64,000 nucleotides of DNA, taken from Flammeovirgaceae bacterium BBD 1991-12 (GTDB lineage: Bacteria; Bacteroidota; Bacteroidia; Cytophagales; Cyclobacteriaceae). Position numbers and translations under genes: made by a program. Within the stretch, counting starts at the first letter, position 1. Each line of letters opens with the position of its first letter. Shown here piece by piece: positions 1-64,000 of the stretch. The stretch is from contig LYSV01000010.1 in assembly GCA_001657315.1 (NCBI GenBank), positions 54,199 to 118,198 on the forward strand, given 5' to 3'. The notes beneath the pieces are model-generated. The model was not told where the DNA came from. It ran no database searches and saw nothing but the letters and a program-made list of their open reading frames with translations.

Positions 1-277
1 TATGATAAGGAATAGTAAAGCTCGTTTCATAGGGAGTGTGTTTGCGTGCTACTCATAGGATGCTGGTCCTGAAGCAATTCCATAAATTATTCAAAAAAAA
101 TCAATTACCCGGAATAACGGTGATAATTCCTATGAAATCAGAAAAGAAAAGGTGATCAGAAGGCCGGTACAGGGAGGTCTGGGGTTTTGGGGCTGGTATT
201 TATCATATGGAAATCAGCATGCTAAGCTATAACTGAAATCTAAGGTATTGATTTACAGGGGCGAGTAAGAGCCTTTT

Positions 278-326
278 GAAAGCTGGAAGTCAGAAGCCCG
301 TCCTAACTTCCAGCTTCCACCTTTCC
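278..326. repeat. Inverted repeat with 7-bp words (AGCTGGAAGTCAG / CTAACTTCCAGCT), downstream of DoxX-family gene
   Basis: Arms 281-293 and 303-315 complementary at 12/13 positions; words GGAAGTC/GGAAGTT; ends 11 nt from the stop of the minus-strand gene at 338. Confidence 0.75.
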
Positions 327-337
327 AACAATACAAA

Positions 338-787
338 TTAACCTTTTTTACGCTGCAGATCCCTCCTTCGTAACTCATCCAGTGAAAACCGGCCACCACC
401 ATAAATGAAGAATAGCGCCAACAGAGCCAATACAATAATGGCCATAGCCAGTTCCAGATGGTTCTCTACGGTGAGGAAATGACCGGCATTAAAGATCACC
501 GCTCCGATGAGGATAGGTAGATTCAACAGGCACATCGCCCGCGTGTAGGCTCCCATAGCGATCAGGCATCCGCCTACCAGATGGGTAATGGAAATGTAAT
601 GGGCTATAGGAATGGTAAGAAAAAGCCCGTCCATGGAGGCAACATTTTCTGTGAGGGCCTGAAAATTTTGTGTGAAAATAAAACCTTTATAGAAAATAAA
701 GATACCGAGCGCCAACCTGATTACGTCCATCCATGATGGAGCTTTGACCGTGTCAAGCCACAGGTCTATTCGTTGTACGGCATTCAT
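338..787 (-). CDS. DoxX family membrane protein
   Basis: 149 aa, four hydrophobic segments, DoxX-like pattern. Confidence 0.65.
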   Translation of the reverse strand: MNAVQRIDLWLDTVKAPSWMDVIRLALGIFIFYKGFIFTQNFQALTENVASMDGLFLTIPIAHYISITHLVGGCLIAMGAYTRAMCLLNLPILIGAVIFNAGHFLTVENHLELAMAIIVLALLALFFIYGGGRFSLDELRRRDLQRKKG

Positions 788-968
788 GGTGTGTATGGGT
801 TAGTTGATACCCAATAATATAATGAAAATAGCCGTAAAACTCAAGTTAGAGTTCTCAGACAAATGCGCCGTTTTTCACGTAAAGGATGGAAGAAGCGCAA
901 AGCCCTGATATTCTTCCTGTGTAGGTTTTGTGGCCTTAGCACACCTTTTTGCAGGTCTGTTCGAAACC

Positions 969-1814
969 TTAATTTGAGATCCTCGGAAACTTCTTAAAAT
1001 CCGCTTTTCTCTTTTCCAGAAAGGCATCCCGGCCTTCTTTGGCCTCATCCGTCATGTAGGCCAGCCGGGTGGCTTCACCAGCGAATACCTGCTGACCCAC
1101 CATACCGTCATCCGTGAGGTTAAAGGCGAATTTTAGCATGCGAATGGAAATGGGGGACTTTTCCAGTATCTCCTGTGCCCATTGGTAGGCGGTGTCTTCC
1201 AGTTCCTCATGCGGTACTACGGCATTGACCATACCCATCTCATAGGCTTCCTGAGCTGAGTAGTTCCTTCCCAGGAAGAAGATCTCCCTTGCCCGCTTCT
1301 GACCAACCATTTTAGCCAGGTAGGCAGATCCGTACCCACCATCAAAGCTTGTTACATCAGCGTCGGTCTGTTTAAAAATGGCATGCTCTTTACTGGCCAG
1401 TGTAAGGTCGCACACGACATGCAGGCTATGACCGCCGCCTACCGCCCAGCCGGGGACTACGGCAATGACCGCTTTGGGCATGAACCGGATCAGCCGTTGT
1501 ACTTCAAGGATGTTCAGCCTTGCCACACCATCGTCATCCACATATCCCTGTTTGCCACGCGCCCGCTGGTCTCCTCCACTGCAAAATGAATATACACCGT
1601 CTTTCGGCGAAGGGCCCTCCGCAGATAGCAGTACCACGCCAATTTCGGGGTCTTCCCGGGCATCGAGGAAAGCGTCATAAAGCTCCCCCACGGTTTTTGG
1701 ACGAAAAGCGTTTCGTACTTCAGGCCGGTTGAACGCAATGCGCGCTACACCATCAGATTTTTTGTAAGTGATATCTGTGTATTCTTTAGCTTTTTTCCAC
1801 TGAGGTGCTGTCAT
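969..1814 (-). CDS. menB: 1,4-dihydroxy-2-naphthoyl-CoA synthase
   Basis: Crotonase fold with MenB-type motifs CSGGDQRARG, GWAVGGGHSLHVVCDLTLAS, DADVTSFDGGYGSAYLA; start placed at MTAPQW. Confidence 0.93.
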   Translation of the reverse strand: MTAPQWKKAKEYTDITYKKSDGVARIAFNRPEVRNAFRPKTVGELYDAFLDAREDPEIGVVLLSAEGPSPKDGVYSFCSGGDQRARGKQGYVDDDGVARLNILEVQRLIRFMPKAVIAVVPGWAVGGGHSLHVVCDLTLASKEHAIFKQTDADVTSFDGGYGSAYLAKMVGQKRAREIFFLGRNYSAQEAYEMGMVNAVVPHEELEDTAYQWAQEILEKSPISIRMLKFAFNLTDDGMVGQQVFAGEATRLAYMTDEAKEGRDAFLEKRKADFKKFPRISN

Positions 1815-1882
1815 CGTAAGGTATTTGTTAATTTGTAAGATCCAAGACTCCAAAAATACAAATACTCCTTATTTTCGTTCCT

Positions 1883-2050
1883 ATGAAGAAAAAAGAATGC
1901 CCGTCATGTGCTATGGAAATTGACGCTAAAAGTAAGGAGTGTCCGATTTGCGGCTATGAATTCCCTCAAACCTCTGTGGGGATGAAAACCATGGTCATCC
2001 TGCTGGTTCTTCTTCTACTCTTTCTCATATTTTTTTGGGGCTGTCAATAG
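1883..2050 (+). CDS. Small zinc-ribbon protein with C-terminal TM helix (55 aa)
   Basis: MKKKECPSCAMEIDAKSKECPICGYEFPQTSVGMKTMVILLVLLLLFLIFFWGCQ; two CxxC pairs plus TM; below the ORF-track length cutoff. Confidence 0.7.
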   Translation: MKKKECPSCAMEIDAKSKECPICGYEFPQTSVGMKTMVILLVLLLLFLIFFWGCQ

Positions 2051-2229
2051 GAAGTAGCAGTCAACCACAAACCATTAAGGTCAATAAGGTTCAGGTTAAT
2101 TTTACACAGCTTTCAATCAAACAAGATGTAGAAATGCCCTTATCAGGCTCGTATTTTTACTGATATTCGTGAAAAAAGCACCAAACTATATAAAACTGAT
2201 TCTTTTATTAACCTAAACAAAACAAAAAC

Positions 2230-2694
2230 ATGAAGAAAGTTTTACTAACCATAATGCTACTGGCCATACTGGGAGTTTCCTATGGTCAGGAGCCCTCATT
2301 CCGTTTTGCTGATAAATCCGGTGAAATGGAAGTAGATGTGCCGGAATATGCTTCTCAACATTACCTTGGTCAGGAATTTACCCAAAAATTCTATGCACTG
2401 AAGGAAAAATATGTTTACAAACCCCAGGCCTCCTTCAATTCTCCGAACCCGGCCTCCATCACCGAGAAACCTTCCATCTACAATTCATTAAAGAAGCTGG
2501 ACAGGTATTATAAAAAGCAACTTAAAAAAGGAAGCCTGAAAGAAGAGGAGGTAAAGGCGGCACTTTCAAAAGCTCTGGCCGTGGGCTATTCGGTTCGGTA
2601 TGCTGATACAGAGGATCTTGAGAAGATACTTTGGAAAACCAAGGATGTCGCGGAGATAGAGAAGATATTTACCAAAAGAATTGCGTTAAATTAA
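2230..2694 (+). CDS. Hypothetical secreted protein
   Basis: 154 aa, N-terminal signal peptide MKKVLLTIMLLAILGVSYGQ. Confidence 0.65.
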   Translation: MKKVLLTIMLLAILGVSYGQEPSFRFADKSGEMEVDVPEYASQHYLGQEFTQKFYALKEKYVYKPQASFNSPNPASITEKPSIYNSLKKLDRYYKKQLKKGSLKEEEVKAALSKALAVGYSVRYADTEDLEKILWKTKDVAEIEKIFTKRIALN

Positions 2695-2763
2695 GATGGA
2701 GAACAGGCTGTCGTTTGGCAGCCTTTCGCTATTGTGCTATCCTTTGAGCAAGGCAGGCTCTCT

Positions 2764-3180
2764 TTAGCTATACCTTTTTGAAATATAATCCACTGACTGG
2801 CGGATCAACTCCTTCAACACCTTTTCATCAATATCTTCCAGTTTTCTGACATAAAGACAGGCCTTGCCGGTTTTATATTTTCCGAGTCCCGCCATAAGCT
2901 CGTCATACTTTGAAAACCCTGACATAATGTAGAGTGTCAGGGTTTGTTTTCTAGGGCTGAATCCTGTCAGAAACCAGTCGCCTTCCTGACCGCTCTTGTA
3001 TTTGTAGTGGTACTGGCCAAAACCTACAATACTGGTACCCCACATTTTTGGTTCTTTGCCAGTGATCCCTTTCATCAGATCCAGAATTTTATAGGAGTCT
3101 GTTCTCTTTTTTTCATCCTCCACACCATCAAGAAATTGAGTAACGCTGCCCTCGTTGAGTTTGGTCTTTAATTCTGCCAT
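2764..3180 (-). CDS. DUF1801 domain-containing protein
   Basis: 138 aa; MWGTSIVGFGQYHYKYKSGQEGDWFLTGFSPRKQTLTLYIM pattern. Confidence 0.8.
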   Translation of the reverse strand: MAELKTKLNEGSVTQFLDGVEDEKKRTDSYKILDLMKGITGKEPKMWGTSIVGFGQYHYKYKSGQEGDWFLTGFSPRKQTLTLYIMSGFSKYDELMAGLGKYKTGKACLYVRKLEDIDEKVLKELIRQSVDYISKRYS

Positions 3181-3312
3181 GTTGCTTTCAATTGTAAAAT
3201 GTAGCCTACCGGAATTTAAGAAAATTCAGGCAAACCTAATTGCTGTCGTAGGGCAACGGATATTTTTCCTCTTAAGATCCGGATTTCCGGTGGTTACCGG
3301 AGCTGGTAGCTA

Positions 3313-3425
3313 CCGGCATAGGGCATAGAGCATAGCGCTTGGCGTATGTCCTGTTTAGGATTAGAACTTAAAGCTGAATATCTACACTCCCTACGCTATG
3401 CCCCATGCGCCAGGCCCTATGCCCT
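3313..3425. repeat. Inverted repeat with 7-bp words (GGCATAG), abuts stop of EamA transporter
   Basis: Left arm CGGCATA GGGCATA GAGCATA GCGCTTG GCGTATG; reverse complement of right arm GGGCATA GGGCCTG GCGCATG GGGCATA GCGTAGG. Confidence 0.75.
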
Positions 3426-4286
3426 TCACCTGTAGGATCTCACACTTTCAATGACTACCGTACTGATGATCAGTACTCCGCCAATGATGGTGTTAAGCCC
3501 CGGAATTTCACCCAGGAATATCATACCGAGTACTATTCCATAGATCGGTTGGCTACTGCTGATAATACTGGCTGTACTTACAGAAAAATGCTTAAAACTC
3601 ATGACAAACAAGGTATGACCAATGGCCGTAGTGACCAGCGCAAGTGTAAGAGTGGGAAGCCACTGCGAAGCAATACCCGATGTATCCAGAACGAGTAATA
3701 CCGGCCATGAGAAGATCGTCACCACTACCAATTGATAGAACATCAGCATAGAACCGGGGTAACGCTGTACCTTGTGCTTCAGAAATACATTCCGCAAAGA
3801 GTACAGGATAGAAGAAAAGAGGCCAAGTGCTATCCCCCTGGTGTAATTGTCCTGCAGGTCAAAGCCTGGGGCCAGAAAGTATATTCCCAGCATAGCCAGA
3901 CCACCCAATATGATATGCGAAACCCTGAACCTGGTTTTGAGAATGAGCGGCTCCAGAATAGCCGTAAATGCCGGATAGGTGAATAGTGAAAGCATGCCAA
4001 TGGCTACTGAGGAATAGTGCAATGCGAAAAAATAGCTGATCCAGTGTCCTCCCAGCAGTACTCCGCCAAGGATCAGCGCAGGAATATCACGCTTATTATG
4101 CACACGCAGGCTTACCTTCCACCACCAGCAGAACAAACCAAGAAAAACAGCAGCTATAAGACACCTCCACCAGATAGTCACCGGCGGAGGCATGGTAATG
4201 TACCTTCCCAGAACTCCGGAGGTGCTCATAAGCACCATGGCGAGATTAAGTTCAATTACACGTGATATATCCGCAGATTTTTTCAA
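3426..4286 (-). CDS. EamA/DMT family transporter
   Basis: 286 aa, about 10 TM, duplicated EamA-like halves. Confidence 0.85.
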   Translation of the reverse strand: MKKSADISRVIELNLAMVLMSTSGVLGRYITMPPPVTIWWRCLIAAVFLGLFCWWWKVSLRVHNKRDIPALILGGVLLGGHWISYFFALHYSSVAIGMLSLFTYPAFTAILEPLILKTRFRVSHIILGGLAMLGIYFLAPGFDLQDNYTRGIALGLFSSILYSLRNVFLKHKVQRYPGSMLMFYQLVVVTIFSWPVLLVLDTSGIASQWLPTLTLALVTTAIGHTLFVMSFKHFSVSTASIISSSQPIYGIVLGMIFLGEIPGLNTIIGGVLIISTVVIESVRSYR

Positions 4287-4384
4287 GGGCTTAAATGCTG
4301 AGGTGCGAAAATAGTAAAGATTGTAAAACCAACATGATCGGCACCCGGAAAAGCACTTATCCCAACTTTATCAAATTTAAGAAC

Positions 4385-4500
4385 AGGGGTCAGGCACCAA
4401 AGATCAGGAGTCAGTCCGCCGCATCCTGTGAGCCTACAGGATTCCCCGCCGGGTCCCGTGGACCCATGGGGGTTCTGTGAATGCGAACGCGAATGTGAGG
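4385..4500. repeat. GC-rich palindromic intergenic repeat (family 2), related to 19430-19490
   Basis: Contains ATCCTGTgagcctACAGGAT and GGGTCCcgtGGACCC; reverse complement shares CTCACATTC..TTCGCA..AGAACCCC..GGGGAATCC with 19430-19472. Confidence 0.6.
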
Positions 4501-4671
4501 AAAAGGAAATTATAAATATTGCAATTGCTCGTTTTTATATTCTGACCTCTGATTTTGTGTGCCTTAAAAAGACTGACCAGATAGTTTAACAGCCTGTTAA
4601 CATTTATTGGCAATCTGTTAACATGCCTTCATTCACCTGCCAGTTAAATTCGGGGTAAAAACTCAACGATC

Positions 4672-5559
4672 ATGAAAAAACAAGTATTAGTTGTCATATT
4701 GCTGGTGGCCGGGGTAGCCCAATCCCAGCCTCAGGGGTTAAGGCTTACCGACAAAACCGGCAGGGTTAAGCTACTGGGACAGTCCTCAATGCAGCAGCTA
4801 AAAGAGGACCCTTTTGGGGAATGGTTCGACAAGAACTATAACGAATATGAGGTAAATAAAAACCATATCGCAGGGCTGCTTGATCTGTACGGCGCATTTG
4901 ATTCTGTAACATTGTTCATGGGTACATGGTGCGGTGACAGCAAAAGAGAGGTGCCCCGGTTTTACAAAATCCTGGATCAATTGAAATTTGATAAGCAGAA
5001 AGTAAAGCTGATCGCTGTAGACCGGACCTTCCAGAACTACAAACAAAGTCCCGGAAGGGAAGAGGCCGGACTGAACATTCACAGGGTTCCTACCTTTATT
5101 TTTCACAAAGATTCACTGGAAACAGGACGTATTGTGGAAAAGCCGCGTACTACGCTGGAGGAGGATATGCAGGCGATTATTGCCGGGAAGGGGTACCTGC
5201 CAAATTATGAGGTAGTACAGGCACTGGATCATCTTTTCACTCACCATGTACTGGAAGATATACAAGCAGCAAAGGACTCTCTTGCGGTTGTTTACAAAAA
5301 CAAAGTGGCCAATAAGTACGAGCTCAATACCTACGGACTCCTATTGTTTTCTTCCTTTCATATTGCAGAAGCACATTTAGTCTACCGGATCAACCGTTTG
5401 ATGTTTCCTGATGAACCGGTGACACATGCCAGTCTGGCGAGGCTTGAAGCTGTGCTGGGCCATAAAGAATCGGCACTGGAAGGGTACGAAAAAGCGTTGG
5501 CACTGGCACCGGATGATAAAAACATCAAGAGCTCCATTGCCAGCCTGAAAGGTCGGTAA
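4672..5559 (+). CDS. Secreted thioredoxin-fold protein with C-terminal TPR-like region
   Basis: Signal peptide; MGTWCGDSKREVPRF thioredoxin-like motif, HRVPTFIFHK; C-terminal helical repeat. Confidence 0.7.
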   Translation: MKKQVLVVILLVAGVAQSQPQGLRLTDKTGRVKLLGQSSMQQLKEDPFGEWFDKNYNEYEVNKNHIAGLLDLYGAFDSVTLFMGTWCGDSKREVPRFYKILDQLKFDKQKVKLIAVDRTFQNYKQSPGREEAGLNIHRVPTFIFHKDSLETGRIVEKPRTTLEEDMQAIIAGKGYLPNYEVVQALDHLFTHHVLEDIQAAKDSLAVVYKNKVANKYELNTYGLLLFSSFHIAEAHLVYRINRLMFPDEPVTHASLARLEAVLGHKESALEGYEKALALAPDDKNIKSSIASLKGR

Positions 5560-5593
5560 GTCATGGATGGTTATGGGTATCTAATATTAGCGC

Positions 5594-5630
5594 TTTGAAC
5601 ATTCAACTTTGAATATTCAACACTGAACCC
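5594..5630. repeat. Single-arm 7-bp periodic repeat (TTGAACA/TTCAACT words)
   Basis: TTGAACA TTCAACT TTGAATA TTCAACA CTGAACC. Confidence 0.6.
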
Positions 5631-5678
5631 ATACTGGTGAGTGCCGTCATGGTTTACTTTGGACGTCAGGAGCAGGAC

Positions 5679-5870
5679 TCACCTTTGGGTGGCTGTACCG
5701 TGTTTCAGACCAAAATAAGCCATAGGGCCTACTATCGGAAAAAAAATGACGAATGCTATCCAGACTATTTTGGAGCCGGCAGGGTTCATACCAGACCTGG
5801 CGATGCTGACTATAGCCGCTGCCCAAAGGACAAGGGCCAATGTTACCATCACTATGATAAGTGTTTGCAT
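5679..5870 (-). CDS. PLDc_N domain-containing small membrane protein
   Basis: 63 aa, KIVWIAFVIFFPIVGPMAYFGLKH is typical of the phospholipase D N-terminal membrane motif. Confidence 0.65.
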   Translation of the reverse strand: MQTLIIVMVTLALVLWAAAIVSIARSGMNPAGSKIVWIAFVIFFPIVGPMAYFGLKHGTATQR

Positions 5871-5882
5871 AGGCGAAATATT

Positions 5883-6131
5883 TTATTGAAGGATATTTGT
5901 AATAATAACCACACTGAGCAAGGTAAAAACTACAATCATCATAATAGTGGCGAAGGCAAGACGTTTCTTACGACTTACTTCCGATTTTTTCCATGCTTTC
6001 AGTTCTTCCCATGGAGGTTTACGACTGGTTTTTCCGTACCAGTGAGACAATTTACTTCTGAGCGAGGTTTTCCCCTTCAGTAGATTCCGGTTGTTTCTAA
6101 GGCTGGTTTCCGCCTGACTTGCAAAACCCAT
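5883..6131 (-). CDS. Hypothetical protein with C-terminal TM helix
   Basis: Start moved to MGFASQ because the upstream M lies in a terminator hairpin. Confidence 0.5.
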   Translation of the reverse strand: MGFASQAETSLRNNRNLLKGKTSLRSKLSHWYGKTSRKPPWEELKAWKKSEVSRKKRLAFATIMMIVVFTLLSVVIITNILQ

Positions 6132-6145
6132 ATTCTTAAAATAAA

Positions 6146-6172
6146 AAAAGGTGGCTCCTGAAACCACCTTTT
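6146..6172 (-). terminator. Rho-independent-like terminator downstream of trxA
   Basis: AAAAGGTGG-ctcctgaaa-CCACCTTTT. Confidence 0.75.
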
Positions 6173-6235
6173 ACTAAATTATTTCTTTGCAAGAATGCTT
6201 ATTCCAGCACCCGCGGGCCAGATAACCAGTAGTTA

Positions 6236-6559
6236 CTAGACCAGTTGCGCATCCAGCTTTTGTGACAATACTCCCTTAGGTACGGCGCCTACCTGCTTGT
6301 CAACAATCTCACCTCCCTTGAATACAAGTAGAGTAGGGATGCTGCGTATTCCGTACTTGGCAGAAACATTGGGATTTTCATCAACATTGACCTTGCCTAT
6401 CACAGCTTTTCCATCATAGTCACCGGCCAGTTCCTCCACTACGGGCCCTATCATTTTACAGGGTCCACACCACTCAGCCCAGAAATCCACCAACACGGGT
6501 TGATCGCCACTAACGACTTCTTCGAAATTGGCGTCTGTAAGTTCAATTGTCTTGCTCAT
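6236..6559 (-). CDS. trxA: Thioredoxin
   Basis: WAEWCGPCK active site, 107 aa. Confidence 0.95.
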
Positions 6560-6681
6560 TATTCTATTCTTTAATAAATTCCTATACTTTCAAAGTTGCA
6601 ACACAAATATAGTAGAATTTCGTTCCTGACAGACCGCAAGTAGTTCATAATTAATATTGATGGTCTGATAGAGGACAGTTA

Positions 6682-7341
6682 TTATTTGGCAAAGACAGGG
6701 AATCCGGCGCTGAGCTGGAACATAGAGATAAAACCTTCCTGTCCTCCAACGCTATCTGTATATTCCTGTGTAAATATATTGGAAACACTAAACGAGAACC
6801 GGCCATTAAAGCTCAGGCCGGATGCCAACTCATAGCCGGCGCCCAGTGCGAATTTTATGTCGGTACCGTTAACGGATTCGTCAAAATCCTGAGTTAATGC
6901 CAGACTGGCGTCGTCATTGCTGAGGGTATTGGTGCTTTTTGCAGACAGTAAAAAGTTTACCGTGGGGCCGATTTCTGCCGTGAAACCAGATTGATGATGA
7001 TATTTCAGCAATATAGGTAAACATAAAAAGCTATACCTGTCTTTTAGTTCCTGATCAAGGTCTTCTACTGTTCCCACTATTTCACCGAGGGTCTCGCCTG
7101 TCAGCCGGCCGCCCTCTCCGGAATACATTAACTCTACCTGCAGGCCGATATTGTCTGTGAAACCATAGTTGAGGAAGGCCCCCAGATGAAAGCTGGCCAG
7201 TGGGCTGATGTCCAGTTCAGGATCGGGATCAAAAAAGATCGTGGAAACGTTCAGGCCACTTTTAACGCCAAACTTTATCTGCGCAAATACGGAACAATTT
7301 ATTAGTATCAGCGCTGCAAAAAACAGTAGACTTTTTTTCAT
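6682..7341 (-). CDS. Outer membrane beta-barrel (PorT-like) protein
   Basis: Signal peptide; FGVKSGLNVSTI, LALGAGYEL and repeated amphipathic strands. Confidence 0.75.
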   Translation of the reverse strand: MKKSLLFFAALILINCSVFAQIKFGVKSGLNVSTIFFDPDPELDISPLASFHLGAFLNYGFTDNIGLQVELMYSGEGGRLTGETLGEIVGTVEDLDQELKDRYSFLCLPILLKYHHQSGFTAEIGPTVNFLLSAKSTNTLSNDDASLALTQDFDESVNGTDIKFALGAGYELASGLSFNGRFSFSVSNIFTQEYTDSVGGQEGFISMFQLSAGFPVFAK

Positions 7342-7364
7342 GATTTTCAGTTTTGATATTTCAG

Positions 7365-8858
7365 TTAATTTGGTTGCTGATAGAAGTAGAAGTCCTTCAC
7401 CAGGGAAGAGGTTTCCCAGGGGATCTGTCGGTTGTTGGATTTTTTCATTACGCTGACCCTTACCTGCTTGAAGAGATCCTCAAGCTTGAGATCAGGTTTG
7501 TAGATATGTTTGAGTATTTCCTGTGTATACAAACCATTTTGGCCTGTACCATCAGAAGCTGTTCTGCCCGGCGCTGTGGCAAAGGCAACAATAGTCCCAG
7601 GAGGGGCATCCGTACCTGTAAGTCCCCCTGAACTATCACTTTGACGTGTTTGCAGATCCTTGAAGGGATTGTTTCGGCAGGCATCCAGAATAACGATACT
7701 GGTTTCCATTTCCATCAATTCCATTCGGGACAGTATACTACCCGTATCTATACAGGTGGAAGTAATATCGCTGGCACTGCCTAACTGCACATCCACCGGG
7801 ATCAGATAATTTCTACCTGTATTTTGTATGCCATGCCCTGCATAGAAGATCACCCCAGTTTTATACTCTTCAAGCTTTAGCAGATAGTTTCCTACCACCT
7901 TTTTCATTTCGTCTGCTCCCAGGTCCTGAAACTTCATGACTTCAAATCCCAGCTTCTTCAGTGCTATGTGCATGTCGTAGGCATCATTCCCTGGGTTTTT
8001 CAGATCGGTGGCATACCTGTACTCACTATTGCCGATCACCAGTGCGAGCCCGCGATACTGGGTTTTTTCTGCTTCCTTGTAATACACCCGGCGTGAAAAG
8101 GTGGATTCACCAAATTCATCAGTGATTTTTACTTCAATTTTGTTTTCTCCCGGTTTGAGGTTAAGGTTGGCGATGTAGGTATAGGAGCATTTTTTATCAT
8201 AGGTGGTAATGTCAGTCAGTGTCTCAAATGGCTCACCGTTAAAACGGATATCTGTATTTATTTTTTCTGCGTCTGACTTTATACAAAGCTGGAGTGAAAA
8301 TATCTCCACATCTGTTCTGAAGTTGTTTTTAACGGGACTTATCCATCCCATGGAGGGCCTGTTTCCTTCCTTTTCTTCAAATTCCTTTAACCCAAGGCTG
8401 TACACGTCTTCGTCCACGACCCCTGACTTATCAGGGTCTTCATCTATGACCTTTATCTTTTTTCTGTGGTACAACCTGAGATCATTGAATTTCAGCTCCC
8501 CTTCCTGCGCGGATAGTTGTATAAATGAAAGATTTGAGCCAAAGCCGTCGTCATACCCCGCCTTGATGTAATACTTCTGCCCTTTGATCACTCCAAAACT
8601 TACGGTCTTGGACGTGAACACGGAAGCTTTTAGCTTCATATCAATGGCCCCCTCATTGTATACCCGGTATATCATCCTTGAACCGTTGGACAAATGGCCG
8701 ATGGTATTGTCATTGACCTGGGCCTGAAAAATGATAGCCCCTCCCTGAAATTGTTTCGGTCGGAAAACATGGATTTCTGCGTATTCGGCTTCCATTGTTG
8801 TGGTTCCTGCGTTCAGGACCAGAGCAAGAAAAGTGACGAAAACAGTTTTGGGGAACAT
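7365..8858 (-). CDS. Secreted caspase-family (C14) peptidase
   Basis: VIGNSEYRYATDLKNPGNDA, catalytic FYAGHG and LDACRNNPF motifs; N-terminal signal peptide and beta-rich domain. Confidence 0.9.
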   Translation of the reverse strand: MFPKTVFVTFLALVLNAGTTTMEAEYAEIHVFRPKQFQGGAIIFQAQVNDNTIGHLSNGSRMIYRVYNEGAIDMKLKASVFTSKTVSFGVIKGQKYYIKAGYDDGFGSNLSFIQLSAQEGELKFNDLRLYHRKKIKVIDEDPDKSGVVDEDVYSLGLKEFEEKEGNRPSMGWISPVKNNFRTDVEIFSLQLCIKSDAEKINTDIRFNGEPFETLTDITTYDKKCSYTYIANLNLKPGENKIEVKITDEFGESTFSRRVYYKEAEKTQYRGLALVIGNSEYRYATDLKNPGNDAYDMHIALKKLGFEVMKFQDLGADEMKKVVGNYLLKLEEYKTGVIFYAGHGIQNTGRNYLIPVDVQLGSASDITSTCIDTGSILSRMELMEMETSIVILDACRNNPFKDLQTRQSDSSGGLTGTDAPPGTIVAFATAPGRTASDGTGQNGLYTQEILKHIYKPDLKLEDLFKQVRVSVMKKSNNRQIPWETSSLVKDFYFYQQPN

Positions 8859-8980
8859 GTGATCAAAATAGCTACAAATTTTTTAAGCTCAAAGATTTGA
8901 TCGCGTAGTTTTCACTGTAAATCGGGGAGAAGATTTTAGGACGGACCCATGGTTTGACTTTGAGGGTCAGGAAGCGGGTA

Positions 8981-9349
8981 TTAGTCCTCCGGATAAGGAA
9001 TGTAAACGAAGTTCGTAAAGTTATCATCCACCACGAAAAGGCAGCAGAACTCATCCGGGTCCTTGTAGCTGACTTTAAAGTCCTCTGCTTTTTGACCGTC
9101 AACGATCTCACGCTGTACAAACTCATCAAGATAAGAGACATTATAGTTCCAATGGGTGGCCTGCTCGGTTTTGCCGATCAGTAACTGACCAATGGGCAGG
9201 TCGATTTTGGATACCGGAAAAATCGGGTAATCTGAAAATCCCCGCTTTCGGATCTGGTATGATGCTTCCTTCAGGGTATCTGCCACGGTTACAAAATCCT
9301 GCGAGATGGAACCCAGATACTTGCCGTTTAATTCGGGATCATTGTTCAT
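8981..9349 (-). CDS. Hypothetical protein
   Basis: 122 aa acidic ORF, no family recognised. Confidence 0.5.
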   Translation of the reverse strand: MNNDPELNGKYLGSISQDFVTVADTLKEASYQIRKRGFSDYPIFPVSKIDLPIGQLLIGKTEQATHWNYNVSYLDEFVQREIVDGQKAEDFKVSYKDPDEFCCLFVVDDNFTNFVYIPYPED

Positions 9350-9554
9350 ATAAAGATAAGATTTACCTTTTACACAAAACTACAAACTTTCAGAGACCCT
9401 GGCTTTTGACGCCGACACTTATATTTGTTAGTTTAGTCAGGCCTTGTCCAGCATAGGAAATCAGCTGTTTTTGATCCCCAGGTATTTTGTAAAAGGTTCT
9501 GAAACAGTGCATAAACACAGTGTAGTAAGGCATTAAAACCAAATCGTAATCAAC

Positions 9555-12350
9555 ATGAACCAGATCAGACTGACCCTGATATTCCTGTTTTTCATTTCCT
9601 TCTCCAACGCTCAAAAACCAGGAGAAGTACTACGAAAAGGGCATCAGGAAAGAAATGCAATGGCGCCCACCTCACTCCTGAAACGCTACCCTGCCCGTAA
9701 CATCGGCCCGGTGGTACAGGGTGGTCGTGTGGTCGACATTGATGTCAATATCAACAATACCAATGAATATCTGGTTGCATTTGCTTCCGGGGGTATTTTT
9801 AAAACCACGAACAACGGTGTTACGTTCGAGCCGGTTTTTGACGAAGTGGACGCACTGGGCATTGGAGATATCGCACTGGCGCCTTCCGACAATAACATTA
9901 TTTACGTAGGAACAGGTGAAAAGAACAGCAGCCGTTCGAGCTATGCCGGTACGGGGGTATACCGGTCCAATGATGGTGGAGGGACATGGCAGCATTTGGG
10001 GCTTACGGACTCTCAGCACATCTCCAGGGTGATCGTTCATCCCGATGATCCCAATATCGTGTGGGTAGCTTCTTTGGGTGCATTATATACACATAATGAT
10101 ATGCGGGGTGTTTTTAAGACCACCGATGGTGGGAAAACATGGAACAAAACGCTTTTTGTCAACGATAGCACTGGTGTTGTAGACCTGATCCTTAATCCAC
10201 AGAATCCCAATCAGCTATGGGCTGCTTCGTGGGAACGTACCCGCAGGAGCTGGGATTTTAAAGGCAACGGCCCCGGTTCAGCTATTTACCGGTCCGATAA
10301 TGGAGGAGAATCCTGGTTTAAGACCATGGATGGTTTTCCTGAAGGCCCACAGGTAGGACGCATAGGTTTGGCAGTGAGCCCGTCTTCCCCACAGGTGATC
10401 TATGCGTTTGTGGATAATCAGGCAGAAAAGAGGGAAGAAAAGGAACAGCAGGAGGAAGGGCTGAAAGCTTCAGATCTCGGAAGTATGAGCCGGGAGGCGT
10501 TTCTGGCCATTGACAATAGTGAGCTGAATGAGTTTCTCAAGGACAAGGGATACCCCAAAAAATACAATGCCGAGCGCGTGAAAAGAGAGGTGCTGGGGGG
10601 CAAATATACTCCTGAGGATATAGCCAACTATTTTGGTGACGCCAACGCTGACCTCTTTAATACCTCGGTAGTAGGTGCAGAATTGTACCGCTCAGATGAC
10701 AGTGGGGTAACATGGAAAAAAATGAATAGTTATGATCTTGAAGGCGTATACTTTACCTACGGTTATTATTTTGGCGAGGTAAGAGTGGCTCCTGACAATC
10801 CTGATCAGCTCTACGTATTCGGTGTGCCTCTGCTCAAATCGAATGATGGCGGAGTAACCTATGCCCGCATTGATTCTCTGGGGGATGTACATGTCGACCA
10901 TCAGGCCTTGTGGATCAATCCGAAAGATCCTGATCACCTAAGGCTGGGAAATGACGGAGGACTTTATGAAAGCTATGATGGCGGTGCTTACTGGAGGCAT
11001 ATCAATAATATGCCGGTAGGTCAGTTTTATACCGTTAATGTGGACATGGAAAAACCATATAATGTATATGGAGGGCTGCAGGACAATGGCTCACTGGTAG
11101 GCTCTTCCAGATCTGTGCCTAACCGTACAACCCACTGGCAGACCGTTTTTGGAGGCGACGGCATGTTCATTGCTCCCAATCCTGACAATGCAGATCTGGT
11201 ATATACCGGGTTTCAGTTCGGTAACTATTACAAAAAGCACAGACGGGCCAATAAGACCGTTAAAATAACTCCACAACATGATATTGGTGAGCCTAAACTA
11301 AGGTTTAACTGGAGAACCCCTCTTGTCCTGAGCGTGCACAATCCGGATATTGTGTATCTGGGGGCGCAGAAACTGTACAGAAGCATGGATGAAGGAGAAA
11401 GCTGGGTGGCCATCAGCCCGGACCTTACCCGTGACCTGCCACAGGGCAATGTCCCGTTCTCAACAATTACGGAGATTTCCGAGTCCCCCCTGAAATTCGG
11501 GCTGATCTACGTGGGAACGGACGATGGCAAAGTGCATGTTACCAGGGGTGGAGGAGATTCATGGGAGCAGATCAATGGAGGTTTACCATCGAATAAATGG
11601 GTGAGCAGTGTATTTGCTTCACCACACAACGAAGCACATGTATTCGTAAGCCTTAACGGCTACCGTGAGGATGATTTCCATACCTACGCATACAAAAGTG
11701 AGGATCATGGAAAAACATGGCAGTCGGTAAAAGGGAATTTGCCTGAAATGGTGGTGAATGACCTTATCCAGGACCCTGTAAATCCAGACCTCCTGTACCT
11801 GGGTGCTGATAATGGCACCTATGCCAGTCTGGACGGTGGCAGGTCATGGGAGCTGATCAGCGCCATCCCCAATGTGGCCGCCTATGACCTTATCGTTCAT
11901 CCCCGTGAGAATGAACTCGTGGTAGGTACTCACGGCAGAAGTATCTTTGTATTGGATGCCAAACCCCTGCAGGCCGTAGCCGGACGGCTGGAAGAGCCGG
12001 TCGTCGTATTTCCCGTTAAGGATATCAGGCATTCGGACCGGTGGGGTGAAAGCCGATACCCTTACCTTGAAGCCTATACACCAAAGCTGGATCTTGGATA
12101 TTACGTAGGTCAGGAAGATGCTGAAATAGCAATTGAGATCTATGACGCAGAAGATCAACTGGTCAGAAAGATATCTGTCACTCCGGAGGGCAGGGGCTTT
12201 CACAAGACTACCTGGGATCTGAGGGTCACCAGCTACAGCAGGAAGAAACGTAAAGCAGAACCCGAATGGTCATATGCTTCGGAGGGAGACTATATGATTA
12301 AAGTTGTAAGTGGGGAACATTCGGATGTGGTTACGTTGAAGATAAAGTGA
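9555..12350 (+). CDS. Secreted sortilin/VPS10-like BNR-repeat beta-propeller protein
   Basis: Signal peptide; repeated YRSxDGGxxW / TTDGGKTW motifs. Confidence 0.85.
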   Translation: MNQIRLTLIFLFFISFSNAQKPGEVLRKGHQERNAMAPTSLLKRYPARNIGPVVQGGRVVDIDVNINNTNEYLVAFASGGIFKTTNNGVTFEPVFDEVDALGIGDIALAPSDNNIIYVGTGEKNSSRSSYAGTGVYRSNDGGGTWQHLGLTDSQHISRVIVHPDDPNIVWVASLGALYTHNDMRGVFKTTDGGKTWNKTLFVNDSTGVVDLILNPQNPNQLWAASWERTRRSWDFKGNGPGSAIYRSDNGGESWFKTMDGFPEGPQVGRIGLAVSPSSPQVIYAFVDNQAEKREEKEQQEEGLKASDLGSMSREAFLAIDNSELNEFLKDKGYPKKYNAERVKREVLGGKYTPEDIANYFGDANADLFNTSVVGAELYRSDDSGVTWKKMNSYDLEGVYFTYGYYFGEVRVAPDNPDQLYVFGVPLLKSNDGGVTYARIDSLGDVHVDHQALWINPKDPDHLRLGNDGGLYESYDGGAYWRHINNMPVGQFYTVNVDMEKPYNVYGGLQDNGSLVGSSRSVPNRTTHWQTVFGGDGMFIAPNPDNADLVYTGFQFGNYYKKHRRANKTVKITPQHDIGEPKLRFNWRTPLVLSVHNPDIVYLGAQKLYRSMDEGESWVAISPDLTRDLPQGNVPFSTITEISESPLKFGLIYVGTDDGKVHVTRGGGDSWEQINGGLPSNKWVSSVFASPHNEAHVFVSLNGYREDDFHTYAYKSEDHGKTWQSVKGNLPEMVVNDLIQDPVNPDLLYLGADNGTYASLDGGRSWELISAIPNVAAYDLIVHPRENELVVGTHGRSIFVLDAKPLQAVAGRLEEPVVVFPVKDIRHSDRWGESRYPYLEAYTPKLDLGYYVGQEDAEIAIEIYDAEDQLVRKISVTPEGRGFHKTTWDLRVTSYSRKKRKAEPEWSYASEGDYMIKVVSGEHSDVVTLKIK

Positions 12351-12365
12351 TATGTAGTAAATAAA

Positions 12366-12392
12366 ATCAGCGAGGCATCACGCCCCGCTGAT
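12366..12392. terminator. Bidirectional terminator-like hairpin between convergent genes
   Basis: ATCAGCG...CGCTGAT followed by A-rich tract. Confidence 0.6.
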
Positions 12393-12416
12393 CTTAAAAA
12401 AGGAACAAAGTTATCT

Positions 12417-13694
12417 TTAGCTACCCACCGGATGGACTTGGGGGCGGTCAAAGCTGATCTCCTCGAGCCGTTCCCTGTGATCAGGATGGGCAATATCGAT
12501 CAGCAATTTTCTTCTTTGCTTCAGTGACCTGCCGTAGAGATTGGCTACACCCCACTCTGTGACCACATAATGAACGTGTGCTCTGGTGGTGACCACGCCG
12601 GCACCTTCCTTCAGACTTGGAACCAGACGTGACTCGCCTCTTCGTGTTACGGATGGCAGGGCAATAATAGCCTTACCTCCTGGCGACAATGAAGCACCCC
12701 GTATAAAGTCCATCTGGCCTCCAACACCCGAGTACATGTAGTGCCCTATGGAGTCAGCACATACCTGACCGGTAAGATCGATCTCAATAGCGCTGTTAAT
12801 GGCTGTCACTTTCGGATTTTTCCTTATCACCGCTGTATCATTCACATAAGAACAGTCCAGCATCTCCACGATGGGGTTGTCATCCATGAAGTCGTATAGC
12901 TTTCGCGTACCTACGGCAAAGGTGGCGGTCAGTTTGCCCGGGTGTTTTTTCTTCATAGCACCATTAATTACCCCTTTTTCTACCAGCGGCAGCACACCGT
13001 CAGAGAACATTTCGGTATGAATTCCCAGATTCTTGTGGTTACCCAGGCAGCTTAAAACAGCATTGGGTATAGCGCCGATACCCATTTGTAAAGTGGCGCC
13101 ATCTTCCACCAATTCCACCACATTTTTGCCGATCGCATGCTCAACTTCGCTTACCTCAGTCAGATGAGCTTCATGTAGGGGTATATCCTCTTCTATAAAA
13201 TGGTCAATAGCACTGATGTGAATGATGCCATCCCCGTGTGTCCTTGGCATATGACTGTTGATCTGAGCAATGACAGTCTTTGCCTTTTTGGTAGCCGCCA
13301 GAGCCGCATCTACCGAAACCCCTAATGAGCAAAACCCATGTTTGTCAGGGGGCGAAACGCTGATCAGTGCTATATCCAGATTGATAATGCCCTTTCTGAA
13401 AAGAGATGGGACCTCGCTCAGGAAAATAGGAACATAGCTGGCCCTCTTTTCACGGATTGCCTTGCGCACATTGGCACCAATAAAAAAAGCATTTGTATAA
13501 AAAATGCCTTGATACTCAGGATTGGTGTAGGGAGCATCCCCTTCCGTGTGGAGATGGTAGATGTTCACATCCTTCAATTCCGGAGCTCTTTCCACTAAAC
13601 CTCTCACCAAAGCCTGCGGGGCTGCGGCGGCGGTATGGATGAATACGTTATCTCCGCTTTTTACACTCGATAAAACTTCACTTGCCTTTGACAT
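12417..13694 (-). CDS. Acetyl-CoA hydrolase/transferase family protein
   Basis: 425 aa; GIGAIPNAVLSCL, GVGGQMDFIRGA, VVTEWGVANLYGRSLKQR. Confidence 0.92.
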   Translation of the reverse strand: MSKASEVLSSVKSGDNVFIHTAAAAPQALVRGLVERAPELKDVNIYHLHTEGDAPYTNPEYQGIFYTNAFFIGANVRKAIREKRASYVPIFLSEVPSLFRKGIINLDIALISVSPPDKHGFCSLGVSVDAALAATKKAKTVIAQINSHMPRTHGDGIIHISAIDHFIEEDIPLHEAHLTEVSEVEHAIGKNVVELVEDGATLQMGIGAIPNAVLSCLGNHKNLGIHTEMFSDGVLPLVEKGVINGAMKKKHPGKLTATFAVGTRKLYDFMDDNPIVEMLDCSYVNDTAVIRKNPKVTAINSAIEIDLTGQVCADSIGHYMYSGVGGQMDFIRGASLSPGGKAIIALPSVTRRGESRLVPSLKEGAGVVTTRAHVHYVVTEWGVANLYGRSLKQRRKLLIDIAHPDHRERLEEISFDRPQVHPVGS

Positions 13695-13983
13695 GATAGG
13701 TACTGATTATTTCTGATTTAATTTAATAAAACACTTTTCCGTCAGAACAGGGCTCACCCCTCTTCTTATATGGACTGCCTGGCCATGATCCACCCCCGAC
13801 ATTTCCCACTGGGTGGTTGGAAAATTCTGACAGACCCTTACAATCTCCATTTTGCCTGGTTTAGGTATGGCAAGATTAGAGAATTGTGCAATGCAATGAC
13901 ATGATGAATATCAGCCTCTTAAATGATAGATTATCAGCTTGCATGTTTGCCTGAATGCAGGCGGTAACAGTGAAGGGGTAAAC

Positions 13984-14088
13984 AGTTCAATGTTCTACGT
14001 TTGAAGTTCAATGATTTAGCGTTCTATAAACATTGAATAATGAATATTGAACGTAGAACGTAGAACTTAGAACATTGAACTTTCAACC
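13984..14088. repeat. Inverted repeat with 7-bp words (GTTCTAC/GTTCAAT), abuts exonuclease stop
   Basis: Left AGTTCAATGTTCTACGTTTGAAGTTCAATG; reverse complement of right AGTTCAATGTTCTAAGTTCTACGTTCTACGTTCAATATTCATTATTCAATG. Confidence 0.8.
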
Positions 14089-14910
14089 TCAACGGCCAAA
14101 ATTCGAAAGGGCCTTCAGTTTTATTTCGGTGAGTCTTCTTTTTGTATCCTGTGGAAAGTCGCCATTCATCATCCAGTCGTAGTAGCTGGGCTCTTTTTGC
14201 AATACTTCCACAACGGATTTCTGCCGGTGTTTGCCAAAGTTGAAAACGGCCTCACCCTTTGTGTTGAGTACCATTCTTCCAGCCAGGTCCACCAGATTGG
14301 ACGCGGTCAGCTTATGCAGGCTCTCCACGTCATTGGTGATCACCCCCAATTTTTTACCCAGATTATCAAAGACATCCTGGCCGTCATACCTGTTCACCTG
14401 AGCCTTCAGTACTTCTGTGGTGGCCAGGGTATCGGCTTCCGCACTGTGGGCATCATCCAGGGTTTTACCACAATAGAACCTGTAAGCTGCCGATAGCGTG
14501 CGCTTCTCCATCATGTGGAATATTTTCTGAGCATCTACTACCTTGCGTTTGCTTACATCAAAATCCACCCCGGCACGGAGAAATTCCTCCACCAATACCG
14601 GAATATCAAACTTCAGTACGTTAAACCCGGCAAGATCCGAGCCCTCCAGAAATTTAGCGAGACTTTTGGCAATGTTCTTAAAGGTAGGCGCTTCCCTGAC
14701 ATCTTCGTCATAGATACCATGGATCAGACTGCTTTCATGGGGTATGGGTATGGTGGGATTGATCTTGTGGGTTTTTACTATTTCCTCCCCGTTGGGCATG
14801 AGTTTTACCACGGATATCTCGACAATCCGGTCATTTACAATGTTGGTTCCTGTGGTTTCGAGGTCAAAAACTGTGAGCGGATTTCTAAGGTTTAGTTGCA
14901 TCTTGAGCAT
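14089..14910 (-). CDS. DnaQ-like 3'-5' exonuclease
   Basis: VFDLETTG, GFNVLKFDIPVL, DDAHSAEADTLAT exonuclease motifs; start may be internal (MQLNLRN). Confidence 0.88.
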   Translation of the reverse strand: MLKMQLNLRNPLTVFDLETTGTNIVNDRIVEISVVKLMPNGEEIVKTHKINPTIPIPHESSLIHGIYDEDVREAPTFKNIAKSLAKFLEGSDLAGFNVLKFDIPVLVEEFLRAGVDFDVSKRKVVDAQKIFHMMEKRTLSAAYRFYCGKTLDDAHSAEADTLATTEVLKAQVNRYDGQDVFDNLGKKLGVITNDVESLHKLTASNLVDLAGRMVLNTKGEAVFNFGKHRQKSVVEVLQKEPSYYDWMMNGDFPQDTKRRLTEIKLKALSNFGR

Positions 14911-14939
14911 TTTTGGGGTTAAAATAAGGTTGTTGCCTT

Positions 14940-16307
14940 TTATTCTATAAGTTCCTTGAGTGATTCAAAATTAAGATGATCAAATGTACCGGAGGTCATC
15001 ATCAGCAGATTTTTATCCTTCCAGTCCTGATCCTTCAGATAATCCATAAGTTTTTCCTTTTCGTTGAATATTTTCAGACCCCTCTCCCCAAAGGCGGAAA
15101 TGATGTCCTGTTCAGATATAGGATCAAGCCCCTTGTGGTTGATCGTATCCTGATTGAAATAGACGAGAGGCTGATTGGAAAACTTCATGGCCCCCTGATA
15201 TTCTGTGAGAAAGCTCTTCGTGAGGCTGCTGAAGGTGTGCAGTTCCAGGCAGGCTACAAGATCACGTTCCGGATATTGTTCCCTCAGGGCCAGTGTGGTA
15301 GCCCGTACTTTGGATGGTGAATGGGCATAGTCCTTGTAAAGGGCTGAATCGTAGTTTTCAGCGATCAGCTCCAGCCTTTTGGAGGCGCCTTCAAAACCTG
15401 AAATTGCCTGGTAGAACTGATCTTCAGTGATCCCCACCCTTTTTAGTATTTCCAGTGCTCCCGCTATGTTCTGGAGGTTGTGTTTGCCAAATATCTTCAG
15501 TGGAACATTGTGCGCCCCATTGATCAGATAGGATACACCCTCTTCAATAACGAAAGAAGGTGTTTTATAGCCTATTGCGTTCACATCTGCTCTTTCCTTG
15601 CTGCCAATGACCGATGTCATGGGGTCTTCCTCGCAATACACCAAAGACCCTGCCTTGGGTGTAGCGTCAGCGAAAAGCTCAAATTGTTTTACATACTCAT
15701 CTTCTGAAGGGAATACATTCACATGATCCCAGGCAACACCTGAGATCAAGCCAATGTGATGCCGATACTTCAGGAATTTCGGAGTGGGATCAATGGGCGA
15801 GGAAAGATATTCATCCCCTTCAATAATGATCAGTGGTGCATCCGACAGCTGTACCATGGTATCAAACCCTTTTATGGCGGCCCCGACAGCATAGTCAAAC
15901 TCACGATCGAAGTACTTCAAAACATGCATGATCATCGCCGTGATGGTGGTCTTACCATGACTGCCGGCGATCACCACCCTCTGCTTGTCTGATGATTGTT
16001 CATAGATAAACTCCGGGAAGGAAAGGATCTTTAATCCCAGTTCTTCCGCCCGTTGTAGCTCCGGATTGTCCTTTCTGGCGTGCATGCCCAGGATCACCGC
16101 ATCAAGTCCTGCATGTATTTTTTCCGGATACCAGCCTTCGTTCTCCGGCAGTATCCCCTCATTTTCGAGCCTGGATCGTGACGGTTCGAATATTTCATCG
16201 TCCGAACCGGTCACGCTATGTCCTTTTCTTTTTAACGCAATGGCAAGGTTATGCATGACACTACCACCTATGGCTATGAAATGAGTTTGCAGGGATTTGC
16301 TCTCCAT
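14940..16307 (-). CDS. mpl: Mur ligase family, Mpl-type UDP-N-acetylmuramate:peptide ligase
   Basis: GIGG-like N-terminus, GSHGKTTITAMI, YKDYAHSPSKVRAT. Confidence 0.8.
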   Translation of the reverse strand: MESKSLQTHFIAIGGSVMHNLAIALKRKGHSVTGSDDEIFEPSRSRLENEGILPENEGWYPEKIHAGLDAVILGMHARKDNPELQRAEELGLKILSFPEFIYEQSSDKQRVVIAGSHGKTTITAMIMHVLKYFDREFDYAVGAAIKGFDTMVQLSDAPLIIIEGDEYLSSPIDPTPKFLKYRHHIGLISGVAWDHVNVFPSEDEYVKQFELFADATPKAGSLVYCEEDPMTSVIGSKERADVNAIGYKTPSFVIEEGVSYLINGAHNVPLKIFGKHNLQNIAGALEILKRVGITEDQFYQAISGFEGASKRLELIAENYDSALYKDYAHSPSKVRATTLALREQYPERDLVACLELHTFSSLTKSFLTEYQGAMKFSNQPLVYFNQDTINHKGLDPISEQDIISAFGERGLKIFNEKEKLMDYLKDQDWKDKNLLMMTSGTFDHLNFESLKELIE

Positions 16308-16629
16308 AAATTCTTCACTTAAGCGCCAAAAATACTATAAAAAATATAAAATTTTATTTCAGTATTTGGTGTTGATATCAATGTGGACAACTCAATTTTT
16401 TGTGGAGACGTTTAAAATTTTTCAACATTTAAGTCACACACTGTTGGTTTGAAGTGTGGAAAAAGTACCGGGTCAACTGGTTTTTTTAACAATGGATGGA
16501 GTTAGAAATATTTTCTGTAAACACCTTATATTCAGGCTTTGGTTTCAACCGATTTTCTGGTACCCGTTTTTCTTTTTAGGTTTGAAAATCGAACGGATAA
16601 TTGAACTTTAAGTACTTATTTAAATTTAG

Positions 16630-18219
16630 ATGGAAAACAAATCATCTTCGCTGAGGGTAGGGCATAAGTCGAGTAGATTGAGTAAGGATTTGGCGGATGG
16701 ACTGGGTAAATTGCCTCCGCAGGCGATAGATTTGGAGGAATCGGTACTTGGAGCACTGATGCTCGAAAAAGACGCCTTGTCCACCGTAATAGATATTCTA
16801 AAACCGGAAAGCTTTTATAAGGACGCTCATCAGGAGATCTATCGTGCTATTGTGGATCTGTTCAATAACTCGGAGCCGGTGGATATGCGCACGGTGGCTA
16901 ACCAACTGCGCAAGAATGGCACCCTTGAGTTTGCAGGTGGCGCCTATTACATTGCCGAGTTGACGTCAAAAGTGAGTTCAGCCGCCAATGTAGAGTACCA
17001 TGCCCGTATTGTCACAGAGATGGCTATTAAGCGGGAACTTATTCGTGTTGCTTCCGAGATCCAGCACGATGCCTATGAAGACACAACTGATGTTTTTCAC
17101 TTGCTGGATAAAACCGAGTCGTCGCTTTTCGAAATATCTGAAGCCAATATCCGCAAGAATTACGACAACATGCGGTCTCTCATGGCTCAGGCTATTCATG
17201 AGCTGGAGGAACGCAAGAACCACAAGGACGGCCTCACCGGTGTGCCCAGTGGTTTTACGGCGCTGGACAGGGTAACCTCGGGCTGGCAGAAGTCTGACAT
17301 GGTGATCATAGCGGCGCGGCCAGGGATGGGAAAAACCGCGTTTGTTGTGTCGGCGCTACGTAACGCCGCGGTGGATTTCAACCACGCGGTAGCCATTTTT
17401 TCGCTGGAGATGTCTTCCGTACAATTGGTCAACAGGTTGATCTCCGCAGAAGCTGAGCTGGAAAGTGAAAAGATCAAGAAAGGGAACCTTGCCGAGTATG
17501 AATGGCAGCAACTTATCCACAAAACCAATAAGCTGAGCAGTGCGCCTATATTTATTGATGATACCCCGGCCCTTACTATTCTGGAGCTTCGGGCCAAGTG
17601 CCGGAGGCTAAAGGCGCAACATAATGTTCAGCTCATAGTGATCGATTATCTGCAACTGATGACCGGGGACACCTCCAAGGGAGGAGGAAACCGGGAGCAG
17701 GAGATCGCTTCCATCTCCAGGGCATTGAAGGGTATTGCCAAGGAACTTGATGTACCTGTCATTGCCCTGTCGCAGCTAAGCCGTGCTGTGGAAACCCGGG
17801 GTGGTGACAAGCGTCCGCAGCTTTCTGATCTTAGAGAGTCCGGCTCTATTGAGCAGGATGCAGATATGGTGATGTTTCTTTACCGTCCTGAATACTACGG
17901 CATTACTGAGGACGAGAACGGCATGCCCACGCAGGGTGTTGGTGAAGTGATCATAGCCAAGCACCGGAACGGGTCACTCGAAAATGTGCCACTGAAGTTC
18001 ATTGGCAAGTTCACTAAATTCTCCGACCTTGATACGCCAGGATTCTCCAATGAATTTCCTTCTACACCCGGTATACCACCTGAGTTTGGTGACTCCGGTA
18101 CGATAACACTGGGGAGCAGGCTGAACGAAGGGCCGTCATTGGATGATGATACTCCTCCTTCATCCCCGGGATTCGGATATACCGGGCCGGATGAGGACGA
18201 CGAGGAGGCGCCTTTCTGA
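16630..18219 (+). CDS. dnaB: Replicative DNA helicase
   Basis: DnaB N-domain; AARPGMGKTAF Walker A; VIDYLQLM; SQLSRAVE. Confidence 0.97.
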   Translation: MENKSSSLRVGHKSSRLSKDLADGLGKLPPQAIDLEESVLGALMLEKDALSTVIDILKPESFYKDAHQEIYRAIVDLFNNSEPVDMRTVANQLRKNGTLEFAGGAYYIAELTSKVSSAANVEYHARIVTEMAIKRELIRVASEIQHDAYEDTTDVFHLLDKTESSLFEISEANIRKNYDNMRSLMAQAIHELEERKNHKDGLTGVPSGFTALDRVTSGWQKSDMVIIAARPGMGKTAFVVSALRNAAVDFNHAVAIFSLEMSSVQLVNRLISAEAELESEKIKKGNLAEYEWQQLIHKTNKLSSAPIFIDDTPALTILELRAKCRRLKAQHNVQLIVIDYLQLMTGDTSKGGGNREQEIASISRALKGIAKELDVPVIALSQLSRAVETRGGDKRPQLSDLRESGSIEQDADMVMFLYRPEYYGITEDENGMPTQGVGEVIIAKHRNGSLENVPLKFIGKFTKFSDLDTPGFSNEFPSTPGIPPEFGDSGTITLGSRLNEGPSLDDDTPPSSPGFGYTGPDEDDEEAPF

Positions 18220-18405
18220 TACGTACGATTTCTCCCGTAATTTCCTTGTAGTTTTTAAAGGGCCATTGCTGTGATGGTCCTTAGCGTATTTCCTGCTTTG
18301 TATATCAATTTTTGGTGAGGCTTGTCGTTCTTCATGAAGAATTGGTAACATTGTCAGCACGTACCTTACGTTAGATAAAATATTGCTCATGCAGAATCTG
18401 TTGCT

Positions 18406-19398
18406 ATGAAAGCTCTCGTACTCACCGCACCCCGAAAGATTGAAATTCTCGATATTCCTGAGCCTAAAGTCCTGGATGATCAGGTCCTGATCAGAATGAA
18501 GGCAACAGCACTCAACAAGAGGGATCAGTTCATTCGCGAAGGAAAATACCCTGATATTAAGCTCCAGACCGTACTGGGGTCCGATGGGGTAGGTGAAGTG
18601 GTTGAGGTAGGAAAAGAGGTGGATGATGCCTGGGTAGGCCAGGAAGTAATCGTCAATCCCAATGTGAGCTGGGGCGAAGACCAGCGGGTACAGTCCCGGA
18701 GCTATTCCATATTAGGTATGCCTGCACATGGCACCATGGGCGAGTACCTGGCGGTAAATGTGGACCGTATACATGCTATCCCGGGGCATCTCACAGCTCA
18801 GGAAGCTGCCGCAGTACCGCTGGCAGGGCTGACGGCCTACCGTGCCTGCTTTCATCATGGTAAGGTCACCGAAGGTATCAACGTGCTCATCTCAGGTTTT
18901 GGCGGGGGTGTGGCTCAGTTTGCTTTTCAGTTCTCCATAGCAGCAGGAGCCCATGTTTTTGTGACCTCCGGTAGTAAGGAAAAGATCAAACGGGCCGTGG
19001 CTATGGGGGCTGCCGGAGGGTTTAACTACAATCAGCCTGACTGGTATAAAAACCCATGGAAGACCAAAGGTGGCTTTGATGTGGTCATTGACAGCGCCGG
19101 GGGTGATCAGATCAATAACTTCGTTAAGATCATGAGGCCTGCCGGGCGCGTCGTATTTTTTGGAGCGACGAACGGATTACCCTCCTCCCTGGACCTGTAT
19201 CGCATGTTCTGGAATCAGATCACACTACAGGGATCCACCATGGGCAATGATCAGGAGTTTGAAGAAATGTTGCAATTCATCGAAAAACACAAGATCAAGC
19301 CTGTAGTAGACTCCGTACGCCCGTTTGAAGATATAATTTCAGCCTTTGACGATATGGCCTCCAACGCGAAACTGGGTAAACTGGTGGTTGAGATATAG
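18406..19398 (+). CDS. Zinc-binding dehydrogenase / quinone oxidoreductase-like MDR protein
   Basis: MDR fold; VLGSDGVGEVVEVG, VAQFAFQFSIAAGAHVFVTSGS. Confidence 0.88.
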   Translation: MKALVLTAPRKIEILDIPEPKVLDDQVLIRMKATALNKRDQFIREGKYPDIKLQTVLGSDGVGEVVEVGKEVDDAWVGQEVIVNPNVSWGEDQRVQSRSYSILGMPAHGTMGEYLAVNVDRIHAIPGHLTAQEAAAVPLAGLTAYRACFHHGKVTEGINVLISGFGGGVAQFAFQFSIAAGAHVFVTSGSKEKIKRAVAMGAAGGFNYNQPDWYKNPWKTKGGFDVVIDSAGGDQINNFVKIMRPAGRVVFFGATNGLPSSLDLYRMFWNQITLQGSTMGNDQEFEEMLQFIEKHKIKPVVDSVRPFEDIISAFDDMASNAKLGKLVVEI

Positions 19399-19429
19399 TC
19401 TGAGTTTTAAATCGGCAGCCGGCAAAATA

Positions 19430-19556
19430 GCTCACATTCACATTCGCAGAACCCCGTGGGGAATCCGGTGGAGAGTCCCGTGACAGTCGGCAAAGAGGAA
19501 AAACGGACAAACCTTAACCCGAAACAAAAAACAGGCGATCCATCAACTATCAACCA
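19430..19556. repeat. Intergenic repeat (family 2) plus 7-bp words CATCAAC/TATCAAC/CATCACT abutting TPR gene stop
   Basis: CTCACATTCACATTCGCAGAACCCCGTGGGGAATCCGGTGG resembles reverse complement of 4440-4500; CATCAACTATCAACCATCACTC at 19541-19562. Confidence 0.55.
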
Positions 19557-19874
19557 TCACTCAAACAGCAACTCATCCAACGCATTCTGCAATTCTCTAA
19601 GCGTGAGCTTATTGTCCTGCTGTCTTGCCAGCTCGATCCCCTTGTTAAAGACTTTTTCCGCTTTATCACGGAGGTCAAGGTCGACATAAAGGTTAGCTGC
19701 GTGGTAATACGTAGGCAGATAATCCGGATGTTCGTTCAGTAATTTATCATAATATTCCAGGGCCTTTTCAGGGGCTTCATCCCGGTATTCTGTAGCGATC
19801 GCATATAGATTAAAAGGATCGTCAGGGTCGTTTTTGAGGTATTCCTGAAGTAGTTCCAGCCGCTGCGAATTCAT
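19557..19874 (-). CDS. Tetratricopeptide repeat protein
   Basis: 105 aa, TPR pattern (AIATEYRDEAPEKALEYYDKLLNEHPDY). Confidence 0.8.
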   Translation of the reverse strand: MNSQRLELLQEYLKNDPDDPFNLYAIATEYRDEAPEKALEYYDKLLNEHPDYLPTYYHAANLYVDLDLRDKAEKVFNKGIELARQQDNKLTLRELQNALDELLFE

Positions 19875-19967
19875 CTGACATTCAATTTTTATTTGGTCTA
19901 TTATTCATTATCTTCACGGCAAAAATAATAGCTTAAACAGAGTTTTTTTCAACTTATAAGGTTCTAA

Positions 19968-20705
19968 ATGAAAATATTGGTGTGCATTACTCACGTTCCG
20001 GATACTACGTCCAGGATAGCTTTTACAGATGGAGATAGGAAGTTTGATTCAAACGGGGTGCAGTTTATCATTGGCCCCTATGATGATTATGCGTTGGCGA
20101 GAGCTGTTGAATTAAAAGAGCAGCTGGGGGGGACCATCACTGTCCTGAACGTAGGGGGGGCGGAGACGGAGCCTACCATACGGAAGGCACTGGCGATAGG
20201 GGCGGATGATGCCATCCGTGTGAATGCTGAACCAACAGACTCTTATTTTGTTGCCGCACAAATTGCCGAGCAGTCCCGGGACAAGGGATACGACCTTATT
20301 TTAATGGGTAGGGAGTCCATTGACTTCAACGGTGGTATGGTGCATGGCATGGTAGGTGAGATGCTGGGGATACCTTCCATCTCACCTGTGATGACACTGG
20401 ATATTGAGGGAGATACCGCTAAGATGGCCCGTGAAATAGAAGGGGGCAAGGAGTACCTCGAAGTGAAAATGCCTTTTGTTGCCGGTTGTCAGGAGCCTAT
20501 TGCCGAGTGGAAAATACCCAATATGAGAGGGATCATGTCCGCACGTACAAAGCCGCTGAATGTGGTAGAGCCGGCAGGCAATGATGAGAACACACAACTC
20601 GGACAGTTTGAGTTGCCACCTGCCAAGGGATCCGTAAAAATGATTGATCCTGATAATGTATCAGAATTAGTGGATCTGTTGAAAAATGAGGCCAAAGTAA
20701 TTTAA
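19968..20705 (+). CDS. etfB: Electron transfer flavoprotein subunit beta
   Basis: MKILVCITHVPDT...; ETF beta pattern; adjacent to etfA. Confidence 0.95.
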   Translation: MKILVCITHVPDTTSRIAFTDGDRKFDSNGVQFIIGPYDDYALARAVELKEQLGGTITVLNVGGAETEPTIRKALAIGADDAIRVNAEPTDSYFVAAQIAEQSRDKGYDLILMGRESIDFNGGMVHGMVGEMLGIPSISPVMTLDIEGDTAKMAREIEGGKEYLEVKMPFVAGCQEPIAEWKIPNMRGIMSARTKPLNVVEPAGNDENTQLGQFELPPAKGSVKMIDPDNVSELVDLLKNEAKVI

Positions 20706-20730
20706 AACAAGAGGGGATAAAAGATAGAAA

Positions 20731-21687
20731 ATGACGATATTAGTTTTTGTAGAGAGCGCCGAAGGTAAAGTAAAAAAGACGTCCGTGGAAGCTGTAGCCT
20801 ATGCTGCGGCTATGGGTGGGGAAGTTGTGGCGCTGGCAATGGGTAACGAAGCGGAAACCACAGAGCTTGAGAACCTTGGGAAGTATGGTGCAGGTAAAGT
20901 ATTGCAGGTGGCGGATGAAAGATTGGATCAGGGTGTAATTCAGGCTTATTCCAATACGATAAGTCAGGCCATGGATTCTACTGGCGCTGATATTCTCGTA
21001 CTGGCTAACTCCTCTTTGGGCAATCCAGTCTCAGCCCGTGTGGCCATAAAGCAGGATGCCAGTCTGGTGTCGAATGTTACCGAGCTGCCGGACACCTCTG
21101 CAGGATTTAAAGTAAAAAGAAGCATATACACCGGCAAGGCATTTGCCAATGTGGAATTGACCAAAGCCAAAAAAATACTGGCCATCAAGAAGAATGCAGC
21201 GGAAATAAAGGAAACAGGTCAACCCGTGAGTGTTGAGAAGTTTGAGGCCAACCTGAGTGATGACGATTTTGGGGCAAAAATCACAGGTGTGGACAAAGCA
21301 ACCGGAGAAATTTTGCTACCTGAAGCAGAAATTGTAGTTTCGGGAGGCAGAGGGTTAAAAGGACCTGAAAACTGGGGTATGATAGAGGACCTTGCAAAGG
21401 AACTGGAGGCAGCAACTGGTTGTAGTAAGCCCGTTTCCGATGTGGGATGGCGACCACATCATGAGCACGTAGGTCAGACAGGGGTAAAAGTGAGCCCTCA
21501 GTTGTACATTGCCGTAGGTATTTCAGGTGCAATTCAACATTTGGCGGGTGTGAACAGTTCTAAATATATTGTGGTCATTAACAAGGACGCAGAGGCCCCC
21601 TTCTTTAAGGCTGCCGACTACGGCATAGCTGGGGACGCATTTGATGTGGTTCCAAAATTGACTGAGGCGTTAAAGGCAGCAAAATAG
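20731..21687 (+). CDS. etfA: Electron transfer flavoprotein subunit alpha
   Basis: C-terminal FAD motif VVSGGRGLKGPENW, GQTGVKVSPQLYIAVGISGAIQHLAG. Confidence 0.96.
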   Translation: MTILVFVESAEGKVKKTSVEAVAYAAAMGGEVVALAMGNEAETTELENLGKYGAGKVLQVADERLDQGVIQAYSNTISQAMDSTGADILVLANSSLGNPVSARVAIKQDASLVSNVTELPDTSAGFKVKRSIYTGKAFANVELTKAKKILAIKKNAAEIKETGQPVSVEKFEANLSDDDFGAKITGVDKATGEILLPEAEIVVSGGRGLKGPENWGMIEDLAKELEAATGCSKPVSDVGWRPHHEHVGQTGVKVSPQLYIAVGISGAIQHLAGVNSSKYIVVINKDAEAPFFKAADYGIAGDAFDVVPKLTEALKAAK

Positions 21688-21690
21688 TCT

Positions 21691-22290
21691 GTGGATAAGA
21701 TAAAACTTGAAATATTAGGTCTCTCATCGAGCCAGTCGCAATCGGGTTCGTTCGCTTTGGTACTGGGAGAAACTGATGGCAACCGCCGGTTACCCATTAT
21801 TATTGGTATGTTTGAAGCACAGGCCATTGCCATTGAGATCGAGAAGATCATTCCCAATCGTCCAATGACCCATGACCTGTTCAAATCATTTGCGCATAGC
21901 TTTGATTACAAGGTAGAGGAGATCATTATTTCCGACCTCAAGGAAGGGGTCTTTTTCGCCAAGATCATATGCAGCAATGGCAACAGATCCATAGAAATAG
22001 ATGCGCGTCCATCGGACGCTATTGCTATTGGTCTAAGGTTTGACTCTCCTATTTTTACCTATGAAGCTATACTGGCTGAAGCAGGTATTGTACTTACCGA
22101 TGAGAATGAAGATGAGATAGCCGAATTGAGAAGTGAGATCAAAGCCGAGAAAAAGCCTGTTTCCAAACAGGTGGAGGACCTTAAGAACCAATCCGTTGAC
22201 CGGCTGAAGGATATGCTCAATGACGCCATTGAGAATGAGGACTACGAAAAAGCCGCCAAAATAAGAGACGAACTGAGCAAGCGCAATTAA
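21691..22290 (+). CDS. Bifunctional nuclease (DUF151/BFN) family protein with C-terminal UVR-like motif
   Basis: GTG start; LVLGETDGNRRLPIIIGMFEAQAIAIEIE; C-terminus DAIENEDYEKAAKIRDEL. Confidence 0.88.
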   Translation: MDKIKLEILGLSSSQSQSGSFALVLGETDGNRRLPIIIGMFEAQAIAIEIEKIIPNRPMTHDLFKSFAHSFDYKVEEIIISDLKEGVFFAKIICSNGNRSIEIDARPSDAIAIGLRFDSPIFTYEAILAEAGIVLTDENEDEIAELRSEIKAEKKPVSKQVEDLKNQSVDRLKDMLNDAIENEDYEKAAKIRDELSKRN

Positions 22291-22311
22291 CGTCTACGGG
22301 CTTTTTCATCA

Positions 22312-23598
22312 ATGGACTATCTCAGAGGACTTATCGGGCTTGCTTTTCTGGTAGGGGTAGCCTTTCTATTATCATATAACAGGAAAAAAGTAGACTGGAG
22401 ACTGGTCTTTGTGGGCATACTGCTGCAGGTCATTTTCGGTCTTCTGATCACTAAGGTGGATTTTGTGACCCAGGGATTCGACTGGGTCAGTGAAAAATTT
22501 GTAAAGTTCCTTAGCTTTTCCACTGATGGGGCGAAGTTCCTTTTTGGTGATCTGGCCACTGATAAGCTGGGATTCATATTTGCCATTCAGGTCCTGCCTA
22601 CAGTTATTTTTTTTTCCACCGTTTCAACAGGCCTGTATTACCTGGGGGTTTTGCAGAAGATCGTCTATGGTATTGCCTGGATCATGGCAAGGAGTATGCG
22701 GCTTAGCGGGGCAGAGAGCCTCTCAGCTGCCGGCAATATCTTTCTCGGTCAGACTGAAGCCCCCCTTTTGGTACGGCCCTTTGTAAAGAAAATGACCACC
22801 TCGGAGCTGATGTGCCTTATGACCGGGGGTATGGCTACCATAGCCGGGGGAGTACTGGCAGGCTATGTAGCGTTTCTCGGTGGGGATGACCCTGTGGAAA
22901 GAGCGAAATATGCAGCCTATCTGCTCAGTGCTTCCATTATGAATGCCCCTGCAGCTATTGTGTTGGCCAAAATTATCATGCCGGAGACTCACCCGGAAAA
23001 GATCGATACTGAACTGAAGGTGTCACAGGATTCCTTGGGGGTAAATCTTATCGATGCCCTGGCCCGGGGAGCTTCGGACGGACTCAAGCTGGCACTGAAT
23101 ATAGGCGCTATGCTCCTGGCTTTTATAGCCGTTATCTTCGCATTGAACTGGATATTGGTAGATGGCATCGGTTCATGGACAGGACTGAATGCCTATGTAG
23201 TGGAAAGTACGAACGGTGTGTTCACCGGCTTCTCCCTGGAGTATATCCTTGGGCAGATATTCAGAATATTTGCGTTCGTTATGGGGGTAGACTGGCATGA
23301 AGCCATAAGAGTGGGAAGTCTGCTCGGGCAGAAGGTCGTTATCAATGAATTTGTGGCCTACCTGAGCCTGGCGGAATTCAAACAGGCAGGTGTGCTTAGT
23401 GAAAAAGCGGTGGTCATTTCCACCTATGCTCTTTGTGGGTTTGCCAACTTCAGCTCCATAGCCATACAGATCGGCGGTATAGGAGGTATGGCCCCAAGCC
23501 GGCAAAGTGACCTGTCTCGTCTGGGTATGAAGGCTCTTTTCGCAGCTACCCTTGCCACTATGATGACAGCTACGATAGCGGGAGCCCTTTTTGGTTAA
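22312..23598 (+). CDS. nupC: NupC/CNT family nucleoside transporter
   Basis: GNIFLGQTEAPLLVRPF; YALCGFANFSSIAIQIGGIG. Confidence 0.93.
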   Translation: MDYLRGLIGLAFLVGVAFLLSYNRKKVDWRLVFVGILLQVIFGLLITKVDFVTQGFDWVSEKFVKFLSFSTDGAKFLFGDLATDKLGFIFAIQVLPTVIFFSTVSTGLYYLGVLQKIVYGIAWIMARSMRLSGAESLSAAGNIFLGQTEAPLLVRPFVKKMTTSELMCLMTGGMATIAGGVLAGYVAFLGGDDPVERAKYAAYLLSASIMNAPAAIVLAKIIMPETHPEKIDTELKVSQDSLGVNLIDALARGASDGLKLALNIGAMLLAFIAVIFALNWILVDGIGSWTGLNAYVVESTNGVFTGFSLEYILGQIFRIFAFVMGVDWHEAIRVGSLLGQKVVINEFVAYLSLAEFKQAGVLSEKAVVISTYALCGFANFSSIAIQIGGIGGMAPSRQSDLSRLGMKALFAATLATMMTATIAGALFG

Positions 23599-23645
23599 CA
23601 ACTTCCATGACCTTTTGCCAACGACGTTCCCTCTGGAAACAAAAA

Positions 23646-23672
23646 ATCCCCTGGAGCCTGGCCCCAGGGGAT
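23646..23672 (+). terminator. Terminator-like hairpin after nupC
   Basis: ATCCCCTGG-agcctggcc-CCAGGGGAT. Confidence 0.55.
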
Positions 23673-23998
23673 AATTCGTGTCTATAGTTGGCTTTAATGG
23701 ATATAATTATACATACAGCTTTTCATACGCTGAACACCGTGTCGGTCAAAATACGCTCACGCCGGTCAGTGACCATAACAGGGGATAAAATGTTATGACC
23801 ACTTTAGGAGATCCGGTTGACATCCCAACTATCGCATAATAATTCTTATCTGCCCTTAACTGGTTCTGCAACCAAAAAGACTTCCACCCTGTCTTGAAAA
23901 GGGGGGTACATAATGGTTTTAATGTTTGCAAGACCAGAAAAGGACCAGTGGGGTGGGATTGTGCATCGGCAATAACAAATGATACCCAGCATAGGAAC

Positions 23999-26587
23999 AT
24001 GGTTTTATTTGACGCGTGGAATAACCGGATCAGCAGACATTTTTTTATCCTGTATAAACGACTGCCCCTTATCCTCATATTGATCATCGCAATGGCATTT
24101 TTTTATACTTCTGCTGTGGCACAATGGGAAAAAATATCACCGCAGAGTGAGGTATTGTACGGCTCGCACAGATTGATCAATCCGGAGAATACAGATGTTT
24201 ATTATGCGTTGGGCGTACAGATGGTAACATCCAATGATGCCGGTGTTACCTGGACAATTTCCGGGGACAATGGATTGGCGGTAAATGAAGATCTGTTACC
24301 GATAAGCGTGGCGTACGACCTGGATTTTCCGAGTGTTGAAACAGGTTATCTGGTAAAACGCAACCGGATCTACAAGACAGTGGATGGTAATCTTTCATGG
24401 ACCTTGCAGCTTGAGCTGGATCCTAAAAACAGTTTATCAGACAGCCCTTATTTCAACGCTGTCGATTTCGCAAATGACAATGTGGGCCTTGCCGTCGGTA
24501 CCTATGACAAGATCTTTAAAACCGTGAATGGCGGTGATACGTGGGAGGAGCTTAGCTGGACTGCTTCCATTACCCCCTTTGTTTCCTATACAGATGTGAT
24601 TTTTCTCACACCGTCGGTGGGATATGTTGCAGGTTATCAGGCTCCGGACCGGTGGACCAATTTTGCATTTCAATATATTATCAAAAAGACCAGTGACGGT
24701 GGAGCAACATGGACCACGGAAACACTAAGTTTTACTCAGGATCACCGGGAGCCACGTCTGCAGTTTTTGGATGAACAGACCGGTTATCTGGCCCTCACCA
24801 GATCACAGAGCCTGAGTGACCGGCTTTTTAAAACAGAGGATGGAGGCGAAAACTGGAACGAGGTGTCTGTACCGGCAGCTTTCAGGCAGAATGATATGGA
24901 GTGGGTCTCTGTCAATAAGGGATTTATGATCGGTAATGAAAACAGTTCCGGGGAAGATATTCTTTTGACAACCACTGACGGTGGGCTGAATTGGGAAGCA
25001 TCTTTTGTTGGTGAAGGACTCTCTTTGGAGAACATTACTTTCAACTCGACAGAAAATGGTGTCATTTCAGGTAGGGGAGGGGAGCTTCTCATCACACAGG
25101 ACGGTGGGGCTACATGGGAAACCCGGTTCCGGCCTTCTTTGCAATTCAGGGCTACCGCTGTCCGCGGAAATGAAATATTTTCATTGTCGGATAAAGGTTT
25201 GGTCCACAGTACCAATAATGGATTGAACTGGTCTGTGATCAATGATTCCTCCCCTTTCAATGCCATGACCCATATTGAGGTGCTTTCCAACGGGGAGTTG
25301 GTTTTCTTGCCCTTCTTTTGGGGCATAGTGTACCTTTCTACTGATGGTGGAAAAACGATAAGCCCTGTTTCTTCTATGTTGATCAATTCAGGTGCCAGCC
25401 CGATGGCGGTCATTGAGAACAGGATATTCTACGCGGGTACGGAGCCCTCTTCAAGACAGCTCTTACTACGTGTCAGTACTGATCTGGGCCTCAACTGGCA
25501 GGAAAATGCGGTGGGCACTACGGAATCTGCCATTGCCATGTCCGTAATAGATGATCAATCGATAGTAATAAGCACTCCCCGTAGCATACACAGGTCGGTG
25601 GATGGTGGACAGACATGGCAAGTGATCAGTACTTTTCCCCAAGAAGTAGTCATGATCAGGAGTCAGTTTATCAGTGCAGAAGCGGGCCTTGTTGTTCTGG
25701 AGCCTACCGGGCAGGTACTCAGAACCATGGATGGGGGAGGCCATTGGGAAGAGGTGACCTTTTCGCCGGACAAGGTGGTAGAGATCAACGAATTTCTTTT
25801 CCTTGACAATAATGTAGGTTATGCATCCGGTGCTGCAAGGGAAACCCATGAGATAGTAGGTCAGGCTGCCATTTGGAGAACGGATGACGGTGGCATAACG
25901 TGGGAGGAAGAAGTGATCCCGGAGGGCATTTACACTAATTTAATTGACCTGACAGTATCCGGATCCGGAATATTTGCCACCGGAGGCTATGGACATATGC
26001 TGAAAAGAAGTGTAGCGGCTGCAGTTCAGGAGCCTCCCGTGGTTGTTAATCCTATTCAGGACCGGGTGGTCAATGAGGGTTTCGAAAAAGAAACAGTGGA
26101 TCTGACCGGAGTATTCGGCGACCCCAATGGTGATGCACTCCGCTTTTCCGTTGTTTCCAGTGACGAGAGTATCGCCACAGCCGTTATCAATGACCATAGT
26201 CTTGTACTGACCGAACAGGGCATCGGCACTGTCCTGATCACCGTGACTGCTTCCGATGGTTTTGGCGGATCAGTGGATAACGCTTTTAAAATGTTGATCA
26301 ACGCAAATGAAACCATCACGGATATTGACGATGTCCTTAATAATCCGGCGATAAAAGTTTTCCCCAACCCTATATTGGATGAGTTAAATATCCATTCCGA
26401 TCACTTCGCAGAAGGTGACCCTGCTTTCAATTTTATGGATGCCACGGGAAGGTCCATATCTTTCTCGATATACCAAAAGGCCTCTGGCAAGTATGTACTT
26501 TATACCGGGGATCTGAAAAAGGGAGTTTATCTGTTGGAGATCCTCTATCCCGGTATGAGGGTGGTAAGGCGTGTGGTGAAGTTTTGA
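23999..26587 (+). CDS. Secreted YCF48/BNR-repeat beta-propeller protein with T9SS type A sorting domain
   Basis: Repeated TxDGGxxW motifs; C-terminal IKVFPNPILDELNI...GVYLLEI...RRVVKF; start placed before signal-like segment. Confidence 0.85.
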   Translation: MVLFDAWNNRISRHFFILYKRLPLILILIIAMAFFYTSAVAQWEKISPQSEVLYGSHRLINPENTDVYYALGVQMVTSNDAGVTWTISGDNGLAVNEDLLPISVAYDLDFPSVETGYLVKRNRIYKTVDGNLSWTLQLELDPKNSLSDSPYFNAVDFANDNVGLAVGTYDKIFKTVNGGDTWEELSWTASITPFVSYTDVIFLTPSVGYVAGYQAPDRWTNFAFQYIIKKTSDGGATWTTETLSFTQDHREPRLQFLDEQTGYLALTRSQSLSDRLFKTEDGGENWNEVSVPAAFRQNDMEWVSVNKGFMIGNENSSGEDILLTTTDGGLNWEASFVGEGLSLENITFNSTENGVISGRGGELLITQDGGATWETRFRPSLQFRATAVRGNEIFSLSDKGLVHSTNNGLNWSVINDSSPFNAMTHIEVLSNGELVFLPFFWGIVYLSTDGGKTISPVSSMLINSGASPMAVIENRIFYAGTEPSSRQLLLRVSTDLGLNWQENAVGTTESAIAMSVIDDQSIVISTPRSIHRSVDGGQTWQVISTFPQEVVMIRSQFISAEAGLVVLEPTGQVLRTMDGGGHWEEVTFSPDKVVEINEFLFLDNNVGYASGAARETHEIVGQAAIWRTDDGGITWEEEVIPEGIYTNLIDLTVSGSGIFATGGYGHMLKRSVAAAVQEPPVVVNPIQDRVVNEGFEKETVDLTGVFGDPNGDALRFSVVSSDESIATAVINDHSLVLTEQGIGTVLITVTASDGFGGSVDNAFKMLINANETITDIDDVLNNPAIKVFPNPILDELNIHSDHFAEGDPAFNFMDATGRSISFSIYQKASGKYVLYTGDLKKGVYLLEILYPGMRVVRRVVKF

Positions 26588-26629
26588 GGGTATTTGATAT
26601 GGGCTGACTTTAGACCTATAGAGGTAGAA

Positions 26630-26663
26630 AAAAGGCTGATCCACAATGGAACAGCCTCTTTTT
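26630..26663. terminator. Bidirectional terminator hairpin
   Basis: AAAAGGCTG...CAGCCTCTTTTT between convergent genes. Confidence 0.6.
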
Positions 26664-26683
26664 ATCGATATTTTTCAGGATTG

Positions 26684-28327
26684 TTATTGATTCAGGACCG
26701 TAGTGAATTCAGTTACATTGTATGCAGGCAACTCCGAGCCAAACGACGATTCTATAAGGTCCATTATATTATTGGCCAGTATGGCGTGTCCTACCGGATT
26801 CGGGTGAATTCCATCTGTGGAGAATACACCGGCAGGAGTAAAGTCAGGACTGTATGCAAAACCGTCAGCTTCTATGCCACCATTTACTGCTATTGAGGTA
26901 AAGAAGGCATTGGCATCGTACATGACCAGTCCATCGTAGGTATCCGCTACACTTGATATTTTTGTGTTAAAAGCAGTTATCCTACTGAGTAGTAATCCAA
27001 TTTCATCAGTAGTGAGTGTAAAACTATCTTCCAAAGGAACTCCCACACCAATGACCGAGGCAGGATTATCGGGATCAGCCAGTGTTCCCAATACGCTTCC
27101 TGCTGACAGTGTAAGGATTTCGGCTGGCAGGCCAAATTGCTCTAAATTGGTATCCTCCTGAGCAGATTTTAACTGACGGGCTTGTACCAATGGAGTCAGA
27201 GCAGCTAATTCCGCTTCGGTTATTTCATCCAATGCCAATAACGTATTAAGACCAACTGTAATGTCTGTAAGCTGGTCATCAACTACAACCACAGGATTGT
27301 TTCCGGCAGAGAAACTGACCTTCCGATACTCCGCTTCGTTAGTAGTGATAGCAGCCGCACCGAGTGCCGGATTGGTCAGGGCATCCAGGATCGCATTGTA
27401 ACCAGCATATCCGGCGTTGAAAACATCTGCTGTAGCCTGGTCCATGGGGATAGCATTCCATTGAACGGCCTGGAAAAATGGTACCAAAGTGACATTAGGG
27501 ACATTGAGAATGACACCCTTTAAGTCGGGAAAGTTTCCAAAGAAGGCTGCCATTGCTCCATCGATTGTAGCATTAAAACTGGTGGTGCTAACAAGAGCAT
27601 TTGGTGTGGCATCCAATGTCGGATCCGGCATGCCTGTACCATCTATTCCAATGGGACCCACACCACCTCCGGTAGCCCACACGAGGGCGTCATTGTTGCC
27701 TAACCAAAAAGTCATAAATGTGGGCTGTTTTGCCAAGGCCTGTTCCAGAACGGAGGTGGTACTTGGGTCAATTGCAAAACGAGTATAAAATGGATTGAGA
27801 GTTCCGTATCCGTTAATCGTTAGTTCAATAAGTCTCATTCCTGGAAGGCCGAGATTATTTATACTTGCCGGGTCTTCCACCATATTTAATGGATCTGCCG
27901 AAGTAGTTGGTGACGGACCCGGAATGCTTAGATCCAGAAAAAACCGACCAAATTGAGCAGCACCAGGATCAAACGCATTTTCCAGATCATTTAGGCTTAC
28001 ATTAAACCCGTTGGCACTGTTGATATCCGGTAAGTTAAAAACACCTCCTCCGGCCAGGGCGAACCTTGCTGCCATTAAATTTGGAAATGAACTTTGCTGT
28101 CCTCGGGTATACAGGGCGCCATCCATTAATCCCGCTGTCAATGAATTACCCAGAGAGATATAGGTGCCAAAGTCGGCATTCCCGGCTGAGCCTGTCAATG
28201 GCCCCGGGTCAGTTGGCAGAGGGTTATCCTCTTTTCTATCCTCGATCAGATCATCTTCAGAGTCACATGCACTGAAAATGACTGTAATGCTCAGCAATGC
28301 TATAAGTATGCTATATATCCTTTTCAT
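26684..28327 (-). CDS. SGNH/GDSL-like hydrolase lipoprotein
   Basis: Lipobox VIFSAC; ISLGNSLTAG block I, WLGNNDALVWA block III, DGIHPNPVGHAI block V. Confidence 0.85.
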   Translation of the reverse strand: MKRIYSILIALLSITVIFSACDSEDDLIEDRKEDNPLPTDPGPLTGSAGNADFGTYISLGNSLTAGLMDGALYTRGQQSSFPNLMAARFALAGGGVFNLPDINSANGFNVSLNDLENAFDPGAAQFGRFFLDLSIPGPSPTTSADPLNMVEDPASINNLGLPGMRLIELTINGYGTLNPFYTRFAIDPSTTSVLEQALAKQPTFMTFWLGNNDALVWATGGGVGPIGIDGTGMPDPTLDATPNALVSTTSFNATIDGAMAAFFGNFPDLKGVILNVPNVTLVPFFQAVQWNAIPMDQATADVFNAGYAGYNAILDALTNPALGAAAITTNEAEYRKVSFSAGNNPVVVVDDQLTDITVGLNTLLALDEITEAELAALTPLVQARQLKSAQEDTNLEQFGLPAEILTLSAGSVLGTLADPDNPASVIGVGVPLEDSFTLTTDEIGLLLSRITAFNTKISSVADTYDGLVMYDANAFFTSIAVNGGIEADGFAYSPDFTPAGVFSTDGIHPNPVGHAILANNIMDLIESSFGSELPAYNVTEFTTVLNQ

Positions 28328-28346
28328 GTTTTTCCGATGTCTTGAG

Positions 28347-31151
28347 TTAATTTAAGAATTCATCAAAAGTGATGGAAATGTAGTAGAGGGCTCCTAGTCT
28401 TGGGTTACCAAAGGAAGTCGTATAACGCTCATTCAAAATATTGGATCCACCTAATTTAACAATTGACTTAAGATCCGTCAATTTGTAACTCACTTGTGCG
28501 TCCAGGGTTCCAAAAGCTGGAATGACCCCCTGACCAATAGCAGATTCCCAAAGAAAGGCGTCCTGCCATCTGTACACAATATTGAATCCCAGGTTATCCG
28601 TTACCTTCCTATTGGATACCTTGATGTTGAACCTTGTTTCCGGAGTGTTGAACTGAGCCAAAAAACCATTTTCCCTCAGCTGGTCTTCATCCAGTAGTTT
28701 GTTGTAGGAAAAGTTACCACCTATACTGTATCCTCTTGGTAATGAATACTCCGCACCTATGGCAAACCCCTGAGCATCGACCGTTTCACCGGAATTGACG
28801 TCGAAGCCGTATCTTTGACCCGTAATAGATTCGTTTACCAGAGCGTCACGGTCAGCCTGCCGGTTATCTGTGGTGCCGGCATACAAAGGAGTCTGCCCTG
28901 ATGCGTTCACATCATTAACGTTGGCCTGCGTTAGATCGATCTCTGTAATGAAGTCATTGTATCTGCTAAAATAATAATAAGCGTCAATAAGCAGTTTATT
29001 TGCAACCAGCCCCTTGTAACCTACTTCATAAGTATTCACTTTTTCGGTTTCAAAATCAAAGTCTGTCCATTGTACCAGATCATTGACATTTCCGGAAGCT
29101 CTGGCAGCGGCTACACTTTCCGTGGTGTAAACAGGATTCGTTCTGAAAAAGAACTGATCAACAAGTTCTTCATTACTACCTACCAATCTTCTGGTCGTCA
29201 CATCAAGATTGATGAACTGATCCTGCGTAGTAGGTATACGGAAACCACGCTGGAAGGAAGCCCGGAAGTTATGATTGCCACCGGCGGTAAATACCCCGGA
29301 AATACGGGGTGAGAACTGGCCGTCAAAGTTTTCATTTTTGTCATAACGGATAGATCCTGTCAGGTCCAGCCGGTCATCCAGTAGTCGTTTGGTGATCTGC
29401 GCATAGCTGCCCCATTCTGTATAGGAGAATTCATCTCCGGTATCTATGCTTTCAAGGGCAAACAGAGTGCCACCAGACTCCAGGTTATACTGTCTGAAAT
29501 TGGCACCCACTACAATTTCGGCCCAATCGATCTGGTCGGAGAAGTTGTACATCCCTTCGAAGTGATTCAGGCTGGTTTCATCCAGAAACTGTGCACCACC
29601 TTCGGAAATAGGGGTATTCCGCAATCTGTCAAACAGTGTATTATATTCAGCACTACCCACTTCCAATCGGGCGGCTTCTGATGCCTGGTAAGCAGCTGCA
29701 TGCGCTTGATCAATGCTTGCTCCCTGGAGACGAGCTCCGGCAAATGTTTCAACATAAGCAGGTATTGACGTTTCGACATTCATTAATGTGGCCAATGTGT
29801 TGGCCGCATAACTATCTCCTGCATCTTCACGGGTAGTGTAGGCCCTTACGTAGAAATTACTACCTCTAAGTTCCAATTTCCCTGTCCATATGGAAAAATC
29901 ATCCAGTACGAAACGGTCATTTGCCGTGTACACCGTACTTCCAAATCCTATGTTATACTGTGCAATGGCTTCAATGTTATCGTTGATCCTGTAATGAAGC
30001 GCGCCACCCAACTTTAAACTTTCAGTTTCATTATCTACAAATTCACTTTCTGTAAAGCCCCTGACACTGAAGTTTCCTCTGGAATCAGTAGGTAAAAGTG
30101 CAGCAACAGCCTCAGGACCAAGTGCTCCTACATTCAGTACATTGTCACCATATATACTAACACCATTGTACGTCCTGACGTTATCCCTGTACCCTGGTAC
30201 ATCAGGATCAAATGCCCCGCTTCGTTCCACAATATCAGTTTGATCACGATAATCCACCGATCTCCAATCCTGTGCATTCAGCCAGCTTGCAGTTACCTTA
30301 AAGGCCAGTTTGTTGTTGAAGGCTTTGGCATATCGAAGCTGATAGCTCTGATAGGCCGACATATCGTCATCTTCCTCATCCACATGGTTAACACCTACCT
30401 GAGCCTGAACGGTCAGACCCTGATAGTCGAACGGGCTCTTGCTGTTCATAAGAATGATCCCCTGAATGGCATTGGGACCATAGAGAGCAGAGGCCGCCCC
30501 GGGTAGTATTTCCACACTTTCCAGATCCACATCACTGATCCCCACAATGTTCCCCACCGGAAAATTCAACCCTGGGGCCTGATTATCGATACCGTCGATC
30601 AACTGAACGGTACGGGTATTGCCATTGGCGCCAAAGCCTCTGGGATTAATGGAGCTGAAGGTCATACTTTGGGTACTTACATCGATACCCTTCAGTGTTT
30701 TTATCTGATCGTAAAAGTTAGGTGCAGCGGCCTCCCGGATGGCCCGGATGTCCATTTTTTCGATGGAAACCGGTGATTCAAGAATACTTTCCTCCACCCG
30801 CGATGCTGAAACCACTACCTCCTGACCCAACAGGGACTGTTCAGCCATGAATATTTCCAACCCTGAGGTAGCGTTGTTGCTTATTTCCAGCTCCTGGGTT
30901 TCAAAACCAATAAAGGAGAGTACCAGAGTAATGGGAGGGGCCTGATCCACTGACAGGTCAAAATTACCATCGGCGTCAGAGATAGTGCCCACTACCTTTC
31001 CCTTCACCACAATGTTGACGCCCGCCAGCGGCTCATTGGAACCATCGTCCAGCACTTTACCTGATATGGTAGTTCTCTGCGCATAGCTCAACATAAAAGA
31101 ACTACAGACACCAAGTAGTGCCAGAGCAACTTTTGTCAAGATCTTCTTCAT
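28347..31151 (-). CDS. TonB-dependent receptor with N-terminal carboxypeptidase-like domain
   Basis: ISGKVLDDGSNEPLAGVNIVVKG; plug domain; C-terminal beta strands ending in aromatic-rich sequence. Confidence 0.93.
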   Translation of the reverse strand: MKKILTKVALALLGVCSSFMLSYAQRTTISGKVLDDGSNEPLAGVNIVVKGKVVGTISDADGNFDLSVDQAPPITLVLSFIGFETQELEISNNATSGLEIFMAEQSLLGQEVVVSASRVEESILESPVSIEKMDIRAIREAAAPNFYDQIKTLKGIDVSTQSMTFSSINPRGFGANGNTRTVQLIDGIDNQAPGLNFPVGNIVGISDVDLESVEILPGAASALYGPNAIQGIILMNSKSPFDYQGLTVQAQVGVNHVDEEDDDMSAYQSYQLRYAKAFNNKLAFKVTASWLNAQDWRSVDYRDQTDIVERSGAFDPDVPGYRDNVRTYNGVSIYGDNVLNVGALGPEAVAALLPTDSRGNFSVRGFTESEFVDNETESLKLGGALHYRINDNIEAIAQYNIGFGSTVYTANDRFVLDDFSIWTGKLELRGSNFYVRAYTTREDAGDSYAANTLATLMNVETSIPAYVETFAGARLQGASIDQAHAAAYQASEAARLEVGSAEYNTLFDRLRNTPISEGGAQFLDETSLNHFEGMYNFSDQIDWAEIVVGANFRQYNLESGGTLFALESIDTGDEFSYTEWGSYAQITKRLLDDRLDLTGSIRYDKNENFDGQFSPRISGVFTAGGNHNFRASFQRGFRIPTTQDQFINLDVTTRRLVGSNEELVDQFFFRTNPVYTTESVAAARASGNVNDLVQWTDFDFETEKVNTYEVGYKGLVANKLLIDAYYYFSRYNDFITEIDLTQANVNDVNASGQTPLYAGTTDNRQADRDALVNESITGQRYGFDVNSGETVDAQGFAIGAEYSLPRGYSIGGNFSYNKLLDEDQLRENGFLAQFNTPETRFNIKVSNRKVTDNLGFNIVYRWQDAFLWESAIGQGVIPAFGTLDAQVSYKLTDLKSIVKLGGSNILNERYTTSFGNPRLGALYYISITFDEFLN

Positions 31152-31703
31152 AGTTTGGATTTTTATTTATTGGATTTGGTTAATTGGTTACGTACGGATT
31201 GGAAAACCTGAAATAAGCATTAGGGGTATACTGTTTATGATTCATTCACGTATAAAATGCCTTCTCCTTTAAATGAAACTGTCATATTAAGCTACATTAA
31301 GCTCTGTCAAATGATGATTGGCCCGTTCATCAGAGATATGTATTCCTTTGTGCCGATGCGGGCAGTATCTGCTAAAAAACCTGGGCCTCTTTTTCAAAAT
31401 TGGACCCAACAGCATTGACCTCATCAAAGTTTAATATCATTTGCCAAATGGTCAAGTTCCAAATATTAACTTCAAATATCTGGATTTTTCACATTAAATA
31501 ATGCCAATATTCTATTTAAACATAGTCTAAATTCAGTTTTTAGCCTGTAAAGTTCGGTTAACAATCCTTTCTTTTCCTGTATTCACCGGCGGGAAAACTG
31601 ATTTTAAGAACGGCGTAATTCCTCCAATCTACGAGAAATTTCTCATAAATAGTAGGCATGCATACTTTTTTTGAAAAGATTTCCGGAAACGGTTGCAGTC
31701 CCC

Positions 31704-32051
31704 CTAGCGGGAAGGGCCCTCTTCGGATTCCTTTTTAAGATGCTCTACAAGCCTTTCACAGAGATTGTTCATTTCCGAAGACATGAACTCATCACCTGTG
31801 CTGTTCAGCAGGCTTTGGGCCATGCCCCCAAGGCAATCAATATAGAATCTCTTCATCTCATCTACAGGCATTTCCTTTGTCCAGAGGTCAATACGCATAG
31901 TGTTTTTCTGCAGATCATCCCATAGCGAAACACTGATGGATTTGGTATGCGTGGGCCCGTCTTCCGGCTTTTCCGTAGCTTCCCAGGTGATGTTGTCCGG
32001 TACGTTGTCCTCGTCCAGTTCTATGATAAACTTTATTTCAGATTTTCTCAT
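31704..32051 (-). CDS. gldC: Gliding motility protein GldC
   Basis: MRKSEIKFIIELDEDNVPDNITWEATE...SISVSLWDDLQKNTMRIDLWTKEMPVDEMKRF. Confidence 0.88.
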   Translation of the reverse strand: MRKSEIKFIIELDEDNVPDNITWEATEKPEDGPTHTKSISVSLWDDLQKNTMRIDLWTKEMPVDEMKRFYIDCLGGMAQSLLNSTGDEFMSSEMNNLCERLVEHLKKESEEGPSR

Positions 32052-32061
32052 GGTCTATGTT

Positions 32062-32151
32062 AGTTCAAAGTGGTGGAAAGTTCAATATTTAATGTTCAAT
32101 GTTCTCAGCACTTCAACCTTCAACTTCGAACCTTGAACTTTGAACATTAAG
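32062..32151. repeat. Inverted repeat with 7-bp words (GTTCAAT/GTTCAAA), abuts acetoacetyl-CoA synthetase stop
   Basis: Left GTTCAAT ATTTAAT GTTCAAT GTTCTCA; reverse complement of right TGTTCAA AGTTCAA GGTTCGA AGTTGAA GGTTGAA. Confidence 0.8.
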
Positions 32152-34116
32152 CTATTCCATATTTTTGGCCATTTCCATGAAGAAATCCATGGCTTTTGGA
32201 TTTCTCAGCGCATCTCTGTTGATGGCCTTGTCCAGGTCATGGCCCATAAGTATTTTTTTAACGGGAGCTTCCGTTTTCTTGCCGCTAATAGTATAGGGGA
32301 TATCCTCTACAGCTATCACCTCATCAGGAATATGGCGCGGCGTATAGTCCTCCCGGATCGTCCGGTTTATTTTGTCTTTAAGACTTTTATCCAGTGCTAT
32401 GCCGTCTTTCAGTTTAACAAATAAAGGCATGTAGTATTCACCTCCCTTTCGTTCCAGGCATATGATGAGGCTGTCCGCGATCTCCTCTATCTTGTCTACA
32501 GCCCGGTAGATCTCACTTGTGCCTATTCTTATACCTCCCCTGTTAAGGGTAGCGTCAGACCTGCCGTAGATCACCAGGCCGTTTCGTGGTGTGATGCATA
32601 TCCAGTCGCCATGGCGCCAGATGCCTTCATACAGCTCAAAATAGCTTGAAATGTAGCGTTGATGGTCTGTATCGTTCCAAAAATATATGGGCATAGACGG
32701 CATAGGGCGGGTGATCACCATTTCACCAACTTCATCGGTCACCGGCTGCCCTGCTTCATTAAAAGCTTCCAGCCTGCATCCCAGCGCCCTGCACTGGATC
32801 TCCCCGCTGTACACCGGCCAGAGGGGATTCCCACCTACGAAAGCACTGCAGACATCGGTACCTCCGCTGATAGAGGTAAGCCACAGATCCTTCTTTAGCT
32901 TTGAATAGATCCAGTCAAAACCTTCCGGGGGCAGGGGGGAGCCTGTGGAGCCCACTGAGACCAGCCGGCTCAGGTCATACTTCCGAGAAGGCTCCATTCC
33001 TTCCTTCATATTGGCAATGATATACCCGGCGCTCGTTCCGAGGTGGTTAATTCCGGCCTCCTCGGCCAGTTGCCAGAGAGCATCTACCCTGGGCCATGCC
33101 GGGCTGCCGTCGTATAGTACGACGGTTCCGCCACACAGTAGCGCGCTCTGGATGTAATTCCACATCATCCACCCCGTGGTGGTGTACCAAAAACAGCGGT
33201 CTCCTCTTTTTACATTGTTATGAAAGGTGAGGTACTTTAAATGCTCCATTAAAATGCCTCCCTGACTGTGGGTAATGGCTTTTGGGATGCCCGTAGTACC
33301 GGAGGAGTACAGTATCCACATGGGATGCTCAAAAGGCACTCTTACGAACTCCGGCTCATGCACATCAACGGCCATAACCTCTTCCCATGCTGTTGTCCCT
33401 TCAATCGGTTTACCGTCGATCAGGTCTATAATGACCACCTTTTCCAGGCTGGGAAGTGCTGACATGATCTGCCGGACTACCTCTGTTTTATCAAATACCC
33501 TGCCTCCATAGCGATAGCCATTTACCGCGATCAACACCCTGGGAGTGACCTGAGCAAAGCGGTCGATCACTGAGCTGACCCCGAAATCCGGGGAGCAGCC
33601 GGACCATACCGCGCCTATAGCGTTAGCTGCCAGAAAGGAAACTGTAGCTTCCGGCGTATTGGCAAGGTAGCCCACCACGCGATCGCCGGTTTTTATGCCC
33701 GACCTTTTCAGGAAAGCTTGTAGGGCAGCTACACCCGACTTTAGCTCCTTCCAGCTCATTTCCAGCAGTTCCTGACCTTCCTGTTTATGAATAATGGCAG
33801 GGTGATCCTCCGTCTCATTGCGGAAAACATGTTCTGTATAGTTCAGCCGTGCGCCTTTGAACCACGAATAAAAGGGCATTTTATTCCCTTCCAGTACTTT
33901 TGCGTACTCTCCCGCTGACATGATCTGAAAATAGTCCCAGAGGCTCTGCCAGAAATCTTCCGGGTGATCCACCGACCACTGCCATAGTGTTTGATAATCC
34001 TGAAGTGACTGTTTCCTGTGCCGCGCAAGCCACGTCAGGTAGTGGGAAAGGTTCGCATCCTTTCTGAAGGCCTCAGTGGGTGTCCAAAGTAATTTCGCTT
34101 CTTCTCCGGCAGGCAT
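32152..34116 (-). CDS. Acetoacetate--CoA ligase
   Basis: AMP-forming ligase; WILYSSGTTGIPKAITHSQGG; start placed at MPAGEEAKLLWTPTEAF, directly after ribF stop. Confidence 0.92.
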   Translation of the reverse strand: MPAGEEAKLLWTPTEAFRKDANLSHYLTWLARHRKQSLQDYQTLWQWSVDHPEDFWQSLWDYFQIMSAGEYAKVLEGNKMPFYSWFKGARLNYTEHVFRNETEDHPAIIHKQEGQELLEMSWKELKSGVAALQAFLKRSGIKTGDRVVGYLANTPEATVSFLAANAIGAVWSGCSPDFGVSSVIDRFAQVTPRVLIAVNGYRYGGRVFDKTEVVRQIMSALPSLEKVVIIDLIDGKPIEGTTAWEEVMAVDVHEPEFVRVPFEHPMWILYSSGTTGIPKAITHSQGGILMEHLKYLTFHNNVKRGDRCFWYTTTGWMMWNYIQSALLCGGTVVLYDGSPAWPRVDALWQLAEEAGINHLGTSAGYIIANMKEGMEPSRKYDLSRLVSVGSTGSPLPPEGFDWIYSKLKKDLWLTSISGGTDVCSAFVGGNPLWPVYSGEIQCRALGCRLEAFNEAGQPVTDEVGEMVITRPMPSMPIYFWNDTDHQRYISSYFELYEGIWRHGDWICITPRNGLVIYGRSDATLNRGGIRIGTSEIYRAVDKIEEIADSLIICLERKGGEYYMPLFVKLKDGIALDKSLKDKINRTIREDYTPRHIPDEVIAVEDIPYTISGKKTEAPVKKILMGHDLDKAINRDALRNPKAMDFFMEMAKNME

Positions 34117-34117
34117 A

Positions 34118-35050
34118 TCAGTGTTTTTGCAATAATGAACTGGCTTTTTCCTTGTCTTTGGCCAGCTGTACTTTAAGGGCTTCCACGTCATCAAATTTGA
34201 TCTCGTCCCTGATCTTGTGCTTGAAGTAGAGGGAAATGCTATCTCCGTAAATATCCTTTTTAAAATCAAAGATATGAACTTCAATGGTTTTGACCTTGCC
34301 GCCCACGGTTGGTCTGTACCCAATATTGAGCATCCCCTTACAGATCTTACCTGCATAACCGATCAGAACTGCATACGAACCATCCGCCGGGACAAGCTTG
34401 TGCTGGGAATCGATCTCGATATTGGCGGTGGGAAAGCCTATCATACGCCCTATTTTTTCACCCTTCACCACTCTGCCAGCTATGCTGTAATCCCTGCCGA
34501 GGAGCTCGTTGCCGCTTTCTATATCACCAGCCAGCAGGGCGGCTCTGATCTTGGTGGAGCTTACTCCTACATGATCTACCTCCTGTTTGGGAATCTCCTC
34601 CACTTCAAAGCCATATATATTGGCGTTCTTTTTCAAATGCTCAAAGCTACCCTCGCGATTTTTCCCAAACCGATGATCATAACCGATCACAAGCTTTTTT
34701 GTCCCGATCTTATCCACCAGGATCTTCTTGATAAATTCATGGGATGACATAGCGGCAAATTCCCTGGTAAAGGGAATACGTAGCAGGTGATTGATGCCCT
34801 GCTCCCGCAGCAGTTCGGCCTTTTCTTCAAAAGTGTTCAGAAGCCACACCTCATTCTGTTCTGGATACAGCACCAGTCTGGGGTGCGGCCAGTAGGTGAT
34901 GAGCACGGTTTCTCCCTGATTTTGAAGGGCGATCTCTTTCAACCGACCCAGTATTTTCTGATGCCCCATATGCACCCCGTCAAATGTACCGCTGGTCACT
35001 ACTGCATACGGCAGCGGCTCAAGATCTTCTATGCCGTGATATATGTTCAT
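34118..35050 (-). CDS. ribF: Bifunctional riboflavin kinase/FAD synthetase
   Basis: SGTFDGVHMGHQKIL; GRVVKGEKIGRMIGFPTANIE. Confidence 0.96.
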   Translation of the reverse strand: MNIYHGIEDLEPLPYAVVTSGTFDGVHMGHQKILGRLKEIALQNQGETVLITYWPHPRLVLYPEQNEVWLLNTFEEKAELLREQGINHLLRIPFTREFAAMSSHEFIKKILVDKIGTKKLVIGYDHRFGKNREGSFEHLKKNANIYGFEVEEIPKQEVDHVGVSSTKIRAALLAGDIESGNELLGRDYSIAGRVVKGEKIGRMIGFPTANIEIDSQHKLVPADGSYAVLIGYAGKICKGMLNIGYRPTVGGKVKTIEVHIFDFKKDIYGDSISLYFKHKIRDEIKFDDVEALKVQLAKDKEKASSLLQKH

Positions 35051-35263
35051 TCAGTGCAAATTATATAAACCCTAATTGAAAACTACATAAATAAGATCTT
35101 TGGCATCCGATTGCCAGATAGTTATAGCTGATCTCAGTAATTGGCCATATGGACTCCATATAAAATAATGAATTTGTATATTCTAACAAATGACAGGCAC
35201 GGGACGAATTATTTTGATCACTTACTGTTACGAATAACAAAATTTCGGTGATTGTGGCATTGG

Positions 35264-35935
35264 TTATCCCTTGTTTTTGATGACCTGGTCTATCGTTTGG
35301 GCATCCTCCACCCTGAATTCTCCGATACGCGTTCTTCTGAGCGAAGCCAGATAGGCCCCTGCTTCAAGCTGCTCACCAAAATCACGGGCCATACTGCGGA
35401 TGTAGGTACCTTTGGAACATACTATTTTGAAGGAAACTTCAGGCAGTGCCATGTTAGTGATCTCAAATTGTTTTATTTCCACTTTTCTGGGTTTAAGCTG
35501 TACCTCCTTGCCCGCGCGTGCGCTTTCATAGGCCCGCCTACCCTGTACCTTTATGGCTGAGAATGCCGGGGGTATCTGCTCGATCCAGCCCGTTAGTTTT
35601 TTGGCAGCTTCCAGTATGTGTGTTTCAGTAATGTGGCCGATGTCATACGTTGCATTGACCTCCGTTTCCAGATCATAGGATGGGGTGGTTTTACCCAGCA
35701 TAAAGGTTCCCGTGTATTCCTTCTCCTGAGCCTGATAGCTTTCAATTTGTCTGGTCTTTTTGCCGGTACAAAGGATCAGGAGTCCTGTTGCCAGTGGGTC
35801 CAGGGTGCCGGCATGGCCTATCTTTTTTATCTTTAGTCCGTATTTCAGCTTTTTTACTACATCGAAGGACGTCCATTCCAGTGGCTTGTCCACCAGCAGT
35901 ACACTGCCAGTATCCTGCATGTGATCGCTTTCCAT
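35264..35935 (-). CDS. truB: tRNA pseudouridine(55) synthase
   Basis: [28 protein letters not shown]; start placed at MESDHMQ, overlapping uppP stop. Confidence 0.95.
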
Positions 35936-36729
35936 TATAATAAGGTCATGATCAGCACCAGTCCGGAGACGATGAAACAATAGATGGCGAAGTAAATGAG
36001 CTTCCCTTTTTTGACGATATTGATCATCCACTGGCAGGCAAGCAGTCCGGCAATAAAGGCGGCTACAAAACCCGCCATGAGTGAGGTGCTGTTTACATGG
36101 GCGCTCAGTTCAGGGGCCCTGAAATATTCTATTGTTTTCAACAGGGTGGCGCCCAGAATAGGAGGGAGTACCATGAGAAAGGAAAATCTTGCGGCCTCTG
36201 CCTTGTTCACTCCCAGTAGCAGAGCCGTGGCTATGGTGGATCCGGACCTCGATATGCCAGGAAATATAGCAACAGCCTGGGCAATACCTATGACGAATGC
36301 CTTGCCGAATGAGACGCCCTTTTCCTTTACACCACTGAACCATGTCAGGAGTAACAACGTGCCGGTCACAACCAACATAGCAGCTACCAGCAGCACCTGG
36401 CCGGTAAAGAGTGCTTCTATACTATCTTCAAACAATATGGCTATTACACCTACCGGGACCATACTCAGAACGATCTTAAAAATGAATTGGGTGGACTCGT
36501 TCCACTCAAATTTTAAGAGCTCCATGAGCAGTTTAAGAATGTCCTTTCGGAATACCACTACGGTACTTAATGCTGTGGCGCCATGAACGATGATGGAGAA
36601 CAGCAGATTGTCCGGGCTTTGCACATTAAGGAAATAAGCTCCCAGTTCAATATGTCCGCTGCTGCTTACAGGAAGGAATTCAGTGAGTCCCTGAACGACC
36701 CCCAGGATCAACGCTTCTGTTATGGTCAT
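35935..36729 (-). CDS. uppP: Undecaprenyl-diphosphatase
   Basis: VQGLTEFLPVSSSGHIEL; PGISRSGSTIATALLLG. Confidence 0.96.
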   Translation of the reverse strand: MTITEALILGVVQGLTEFLPVSSSGHIELGAYFLNVQSPDNLLFSIIVHGATALSTVVVFRKDILKLLMELLKFEWNESTQFIFKIVLSMVPVGVIAILFEDSIEALFTGQVLLVAAMLVVTGTLLLLTWFSGVKEKGVSFGKAFVIGIAQAVAIFPGISRSGSTIATALLLGVNKAEAARFSFLMVLPPILGATLLKTIEYFRAPELSAHVNSTSLMAGFVAAFIAGLLACQWMINIVKKGKLIYFAIYCFIVSGLVLIMTLL

Positions 36730-36941
36730 TCCTGGTTACCGGGATTTTTCAGAATGGCAAATATTTCGATGACAAAGCCTGCCATGACCACGAGAGGTCC
36801 GAGGGTGATACCTAAAAAGCCAAAGCCAAAGGGCTCCGGGTCCAGTCCCATGATGATAAAGCCAAGTATCAGTACTGCCAGGCCGATCAGCATCAGGATA
36901 TAGTTTTTCTTTCCAAAGGGTAGTTTGCTGTTTTTCTCCAT
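36726..36941 (-). CDS. DUF3098 domain-containing protein
   Basis: 71 aa, LPFGKKNYILMLIGLAVLILGFIIM; conserved position between ftsX and uppP. Confidence 0.8.
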   Translation of the reverse strand: MEKNSKLPFGKKNYILMLIGLAVLILGFIIMGLDPEPFGFGFLGITLGPLVVMAGFVIEIFAILKNPGNQE

Positions 36942-36942
36942 T

Positions 36943-37854
36943 TCAGTAAAGTTCGTCCAGAGACAATTTCAAATATTTATTGATTGCCCGGTAGGTGCTT
37001 CCAAAGCCTATAATTGCTCCCAGCACCAGAAGCGCTGCAAAAAGTATAAACATCATCCGTAGGTCCTGCAAAGATGCCAGGTCCTCGATTTTCCGATTGG
37101 CAAAGTTGAGTAACCCATACAGGCCGGCGGAGGCAATAACACCTGCCATCGCTCCATGCAGGGCGGACCTTATCAGGAAGGGTCTTTGTATAAAAGAAGC
37201 TGTGGCCCCTACGAGCTGCATACTTCTTATAAGAAAACGCTGAGAAAAGAGTGCGAGTTTGATGGTATTGTTGATCAGCATAATGACAATAAAAATAAGA
37301 ATAACAGCAAACCCAAGTAGTACTACGCTGATCCTCGCCAGATTTTTATTGATGGATTCAACCAGACTTTCAACATATACCACCTCGAATACGCCTGTCA
37401 GCTTTTCTATGTTTTCCTTTATCTCCGTGAGCTGTTCGCCGCTTTGAAATTCAGGATCTATTTTGATGATATAGGCATCCCTTAACGGGTTTTCGCCAAG
37501 AAAATTCGTGAAGTCCTCGCCCGTCTCCTCTATAAATCCTTTTGCAGCCTCTTCTTTGGATACGAAACTGATCTGAAGCTCTTCATTCTTTCTGGCAATA
37601 TACTCTTTTGAGGACAATGTCTTCTGGATCTGTATGCGTTGATTGTCAGTAATTCCCTTGTTAAGGTAGATCTGTACTTCGATGTTTTCCTTAATGGCAG
37701 TGGTGAGTTTACTGGCGTGAATGAATAACAAGCCAAAGAGGCCAATAACAAAGAGCGAGAGGAAAATGCTGAAAACAACGCTGAAGTAGGGATAGCTACC
37801 CAACTTTTTCTTTTTTCTGTATTTTCTCTCCACGATATCTGTTTTAAACGTCAA
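36943..37854 (-). CDS. ftsX: Cell division permease FtsX
   Basis: 303 aa, FtsX fold and TM layout; conserved synteny. Confidence 0.88.
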   Translation of the reverse strand: MTFKTDIVERKYRKKKKLGSYPYFSVVFSIFLSLFVIGLFGLLFIHASKLTTAIKENIEVQIYLNKGITDNQRIQIQKTLSSKEYIARKNEELQISFVSKEEAAKGFIEETGEDFTNFLGENPLRDAYIIKIDPEFQSGEQLTEIKENIEKLTGVFEVVYVESLVESINKNLARISVVLLGFAVILIFIVIMLINNTIKLALFSQRFLIRSMQLVGATASFIQRPFLIRSALHGAMAGVIASAGLYGLLNFANRKIEDLASLQDLRMMFILFAALLVLGAIIGFGSTYRAINKYLKLSLDELY

Positions 37855-37995
37855 ATTTAATAATTAACGCCTATTATTCACAGCTTCAGGGATTGATTTG
37901 CATGATGAAAGGGAACACCTGAAAACCGTGACTCAGATCATCACATGCTGCAGGACGTTTTTGATATGGAAAGGGCGCCGTCCGGGTAAAAAGAG

Positions 37996-38036
37996 AAAAG
38001 CCCTTGTTTGAAAGGCGGAACAAAACAAGGGCTTTT
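37996..38036 (-). terminator. Rho-independent terminator
   Basis: 14-bp perfect stem AAAAGCCCTTGTTT / AAACAAGGGCTTTT. Confidence 0.85.
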
Positions 38037-38056
38037 GATCAAAATCAGTAAGTATT

Positions 38057-38947
38057 CTAGTTTTCCCCGCGAGCCTCCTCCAGCTTTTCGATCAGTGATC
38101 TCCCTCTGACAGGCTCCAGTTTAACTATACGCTCCCGATTATCATCAAGGGCATAGTACTTCCCTTTAAAATAAAGAAAAAGGGATTTGCCTTCATTGGT
38201 GTTGAACTCCAGTATTTCATAAAGTCCACTGCTGAAATCACCATACAGGAATAACTTACCTCCTTTGAGTTGATAATGGAACGTGTATTTTTTCTTCGTA
38301 TTGTCAACCTTCACATCAATAGTTGACATGCTTGATTCCTTTTTTTCTACCCGGGTACTGCCAGGTGCGTGTAAACTATCCACTGCTTCCTCGCCACCTT
38401 CAAAGGCTGCTATGGTTTCAGGCTTTCTGATATCAGGCTGCGAGATAGCCGGAACCTCGTTTGATGTCTCAGCCACAGGCTGTTCATCCTTCATAGCTTC
38501 TGCCTGTACTGCGATCTGCTGCTGCACAGGCTCCTCTCCTTCGGCCGGTTGAGCTTCCTCTTCCACGGCTGTTTCCTCTTGTTGAACCTTAAGCATATCT
38601 TCAAGAGATTCCGAGGTGTTTTCTGCTACGGGTACATATTCTCTCTCAGGGGCTTGTTCTGTAAAATAAAATACTCCCCAGGTTACCACGCCAACCAATA
38701 CTATGCCGGCAATGAACTTACCTACGGAAATGGAATTCCCCATGCCTGACCCTCCTACAGCTACCGCATCCAGCATTGCCTTCAACTCCATTTTTCTTGC
38801 CTCCCTGATTCCCTCTATGAGCTCCTGTTGCAGGCTCAGTTCCTGACGCAGCCCGGGGTCCTTACTTAGCTGCTGCTCAAAACTGAGCTTTTCTTCCATG
38901 CTCAGCTCATTGTCCAGGTAGGCATCGATCAAATTATAGTTACTCAT
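38057..38947 (-). CDS. Anti-sigma-factor-like single-TM protein
   Basis: N-terminal IDAYLDNELSMEEKLSFEQQLSKDPGLRQEL, TM helix, directly after a sigma factor. Confidence 0.65.
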   Translation of the reverse strand: MSNYNLIDAYLDNELSMEEKLSFEQQLSKDPGLRQELSLQQELIEGIREARKMELKAMLDAVAVGGSGMGNSISVGKFIAGIVLVGVVTWGVFYFTEQAPEREYVPVAENTSESLEDMLKVQQEETAVEEEAQPAEGEEPVQQQIAVQAEAMKDEQPVAETSNEVPAISQPDIRKPETIAAFEGGEEAVDSLHAPGSTRVEKKESSMSTIDVKVDNTKKKYTFHYQLKGGKLFLYGDFSSGLYEILEFNTNEGKSLFLYFKGKYYALDDNRERIVKLEPVRGRSLIEKLEEARGEN

Positions 38948-38953
38948 AAGTGT

Positions 38954-39493
38954 TTAATCCAAAAAGTCACTCTCAGTATACTGAGATTTTACCAATTCAT
39001 CCAACTTCTTTTTGCACTTGTATTTTTTTGTTTTAGCGGTATTTGTATTCGCAAATCCAAGTTGATCGGCTATGTCCTGCATGGACAGGCCGTCAAAATA
39101 ATAATACATCAGTATCTTCCTACACGTATCTCCCAACTGATGGATACATTTATTTATGATTTTTGCTCTTTCTTGTTTGTCGTGCTGGGCATATTCAATG
39201 GAATCTTTCTCCTCATTGGTCAATCTCTTCTTTCTGTCCAGCTCCTTTCTCCACAAATTCTGGCAAATACTATAAATATATGTACTGATCTTTGATGTAA
39301 GGACGAGATTTCCACTCACTGCCTTCTGCCAAAAAACTACCAGAGCATCCTGATATATATCTTTGGCCTCCTGCTCAGAACCACTATTGGAAATGACCAT
39401 TTTGGTCATCATTCGATAGTACTTCTTGTACAGGTATTCAAGGGTTTTTTCATCTCCGCTACATATCCGTTCGAAGATCTCCTTATCCTTCAT
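38954..39493 (-). CDS. RNA polymerase sigma-70 family (ECF-like) factor
   Basis: AKDIYQDALVVFWQKAV region 2; LSMQDIADQLGFANTNTAKTKKYKCKKKL region 4. Confidence 0.88.
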   Translation of the reverse strand: MKDKEIFERICSGDEKTLEYLYKKYYRMMTKMVISNSGSEQEAKDIYQDALVVFWQKAVSGNLVLTSKISTYIYSICQNLWRKELDRKKRLTNEEKDSIEYAQHDKQERAKIINKCIHQLGDTCRKILMYYYFDGLSMQDIADQLGFANTNTAKTKKYKCKKKLDELVKSQYTESDFLD

Positions 39494-39606
39494 CGAGCTC
39501 TTAGTTTTATACAATCCAATGTTATGTGGTAACCAACCAAAAAAGCAGGAAACTGAAAATTAAAGTTAAAACACTTATTTTAAAGTTATGTTGACTGATT
39601 TCTGGT

Positions 39607-40041
39607 TTAATCTGCCTTCACCCAGGTCTGCGTTCTATAGAAAAAACCCCAGTAACCTCTTATTTTTAGTTGATTCTCCTCCAGCCATATCCTGCACCTG
39701 AATATTTTTCCTTCATCCGGCTTTAACACGGTACCGTCGGCATATTCATTTCCCTCTTTTTTCAGGTCTTTGATGATCTCCATGCCTATGATCTTTTTAC
39801 CGTATCGTGCGTCATCCTCAGGGCACAGATCACAAATGGGATCAGGGTCTTCATCACCATTTCTGAACAATTTCACAATTTTTCCATAAACCTGGCCGCC
39901 ACGCTCATATATTTCAACTATTGATTTTGGGTCGCCCGTTTCATCATCAATGGTTTTCCATTTTCCAAAAATACTTTGTTGTGCGTTGCTGTTCAGACAG
40001 ACCAGGACAACAAGAATGGTGGTGATAAAAAACTGCTTCAT
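39607..40041 (-). CDS. DUF2147 domain-containing secreted protein
   Basis: SIFGKWKTIDDETGDPKSIVEIYERGGQVYGKIVKLF...WVKAD. Confidence 0.88.
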   Translation of the reverse strand: MKQFFITTILVVLVCLNSNAQQSIFGKWKTIDDETGDPKSIVEIYERGGQVYGKIVKLFRNGDEDPDPICDLCPEDDARYGKKIIGMEIIKDLKKEGNEYADGTVLKPDEGKIFRCRIWLEENQLKIRGYWGFFYRTQTWVKAD

Positions 40042-40087
40042 TACTGCATTAAATCATTTTAAAGATATCCAATTCGTTCTAAACAAA

Positions 40088-40112
40088 AAAAGCCCCTTAA
40101 AACAGGAGCTTT
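40088..40112 (-). terminator. Terminator-like hairpin after hppA
   Basis: AAAGCcCCT-taaaac-AGGaGCTTT. Confidence 0.5.
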
Positions 40113-40132
40113 CAATTATTTTTCCAAAAGAT

Positions 40133-42436
40133 CTATTCTTGTAGTTCAGGATCGGTATTAACGATCTCCCCAGAGGGGGTTGAATATTCCATTTCAATCG
40201 CTGTCAGCTCTGTAGAAGCACTTTTTAGTGATAGCTCTTTTTTCATTTCATGTGAGCCGGGAACCTCTGCATGATGGCTGTTGTTGCCAAAAACTTCTCC
40301 CAGAATAGGCGCGATCACAAGGCCTACGAGACAGGTCAGTTTGATCAGAATATTCATTGACGGGCCGGAGGTATCCTTGAACGGATCCCCTACGGTATCA
40401 CCGGTTACCGCTGCTTTATGAGCCTCAGAACCTTTAAAGGTCATTTCTCCATTGATCTCTACGCCGGCTTCAAAGGATTTTTTGGCATTATCCCATGATC
40501 CACCGGCATTATTCTGGAAAATTGCCCAAAGCACGCCGGATACTGCTACTCCGGCCATATAGCTTCCAAGAGCCTCTGGACCTATAGCAAAACCAATGAT
40601 GACGGGCGTTACAATGGTTATGGCCCCTGGCAGCATCATTTCCCTGATGGCTGCCTGAGTAGAAATATCCACACACTTGCCATATTCAGGTTCACCCTTG
40701 CCTTCCATAATTCCGGGTATCTCTTTGAATTGTCGTCTTACCTCCTGTACCATTTCCATGGCCGCCTTACCTACGGACCTCATGGCCAGTGCGGAAAAAA
40801 CAACCGGGATCATGCCTCCGATGAAAAGAGCGGCAAGCACCTCTGCCTTGAAAATATTGATCCCGTCAATGCCCGTAAATGTCACATAGGCGGCAAAAAG
40901 CGCCAGAGCGGTCAATGCTGCGGAAGCTATGGCAAAACCTTTTCCAATGGCTGCTGTAGTATTGCCTACAGAATCCAGTATGTCCGTTCTGCCTCGTACC
41001 TCTTCAGGTAATTCGCTCATCTCCGCAATACCACCGGCATTATCGGCGATAGGACCAAAGGCGTCGATCGCAAGTTGCATGGCTGTGGTAGCCATCATGG
41101 CTGAGGCAGCAATGGCTACACCATAAAAACCGGCAAATTCATAGGCTCCCCATATTGCTCCGGCAAAAAGCAGGATAGGAGCAAAAGTTGAGATCATACC
41201 CGTGGAAAGACCGGCGATGATATTCGTTGCAGCACCGGTGGAAGAGTTTTCTACAATATACAGAACAGGTTTTTTACCCAAACCCGTGTAGTATTCAGTA
41301 AAATAGGAGATAAGACCTCCTACAGCCAGCCCTACAAGTACGGCATAGAAAACATCTGTGGAGGTGACTGTGGTGGGCCCTTCGCTAAAAAAGTTCATGG
41401 TCATAGTTGCTGGCAACATCCATTTAATAACAAAAAAGGCGGCAATCCCTGTTAATATAATAGAGCTCCAGTTGCCCAGGTTCAACGCTCCCTGAACCTG
41501 ACTTTCCTTTGCTGAGTTGTCTTTTATGCGGATGAACATTGTCCCTATAATGGAAAAGACTATTCCCAATCCGGCAATGACAAGTGGTAGCAGTATCGGA
41601 CCTATTCCGTTGAAGGCATCATCGATATTGCCTCCCATGTCACGAATAACATAATTGCCCAGTACCATGGATGCCAGTACTGTGGCTACATATGAGCCGA
41701 ACAGATCTGCTCCCATACCCGCTACGTCACCAACGTTGTCACCAACGTTATCGGCAATGGTGGCAGGGTTTCTGGGATCGTCTTCCGGTATACCTGCTTC
41801 TACTTTACCTACCAGATCAGCCCCTACGTCGGCAGCCTTGGTATAAATACCGCCGCCAACCCTGGCGAAAAGAGCAATGGATTCGGCTCCAAGGGAAAAA
41901 CCGGCAAGCGCCTCAAGAACTATGGTCATGTCACCAACGCCATTGGCGGTCCATTCGCCGCCCATGAACCAGAAGAAAAGTGTGGTAAACAAAAGGCTCA
42001 GGCCAAATACGGCAAGGCCTGCCACACCCAGCCCCATTACAGTGCCTCCGGTAAAGGATACCTTCAGTGCCTTGGGTAGGCTGGTTCTGGCCGCCTGGGT
42101 TGTGCGAACGTTTGCGGCGGTTGCTATCCTCATACCTATATTGCCGGCAAGAGCGGAGAAAAATGCTCCGATAATGAACGCTATGACGATAAACCAATGT
42201 GTGGTAGGTACCAGTACTGAAACGATCCCCAGCAGGATACCTGCTATGACTACAAAAATGGTCAGTATTCTGTATTCAGCCTTCAGAAAGGCCAGTGCAC
42301 CCTCCCGTATGTGATCAGCCAGGCTTTGCATTTTCTCATCTCCTGCATCCTGTTTCTTCACCCAGGCTGACTTTACAGCCATAACTGCAAGTCCCAGAAG
42401 CCCAAGCAGGGGAACCACGTAAATGACATTATTCAT
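40133..42436 (-). CDS. hppA: Membrane-bound ion-translocating pyrophosphatase
   Basis: [45 protein letters not shown]. Confidence 0.97.
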
Positions 42437-42599
42437 TCTAATTAAGTTGTTAGGTTATCGTCTCGTACATTCAAAATTTAAAAAAAGGGCTCAACGCCCC
42501 TGAATTAATTAGCCGCAAAGATAGAATAACCAATGGTAATGTGAAATAAATCATATGAAACTGTGAGGTAGCATTTTGGTGTGTGGTATGTGTAAATAA

Positions 42600-42680
42600 A
42601 AGGCAGGTGTTAGGGTGTTCCGGAACTAAGGTGTTTGAGTGTTAAGGTGTTCAGGTGCCGGCATGTTTGTGTGTGGTTTT
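42600..42680. repeat. Single-arm 8-bp periodic repeat (AGGTGTTA/AGGTGTTC)
   Basis: AGGTGTTA GGGTGTTC CGGAACTA AGGTGTTT GAGTGTTA AGGTGTTC AGGTGCCG. Confidence 0.7.
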
Positions 42681-42718
42681 GTTTTTTTTAAACATTATAA
42701 TTTTGGGTTAAAGTAGAA

Positions 42719-43768
42719 TTATTTTACCCTTACCTCAAATAGTCCGTCTGAGTCTGCTGCACCGCAGAACATACCGTTGGTGTTATAACCAAGGTAAGTG
42801 TTGCCCCACTTGTCCACCCCTATGATCCCACCGTCGCCGGGTTTCAGCCTTTGCTGCAATACAGTATCAACAGCCGCCTGAAGCGAAAGCCCCTGGTAGC
42901 GTATGAGCGAAGATACCTGTACAGAAACGGTATGGCGGATAAACTCTTCGCCTTTTCCGGTGCAGGAAATTGCACATGAATGGTTATTGGCATAGGTAGC
43001 TGCCCCTATGACCGGTGAATCGCCAATCCGGCCGTGTTGTTTGCCGGTACCCCCGCCGGTGGATGTACCGGCAGCCAGGTTTCCATAACTGTCCAGCGCG
43101 GCCACCCCTACAGTTCCGTAGAAAGAGTCTCGTGCCGTTTCCGGACCACATGTGATGCAGCTCAATGCAGTCTCCTGCATTTTTTCTTCCAGTGCTGCTT
43201 TCTTCTCTTCTGTGGTAAAGAAATCATTTTCCACTCTTTCAAGATCGCTCTGGCGATCAGCAAATTCCTCTGCTCCAGTGTTCCAGAAAAAAACATGCTT
43301 TGAGCTGTCCATCACTCTTCTGGCCAGTGATATTGGATGCCTTACAGTGGTTACGCCTGTTATAGCGCCTATTCCCAGGGTCTTTCCATCCATGATAGAG
43401 GCATCAAGCTCATGTTTTCTCTCAGTAGTAAGGGAGGCTCCCTTACCAGCGTTGAACTCCGGATGGTCTTCCAGGTACCTGATCACCTGCTCCACCGCAT
43501 CGATACCTGTTCCATTCTCTTCCAGTATTTTTTTACCGATCCGGAGCGCTTCCCTCAGGCCTTCTTCGTGAGCTTCCAGCTTTTCCTGAGACATGGTTAG
43601 CGGATCGCTGATCCCACCATGGATAACCAGGGCGTATTTCTTTCTGGCAGTTATCTTTTCTGGCGATTGTGTTGTTTGGTCTGTGGTATCACAGGCCAGT
43701 ATAGAAACAGCAAGGCTGAAGATACAGAGGTATTTCATGACGTTCTTTTTTGGTAAAGCTAAATTCAA
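42719..43768 (-). CDS. Isoaspartyl peptidase/L-asparaginase (Ntn hydrolase)
   Basis: GTVGVAALDSYGNLAAGTSTGGGTGKQHGRIGDSPVIGAATYA. Confidence 0.95.
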   Translation of the reverse strand: MNLALPKKNVMKYLCIFSLAVSILACDTTDQTTQSPEKITARKKYALVIHGGISDPLTMSQEKLEAHEEGLREALRIGKKILEENGTGIDAVEQVIRYLEDHPEFNAGKGASLTTERKHELDASIMDGKTLGIGAITGVTTVRHPISLARRVMDSSKHVFFWNTGAEEFADRQSDLERVENDFFTTEEKKAALEEKMQETALSCITCGPETARDSFYGTVGVAALDSYGNLAAGTSTGGGTGKQHGRIGDSPVIGAATYANNHSCAISCTGKGEEFIRHTVSVQVSSLIRYQGLSLQAAVDTVLQQRLKPGDGGIIGVDKWGNTYLGYNTNGMFCGAADSDGLFEVRVK

Positions 43769-43821
43769 ATGTCACACCGGGCAAATAAGGCGATCTTTAA
43801 AATTGCTTACAACTGCCGGGC

Positions 43822-44307
43822 TCAGCCAATGATAAACATTTGCTGAAGAGACTTCCATAGTTGCCTTTTTTTGTTTTGATCGAGCTGCAATTGCTCCAGA
43901 GTGTCTGAAATAAGGATTGTTTTACCCTGAAACGACATAGGGGAATATGGCGGAGGGGGCTGCTGTATCACAGTTTGGCCAGGATAGAATACGAGAATTT
44001 TATTGGCAGTGGCTGAAAGAAGCATGGTCTCGTTCACGTCATTATTAGCCATATTGAGTAGGGCCACATCCTCTTCATGTACCTTTACTGCTCCCAGGAT
44101 TTTATGAAGAAACTGTTCCTGTTCCTGATCAATGTGACTGTGGTGCTCATCATATACGAGAACAAGTACGCTCCCTGCTGCATTACCTTTAAACTGAGTA
44201 TCCCGGGAGGGCTCTGTTTCCAATGGAATTGGCTGAGGCTCTTCATTTTCAGGAATAATGTACAGCTCCTCAGTAATAAAGTGTTTCAATGCGTCAGGCC
44301 TGATCAT
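43822..44307 (-). CDS. Hypothetical protein
   Basis: Start placed at MIRPDALKHFI, 14-nt overlap with upstream thioesterase gene. Confidence 0.6.
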   Translation of the reverse strand: MIRPDALKHFITEELYIIPENEEPQPIPLETEPSRDTQFKGNAAGSVLVLVYDEHHSHIDQEQEQFLHKILGAVKVHEEDVALLNMANNDVNETMLLSATANKILVFYPGQTVIQQPPPPYSPMSFQGKTILISDTLEQLQLDQNKKRQLWKSLQQMFIIG

Positions 44308-44836
44308 CGGTTCCGTTGGTAAGGTTAAACAAAGATTTAAGCTCGCTGGCATCTTCCGGTTTCATGCGTCCGGCCAGCACCAGCCGCAATTGTCTCCTCC
44401 TGAGTGCACCATCGTACAGTTCTTTTTCTTCTTCAGTTTCCGGTACCACCTCCGGTACATCAATGGGCCGGCCGCTCTGATCCACCGCCACGAATGTGAA
44501 AAAGGCGCTGTTACTGGCAAATTTTTTCCCACTGGGGATATCCTCTGCTTCTACATCTATTCTTACTTCCATGGATGAACTGAAAGCACGTGTCACACGG
44601 GCTTTTAATGTAACTACATTACCTAACTGGATCGCCTTGCTGAAGGAAACATTATCCACAGAGGCTGTGACCACTATTCTGTTGGAATGTTTTTGTGCCG
44701 CAATGGCCGAAACAATGTCCATCCAATGCATGAGCCTGCCTCCCATAAGATTGTTCAGCGTGTTGGTATCGTTAGGCAGCACGAGCTCCGTCATGGTGAC
44801 GTAGGAATCATTGACTTGTTTTTTTTTCTTTGACAT
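44294..44836 (-). CDS. Acyl-CoA thioesterase (hotdog, cytosolic type)
   Basis: NTLNNLMGGRLMHWMDIVSAIAAQKHS...VTASVDNVSF. Confidence 0.92.
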   Translation of the reverse strand: MSKKKKQVNDSYVTMTELVLPNDTNTLNNLMGGRLMHWMDIVSAIAAQKHSNRIVVTASVDNVSFSKAIQLGNVVTLKARVTRAFSSSMEVRIDVEAEDIPSGKKFASNSAFFTFVAVDQSGRPIDVPEVVPETEEEKELYDGALRRRQLRLVLAGRMKPEDASELKSLFNLTNGTDDQA

Positions 44837-44837
44837 G

Positions 44838-44886
44838 GGTTGGAAGTTAGAAGTTAGAAGCTGGAAATTAGAAGTTAGAAGTTTGA
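44838..44886. repeat. Left arm of 7-bp periodic inverted repeat flanking the four-helix-bundle gene
   Basis: GGGTTGGAAGTTAGAAGTTAGAAGCTGGAAATTAGAAGTTAGAAGTTTG. Confidence 0.85.
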
Positions 44887-44895
44887 TATTGATGT

Positions 44896-45258
44896 TTAGA
44901 ATTTTTTCCAGTTTTGATGAAGTCGCGTCAGCATTTTTCCGATTGTATCAAGTTCTTCATTGTATTTCGTGAATTTTTCCTCCGAGATATAACCACAATC
45001 TTTAGCGAATGAAACCCAGTTTTCAGTCTCATGGCATGATCCAAGTGAGTCTATAAGATGCCTCTTGAATAGGTTCTCATATTCTCTTTTTGCCCATCCT
45101 TCAACAATATTACTACTTATTGATCTTGACGAACTGGTAATCTGGGATGTAAGAGAGTACAATTCTTCCCTTGGGAAATTTCTGGAAGCTTTGAAAATAT
45201 CCATTGCCAGTTGATAAGCTTTTTGGTGTACCTCCAGATCTTTGTATGACTTAATCAT
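44896..45258 (-). CDS. Four helix bundle protein (S23 / 23S rRNA-intervening-sequence protein family)
   Basis: KSYKDLEVHQKAYQLAMDIFKASRNFPREELYSLTSQITSSSRSISSNIVEGWAKR. Confidence 0.93.
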   Translation of the reverse strand: MIKSYKDLEVHQKAYQLAMDIFKASRNFPREELYSLTSQITSSSRSISSNIVEGWAKREYENLFKRHLIDSLGSCHETENWVSFAKDCGYISEEKFTKYNEELDTIGKMLTRLHQNWKKF

Positions 45259-45303
45259 TGTTAACGTTTATAGCTTAAATAAGGTCCTGTTCCCTCTCAT
45301 TCT

Positions 45304-45346
45304 TTCCAGTTTCTAACCTCTAACTTCCAGCTTCCAACTTCCAAAA
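45304..45346. repeat. Right arm of 7-bp periodic inverted repeat flanking the four-helix-bundle gene
   Basis: TTCCAGTTTCTAACCTCTAACTTCCAGCTTCCAACTTCCAAAA; reverse complement aligns with left arm with a one-unit (7 bp) gap. Confidence 0.85.
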
Positions 45347-45348
45347 CC

Positions 45349-45999
45349 CTATCCCTTCCATCCTTCATCCCCAAGCAAAGGTACAAAGCTGAAATAGTCG
45401 AAGGTTTCCTTTTTGATTTTTTTGTCGCTTACTTTCGTGAGCCTGAGCATTTGCTGCTTTTTGGAATTCCCTACAGGTATGATCATAATCCCTCCGGGTG
45501 TCAATTGCTGGATCAGGCTGGCAGGGACCGATGGCGCTCCGGCGGTAACGATGATCCTGTCGAAGGGGGCGTGCCTTGGAAGGCCCCGGGACCCATCTCC
45601 ATGGAAGAACCGTGGCTGGTATCCCATAGTGGGGAGGAATTTTCTCGTCCTGTCATATAATACCTTGTTGTATTCTATGGTATAGACCTTCGCGCCCAAT
45701 TCCAGCAGGACACAAGCCTGATATCCCGATCCTGTCCCCACTTCCAGCACTTTATCATCAGGCCTGATCATGAGCATTTCTGACTGGAAAGCCACGGTGT
45801 ACGGCTGAGAGATGGTCTGGCCTTCGCCAATAGGAAAGGCTTTGTCCTGATAGGCATGCTCTATCAGGGCATTGTCAAAGAAATAGTGTCGTGGTATCTT
45901 CCCAATGGCATTCAGTACCGCCGTGTCCCTTATGCCTTTTCCTTTCAATGTTTTCACGAGTTGGCGGCGCATGCCCCTGTGTCGGTAGCTGTCTATCAT
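45349..45999 (-). CDS. pcm: Protein-L-isoaspartate O-methyltransferase
   Basis: AFPIGEGQTISQPYTVAFQSEML; VLEVGTGSGYQACVL. Confidence 0.95.
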   Translation of the reverse strand: MIDSYRHRGMRRQLVKTLKGKGIRDTAVLNAIGKIPRHYFFDNALIEHAYQDKAFPIGEGQTISQPYTVAFQSEMLMIRPDDKVLEVGTGSGYQACVLLELGAKVYTIEYNKVLYDRTRKFLPTMGYQPRFFHGDGSRGLPRHAPFDRIIVTAGAPSVPASLIQQLTPGGIMIIPVGNSKKQQMLRLTKVSDKKIKKETFDYFSFVPLLGDEGWKG

Positions 46000-46098
46000 T
46001 CCATTTGCGAAATTATTACATTCAGGGCAATAAAAGAACTGAGCCCTGCCTGCTAATTTTTTTAGTAAAACATTTGGCGGAATTAATTTAATCCATAA

Positions 46099-46117
46099 TT
46101 TAGTAGCAATTACTAAA
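46099..46117. promoter_or_regulatory. Candidate operator palindrome upstream of XRE/S24 regulator operon
   Basis: Perfect TTTAGTA-gcaat-TACTAAA. Confidence 0.5.
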
Positions 46118-46128
46118 TTAGTTAGTTA

Positions 46129-46398
46129 ATGCGGCAATATAAGCTAAAACTGACAAGCAAACGACTCAGGTCCGGTAAGTGTCAGATCAAATTCTTTGTT
46201 TCATCTACAGAAAGCCAGCAATACTATGGATATTTACTGGCAGAGTCCGGTACTACATTGAAAGAGGTAGTGAGTAAGATTGAAAACAGACTCAGGTCTG
46301 AGGAATGTGGAGATGAATTCCATCAACATTTGTATAATTTAGCACAAAAACCTACCCGGGAAGATCGTATTCTAATGTTTAATTATTTCAGCTCATGA
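46129..46398 (+). CDS. Hypothetical 89-aa protein
   Basis: ATGA stop/start overlap with downstream regulator. Confidence 0.65.
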   Translation: MRQYKLKLTSKRLRSGKCQIKFFVSSTESQQYYGYLLAESGTTLKEVVSKIENRLRSEECGDEFHQHLYNLAQKPTREDRILMFNYFSS

Positions 46399-47189
46399 GC
46401 CGTATCAGTGAAAATATCAAGTATCTGCGTAAGAAAACGGGCCTGACACAGGAGCAGTTTGCAGAAAGCATAGGTATTAAAAGGTCTCTGGTCGGGGCCT
46501 ATGAAGAGGCGCGTGCTGACCCACGGATCAGCAATCTTATCAAAATGGCGGAGCTCTTTGGCACTTCAGTAGACATATTGATCAACAAGGATGTCATGAA
46601 ACTTTCGGAGGCTGAACTGCTCACCAGTGAATTTAAGCGTGGAAAAGAAATACTGGCGATCACTGTAAACGACGAGGGTAGGGAGAATATAGAACTGGTT
46701 CCTCAAAAGGCGGCGGCAGGGTATCTTAACGGATACTCAGACCCTGAATATATTCAGGAGCTTCCCAAATTCAAACTTCCCATACTTCCTACCAATGCTA
46801 CCTACCGGGCCTTTGAGATAACAGGTGATTCCATGCTTCCAATCCTGCCGGGCACTATTATTATAGGGGAGTTTGTGGAAGATGTGAGGGATATTAAGAA
46901 CGGTAAGACCTATGTGCTTGTAACAGCGTCCGAAGGGATTGTCTATAAACGAGTGTTTAACTACATACAGGACAGTGGAAAGCTCTTTCTGGTCTCTGAC
47001 AACCGGCAGTATGCTCCCTATCAGATTGATATGGAAGATGTGCTGGAGGTCTGGTCCAGCAAGGCCTACATAAGTGTCCGGTTTCCGGATGCAAATGAAT
47101 CGAAAGAAGTATCTACTGAGCAGCTGGCTTCCATTGTGCTTGACCTGCAGAAAGAAATTGTGAAGCTGAAGGAAGAAAAGTCCGGTTAG
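46395..47189 (+). CDS. XRE-type HTH / S24 LexA-like regulator
   Basis: HTH ENIKYLRKKTGLTQEQFAESIGIKRSLVGAYE; S24 serine in ITGDSMLPIL, lysine in VYKRVF; upstream AAAGY. Confidence 0.9.
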   Translation: MSRISENIKYLRKKTGLTQEQFAESIGIKRSLVGAYEEARADPRISNLIKMAELFGTSVDILINKDVMKLSEAELLTSEFKRGKEILAITVNDEGRENIELVPQKAAAGYLNGYSDPEYIQELPKFKLPILPTNATYRAFEITGDSMLPILPGTIIIGEFVEDVRDIKNGKTYVLVTASEGIVYKRVFNYIQDSGKLFLVSDNRQYAPYQIDMEDVLEVWSSKAYISVRFPDANESKEVSTEQLASIVLDLQKEIVKLKEEKSG

Positions 47190-47284
47190 TAATTTCAAAT
47201 ACACTATGGCGGGTTTTCCCGTACACGATACCCTGTGAATATTCTTTTTTAAATTCCACATCCGGGATTGGACACTTTATGCTC

Positions 47285-47480
47285 TCAAAGGAATCCTGTC
47301 AGAGGATTGCTGAGCAGTTTGTTGTGATACTGATAGATCGGCTCGGGGTAATTCATATCACTGAAGACAAATCTTCTCTTAGCTGCTGTTTTCCAACCTT
47401 CAGGGTTTTTCAAGGGTCTTATTCAGGAAGGTAGGCCCATATTTTACCGTGAAGTACTCCGGTATCTTCATGATGGACAT
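47285..47480 (-). pseudogene. Possible frameshifted small ORF remnant
   Basis: MSIMKIPEYFTVKYGPTFLNKTLE // NPEGWKTAAKRRFVFSDMNYPEPIYQYHNKLLSNPLTGFL* joined across an AAAAA run. Confidence 0.4.
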
Positions 47481-47524
47481 ATTGGGATACCCTTTTTAAT
47501 TGTACTTAACAAGTTTAAGAACCC

Positions 47525-48505
47525 ATGAAAAACAGAAGAGGACTAATGACCAGTAGAATTTCTGGTGTTGTTTGCCTGCTTGTATCCCTTGCATTCACAC
47601 AGGGTTGTATGGATGATGAGTCGGAATTCGAAAAGCAAAGAAAACGTGATGAGCAGGCTATTGCAGATTACCTTGCCAATAATCAGATTGAAGCAGAAAG
47701 GAGCCCTGCAGGATTTTATTACATAAAAACTGCATCGAATGACTCCGGAAAGGAAGTGAAAAGTTCGGACATTTTATCGATCTACTATGACATGTCATTG
47801 TTAAGCGGAAGTAAAGTAGGAGGGGTTGATGACGCCACTGGAAACGGGCAGCCTGTAAAGTTTTTGTATACTTCGAGCCGATACACCCTGGCTCCCACGG
47901 GACTTAATTTAGGTGTAGGGCTAATGAGGGAAGGGGAATCCTTCAGGTTCTTTATTCCTGCATACCTGGCTTTTGGATCGTACTCATATAAATCCCTGAT
48001 CCCCGTCCACGCCAATTTTATTATAGACGTTGATCTGGTAGAGATTGATAATGCCAATTCGCAAAAGGCAATCGAAAAGGAAGCCATTGAAAATTATGTG
48101 GCGGAAAAGAACTGGGATGATGCTCAGATCTATTCTTCCGGGCTGGCCTATAAAAAACTAACGGACGGTGAGGGTGATACACCGAAAAACGGAGATGTTG
48201 TCACTATCAGCTTCACCGGCACCTATCTGGATGGTACCGTTTTTGATAAATCCGAGACTGGCAAGCCTATCTCCCTTACCATTGGCAATGACTCGGTCAT
48301 CGAAGGATTTGAACAGGGAATGAAATTCATGCAAAAAGGAGAAGAGGCTATCGTGATCGTTCCGTCCCACCTCGCCTATGGCGCCAATGTGGAGACCATA
48401 CCAGAAGAGGTGAGAGAGGCCTGGCTGACAAGACAACAGATCAACAATCATATCCTGCCTTACTCAACGTTGATCTTTGAGGTAAAGCTGGAAAATATCA
48501 AATAG
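47525..48505 (+). CDS. FKBP-type peptidyl-prolyl isomerase lipoprotein (two FKBP-like regions)
   Basis: Lipobox FTQGC; second domain GDVVTISFTGTYLDGTVFDKSE...VIEGFEQGMKFMQKGEEAIVIVPSHLAYG. Confidence 0.9.
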   Translation: MKNRRGLMTSRISGVVCLLVSLAFTQGCMDDESEFEKQRKRDEQAIADYLANNQIEAERSPAGFYYIKTASNDSGKEVKSSDILSIYYDMSLLSGSKVGGVDDATGNGQPVKFLYTSSRYTLAPTGLNLGVGLMREGESFRFFIPAYLAFGSYSYKSLIPVHANFIIDVDLVEIDNANSQKAIEKEAIENYVAEKNWDDAQIYSSGLAYKKLTDGEGDTPKNGDVVTISFTGTYLDGTVFDKSETGKPISLTIGNDSVIEGFEQGMKFMQKGEEAIVIVPSHLAYGANVETIPEEVREAWLTRQQINNHILPYSTLIFEVKLENIK

Positions 48506-48591
48506 TCATTCATGATACTGGTCCCATAAAAAAGCACTCACAGGTTCCACGTCGGTTTTTTACAATACATCCATCATATTTCTGTTTTTAT

Positions 48592-49080
48592 TTGATGGAA
48601 AAAATGAAAAGAACTATCGTCGTTATCTTATTCATGCCGATGTGGAACCTGTGTTTTGCACAGCCAGAAAGCTCTCAACGTATCATAGAGAATTTCAGCA
48701 AGCTTGAATGGATTTGCCATACATGGGAACGCACCAATGTGCGCCCAGGACAAAAGGCCTGGGAAAGCTGGAGCAGGATAAGTAATCAGGCCTATATAGG
48801 ATATGGTGTAACACTTCAGGGTGCTGATACCGTTTTCAGGGAAGAACTTAAGATCGTGATCAAGGATGATAGAATCTATTATGTAGCAGAAGTCTCGCAT
48901 AATCAGAGCCCCACTTACTTCGAACTATCCATTACGGGAGATCAGGCCTTCAGTTCTTCCAACCCAGATCATGATTTCCCAAAAAAGATCGATTATTCGC
49001 TGCAAGGGGATCAGCTTACTGCCACAATAAGCGGGGACGGTAAAAAAATAGACTTTAACTTCGTCAAAAGCCGCAAATGA
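48592..49080 (+). CDS. DUF6265-like secreted protein
   Basis: Signal peptide; LEWICHTWERT...WSRISNQAYIGYGVTLQGADTVFREELKI. Confidence 0.65.
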   Translation: MMEKMKRTIVVILFMPMWNLCFAQPESSQRIIENFSKLEWICHTWERTNVRPGQKAWESWSRISNQAYIGYGVTLQGADTVFREELKIVIKDDRIYYVAEVSHNQSPTYFELSITGDQAFSSSNPDHDFPKKIDYSLQGDQLTATISGDGKKIDFNFVKSRK

Positions 49081-49212
49081 TCACCGGGTGATTCATATGG
49101 CCATAAGGTCATTCACCGAAACAGACTTGTTTCCTCCTGTAAATTAGCGAATTATTGAGGCTAACGATACAGGTATCAAAGCTTTGGTATCTGTTAATGC
49201 GCATGGTTCGTT

Positions 49213-51777
49213 ATGGTACCCAACCAGGATCGATCTTCAGGAATGAAGGCCAAGGTGATCCTTTCGTTCACTCTGGCTATGGCAACGTTCGTGACGTTGG
49301 GTTTCCTTGCCTACGCAAGTTTTGATAAACTGCTTGGTGCCGTTCACCAGATATCGAAACCTAACGACAGGTCCAAAAATATGAATGCGATTGTCATGCA
49401 CCTCTCAGAAGCAGAGAGCAGCATGAGGGCCTATTCTCTTTCCCGCGACTGGAAGTATTACAAACGCTACCTGAGTGAAGTAGCTCATGTTAATACACTT
49501 GCAGAAGGACTTATGCAATCGGATTGGCATGACAGGGTAGAGCCGTCCAGACTGGATTCCATTTCCGTGCTCCTGAATCAAAAGATCATTAAGCTGCAGG
49601 ACTTTTTAAGCAGAAAAAGCAGGGCCAATATCATGTACAGCCAGAAGGCGCTGGAGCAGTTGGACGAGAACGTACTGGACTCCACTACCCTCACCACCAT
49701 TTCCAAAGTAACGTCCACGGAAAGCAGATCCGTGGATACACTTCTTGTATACAGACCGGTACAGGATATTGAAAAAGCCGAGGGCATCTTCAACAAGATA
49801 AAAAAGCTGCTTTCCAAAAAGGAGCCGGTAGAAACATCTGTAGATACCATAACACGCATCACACACGAGACCAAATATGAATATGATACGAACCAGATAA
49901 TCCAGCCGGATACGCTCATCCTGAATGAGGTAAAGCAGATCCTGCAGGCCATCCGGGAAGAAGAATACAATCACCATCGTCGTGAGGTAATGAAGGAAAT
50001 GGAATTACTGGAGGCCAATTCTGTGATCATAAATCAGGTAAAGCAGATAATAAAAGAACTTGAGGACTCCGAGAGTAGCTATTATACTCAACAAAAAGCC
50101 GAAGCGCAGGCTATTGTCAGAGATCATCTCACAGTGATCGTTTTCATCATTGCGCTGGCGTTCCTGGGGTGCTTCATTTGTATTCTACTCATATTTGGTG
50201 ATATCTCCAGAAGCAATTTTTACAAAGGCAGGCTGGAAAAAGCAAAATCACGGGCCGAAAAACTGGCCCGGACACGCGAGCAATTCCTTGCCAATGTCAG
50301 TCATGAACTGCGTACCCCGCTCAACGCTATCACTGGATTTACAGAGCAACTGTCAGGTACGGATCTGTCGCCGAGGCAGGGTTCCTACCTTTCCATAATC
50401 AGTAATTCGTCCCGTCATCTCCTTTCTCTGGTAAATGATATTCTCGATATGTCCAAGATCGAAGCAGGTGGATTTGAGCTGAATGAGACACCTTTTGATC
50501 TGAGAGAGATCGTGGAGGAGACCTATCAGACCTTTAAAGCACGGGGAGCTCGCAAGGACCTTCAGGTATGCATGGAGATACCAGAGGATCTTCATACCCT
50601 GCTCTTTGGAGATGGTGTGAGACTGAAGCAGGTTTTGTTCAATATCATGGATAATGCCATAAAATTTACTGACCGGGGTGAGGTGAAAATTGAGATCACA
50701 CAGCAGCAAAAAGGAGAGCACTGGATGCAAATGGAATTCAGGATCAGCGACAGTGGATCAGGCATACCGGAAAATCAACAGCACAGGATCTTCAATAATT
50801 TCTATCAGGGTGATGGCACCCGTACAAAGAAGCACCTGGGCGCCGGTCTGGGGCTCGCTATATCCCAGCGGATCATTAAAGCAATGGGTGGTGAAATAGA
50901 GGTGGAAAGTCAGGTCAATATAGGTACTACGTTTACCATCAAGGTAAGATTTGCGCCGTTGGATCGTATTTCGGAGGATATACAGGAAAATGAGGTGAAG
51001 ATCTCTGAGCGTTTTAGTAAAATGAGGATCCTGATCATTGATGATGATCATTTCAATTGCACACTGCTGCAAACCATTCTTGGGGATATAGTGCAGCAAC
51101 TGGAATGTGCCAGTAATGCGCGTGAAGGACTGCGTCATTTGAAAAAATCGATCTACGATCTGGTACTAACGGACATTCATATGCCTGAAATGGACGGCAT
51201 CACATTACTGAAGAGGGTCCGTGCCCTTGATTCGCGTAATCAGAATGTACCTGTTGTGGCCATCACAGCGGATGGTACCCGGTCAAAAGAACAATGGGTG
51301 GAACAAAATGGGTTTCACGACCATATTACCAAACCTTTCAGGCAAAAGACACTCCTGGCAACCATTTCCAGGATAGTGGATCAGGATAATGTGACGCTGG
51401 TTACAAATGTAAAAGAAGACGTTACCATCAATCTGAAAACGCTGTCAGTATTTGCCGGAGGCAACACCGCTACCCTGATCAATTTACTGGAGGTATTTCA
51501 TCAAAATGCCGTTACCGATCTGGATACCTTACAACTCCTGTACAAAGAAAAACGGTTTGATGAATTTAAGGAGCAGGCCCATAAAATGATCTCCCCGTTC
51601 GCACAATTAGGGATTGATGAAGTGGTAAAGCTTTTAAGACAGATCGAACGAAAAGAAAAAGCTGATGTCCGGAACTCCAGTGAAATAGATCATCTGACCA
51701 CCATGATAAAAGAATCCCTGCATTTGGTGCAGGAGAAGATCAGGGACCTGAAAAAACAAAATCAGGTTCCTGTTTAG
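49213..51777 (+). CDS. Hybrid sensor histidine kinase (TM, HisKA, HATPase, REC, Hpt-like)
   Basis: FLANVSHELRTPLNAI; GAGLGLAISQRIIKAMGG; ILIIDDD/VLTDIHMPEMDG; C-terminal Hpt-like KEQAHKM. Confidence 0.95.
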   Translation: MVPNQDRSSGMKAKVILSFTLAMATFVTLGFLAYASFDKLLGAVHQISKPNDRSKNMNAIVMHLSEAESSMRAYSLSRDWKYYKRYLSEVAHVNTLAEGLMQSDWHDRVEPSRLDSISVLLNQKIIKLQDFLSRKSRANIMYSQKALEQLDENVLDSTTLTTISKVTSTESRSVDTLLVYRPVQDIEKAEGIFNKIKKLLSKKEPVETSVDTITRITHETKYEYDTNQIIQPDTLILNEVKQILQAIREEEYNHHRREVMKEMELLEANSVIINQVKQIIKELEDSESSYYTQQKAEAQAIVRDHLTVIVFIIALAFLGCFICILLIFGDISRSNFYKGRLEKAKSRAEKLARTREQFLANVSHELRTPLNAITGFTEQLSGTDLSPRQGSYLSIISNSSRHLLSLVNDILDMSKIEAGGFELNETPFDLREIVEETYQTFKARGARKDLQVCMEIPEDLHTLLFGDGVRLKQVLFNIMDNAIKFTDRGEVKIEITQQQKGEHWMQMEFRISDSGSGIPENQQHRIFNNFYQGDGTRTKKHLGAGLGLAISQRIIKAMGGEIEVESQVNIGTTFTIKVRFAPLDRISEDIQENEVKISERFSKMRILIIDDDHFNCTLLQTILGDIVQQLECASNAREGLRHLKKSIYDLVLTDIHMPEMDGITLLKRVRALDSRNQNVPVVAITADGTRSKEQWVEQNGFHDHITKPFRQKTLLATISRIVDQDNVTLVTNVKEDVTINLKTLSVFAGGNTATLINLLEVFHQNAVTDLDTLQLLYKEKRFDEFKEQAHKMISPFAQLGIDEVVKLLRQIERKEKADVRNSSEIDHLTTMIKESLHLVQEKIRDLKKQNQVPV

Positions 51778-51864
51778 ATGTTCGAAGTTCTATGTTCTAT
51801 GTTCAAAGTTCAAAGTATGTTATCTGCATAGAATTAAGAACTTCGAACATAGAACATAGAACCA
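51778..51864. repeat. Inverted repeat with 7-bp words (GTTCTAT) filling the whole intergenic gap
   Basis: Left TGTTCGA AGTTCTA TGTTCTA TGTTCAA AGTTCAA; reverse complement of right GGTTCTA TGTTCTA TGTTCGA AGTTCTT AATTCTA. Confidence 0.9.
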
Positions 51865-53199
51865 TTATGCATCAATATCCAGATCCCTGAGCTTCTTGTA
51901 AAGGGTTTTTCGATCGATATTGAGCATTTTGGCAGCTTTGGATTTGTTGTAACGCGTCTCGATAAGTGCTGCTTCGATCATTTCCTTTTCTGTAGTGGCC
52001 GTGATGTTCTTAAGGTCAAAAGCGGTTTTCTTCTCCGGAACAGAAAGGTTGCTTTCCCTTGAGTTGTTTTTAATGATCTCTGAGGGCAGGTCCCGCAGAG
52101 AGATCAGGTCCTCCGTGGAAAACAGAACAGCCCGCTTTACTGCATTTTTCAGCTCGCGGAGATTTCCTGGCCATGGGTATTGTTTTAGGTGCAACATTGA
52201 GTCATGTGCAAAGCCGGTTACCTGCTTGTGCAGTGACTGATTGGCAAGAGCGAGGAAGTGTTGTGCAAATGTCTCGATATCCTCCTGCCTTTGGCGAAGT
52301 GGTGGTATTTCTATTGCAAATTCATTAAGACGATGGTACAGATCCTCTCTGAACTGACCATTGGCCACTGAAGTTTTTAATTCTTCATTGGTAGCAACCA
52401 GTATTCTTACATCTGTCCTTATGTCCTGCGTGCTTCCCAGCCTTCGTATGCTTCTTTCCTGTATGGCCCGCAGTAGTTGTATCTGTATCTCATAGGAGAG
52501 ATTTCCTATTTCATCAAGGAACAGTGTGCCTCCGTTGGCCATTTCAAAACATCCGGCCTTATCTGCATAAGCTCCCGTAAAAGCACCTTTTACATGGCCA
52601 AACAATTCACTTCCTGCAATATCTTTTGAAAGAGCTCCGCAGTCTACCGCTATAAAGGGGCCGTCCTTTCTTGTGCTCTTGCCGTGGATAAGACGGCTTA
52701 CATATTCCTTACCCGTGCCACTTTCGCCGGTTATGATCACCGACATGTCGGTAGGAGCTACAAGATCCGTATACTTTTCAAGTTGTCGGGAGGCTGCGCT
52801 GTCGCTTTGAACAAACAGGGGAGGTCCTTCAGGCTCTTCCTGCCGGGGCTTGAGCACATTTTTGATGAGGGTTAGCAGTTCTTCAGGGTCTATTGGTTTG
52901 CTGATATAATCTGCAGCGCCGGATTTCATGGCCTCTACGGCCGATTTAATATCACCGTAGCCTGTCATCAGGATCACGGGCAGATCCTTATTGGTTTTTT
53001 TGACCTCTTTTAACAGGTCAAGCCCGTAGTGATCGGGCAATCGCAGGTCCGTAATGAGCAGGTCATAGCTGTTCTTCCTGAGTTTGCCCATCCCACTATG
53101 TCCGTTCAATGTGGAATCTACCTTGTAAAAACGCCCTAAAAATGTTTTCAGCATCAGATTAAACGAGGCATCGTCATCAATCACCAGTAGATTTTTCAT
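51865..53199 (-). CDS. Sigma-54-dependent response regulator (NtrC family)
   Basis: REC; GESGTGKEYVSRLIH Walker A; GAFTGA; C-terminal Fis-type HTH. Confidence 0.96.
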   Translation of the reverse strand: MKNLLVIDDDASFNLMLKTFLGRFYKVDSTLNGHSGMGKLRKNSYDLLITDLRLPDHYGLDLLKEVKKTNKDLPVILMTGYGDIKSAVEAMKSGAADYISKPIDPEELLTLIKNVLKPRQEEPEGPPLFVQSDSAASRQLEKYTDLVAPTDMSVIITGESGTGKEYVSRLIHGKSTRKDGPFIAVDCGALSKDIAGSELFGHVKGAFTGAYADKAGCFEMANGGTLFLDEIGNLSYEIQIQLLRAIQERSIRRLGSTQDIRTDVRILVATNEELKTSVANGQFREDLYHRLNEFAIEIPPLRQRQEDIETFAQHFLALANQSLHKQVTGFAHDSMLHLKQYPWPGNLRELKNAVKRAVLFSTEDLISLRDLPSEIIKNNSRESNLSVPEKKTAFDLKNITATTEKEMIEAALIETRYNKSKAAKMLNIDRKTLYKKLRDLDIDA

Positions 53200-53381
53200 A
53201 TAAGGCTGACTTTCATGGTTTAACGGTGATCAGGAAACCGTTGGTATATCACAGGGTCGTATTCAGGCTGTATTTCCTGTCAAATGCTCTCAACGGCACC
53301 TGTTGATAAAGTTGCCCAAATCCGGATGATTGTTTAAGCCGTTTTCGATATGCGACGTTTTATACAGATTGAATAAAAAAA

Positions 53382-53414
53382 AACAGAGGTATAACGTAGT
53401 GTTACACCTCTGTT
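53382..53414 (-). terminator. Terminator hairpin
   Basis: AACAGAGGTATAAC-gtagt-GTTACACCTCTGTT (one mismatch). Confidence 0.65.
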
Positions 53415-53462
53415 GGGTTTGAAGGTTGATTAAGGTAATTTGGCTGGTTTGGTTGCTGGCCT

Positions 53463-53780
53463 CTATTTTGCGTCTTTTGTTTCCAGCAGTGTTCCGTCTT
53501 TGTCATAGACAAGGATCAGTGCCTTGCCGGAAGCATCTTTGACTTCGATCTCATAGTCCATATCTCCTTCGGTTTTTTTGCTGGGTACTTCATGTACCTT
53601 TCCCAACGCCCATGCGGCATATTCACTTGTTCCTACTGCATTTCTGACTGCTTTGGGAAGATCATCAGCCTTTATTTCCTTTTTGGCCGGATCCTGCAGG
53701 CTGGTGTATCCTTCTGCTGAAAATGTTAAAGCCGTCAATGCAATGACAAGAGATAAAAGTGTTCTTTTCATGGTTTCCAA
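53463..53780 (-). CDS. Small secreted protein, possibly PepSY-like
   Basis: Signal peptide; DYEIEVKDASGKALILVYDKDGTLLETK. Confidence 0.5.
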   Translation of the reverse strand: METMKRTLLSLVIALTALTFSAEGYTSLQDPAKKEIKADDLPKAVRNAVGTSEYAAWALGKVHEVPSKKTEGDMDYEIEVKDASGKALILVYDKDGTLLETKDAK

Positions 53781-54057
53781 AAGTTTAAATCATGTTTATA
53801 GTTTAGCTTTTAAAGGATTTGCCAAAGGTGTGCCAGAGCGGAAGTGAAATATTAACATGCTGATGGACAGTAACTTAATTATTATCTGATTTTTAAAACA
53901 CGGGCCGGAACGTTGAGAAAATCAACATTCTGTGGACTGGCGCAACATATCTGAACCCAGCCTGAGGGATATAATGGAGCGGTACAGATTATCCAAATGT
54001 GAAATTATTAAAGTCCTCATTTGCTTAGAGTCTCACTTTTGGTATCTTCATGACGCT

Positions 54058-56238
54058 ATGGGAAGAACCATAATTGTGTCTAACAGGCTGCCGGTAAAAG
54101 TATCACGCGATAAAAAGGGTGGCTTACGGTATAAACCCAGTGAAGGCGGACTTGCTACAGGGCTTGGATCCATCTACAGGGAAGGGGACAACATCTGGGT
54201 GGGTTGGCCGGGCATTCATTTTGATAATATCACTGAAGAAAAAGAGGCCTCGGAGAAATTGCGGGAGGAGAATATGAAACCCGTTACCCTTACCGAGCAG
54301 GAAATAGAGTTGTATTATGAAGGCTTTAGCAATGAAACCCTATGGCCCACCTTTCACTATTTTACCCAATATGCCTTGTACAAGAAATCGTACTGGCAGG
54401 CTTATGAGAAGGTAAATCAGAAATTTTGTGACGAAGTAGTGGCTGTTGCCAATACGGATGATACCATATGGCTGCACGACTATCAGTTGTTTCTTTTGCC
54501 GGGGATGATCAGGGAAAAACTGCCCAATGTCAGCATTGGATTCTTTCTTCATATTCCCTTCCCGTCCTTCGAGGTATTCCGGCTGCTTCCCTGGCGCCGC
54601 CAGCTGTTGGATGGTGTGCTGGGGTCCGACCTGATAGGCTTTCATACCTATGATGACATGCGCCACTTCCTGAGTGCTGTAAGTCGCATTTGTTTCATAA
54701 GCAATCAGCACGGGCAGTTGAATAAGGACGGGCGGACGGTAGAGGTGGATTCCTTTCCCATGGGTATTGATTACGACAAATATGCCAGCTCGTCCGCCTC
54801 ACCGGATACGTTGAGCAGGGAGGTGAAGTACAGGACCTCACTTGGTGACCAGAAGCTGATGTTATCCATTGACCGGCTTGATTATTCAAAGGGCATACCT
54901 GCCCGTCTTCAGATCTTTGATCTTTTTCTGGAAAAGTACCCCCAGTATGTGGGTAAGGTGTCATTAATGATGGTGGTGGTACCTTCCCGGGATAGTGTCG
55001 ATCAATATCGTGATCTGAAGGAGGAGGTCGATCTGCTCGTAGGGCGCATCAACGGTAAGTACGGTTCTGTGAACTGGACACCCATTCATTATTTTTACAG
55101 GTCCTTTCCATTAAATGATCTGTCTGCATTTTACAGGATGGCCGATGTAGCGTTGGTAACTCCCATGCGCGACGGTATGAATCTTGTGTGCAAGGAGTAT
55201 GTGGCCAGCAGACTTGACAAGCGGGGTGTGCTTATTTTAAGTGAGATGGCCGGCGCTTCCAAAGAGCTTTCTGAGGCCATCATTGTCAATCCCAACGATA
55301 AACACCAGGTAAGGGATGCCATCAAGCGAGCACTGGAAATGACGGAAGAGGAGCAGATAAGGCACATGGAGATCATGCAGGCTACCTTGAAAAAATATAA
55401 CATCCACCATTGGGTGAAACTATTCATGGACAGGCTGGTGGATGTTTTTGATAAACAGCAAAAAATGACAACCAAGATACTTGATGACACCGCTCAGCAG
55501 AAGCTGGTGGAGTCTTTCCGGAAGAGCAACAACAAACTGCTTTTTCTTGATTATGATGGCACGCTGACCGCGTTCACTCCTAATCCCAGAGAGGCGAGCC
55601 CTGATGAGGAGCTTCATGAGATACTGGATTTACTGGCAAAAAAGGAGAATACGGAGGTGGTAGTGATCAGCGGTCGTGATAAAAATACGCTGGAGGAATG
55701 GCTGGGACAGCATAACCTGGAGTTTGTGGCGGAGCATGGAGTTTGGGTAAAAAGTAAGGACCAGCCGTGGAAAACCAGTGATAATCTGGATAACTCATGG
55801 AAGGAGGACATCCGGCCGGTGCTTGAGATCTATGTAAACAAGACGCCCGGGTCTTTTATTGAAGAGAAGGACTACTCGCTGGTATGGCACTACAGAAAAG
55901 TAGAGACAGGATTGGGAGAACTGCGCTCACGGGAGATCATCAGCCACCTCAAATACCTTGCAGTGAATATGAACCTGCAGGTACTGGAAGGTAATATGGT
56001 CGTAGAAATAAAAAACCTGGAAGTGAACAAGGGAAAGGCTGCTGCAAAGTGGGTCAGTACCAATAATCTCGATTTCATTCTGGCCATAGGCGATGATGCC
56101 ACTGATGAAGATACCTTTAAGGCCATGCCGGAGCATGCCTACACTATTAAAGTAGGAGACAACCGCTCAGCAGCCCGGTTCAGTATGAAGGAGCCAAAGG
56201 CAGTCAGATCATTGCTAAAACAATTGATAGAGGAGTAG
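54058..56238 (+). CDS. Bifunctional trehalose-6-phosphate synthase/phosphatase
   Basis: GT20 domain (IIVSNRLPV, HDYQLFLLPGMIREK) fused to HAD TPP (FLDYDGTLTAF); start placed at MGRTIIVSNRLPV. Confidence 0.95.
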   Translation: MGRTIIVSNRLPVKVSRDKKGGLRYKPSEGGLATGLGSIYREGDNIWVGWPGIHFDNITEEKEASEKLREENMKPVTLTEQEIELYYEGFSNETLWPTFHYFTQYALYKKSYWQAYEKVNQKFCDEVVAVANTDDTIWLHDYQLFLLPGMIREKLPNVSIGFFLHIPFPSFEVFRLLPWRRQLLDGVLGSDLIGFHTYDDMRHFLSAVSRICFISNQHGQLNKDGRTVEVDSFPMGIDYDKYASSSASPDTLSREVKYRTSLGDQKLMLSIDRLDYSKGIPARLQIFDLFLEKYPQYVGKVSLMMVVVPSRDSVDQYRDLKEEVDLLVGRINGKYGSVNWTPIHYFYRSFPLNDLSAFYRMADVALVTPMRDGMNLVCKEYVASRLDKRGVLILSEMAGASKELSEAIIVNPNDKHQVRDAIKRALEMTEEEQIRHMEIMQATLKKYNIHHWVKLFMDRLVDVFDKQQKMTTKILDDTAQQKLVESFRKSNNKLLFLDYDGTLTAFTPNPREASPDEELHEILDLLAKKENTEVVVISGRDKNTLEEWLGQHNLEFVAEHGVWVKSKDQPWKTSDNLDNSWKEDIRPVLEIYVNKTPGSFIEEKDYSLVWHYRKVETGLGELRSREIISHLKYLAVNMNLQVLEGNMVVEIKNLEVNKGKAAAKWVSTNNLDFILAIGDDATDEDTFKAMPEHAYTIKVGDNRSAARFSMKEPKAVRSLLKQLIEE

Positions 56239-56359
56239 AGGCTGTTACTGGTTTCTGGTTTCTGGTCACTGGATGCTGGTATCTGGTTTTAACTTGTAGT
56301 ATTTATGGAACCAGAAACACGAGTATCAAGCAACCAGCGACCAGCAACCAGTCTCCAGA
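56239..56359. repeat. Inverted repeat with 7-bp words (CTGGTTT) filling the whole intergenic gap
   Basis: Left CTGGTTT CTGGTTT CTGGTCA CTGGATG CTGGTAT CTGGTTT; reverse complement of right CTGGAGA CTGGTTG CTGGTCG CTGGTTG. Confidence 0.9.
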
Positions 56360-57682
56360 CTATCCAAGAAAACTCAGCAATATACCCGCGGCTACGGCGC
56401 TGCCAATTACTCCGGAAACATTGGGTGCCATGGCATGCATGAGCAGGTGGTTGCTGGAATTGTACTTTAGTCCTTCATGTTGCACCACTCTGGCGCTGTC
56501 AGGAACTGCCGATACTCCGGCCGCTCCGATCAACGGATTGATCTTGTTGTCACCTTTCAAAAACAGGTTCATAAGCTTGGCAAATAACAGTCCTCCCGTG
56601 GTGGCTACCACAAATGATCCTGCCCCAAGGAAGAATATCTTTAGTGAATCGATAGTAAGGAACACATCTGCCTGAGTGGAGGCCCCTACCGTCACTCCGA
56701 GTAAAATGGTGACAATATCGATCATTTTGGTCCGGGCCGTATCTGCCAGCCGTTCCGTTCTGCCAGACTCCTTGAGTATGTTCCCGAAGAAGAGCATACC
56801 TAACAAGGGCAGTGCGGAGGGGGCGATGAAAGTGGTAAGGAGTAGCCCTATGATCGGGAAAAATATCTTTTCCTTCTTGGATACCGCACGGGGGGGCTTC
56901 ATTTTGATCGTTCTTTCTTTTTTACTGATCAAAAGGCGCATAATAGGAGGCTGGATCACAGGTACCAGTGCCATATAGGAGTAAGCCGCTATCGCGATCG
57001 GGCCGATCAGGTTTTGGGTATTGTTCAGTCCATTGGCCAGCTTGGAGGAAAGGAATATGGCTGTAGGACCATCCGCGCCGCCGATTATGCCGATAGCCCC
57101 GGATTCCTGCAGGCTGAACCCCAGCGCAATAGCCCCAATAAAAGTCAGGAATACACCGATCTGAGCCGCTGCGCCAAGTAACATAAGCTTAGGGTTGGAA
57201 ATCAGTGATGAAAAATCAGTCATGGCACCTATCCCCAGAAATATAAGGGGAGGGTAGATCCCTTTCACCACCCCAAAGTAAAGATAATTCAATACCGAGC
57301 CGGATTCATAAATACCGATCTGGTTGCCGGCTATGAAAGGAATATTCCCGATCAATATCCCTGTGCCAATAGGGATCAGCAGCAGAGGTTCATAATTATA
57401 TTCTATGGCCAGCCATATGAAGAATAATCCCACCACGATCATGATCAGATGGGCAATGGTCAGATTGGCAAAGCCCGTATACCCAAGGAAAATTCTGATG
57501 CCGTCTATGGCATGGCTGATCATACTTTCTTCCCCATCGTTAAGAGGGGTTTGTGTCGAAGCGCTATCAAGCACCTGGGCCAGCGCATAACCACTGACCA
57601 GTACGATCAAAAATGAGATTGCGATGAAAAGATATGATTTTTTTGTTATCATGAGCTTAAATGATTTCGAGCAGTTGGTCAC
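56360..57682 (-). CDS. Sodium-ion-translocating decarboxylase subunit beta
   Basis: GIIGGADGPTAIFLSSKLA; GAAGVSAVPDSARVVQ; OadB/MmdB family. Confidence 0.94.
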   Translation of the reverse strand: MTNCSKSFKLMITKKSYLFIAISFLIVLVSGYALAQVLDSASTQTPLNDGEESMISHAIDGIRIFLGYTGFANLTIAHLIMIVVGLFFIWLAIEYNYEPLLLIPIGTGILIGNIPFIAGNQIGIYESGSVLNYLYFGVVKGIYPPLIFLGIGAMTDFSSLISNPKLMLLGAAAQIGVFLTFIGAIALGFSLQESGAIGIIGGADGPTAIFLSSKLANGLNNTQNLIGPIAIAAYSYMALVPVIQPPIMRLLISKKERTIKMKPPRAVSKKEKIFFPIIGLLLTTFIAPSALPLLGMLFFGNILKESGRTERLADTARTKMIDIVTILLGVTVGASTQADVFLTIDSLKIFFLGAGSFVVATTGGLLFAKLMNLFLKGDNKINPLIGAAGVSAVPDSARVVQHEGLKYNSSNHLLMHAMAPNVSGVIGSAVAAGILLSFLG

Positions 57683-58076
57683 CTTGTAATACAGTACTGT
57701 TTTCCTGAACTTTTATGGATTTTATTTTGCCCGATGATTCTGCCAGAATGGTATTTTCCATTTTCATGGCTTCCAGGATCATTAATGCATCTCCCGTTTT
57801 TACCTCGTCACCCTCCTTTACCAGGACCTTCAGAACGGTACCCGGCAGGGGAGCGGAGATCTTTTTGGTGGAGGCGGAGGTTTTCAGGTCATCTACCTGA
57901 TGTGCAGGTTTTGTGCCCCCTCTTACAAGTACGGGTGTCTTGGTAGTCTGGACCTCTTTTTCCATTTCTACCTCATAACTGGACCCGTTTACCTCCAGCC
58001 GGATGATATTGGCTTCGGTTTCCCTGATATGTACATGATAATCATTACCATGTATTTTAAGTTTGTACTCTTTCAT
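57657..58076 (-). CDS. Biotin carboxyl-carrier subunit of decarboxylase
   Basis: MILEAMKMENTILAE biotinylation motif. Confidence 0.93.
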   Translation of the reverse strand: MKEYKLKIHGNDYHVHIRETEANIIRLEVNGSSYEVEMEKEVQTTKTPVLVRGGTKPAHQVDDLKTSASTKKISAPLPGTVLKVLVKEGDEVKTGDALMILEAMKMENTILAESSGKIKSIKVQENSTVLQGDQLLEII

Positions 58077-58171
58077 CGCTATATTTTGTTTTTAGCAGAC
58101 CACAGAGATGATCTCAATGGTCTGCGTAGCCTTGAGTCTGAATAAGTTTGATATAACCTTCATATCGGTTT

Positions 58172-58531
58172 TCAGTTTCTCCGCTTGCGGAGATTGTGTG
58201 TGGTATAGATCTTTGAGCTCCAGGGGGAGTAATCCTTTTTGGATTTATGTATTGTCAGAATAGGATTTTCCTTGTCATGGATGTCATCGAGAAAAGCATG
58301 TATTGCAGCTGCAATAGCCGCAATTTCCTCTCCCGTATGGACGGCGGGCTCAGTGATCTCTGATTCGTCTGTCTTTTTGACGGACCTGTTCATTACCCTG
58401 CTCATAAACGTGGGTACGGCATACTGAAATACTACAAACAGGAGGAGAAGCACTGAGAATATGATCAGCAGCCCCACGATCAGTATGACAAAGCCTTCCC
58501 TAATCTGTGCATTCAGGATCAGTGTGGACAT
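58172..58531 (-). CDS. OadG-like decarboxylase gamma subunit
   Basis: Single N-terminal TM, OadG-type layout, operon context. Confidence 0.75.
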   Translation of the reverse strand: MSTLILNAQIREGFVILIVGLLIIFSVLLLLFVVFQYAVPTFMSRVMNRSVKKTDESEITEPAVHTGEEIAAIAAAIHAFLDDIHDKENPILTIHKSKKDYSPWSSKIYTTHNLRKRRN

Positions 58532-58543
58532 GACGCGTAAAAT

Positions 58544-60106
58544 TTAGAGTGGAATGTTGTTATGCTTTTTGGCCGGGTTGAATTCCTTCTTACTGGCCAG
58601 CGTCTCCAGCGCCCTGATAATTCTGAACCGTGTGTTTCTGGGTTCTATGATATCATCGATAAAACCGTATTTTGCTGCCTGATAGGGATTGGCGAACTCT
58701 TCGAGGTATTCCTGCTCCTTCTCTGTTATGTACTTCTCTTTTTCCTCCTGATCCTCTATGGTCGCAATTTTCTTTCCTTCCAGCACTTCTATTGCTCCCT
58801 TGGCACCCATTACTGCAATTTCCGCAGTAGGCCATGCGTAATTCAGGTCACCCCTGAGTTGCTTACAGCTCATTACATCGTGAGCTCCTCCGTATGATTT
58901 TCTTAGTGTTATAGTGATTTTCGGTACCGTCGCCTCGCCATAGGCAAAAAGTAATTTTGCTCCATGCAGTATAATGCCGCCATACTCCTGACTGCTGCCC
59001 GGCAGGAATCCCGGTACGTCCACCATTGTGACGAGTGGTATATTAAAGGCGTCACAGAACCGTACAAATCGTGCGGCCTTGCGGGAAGCGTCGATATCCA
59101 GCACACCTGCAAGATACATAGGCTGGTTGGCGATGATGCCTACGGGTTTACCATTGAATCTCGCAAAGCCGATGACAATGTTCTTTGCATAATTCCGCTG
59201 GACCTCCATGAACTCGCCGTAATCGACCACTGCTCTGATGATCTCCTTTACATTGTAGGGTTTATTGGGATTATCCGGAATGATCTCATTCAGTTGATCT
59301 TCCAAACGATCGATGGGGTCGTTACATTCTATTTCAGGAGGATCTTCAAGGTTATTCTGCGGCAGGTAAGACATCAGCTTTCGGATAAGTAATATGCCTT
59401 CTTCTTCATTTTCTGCCAGGAAATGTGACACCCCGGATTTTGTGGCATGTACGTTGGCGCCGCCCAGATCTTCTGTGCTGATCACCTCACCGGTAACAGT
59501 CTGTACCACCTTGGGTCCGGTGACAAACATATAGGAGGTCTCCTCTGTCATCATAATGAAATCCGTCAGTGCCGGTGAGTAGACTGCCCCGCCGGCACAG
59601 GGGCCGAATATGGCTGATATCTGAGGTACCACACCGGAAGCCATGATATTCCGTTGAAAGATCTCTGCATAGCCTGCCAGTGATCTTACCCCCTCCTGGA
59701 TACGGGCTCCTCCGGAGTCGTTCAGTCCGATCACCGGTGCGCCTACCTTCATCGCCTGATCCAGTATTTTGCAGATCTTGGAAGCAAAGGTTTCTGACAA
59801 AGAGCCGCCGAAAACGGTGAAATCCTGTGAGAATATGTAAACCACTCTGCCGTCAATGGTGCCTCTGCCTGTTACTACACCATCGGAATAGTATTTAAGC
59901 TTATCGAGGCCAAATGAAAACGTACGGTGGGTAACGAACATATCGTACTCTTCAAAACTGTCCTCATCCAGCAGCAGTTGTATCCTTTCCCGGGCTGTAA
60001 GCTTTCCTTTTTGGTGTTGCGCATCGATGCGTTTTTCTCCTCCTCCCAGCCGCGCTTCTTCCCGCTTGCTGACCAGTTCTTTTATTTTTTCAGTATTGGT
60101 GGACAT
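58544..60106 (-). CDS. Acyl-CoA carboxylase / methylmalonyl-CoA decarboxylase carboxyltransferase subunit
   Basis: [31 protein letters not shown]; operon with beta/biotin/gamma subunits. Confidence 0.93.
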
Positions 60107-60138
60107 GTTAGTAAGTAGTTTTGGTCTTCGGTGAATAA

Positions 60139-60546
60139 CTATCCCTTGTTTTCACATAGCTCCGTCAGGACACCGTTGGTGGATTTTGGATGAAGGAAAG
60201 CAATATCCAGACCTTCAGCCCCCTTGCGTGGTTTTTTGTCAATGAGATTTACTCCTTTGGATTCGGCATCGGCCAGTTGATCCTCCAGGTTATTGACGGC
60301 AAACGCCATATGGTGGATACCTTCTCCTCTCTTTTCAATGAACTTGCCTATGGGGCCGTCCGGAGCGGTGCTTTCGAGCAGCTCGATCTTGGTCTGCCCG
60401 ATCTTAAAGAAGGCTGTTCTTACTTTCTGATCAGCCACCTCCTCTATGGAGTAGCATTTCAATCCCAGTACCTCTTCATAAAATTTGATAGCAGCGTCCA
60501 TATCCTTCACCGCTATGCCGATGTGCTCAATGTAGTTTAACTCCAT
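60139..60546 (-). CDS. mce: Methylmalonyl-CoA epimerase
   Basis: [50 protein letters not shown]. Confidence 0.95.
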
Positions 60547-60865
60547 GATTTATATCGCTTTACGTTGTATTGATCTTGCTTTTGTCGGTGCCTGAATTCT
60601 TCAGCCGCCAAATTTCATTACACCTTTATAAAATAAGTATGTCTTTTGTCAGGTTTTCACATAACATTCATAAGGTCGGATCATTTGGATTTGTGAGATC
60701 TTTTACAAATCGGTATGCATATCTCTTCACTCTCAGGGCAATGGATTGAAGAAAGCCGTGTTGTCAGGACCTGATAGTTTTAAAGTTAACTTTTCTACCG
60801 GAAAAAGGCGAGATCAAGGTTTGGATGTGACCCAAAAACAGGAACAAGCCTACTCGATTTCTCTC

Positions 60866-61243
60866 TCAGGCTTTGTCAAACCAGGAAATATCTGCGTATA
60901 CACGCCAGTCGTATATTTGGGTCCCTCTAAAGCGGTAGATATCCGTGCAGGGGATCGAGATGTCCTTTTCATCAGCAAGCCGGTGAAAAAAAGATGTGAC
61001 TTCCACCACCAGAGCGTTTTCCTGCTCAGTGATCAGATGGATATCATGGCCTTTCCATTGTACCAACGTATTCTGCCATAGCATATACGCTCTCAGACCT
61101 TTGACTCCATGCCTTTCAGAGGTATTGGCTACCCGGTATTTGAAATCATCAGTAAAGTAAATATCCAGTTCGTCCCATTTTCCAAGCCCTACGTCATTTT
61201 CCATCTTTTTTACAATATTGAAACGCTCTGTTTTGGTGCTCAT
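60866..61243 (-). CDS. NTF2-like/SnoaL-fold protein
   Basis: 125 aa NTF2-like composition (DDFKYRVANTSERHGVKGLRAYM). Confidence 0.6.
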   Translation of the reverse strand: MSTKTERFNIVKKMENDVGLGKWDELDIYFTDDFKYRVANTSERHGVKGLRAYMLWQNTLVQWKGHDIHLITEQENALVVEVTSFFHRLADEKDISIPCTDIYRFRGTQIYDWRVYADISWFDKA

Positions 61244-61343
61244 ATTGGTTCTGGAAAATGTTCTGTTCTTAAACCTGTAATGCTACTGCTGGTACCTCGA
61301 TTTAAGGCTAACCGGGATCTGTGGATTATTGTTCCCGGTGTAA

Positions 61344-61577
61344 TTAAATCGTGATAAACGGGTGATGATTTATATACAAAGGTTGAAAAGAATCTGGTTG
61401 AAGTGGGCGCACTACATCCAGGGCAAACCTGAGACCAGCCCTGGTTTTCCCAGACGCTTCCACTCTTTCTTCATACAATTCCAACAAGTCTCCCTCCATA
61501 AAAGGGTACAGGCCGGAGTGGCAGTACCAGCGGAAAAAGCGGAGGAAGAGTTTGGGAGGAGTGGGTGCTCTATTCAT
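61344..61577 (-). CDS. Stand-alone permease-prefix-domain-2-like ORF
   Basis: PPKLFLRFFRWYCHSGLYPFMEGDLLELYEERVEASGKTRAGLRFALDVVRPLQP; 8-nt overlap with upstream permease. Confidence 0.7.
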   Translation of the reverse strand: MNRAPTPPKLFLRFFRWYCHSGLYPFMEGDLLELYEERVEASGKTRAGLRFALDVVRPLQPDSFQPLYINHHPFITI

Positions 61578-64000
61578 TTCTGAGGGAATCTACAGGATTT
61601 GCGCTGGCGGTGGACCAGGTGCGATGACTCACCGTTAAAACTGCAATAATGACCAAAGCTAATGCAGGAATGATGAAAAGATCCAATCCAATGTCAATCC
61701 TGAACGCATAATTATCCAGCCATGCGCCTCCCAGGTACAGGATCGCTGGAATGCCTAAAACAATAGCGATGGAAATGAGTATGAGATATTCCTTGGATAA
61801 CAGCATCATGAGGTTATTGGCACTTGCTCCAAGTACTTTCCTGATACCGATTTCCTTAATCCTCAAAGTAGCTGAGAATGAAACCAATGCAAAAAGTCCG
61901 ATGCAAGCGATAAAAATGGCCAACACTGCGAAGGCCAAAAATAAATTTCCAAACTGGAGATCAGCCTGATATTGCCTGTTGAATTTATCCTCCAGGAAAA
62001 AATAATCGAATACATCGACTGGAAAAAATGACTTATAAGTTTTCTCAATGTGTGTGAGCGATTCCTGAATATCGGACAAATTCGTTTTAAATGAGAAGTA
62101 GCTAAACCCTGCCCCTTCGACCGACAATACCAATAGACAGGGCCTGTATGGCTCCCTTAATGATAACCAATGAAAATTTTTGACTACGCCGATTATTTTG
62201 TATTCTTCTATTTCTTTACCCGGTCTTATAAGTGTTTTCTGAATAGCATTTTCGGGCGAACCAAATCCAAAAGTACGGACAGCCTCTTCGTTTATGATTA
62301 CAACATAATCTTCATTTGACATGCCTTGAACAAATGAACTTCCCGCCAGAAATTCAAGGTCATAGACCTCTGGAAAATTTAGACTCGCACCCAAAGGTGT
62401 GGCAAATTGGCCCTCAGTTATGGTTTCTCCAGGTTTGTGAAGATTCCATTTACTCCAACCATCACCTGGCAATGAACCTGAAGCGGCCACGCCAGAAATC
62501 GAATAATGACGTGCCACCTCAGTTGTGAAAGCCTCCAAGGTGCTTCTGTCTAAAAACCTTTCCGGGCCGTTAAAAACCATTACTTTTTCTATGTCCATGC
62601 CCAATTCCTGAGCCTTCATAAAGGTGATTTGTTTGTGTACCAAATAGGTGCCCGATACAAGGAGCAATGAGGTTAGGAATTGAAATACAATCAAGCCCCT
62701 ACGCAAATTGATATTGCCAGCGCGGGATGTTTTATGGGCGCCAAGCATACTTATTGGCTTAAAAGAGGATAAAACAAAAGCTGGATACAATCCCGAGAGT
62801 AACGAACCAAAAATGATCACCATAGAGAACCAACCCCAAAACATAGGGATTTGCAAAATATTTAATTCTAATTCCTTTCCGATAATACCACTTAGAATAG
62901 GTAATGAAGAAAAGGCCAAGCCTATGGCCAGGAGAGCCGCTGTTAAATTGACCAATATCGACTCCATCATAAATTGACTGATCAACTGCTTCCTGAATGC
63001 CCCGATTGATTTGCGGATTCCCACTTCTTTTGCTCTGTGCATGGAACGGGCCGTGGAAAGATTGATATAATTAACCCATGCGATGAATAGGATAAAAAAG
63101 GCAATAATCAGAAAAAATTTAACATTTTTGATATTACCATAATTGGTTACATACCCGGAGTGCATATAAGATTCAGGTTTTAAATGAACATCTGCAATAG
63201 GTTGTAATCTCACTTTTTCTACAATATTCTCACTGGCAGTCATTTCCGATCTGTATAGGGCGGTGAGGCGGTTCAACTTTTCATGTACCAGGTCAAGGTT
63301 AGCGGATTCTTCCAGGGTAATGTAAGTCACAAAGCGGGACTTCTTCCAACCATTATCCCGTTGCCTGATTTGTCCCCACCAACCAAGTTCCATGTAATTT
63401 TCCATGGACAACAGAAAATCGAATTGTAAATGACTATTGACTGGTAAATCCTCTAATACTCCGCTAATAATATAGTTTCCCTCAGCCAGACCTTCCCCTT
63501 TTGAGCTTAAATTCAGAGGTTTCCCCATTGGATTTTCAGCCCCAAAATATTTCTCAGCCATTTTTTGGGTGATCACAATATTGTACATCCCATTAAATAC
63601 CGATTCCCTGCTGCCTAGTTTAAGGGGAAAATTAAATACTTTCAGAAATGTGGTGTCCACATAAAAGATATTACGTTCACTGAAGGACTCATTTTTATCG
63701 GGGTTGGTTACTATTGTACCACCAAATTGTGGAAGCATTCTGACATATTCCTTTATTTCATGAATTGTTTCTTTTCCAGTGGGGCCGATCCCATAGGTGG
63801 TAGATGCAAATACATCGTCAACTTCATTTTGAGTTTTGTCAGTAATGATACGATAGGTGTTTTGAAAATTATTGTGAAACTTGTCATAACTCAATTCGAA
63901 ATAGATGTATTGACCAATTGCAAGACAAACTCCCATGCCAACAGACAACCCCAAAATATTAACGAAGGAATAAACCTTGTTTCCTAAAAAATTTCGCCAG
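61570..64000 (-). CDS. MacB/FtsX-like ABC transporter permease (5' end outside window)
   Basis: Frame stays open to window edge (WRNFLGNKVYSFVNILGLSVGMG); ALVSFSATLRIKEIGIRKVLGASANNLMMLLSKEY. Confidence 0.9.
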   Translation of the reverse strand, partial: WRNFLGNKVYSFVNILGLSVGMGVCLAIGQYIYFELSYDKFHNNFQNTYRIITDKTQNEVDDVFASTTYGIGPTGKETIHEIKEYVRMLPQFGGTIVTNPDKNESFSERNIFYVDTTFLKVFNFPLKLGSRESVFNGMYNIVITQKMAEKYFGAENPMGKPLNLSSKGEGLAEGNYIISGVLEDLPVNSHLQFDFLLSMENYMELGWWGQIRQRDNGWKKSRFVTYITLEESANLDLVHEKLNRLTALYRSEMTASENIVEKVRLQPIADVHLKPESYMHSGYVTNYGNIKNVKFFLIIAFFILFIAWVNYINLSTARSMHRAKEVGIRKSIGAFRKQLISQFMMESILVNLTAALLAIGLAFSSLPILSGIIGKELELNILQIPMFWGWFSMVIIFGSLLSGLYPAFVLSSFKPISMLGAHKTSRAGNINLRRGLIVFQFLTSLLLVSGTYLVHKQITFMKAQELGMDIEKVMVFNGPERFLDRSTLEAFTTEVARHYSISGVAASGSLPGDGWSKWNLHKPGETITEGQFATPLGASLNFPEVYDLEFLAGSSFVQGMSNEDYVVIINEEAVRTFGFGSPENAIQKTLIRPGKEIEEYKIIGVVKNFHWLSLREPYRPCLLVLSVEGAGFSYFSFKTNLSDIQESLTHIEKTYKSFFPVDVFDYFFLEDKFNRQYQADLQFGNLFLAFAVLAIFIACIGLFALVSFSATLRIKEIGIRKVLGASANNLMMLLSKEYLILISIAIVLGIPAILYLGGAWLDNYAFRIDIGLDLFIIPALALVIIAVLTVSHRTWSTASANPVDSLRNE

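Follow-up and report, generated by a model that had tools for sequence, protein, structure and literature searches.

A small gene of the S23 family, enclosed by two inverted arms of tandem 7-bp repeats, fills the gap between two co-directional genes in the 64,000-nucleotide stretch of bacterial DNA analysed here (the window), and the same armed arrangement recurs at S23 loci in the window's own genome and beyond. The arrangement is a general pattern, of which the window locus is no isolated case, and it suggests a type of mobile hairpin element that has not been described before. The reading that we favour, with a probability of about 0.6, is a mobile intercistronic hairpin cassette that has the shape of the intervening sequences (IVSs) of 23S rRNA and follows a logic like that of REP repeats and RAYT proteins, with an S23 protein that probably recognises its own repeats. 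This four-helix-bundle family is widespread in Bacteroidota, and to our knowledge no function has been assigned to it; among open-licence full texts, no literature linking S23 genes to heptad arms was found.

The window locus lies between pcm (PF01135; 45349-45999, minus strand), its upstream neighbour, and a 4HBT thioesterase gene (PF03061; 44294-44836, minus strand), its downstream neighbour, both of which are co-directional with it. The gap between them measures 512 nt, as an earlier note on this DNA had claimed, and holds the single S23-family (PF05635/TIGR02436) open reading frame (ORF) that the note had described; this ORF (44896-45258, minus strand) encodes 120 amino acids and sits in the loop of a hairpin. 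Read along the sense strand, the 5' arm (45311-45349, minus strand) is made of tandem 7-bp repeats and overlaps the pcm stop codon by a single base, the final letter of the codon, while the 3' arm (44837-44880, minus strand) is made of inverted tandem 7-bp repeats and ends immediately 5' of the thioesterase ATG. An inverted-repeat search recovered the arms independently at about 44840-44880 and 45304-45344, and both carry the 7-bp tandem period reported in the note; depending on the register, they match over 27 nt (93%) or over 34 nt (88%). The arm score of the locus, 24.0, exceeds the 99.9th percentile of cross-locus comparisons (20.5), and none of 330 other genes of the window's genome scored above 14.5. 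As RNA, the pcm-thioesterase gap is predicted to fold into a long stem that closes around the ORF and reaches from the stop codon of pcm to the start codon of the thioesterase gene (-139.2 kcal/mol, z -6.2). No rRNA match was found within 43000-47500, and an Rfam scan around the locus gave nothing credible. IVS-type anatomy (stem arms, an S23 ORF in the loop, sense orientation relative to transcription) inside a protein-coding operon is supported.

The encoded protein belongs to the S23 (23S_rRNA_IVP) protein family by curated profile cut-offs (PF05635, 116.6 bits, cut-off 33.8; TIGR02436, 105.7 bits, cut-off 24) and by its four-helix-bundle fold. The predicted structure (mean pLDDT 97) matches S23-family crystal structures (TM 0.88 to 2gsc, 0.80 to 2rld) and, more distantly, Avd on its own and within the ribonucleoprotein of diversity-generating retroelements, DGRs (TM 0.77 to 4dwl, 0.76 to 8ub8), and a Pfam scan of the protein found no nuclease or polymerase domain. 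S23 orthologues are under purifying selection, with dN/dS about 0.04-0.1 and many dS values near saturation. At five loci (L032, L064, L069, L074, L075) the frame of the S23 gene seems to continue into the 3' arm, so that the C-terminal tail would consist of translated heptad repeats.

Arms were scored by comparing each upstream flank with the reverse complement of the downstream flank, the threshold being the 99% level of cross-locus comparisons, at 157 measurable S23 loci drawn from the window's genome, its relatives and a set of named genomes, this last set coming from one closer subfamily. The median arm score was 15.0 at S23 loci against 9.0 for swapped loci (n = 157): arms match within a locus and not between loci. 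The earlier note had named the comparison with control genes beforehand as the test that could refute it, and the idea withstood it, matching inverted arms being found above threshold at 84 of the 157 S23 loci and at 6 of 917 other genes from five genomes, in counts that are not phylogenetically independent, the S23 loci being kin by descent, so that p-values computed from them exaggerate independence. About half of the S23 loci score below the threshold. A match of the flanks in direct orientation passed it at only 18 of the 157 loci, and among control genes with gaps of at least 40 nt on both sides matching arms occurred in 5 of 373. Two of the six arm-bearing control genes resemble transposases, judged from the first 40 translated residues. 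The dominant period was 7 at 87 loci and 8 at 8 loci, with any other period at no more than one locus each. Among named loci, arms scored above threshold at 38 of 63 from Bacteroidota and at 6 of 16 from other phyla, several of the latter being metagenome bins that are perhaps misassigned. The window's genome itself has 11 PF05635 genes; heptad or octad arms, different in sequence at every locus, can be seen by eye at 10 of them, and 5 of the 10 measurable loci passed the strict threshold, compared with none of the 330 other genes.

The repeat tends to be particular to the S23 lineage, and in some subfamilies its period is 8 bp. When 155 S23 proteins are placed on a FastTree phylogeny, many of whose forks are unresolved, period 8 requires 5 changes compared with 7.8 in shuffles (0 of 500 as low). 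Related S23 pairs at sites without homologous flanking proteins have a repeat 4-mer similarity of 0.378, against 0.151 when permuted (0 of 5000 as high), and the CTGGTTN repeat class accompanies one S23 lineage both in a metal-transporter operon and at an unrelated locus in another family.

Repeats of the same classes also occur on their own. A small ORF-less hairpin at 277-319 belongs to the repeat class of the window arms, and the 17-mer at 303-319 that the earlier note had matched to the right arm is indeed identical there; allowing up to 2 mismatches, this 17-mer has 5 matches in the window compared with 0 in 100 dinucleotide shuffles. Two further ORF-less heptad hairpins are related to S23 loci elsewhere in the window's genome, one at 51774-51862 that resembles the arms of L001 and one at 56244-56361 of the CTGGTTN class that is cognate to L007 (no strand is assigned to any of the three). 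Over 464 kb of the window's genome, ORF-less arrays resemble own-genome S23 arms more than GC-matched foreign arms (0.584 vs 0.406, 0 of 1000), and the note's suggestion that loaded and empty copies coexist is borne out by the occurrence of the arms' repeat class elsewhere in the genome without an ORF. The hairpins at 51774-51862 and 56244-56361 each take up nearly the whole of a gap between convergent genes, from one stop codon to the other, and may serve as bidirectional terminators. More heptad arrays lie between co-directional genes (3315-3425, 14029-14087, 32081-32148, 5593-5628); the first of these, of the GGCATAG/CTATGCC class, has poor likeness to own-genome S23 arms (best similarity 0.33). 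Arrays can be mosaics of classes, the TGGAAGT and CTATGCC classes standing close together in L184:852-997 (G000:C222). The density of repeat arrays correlates weakly with the number of S23 genes (rho 0.54, p 0.058, 13 genomes), which is suggestive only, and no array was present in the 100 kb sampled of the S23-rich genome G010.

Both neighbours are co-directional at 126 S23 loci and both are opposite at 8, the corresponding numbers for the 917 control genes being 473 and 107, and the arms directly adjoin the neighbouring genes, with median distances of -3 nt (upstream stop) and 5 nt (downstream start). A recurrent home is an apparent fatty-acid oxidation operon (hydroxyacyl-CoA dehydrogenase, thiolase and acyl-CoA dehydrogenase, genes named from translations and gene lengths without profiles), found in many Bacteroidota genera. 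Pairs of different S23 genes lie about 1.6-1.7 kb apart on the same contig in two genomes (L018 and L042 on G010:C46; L038 and L041 on G016:C32), and a thiolase-length gene adjoins L018 and L038, as though every operon gap had its own S23 gene.

Comparison of relatives, which the earlier note had proposed as a search for empty sites, reveals such sites at the pcm-thioesterase gap: the gene pair is kept in 12 same-genus genomes, none of which has an intact S23 gene there. Six of the 12 gaps are just 9-51 nt long and free of heptad arrays, and ORF-less heptad hairpins are present in the gaps L084 and L087. A candidate S23 remnant in the gap of the closest relative (G012, L082) was discarded as too weak (tblastn E 0.007, with 160 queries tried). 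In a genome of another family (G021), pcm is directly followed by an S23 gene other than the window's, with arms of its own. The S23 lineage of the window occurs elsewhere at 59% (L045) and 55% (L046) identity; judged by names taken from translations, its neighbours in G010 are an RND-type pump gene and an outer-membrane efflux gene, and in G017 it is flanked by transhydrogenase subunit genes. In the close pair G001 and G014, the S23 gene of one site is intact in G001 and reads as internally deleted in G014; at another site, G014 has an S23 gene where G001 has a remnant of the same arm together with a hairpin of a different heptad class. The fatty-acid oxidation and metal-transporter sites appear at least partly vertical, with losses. 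The S23 copies of the window's genome are diverse and give no sign of a recent transposition burst, and no target-site duplication could be defined from the same-genus pcm-thioesterase gaps or the G001/G014 sites.

The anatomy of the cassette is established, as are its recurrence and the co-inheritance of repeat and protein: an S23 gene lies between two inverted arms of short tandem repeats, placed exactly between two operon cistrons and in their direction. We propose that arms and gene move as one unit. The S23 protein, with its Avd-like fold, would recognise the hairpins of its own repeats, in DNA or RNA form, and the ORF-less hairpins would be non-autonomous kin, in the relation that REPINs have to RAYT transposases. 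Because the protein has no recognisable nuclease or polymerase, movement would need host enzymes. Two candidates for a required helper were rejected: reverse transcriptase is absent from some S23-bearing genomes, several S23-rich relatives having no RVT_1 match (the sole match of the window's genome is on contig C200, the window being on C242), and a Y1_Tnp match is absent from the S23-bearing genomes G018 and G024. Paired in the mRNA, the arms would form a stem that encloses the S23 ORF, like those of 23S rRNA IVSs; that stem may be processed, and at the RNA level the cassette may work as an IVS does.

Other explanations give the arms a different role. Slippage-prone heptad repeats might gather in intercistronic gaps where S23 genes happen to live, and heptad arrays are indeed common in the window's genome (about 43-50 per Mb, estimated from genome samples), with strong 7-bp periodicity near 24 of 330 other genes; such a passive association, already disfavoured, is very improbable given the rarity of matching inverted arms at other genes (6 of 917, and 5 of 373 where the gaps are wide), the match of arms within rather than between loci, and the way in which repeat class and period track S23 lineage. 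The S23 gene could instead be an ancient, vertically inherited host regulator resident in operons, whose arms are autoregulatory binding sites and whose presence or absence reflects loss only. Strong purifying selection, the recurrent fatty-acid oxidation site over many genera and decay by deletion at one G001/G014 site fit this account, which we nevertheless consider improbable, since the same gap of the fatty-acid oxidation operon holds different S23 subfamilies within one genus, one S23 lineage occurs in unrelated operons, and repeat classes are swapped at one site between close species.

A more serious rival, though still an unlikely one, is an IVS-like RNA-processing device, in which pairing of the arms within the operon mRNA creates a stem for RNase III to cut, so that the S23 message is freed and the cistrons on either side are parted; the gene would be kept because processing or the protein regulates the operon, and movement would be incidental. 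Experiments on the Coxiella IVS provide a precedent for processing (PMC4990558), the predicted stem runs from stop to start with a z-score of -6.2, S23 genes are sense-oriented within operons, and own arms form more stable RNA duplexes than swapped arms (median -27.8 vs -13.4 kcal/mol), although any inverted repeat would show the same difference. Against it, the arms of 84 loci have no clear excess of G.U pairs over A.C mismatches (153 vs 131), and so give no evidence of selection on RNA pairing; moreover, arm pairing alone explains neither the tandem 7/8-bp units nor the cognate ORF-less arrays, some of which lie in convergent gaps. The earlier note's central proposal, an IVS-like element outside rRNA, is partly supported, by the anatomy, the great excess of arms over controls, the coexisting ORF-less copies and the empty sites; the G.U excess that selected RNA pairing would be expected to leave was not found. 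A G-rich 5' arm, seen at 80 of 83 loci, was rejected as a signature of transcription because any inverted repeat obeys the rule just as well when read on its other strand; it reveals only how the repeat is oriented relative to the interior of the element.

If S23 proteins do read their cognate repeats, dispersed heptad repeats gain an owner and rRNA IVSs a plausible origin, and the link between S23 lineage and repeat, in sequence and period, offers a testable handle on whether the protein reads its cognate repeat hairpin. More tentatively, and with the odds against it, these elements might form a class distinct from insertion sequences, REP/RAYT systems and rRNA IVSs, in which each S23 protein recognises a 7- or 8-bp tandem repeat of its own, arranged in inverted intercistronic pairs, and contributes to generating or spreading it, the 23S rRNA IVS being one branch that landed in rRNA.

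Among known systems, the 23S rRNA IVSs with an S23 ORF (Leptospira, Coxiella; PMC4990558) share with the cassette the inverted arms that close a stem, the sense-oriented ORF in the loop and a sporadic distribution. The cassette, in contrast, lies between protein genes and not at a 23S rRNA helix, and its arms are tandem 7/8-bp repeats that track S23 lineage and have cognate ORF-less repeats elsewhere; it has the terminal inverted repeats, but its position outside any 23S rRNA gene leaves assignment to the rRNA IVS family unsupported. Avd of DGRs shares the fold and gives weak sequence matches to the bAvd and Avd models, but the window protein falls below their cut-offs (32.3 bits vs 80 for NF033474; 35.3 vs 40 for PF22296), and its neighbours are pcm and the thioesterase gene rather than an adjacent reverse transcriptase. 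Tandem 7-bp units in intergenic or intron positions are known from TAACTGA heptamer arrays (PMC4679880), and the P6b stem of the Nostoc tRNA-Leu intron is likewise made of heptads (PMC4476775); the available portions of both accounts mention neither an S23 gene nor a link from repeat class to protein lineage. Set against classical insertion sequences, with their conserved terminal inverted repeats and target-site duplication, the arms are inverted but vary in sequence between loci, and no duplication could be defined. A parallel in logic is offered by REP/REPIN sequences and RAYT (TnpA-REP) proteins (PMC3116915, PMC8266576), where a gene likewise lies between inverted repeats of its own class, ORF-less copies are dispersed and repeat sequence follows protein lineage; the Y1 HUH transposase of RAYT is replaced in the cassette by an S23 four-helix bundle, and the cassette differs further in its tandem heptad arms and its sense placement within operons.
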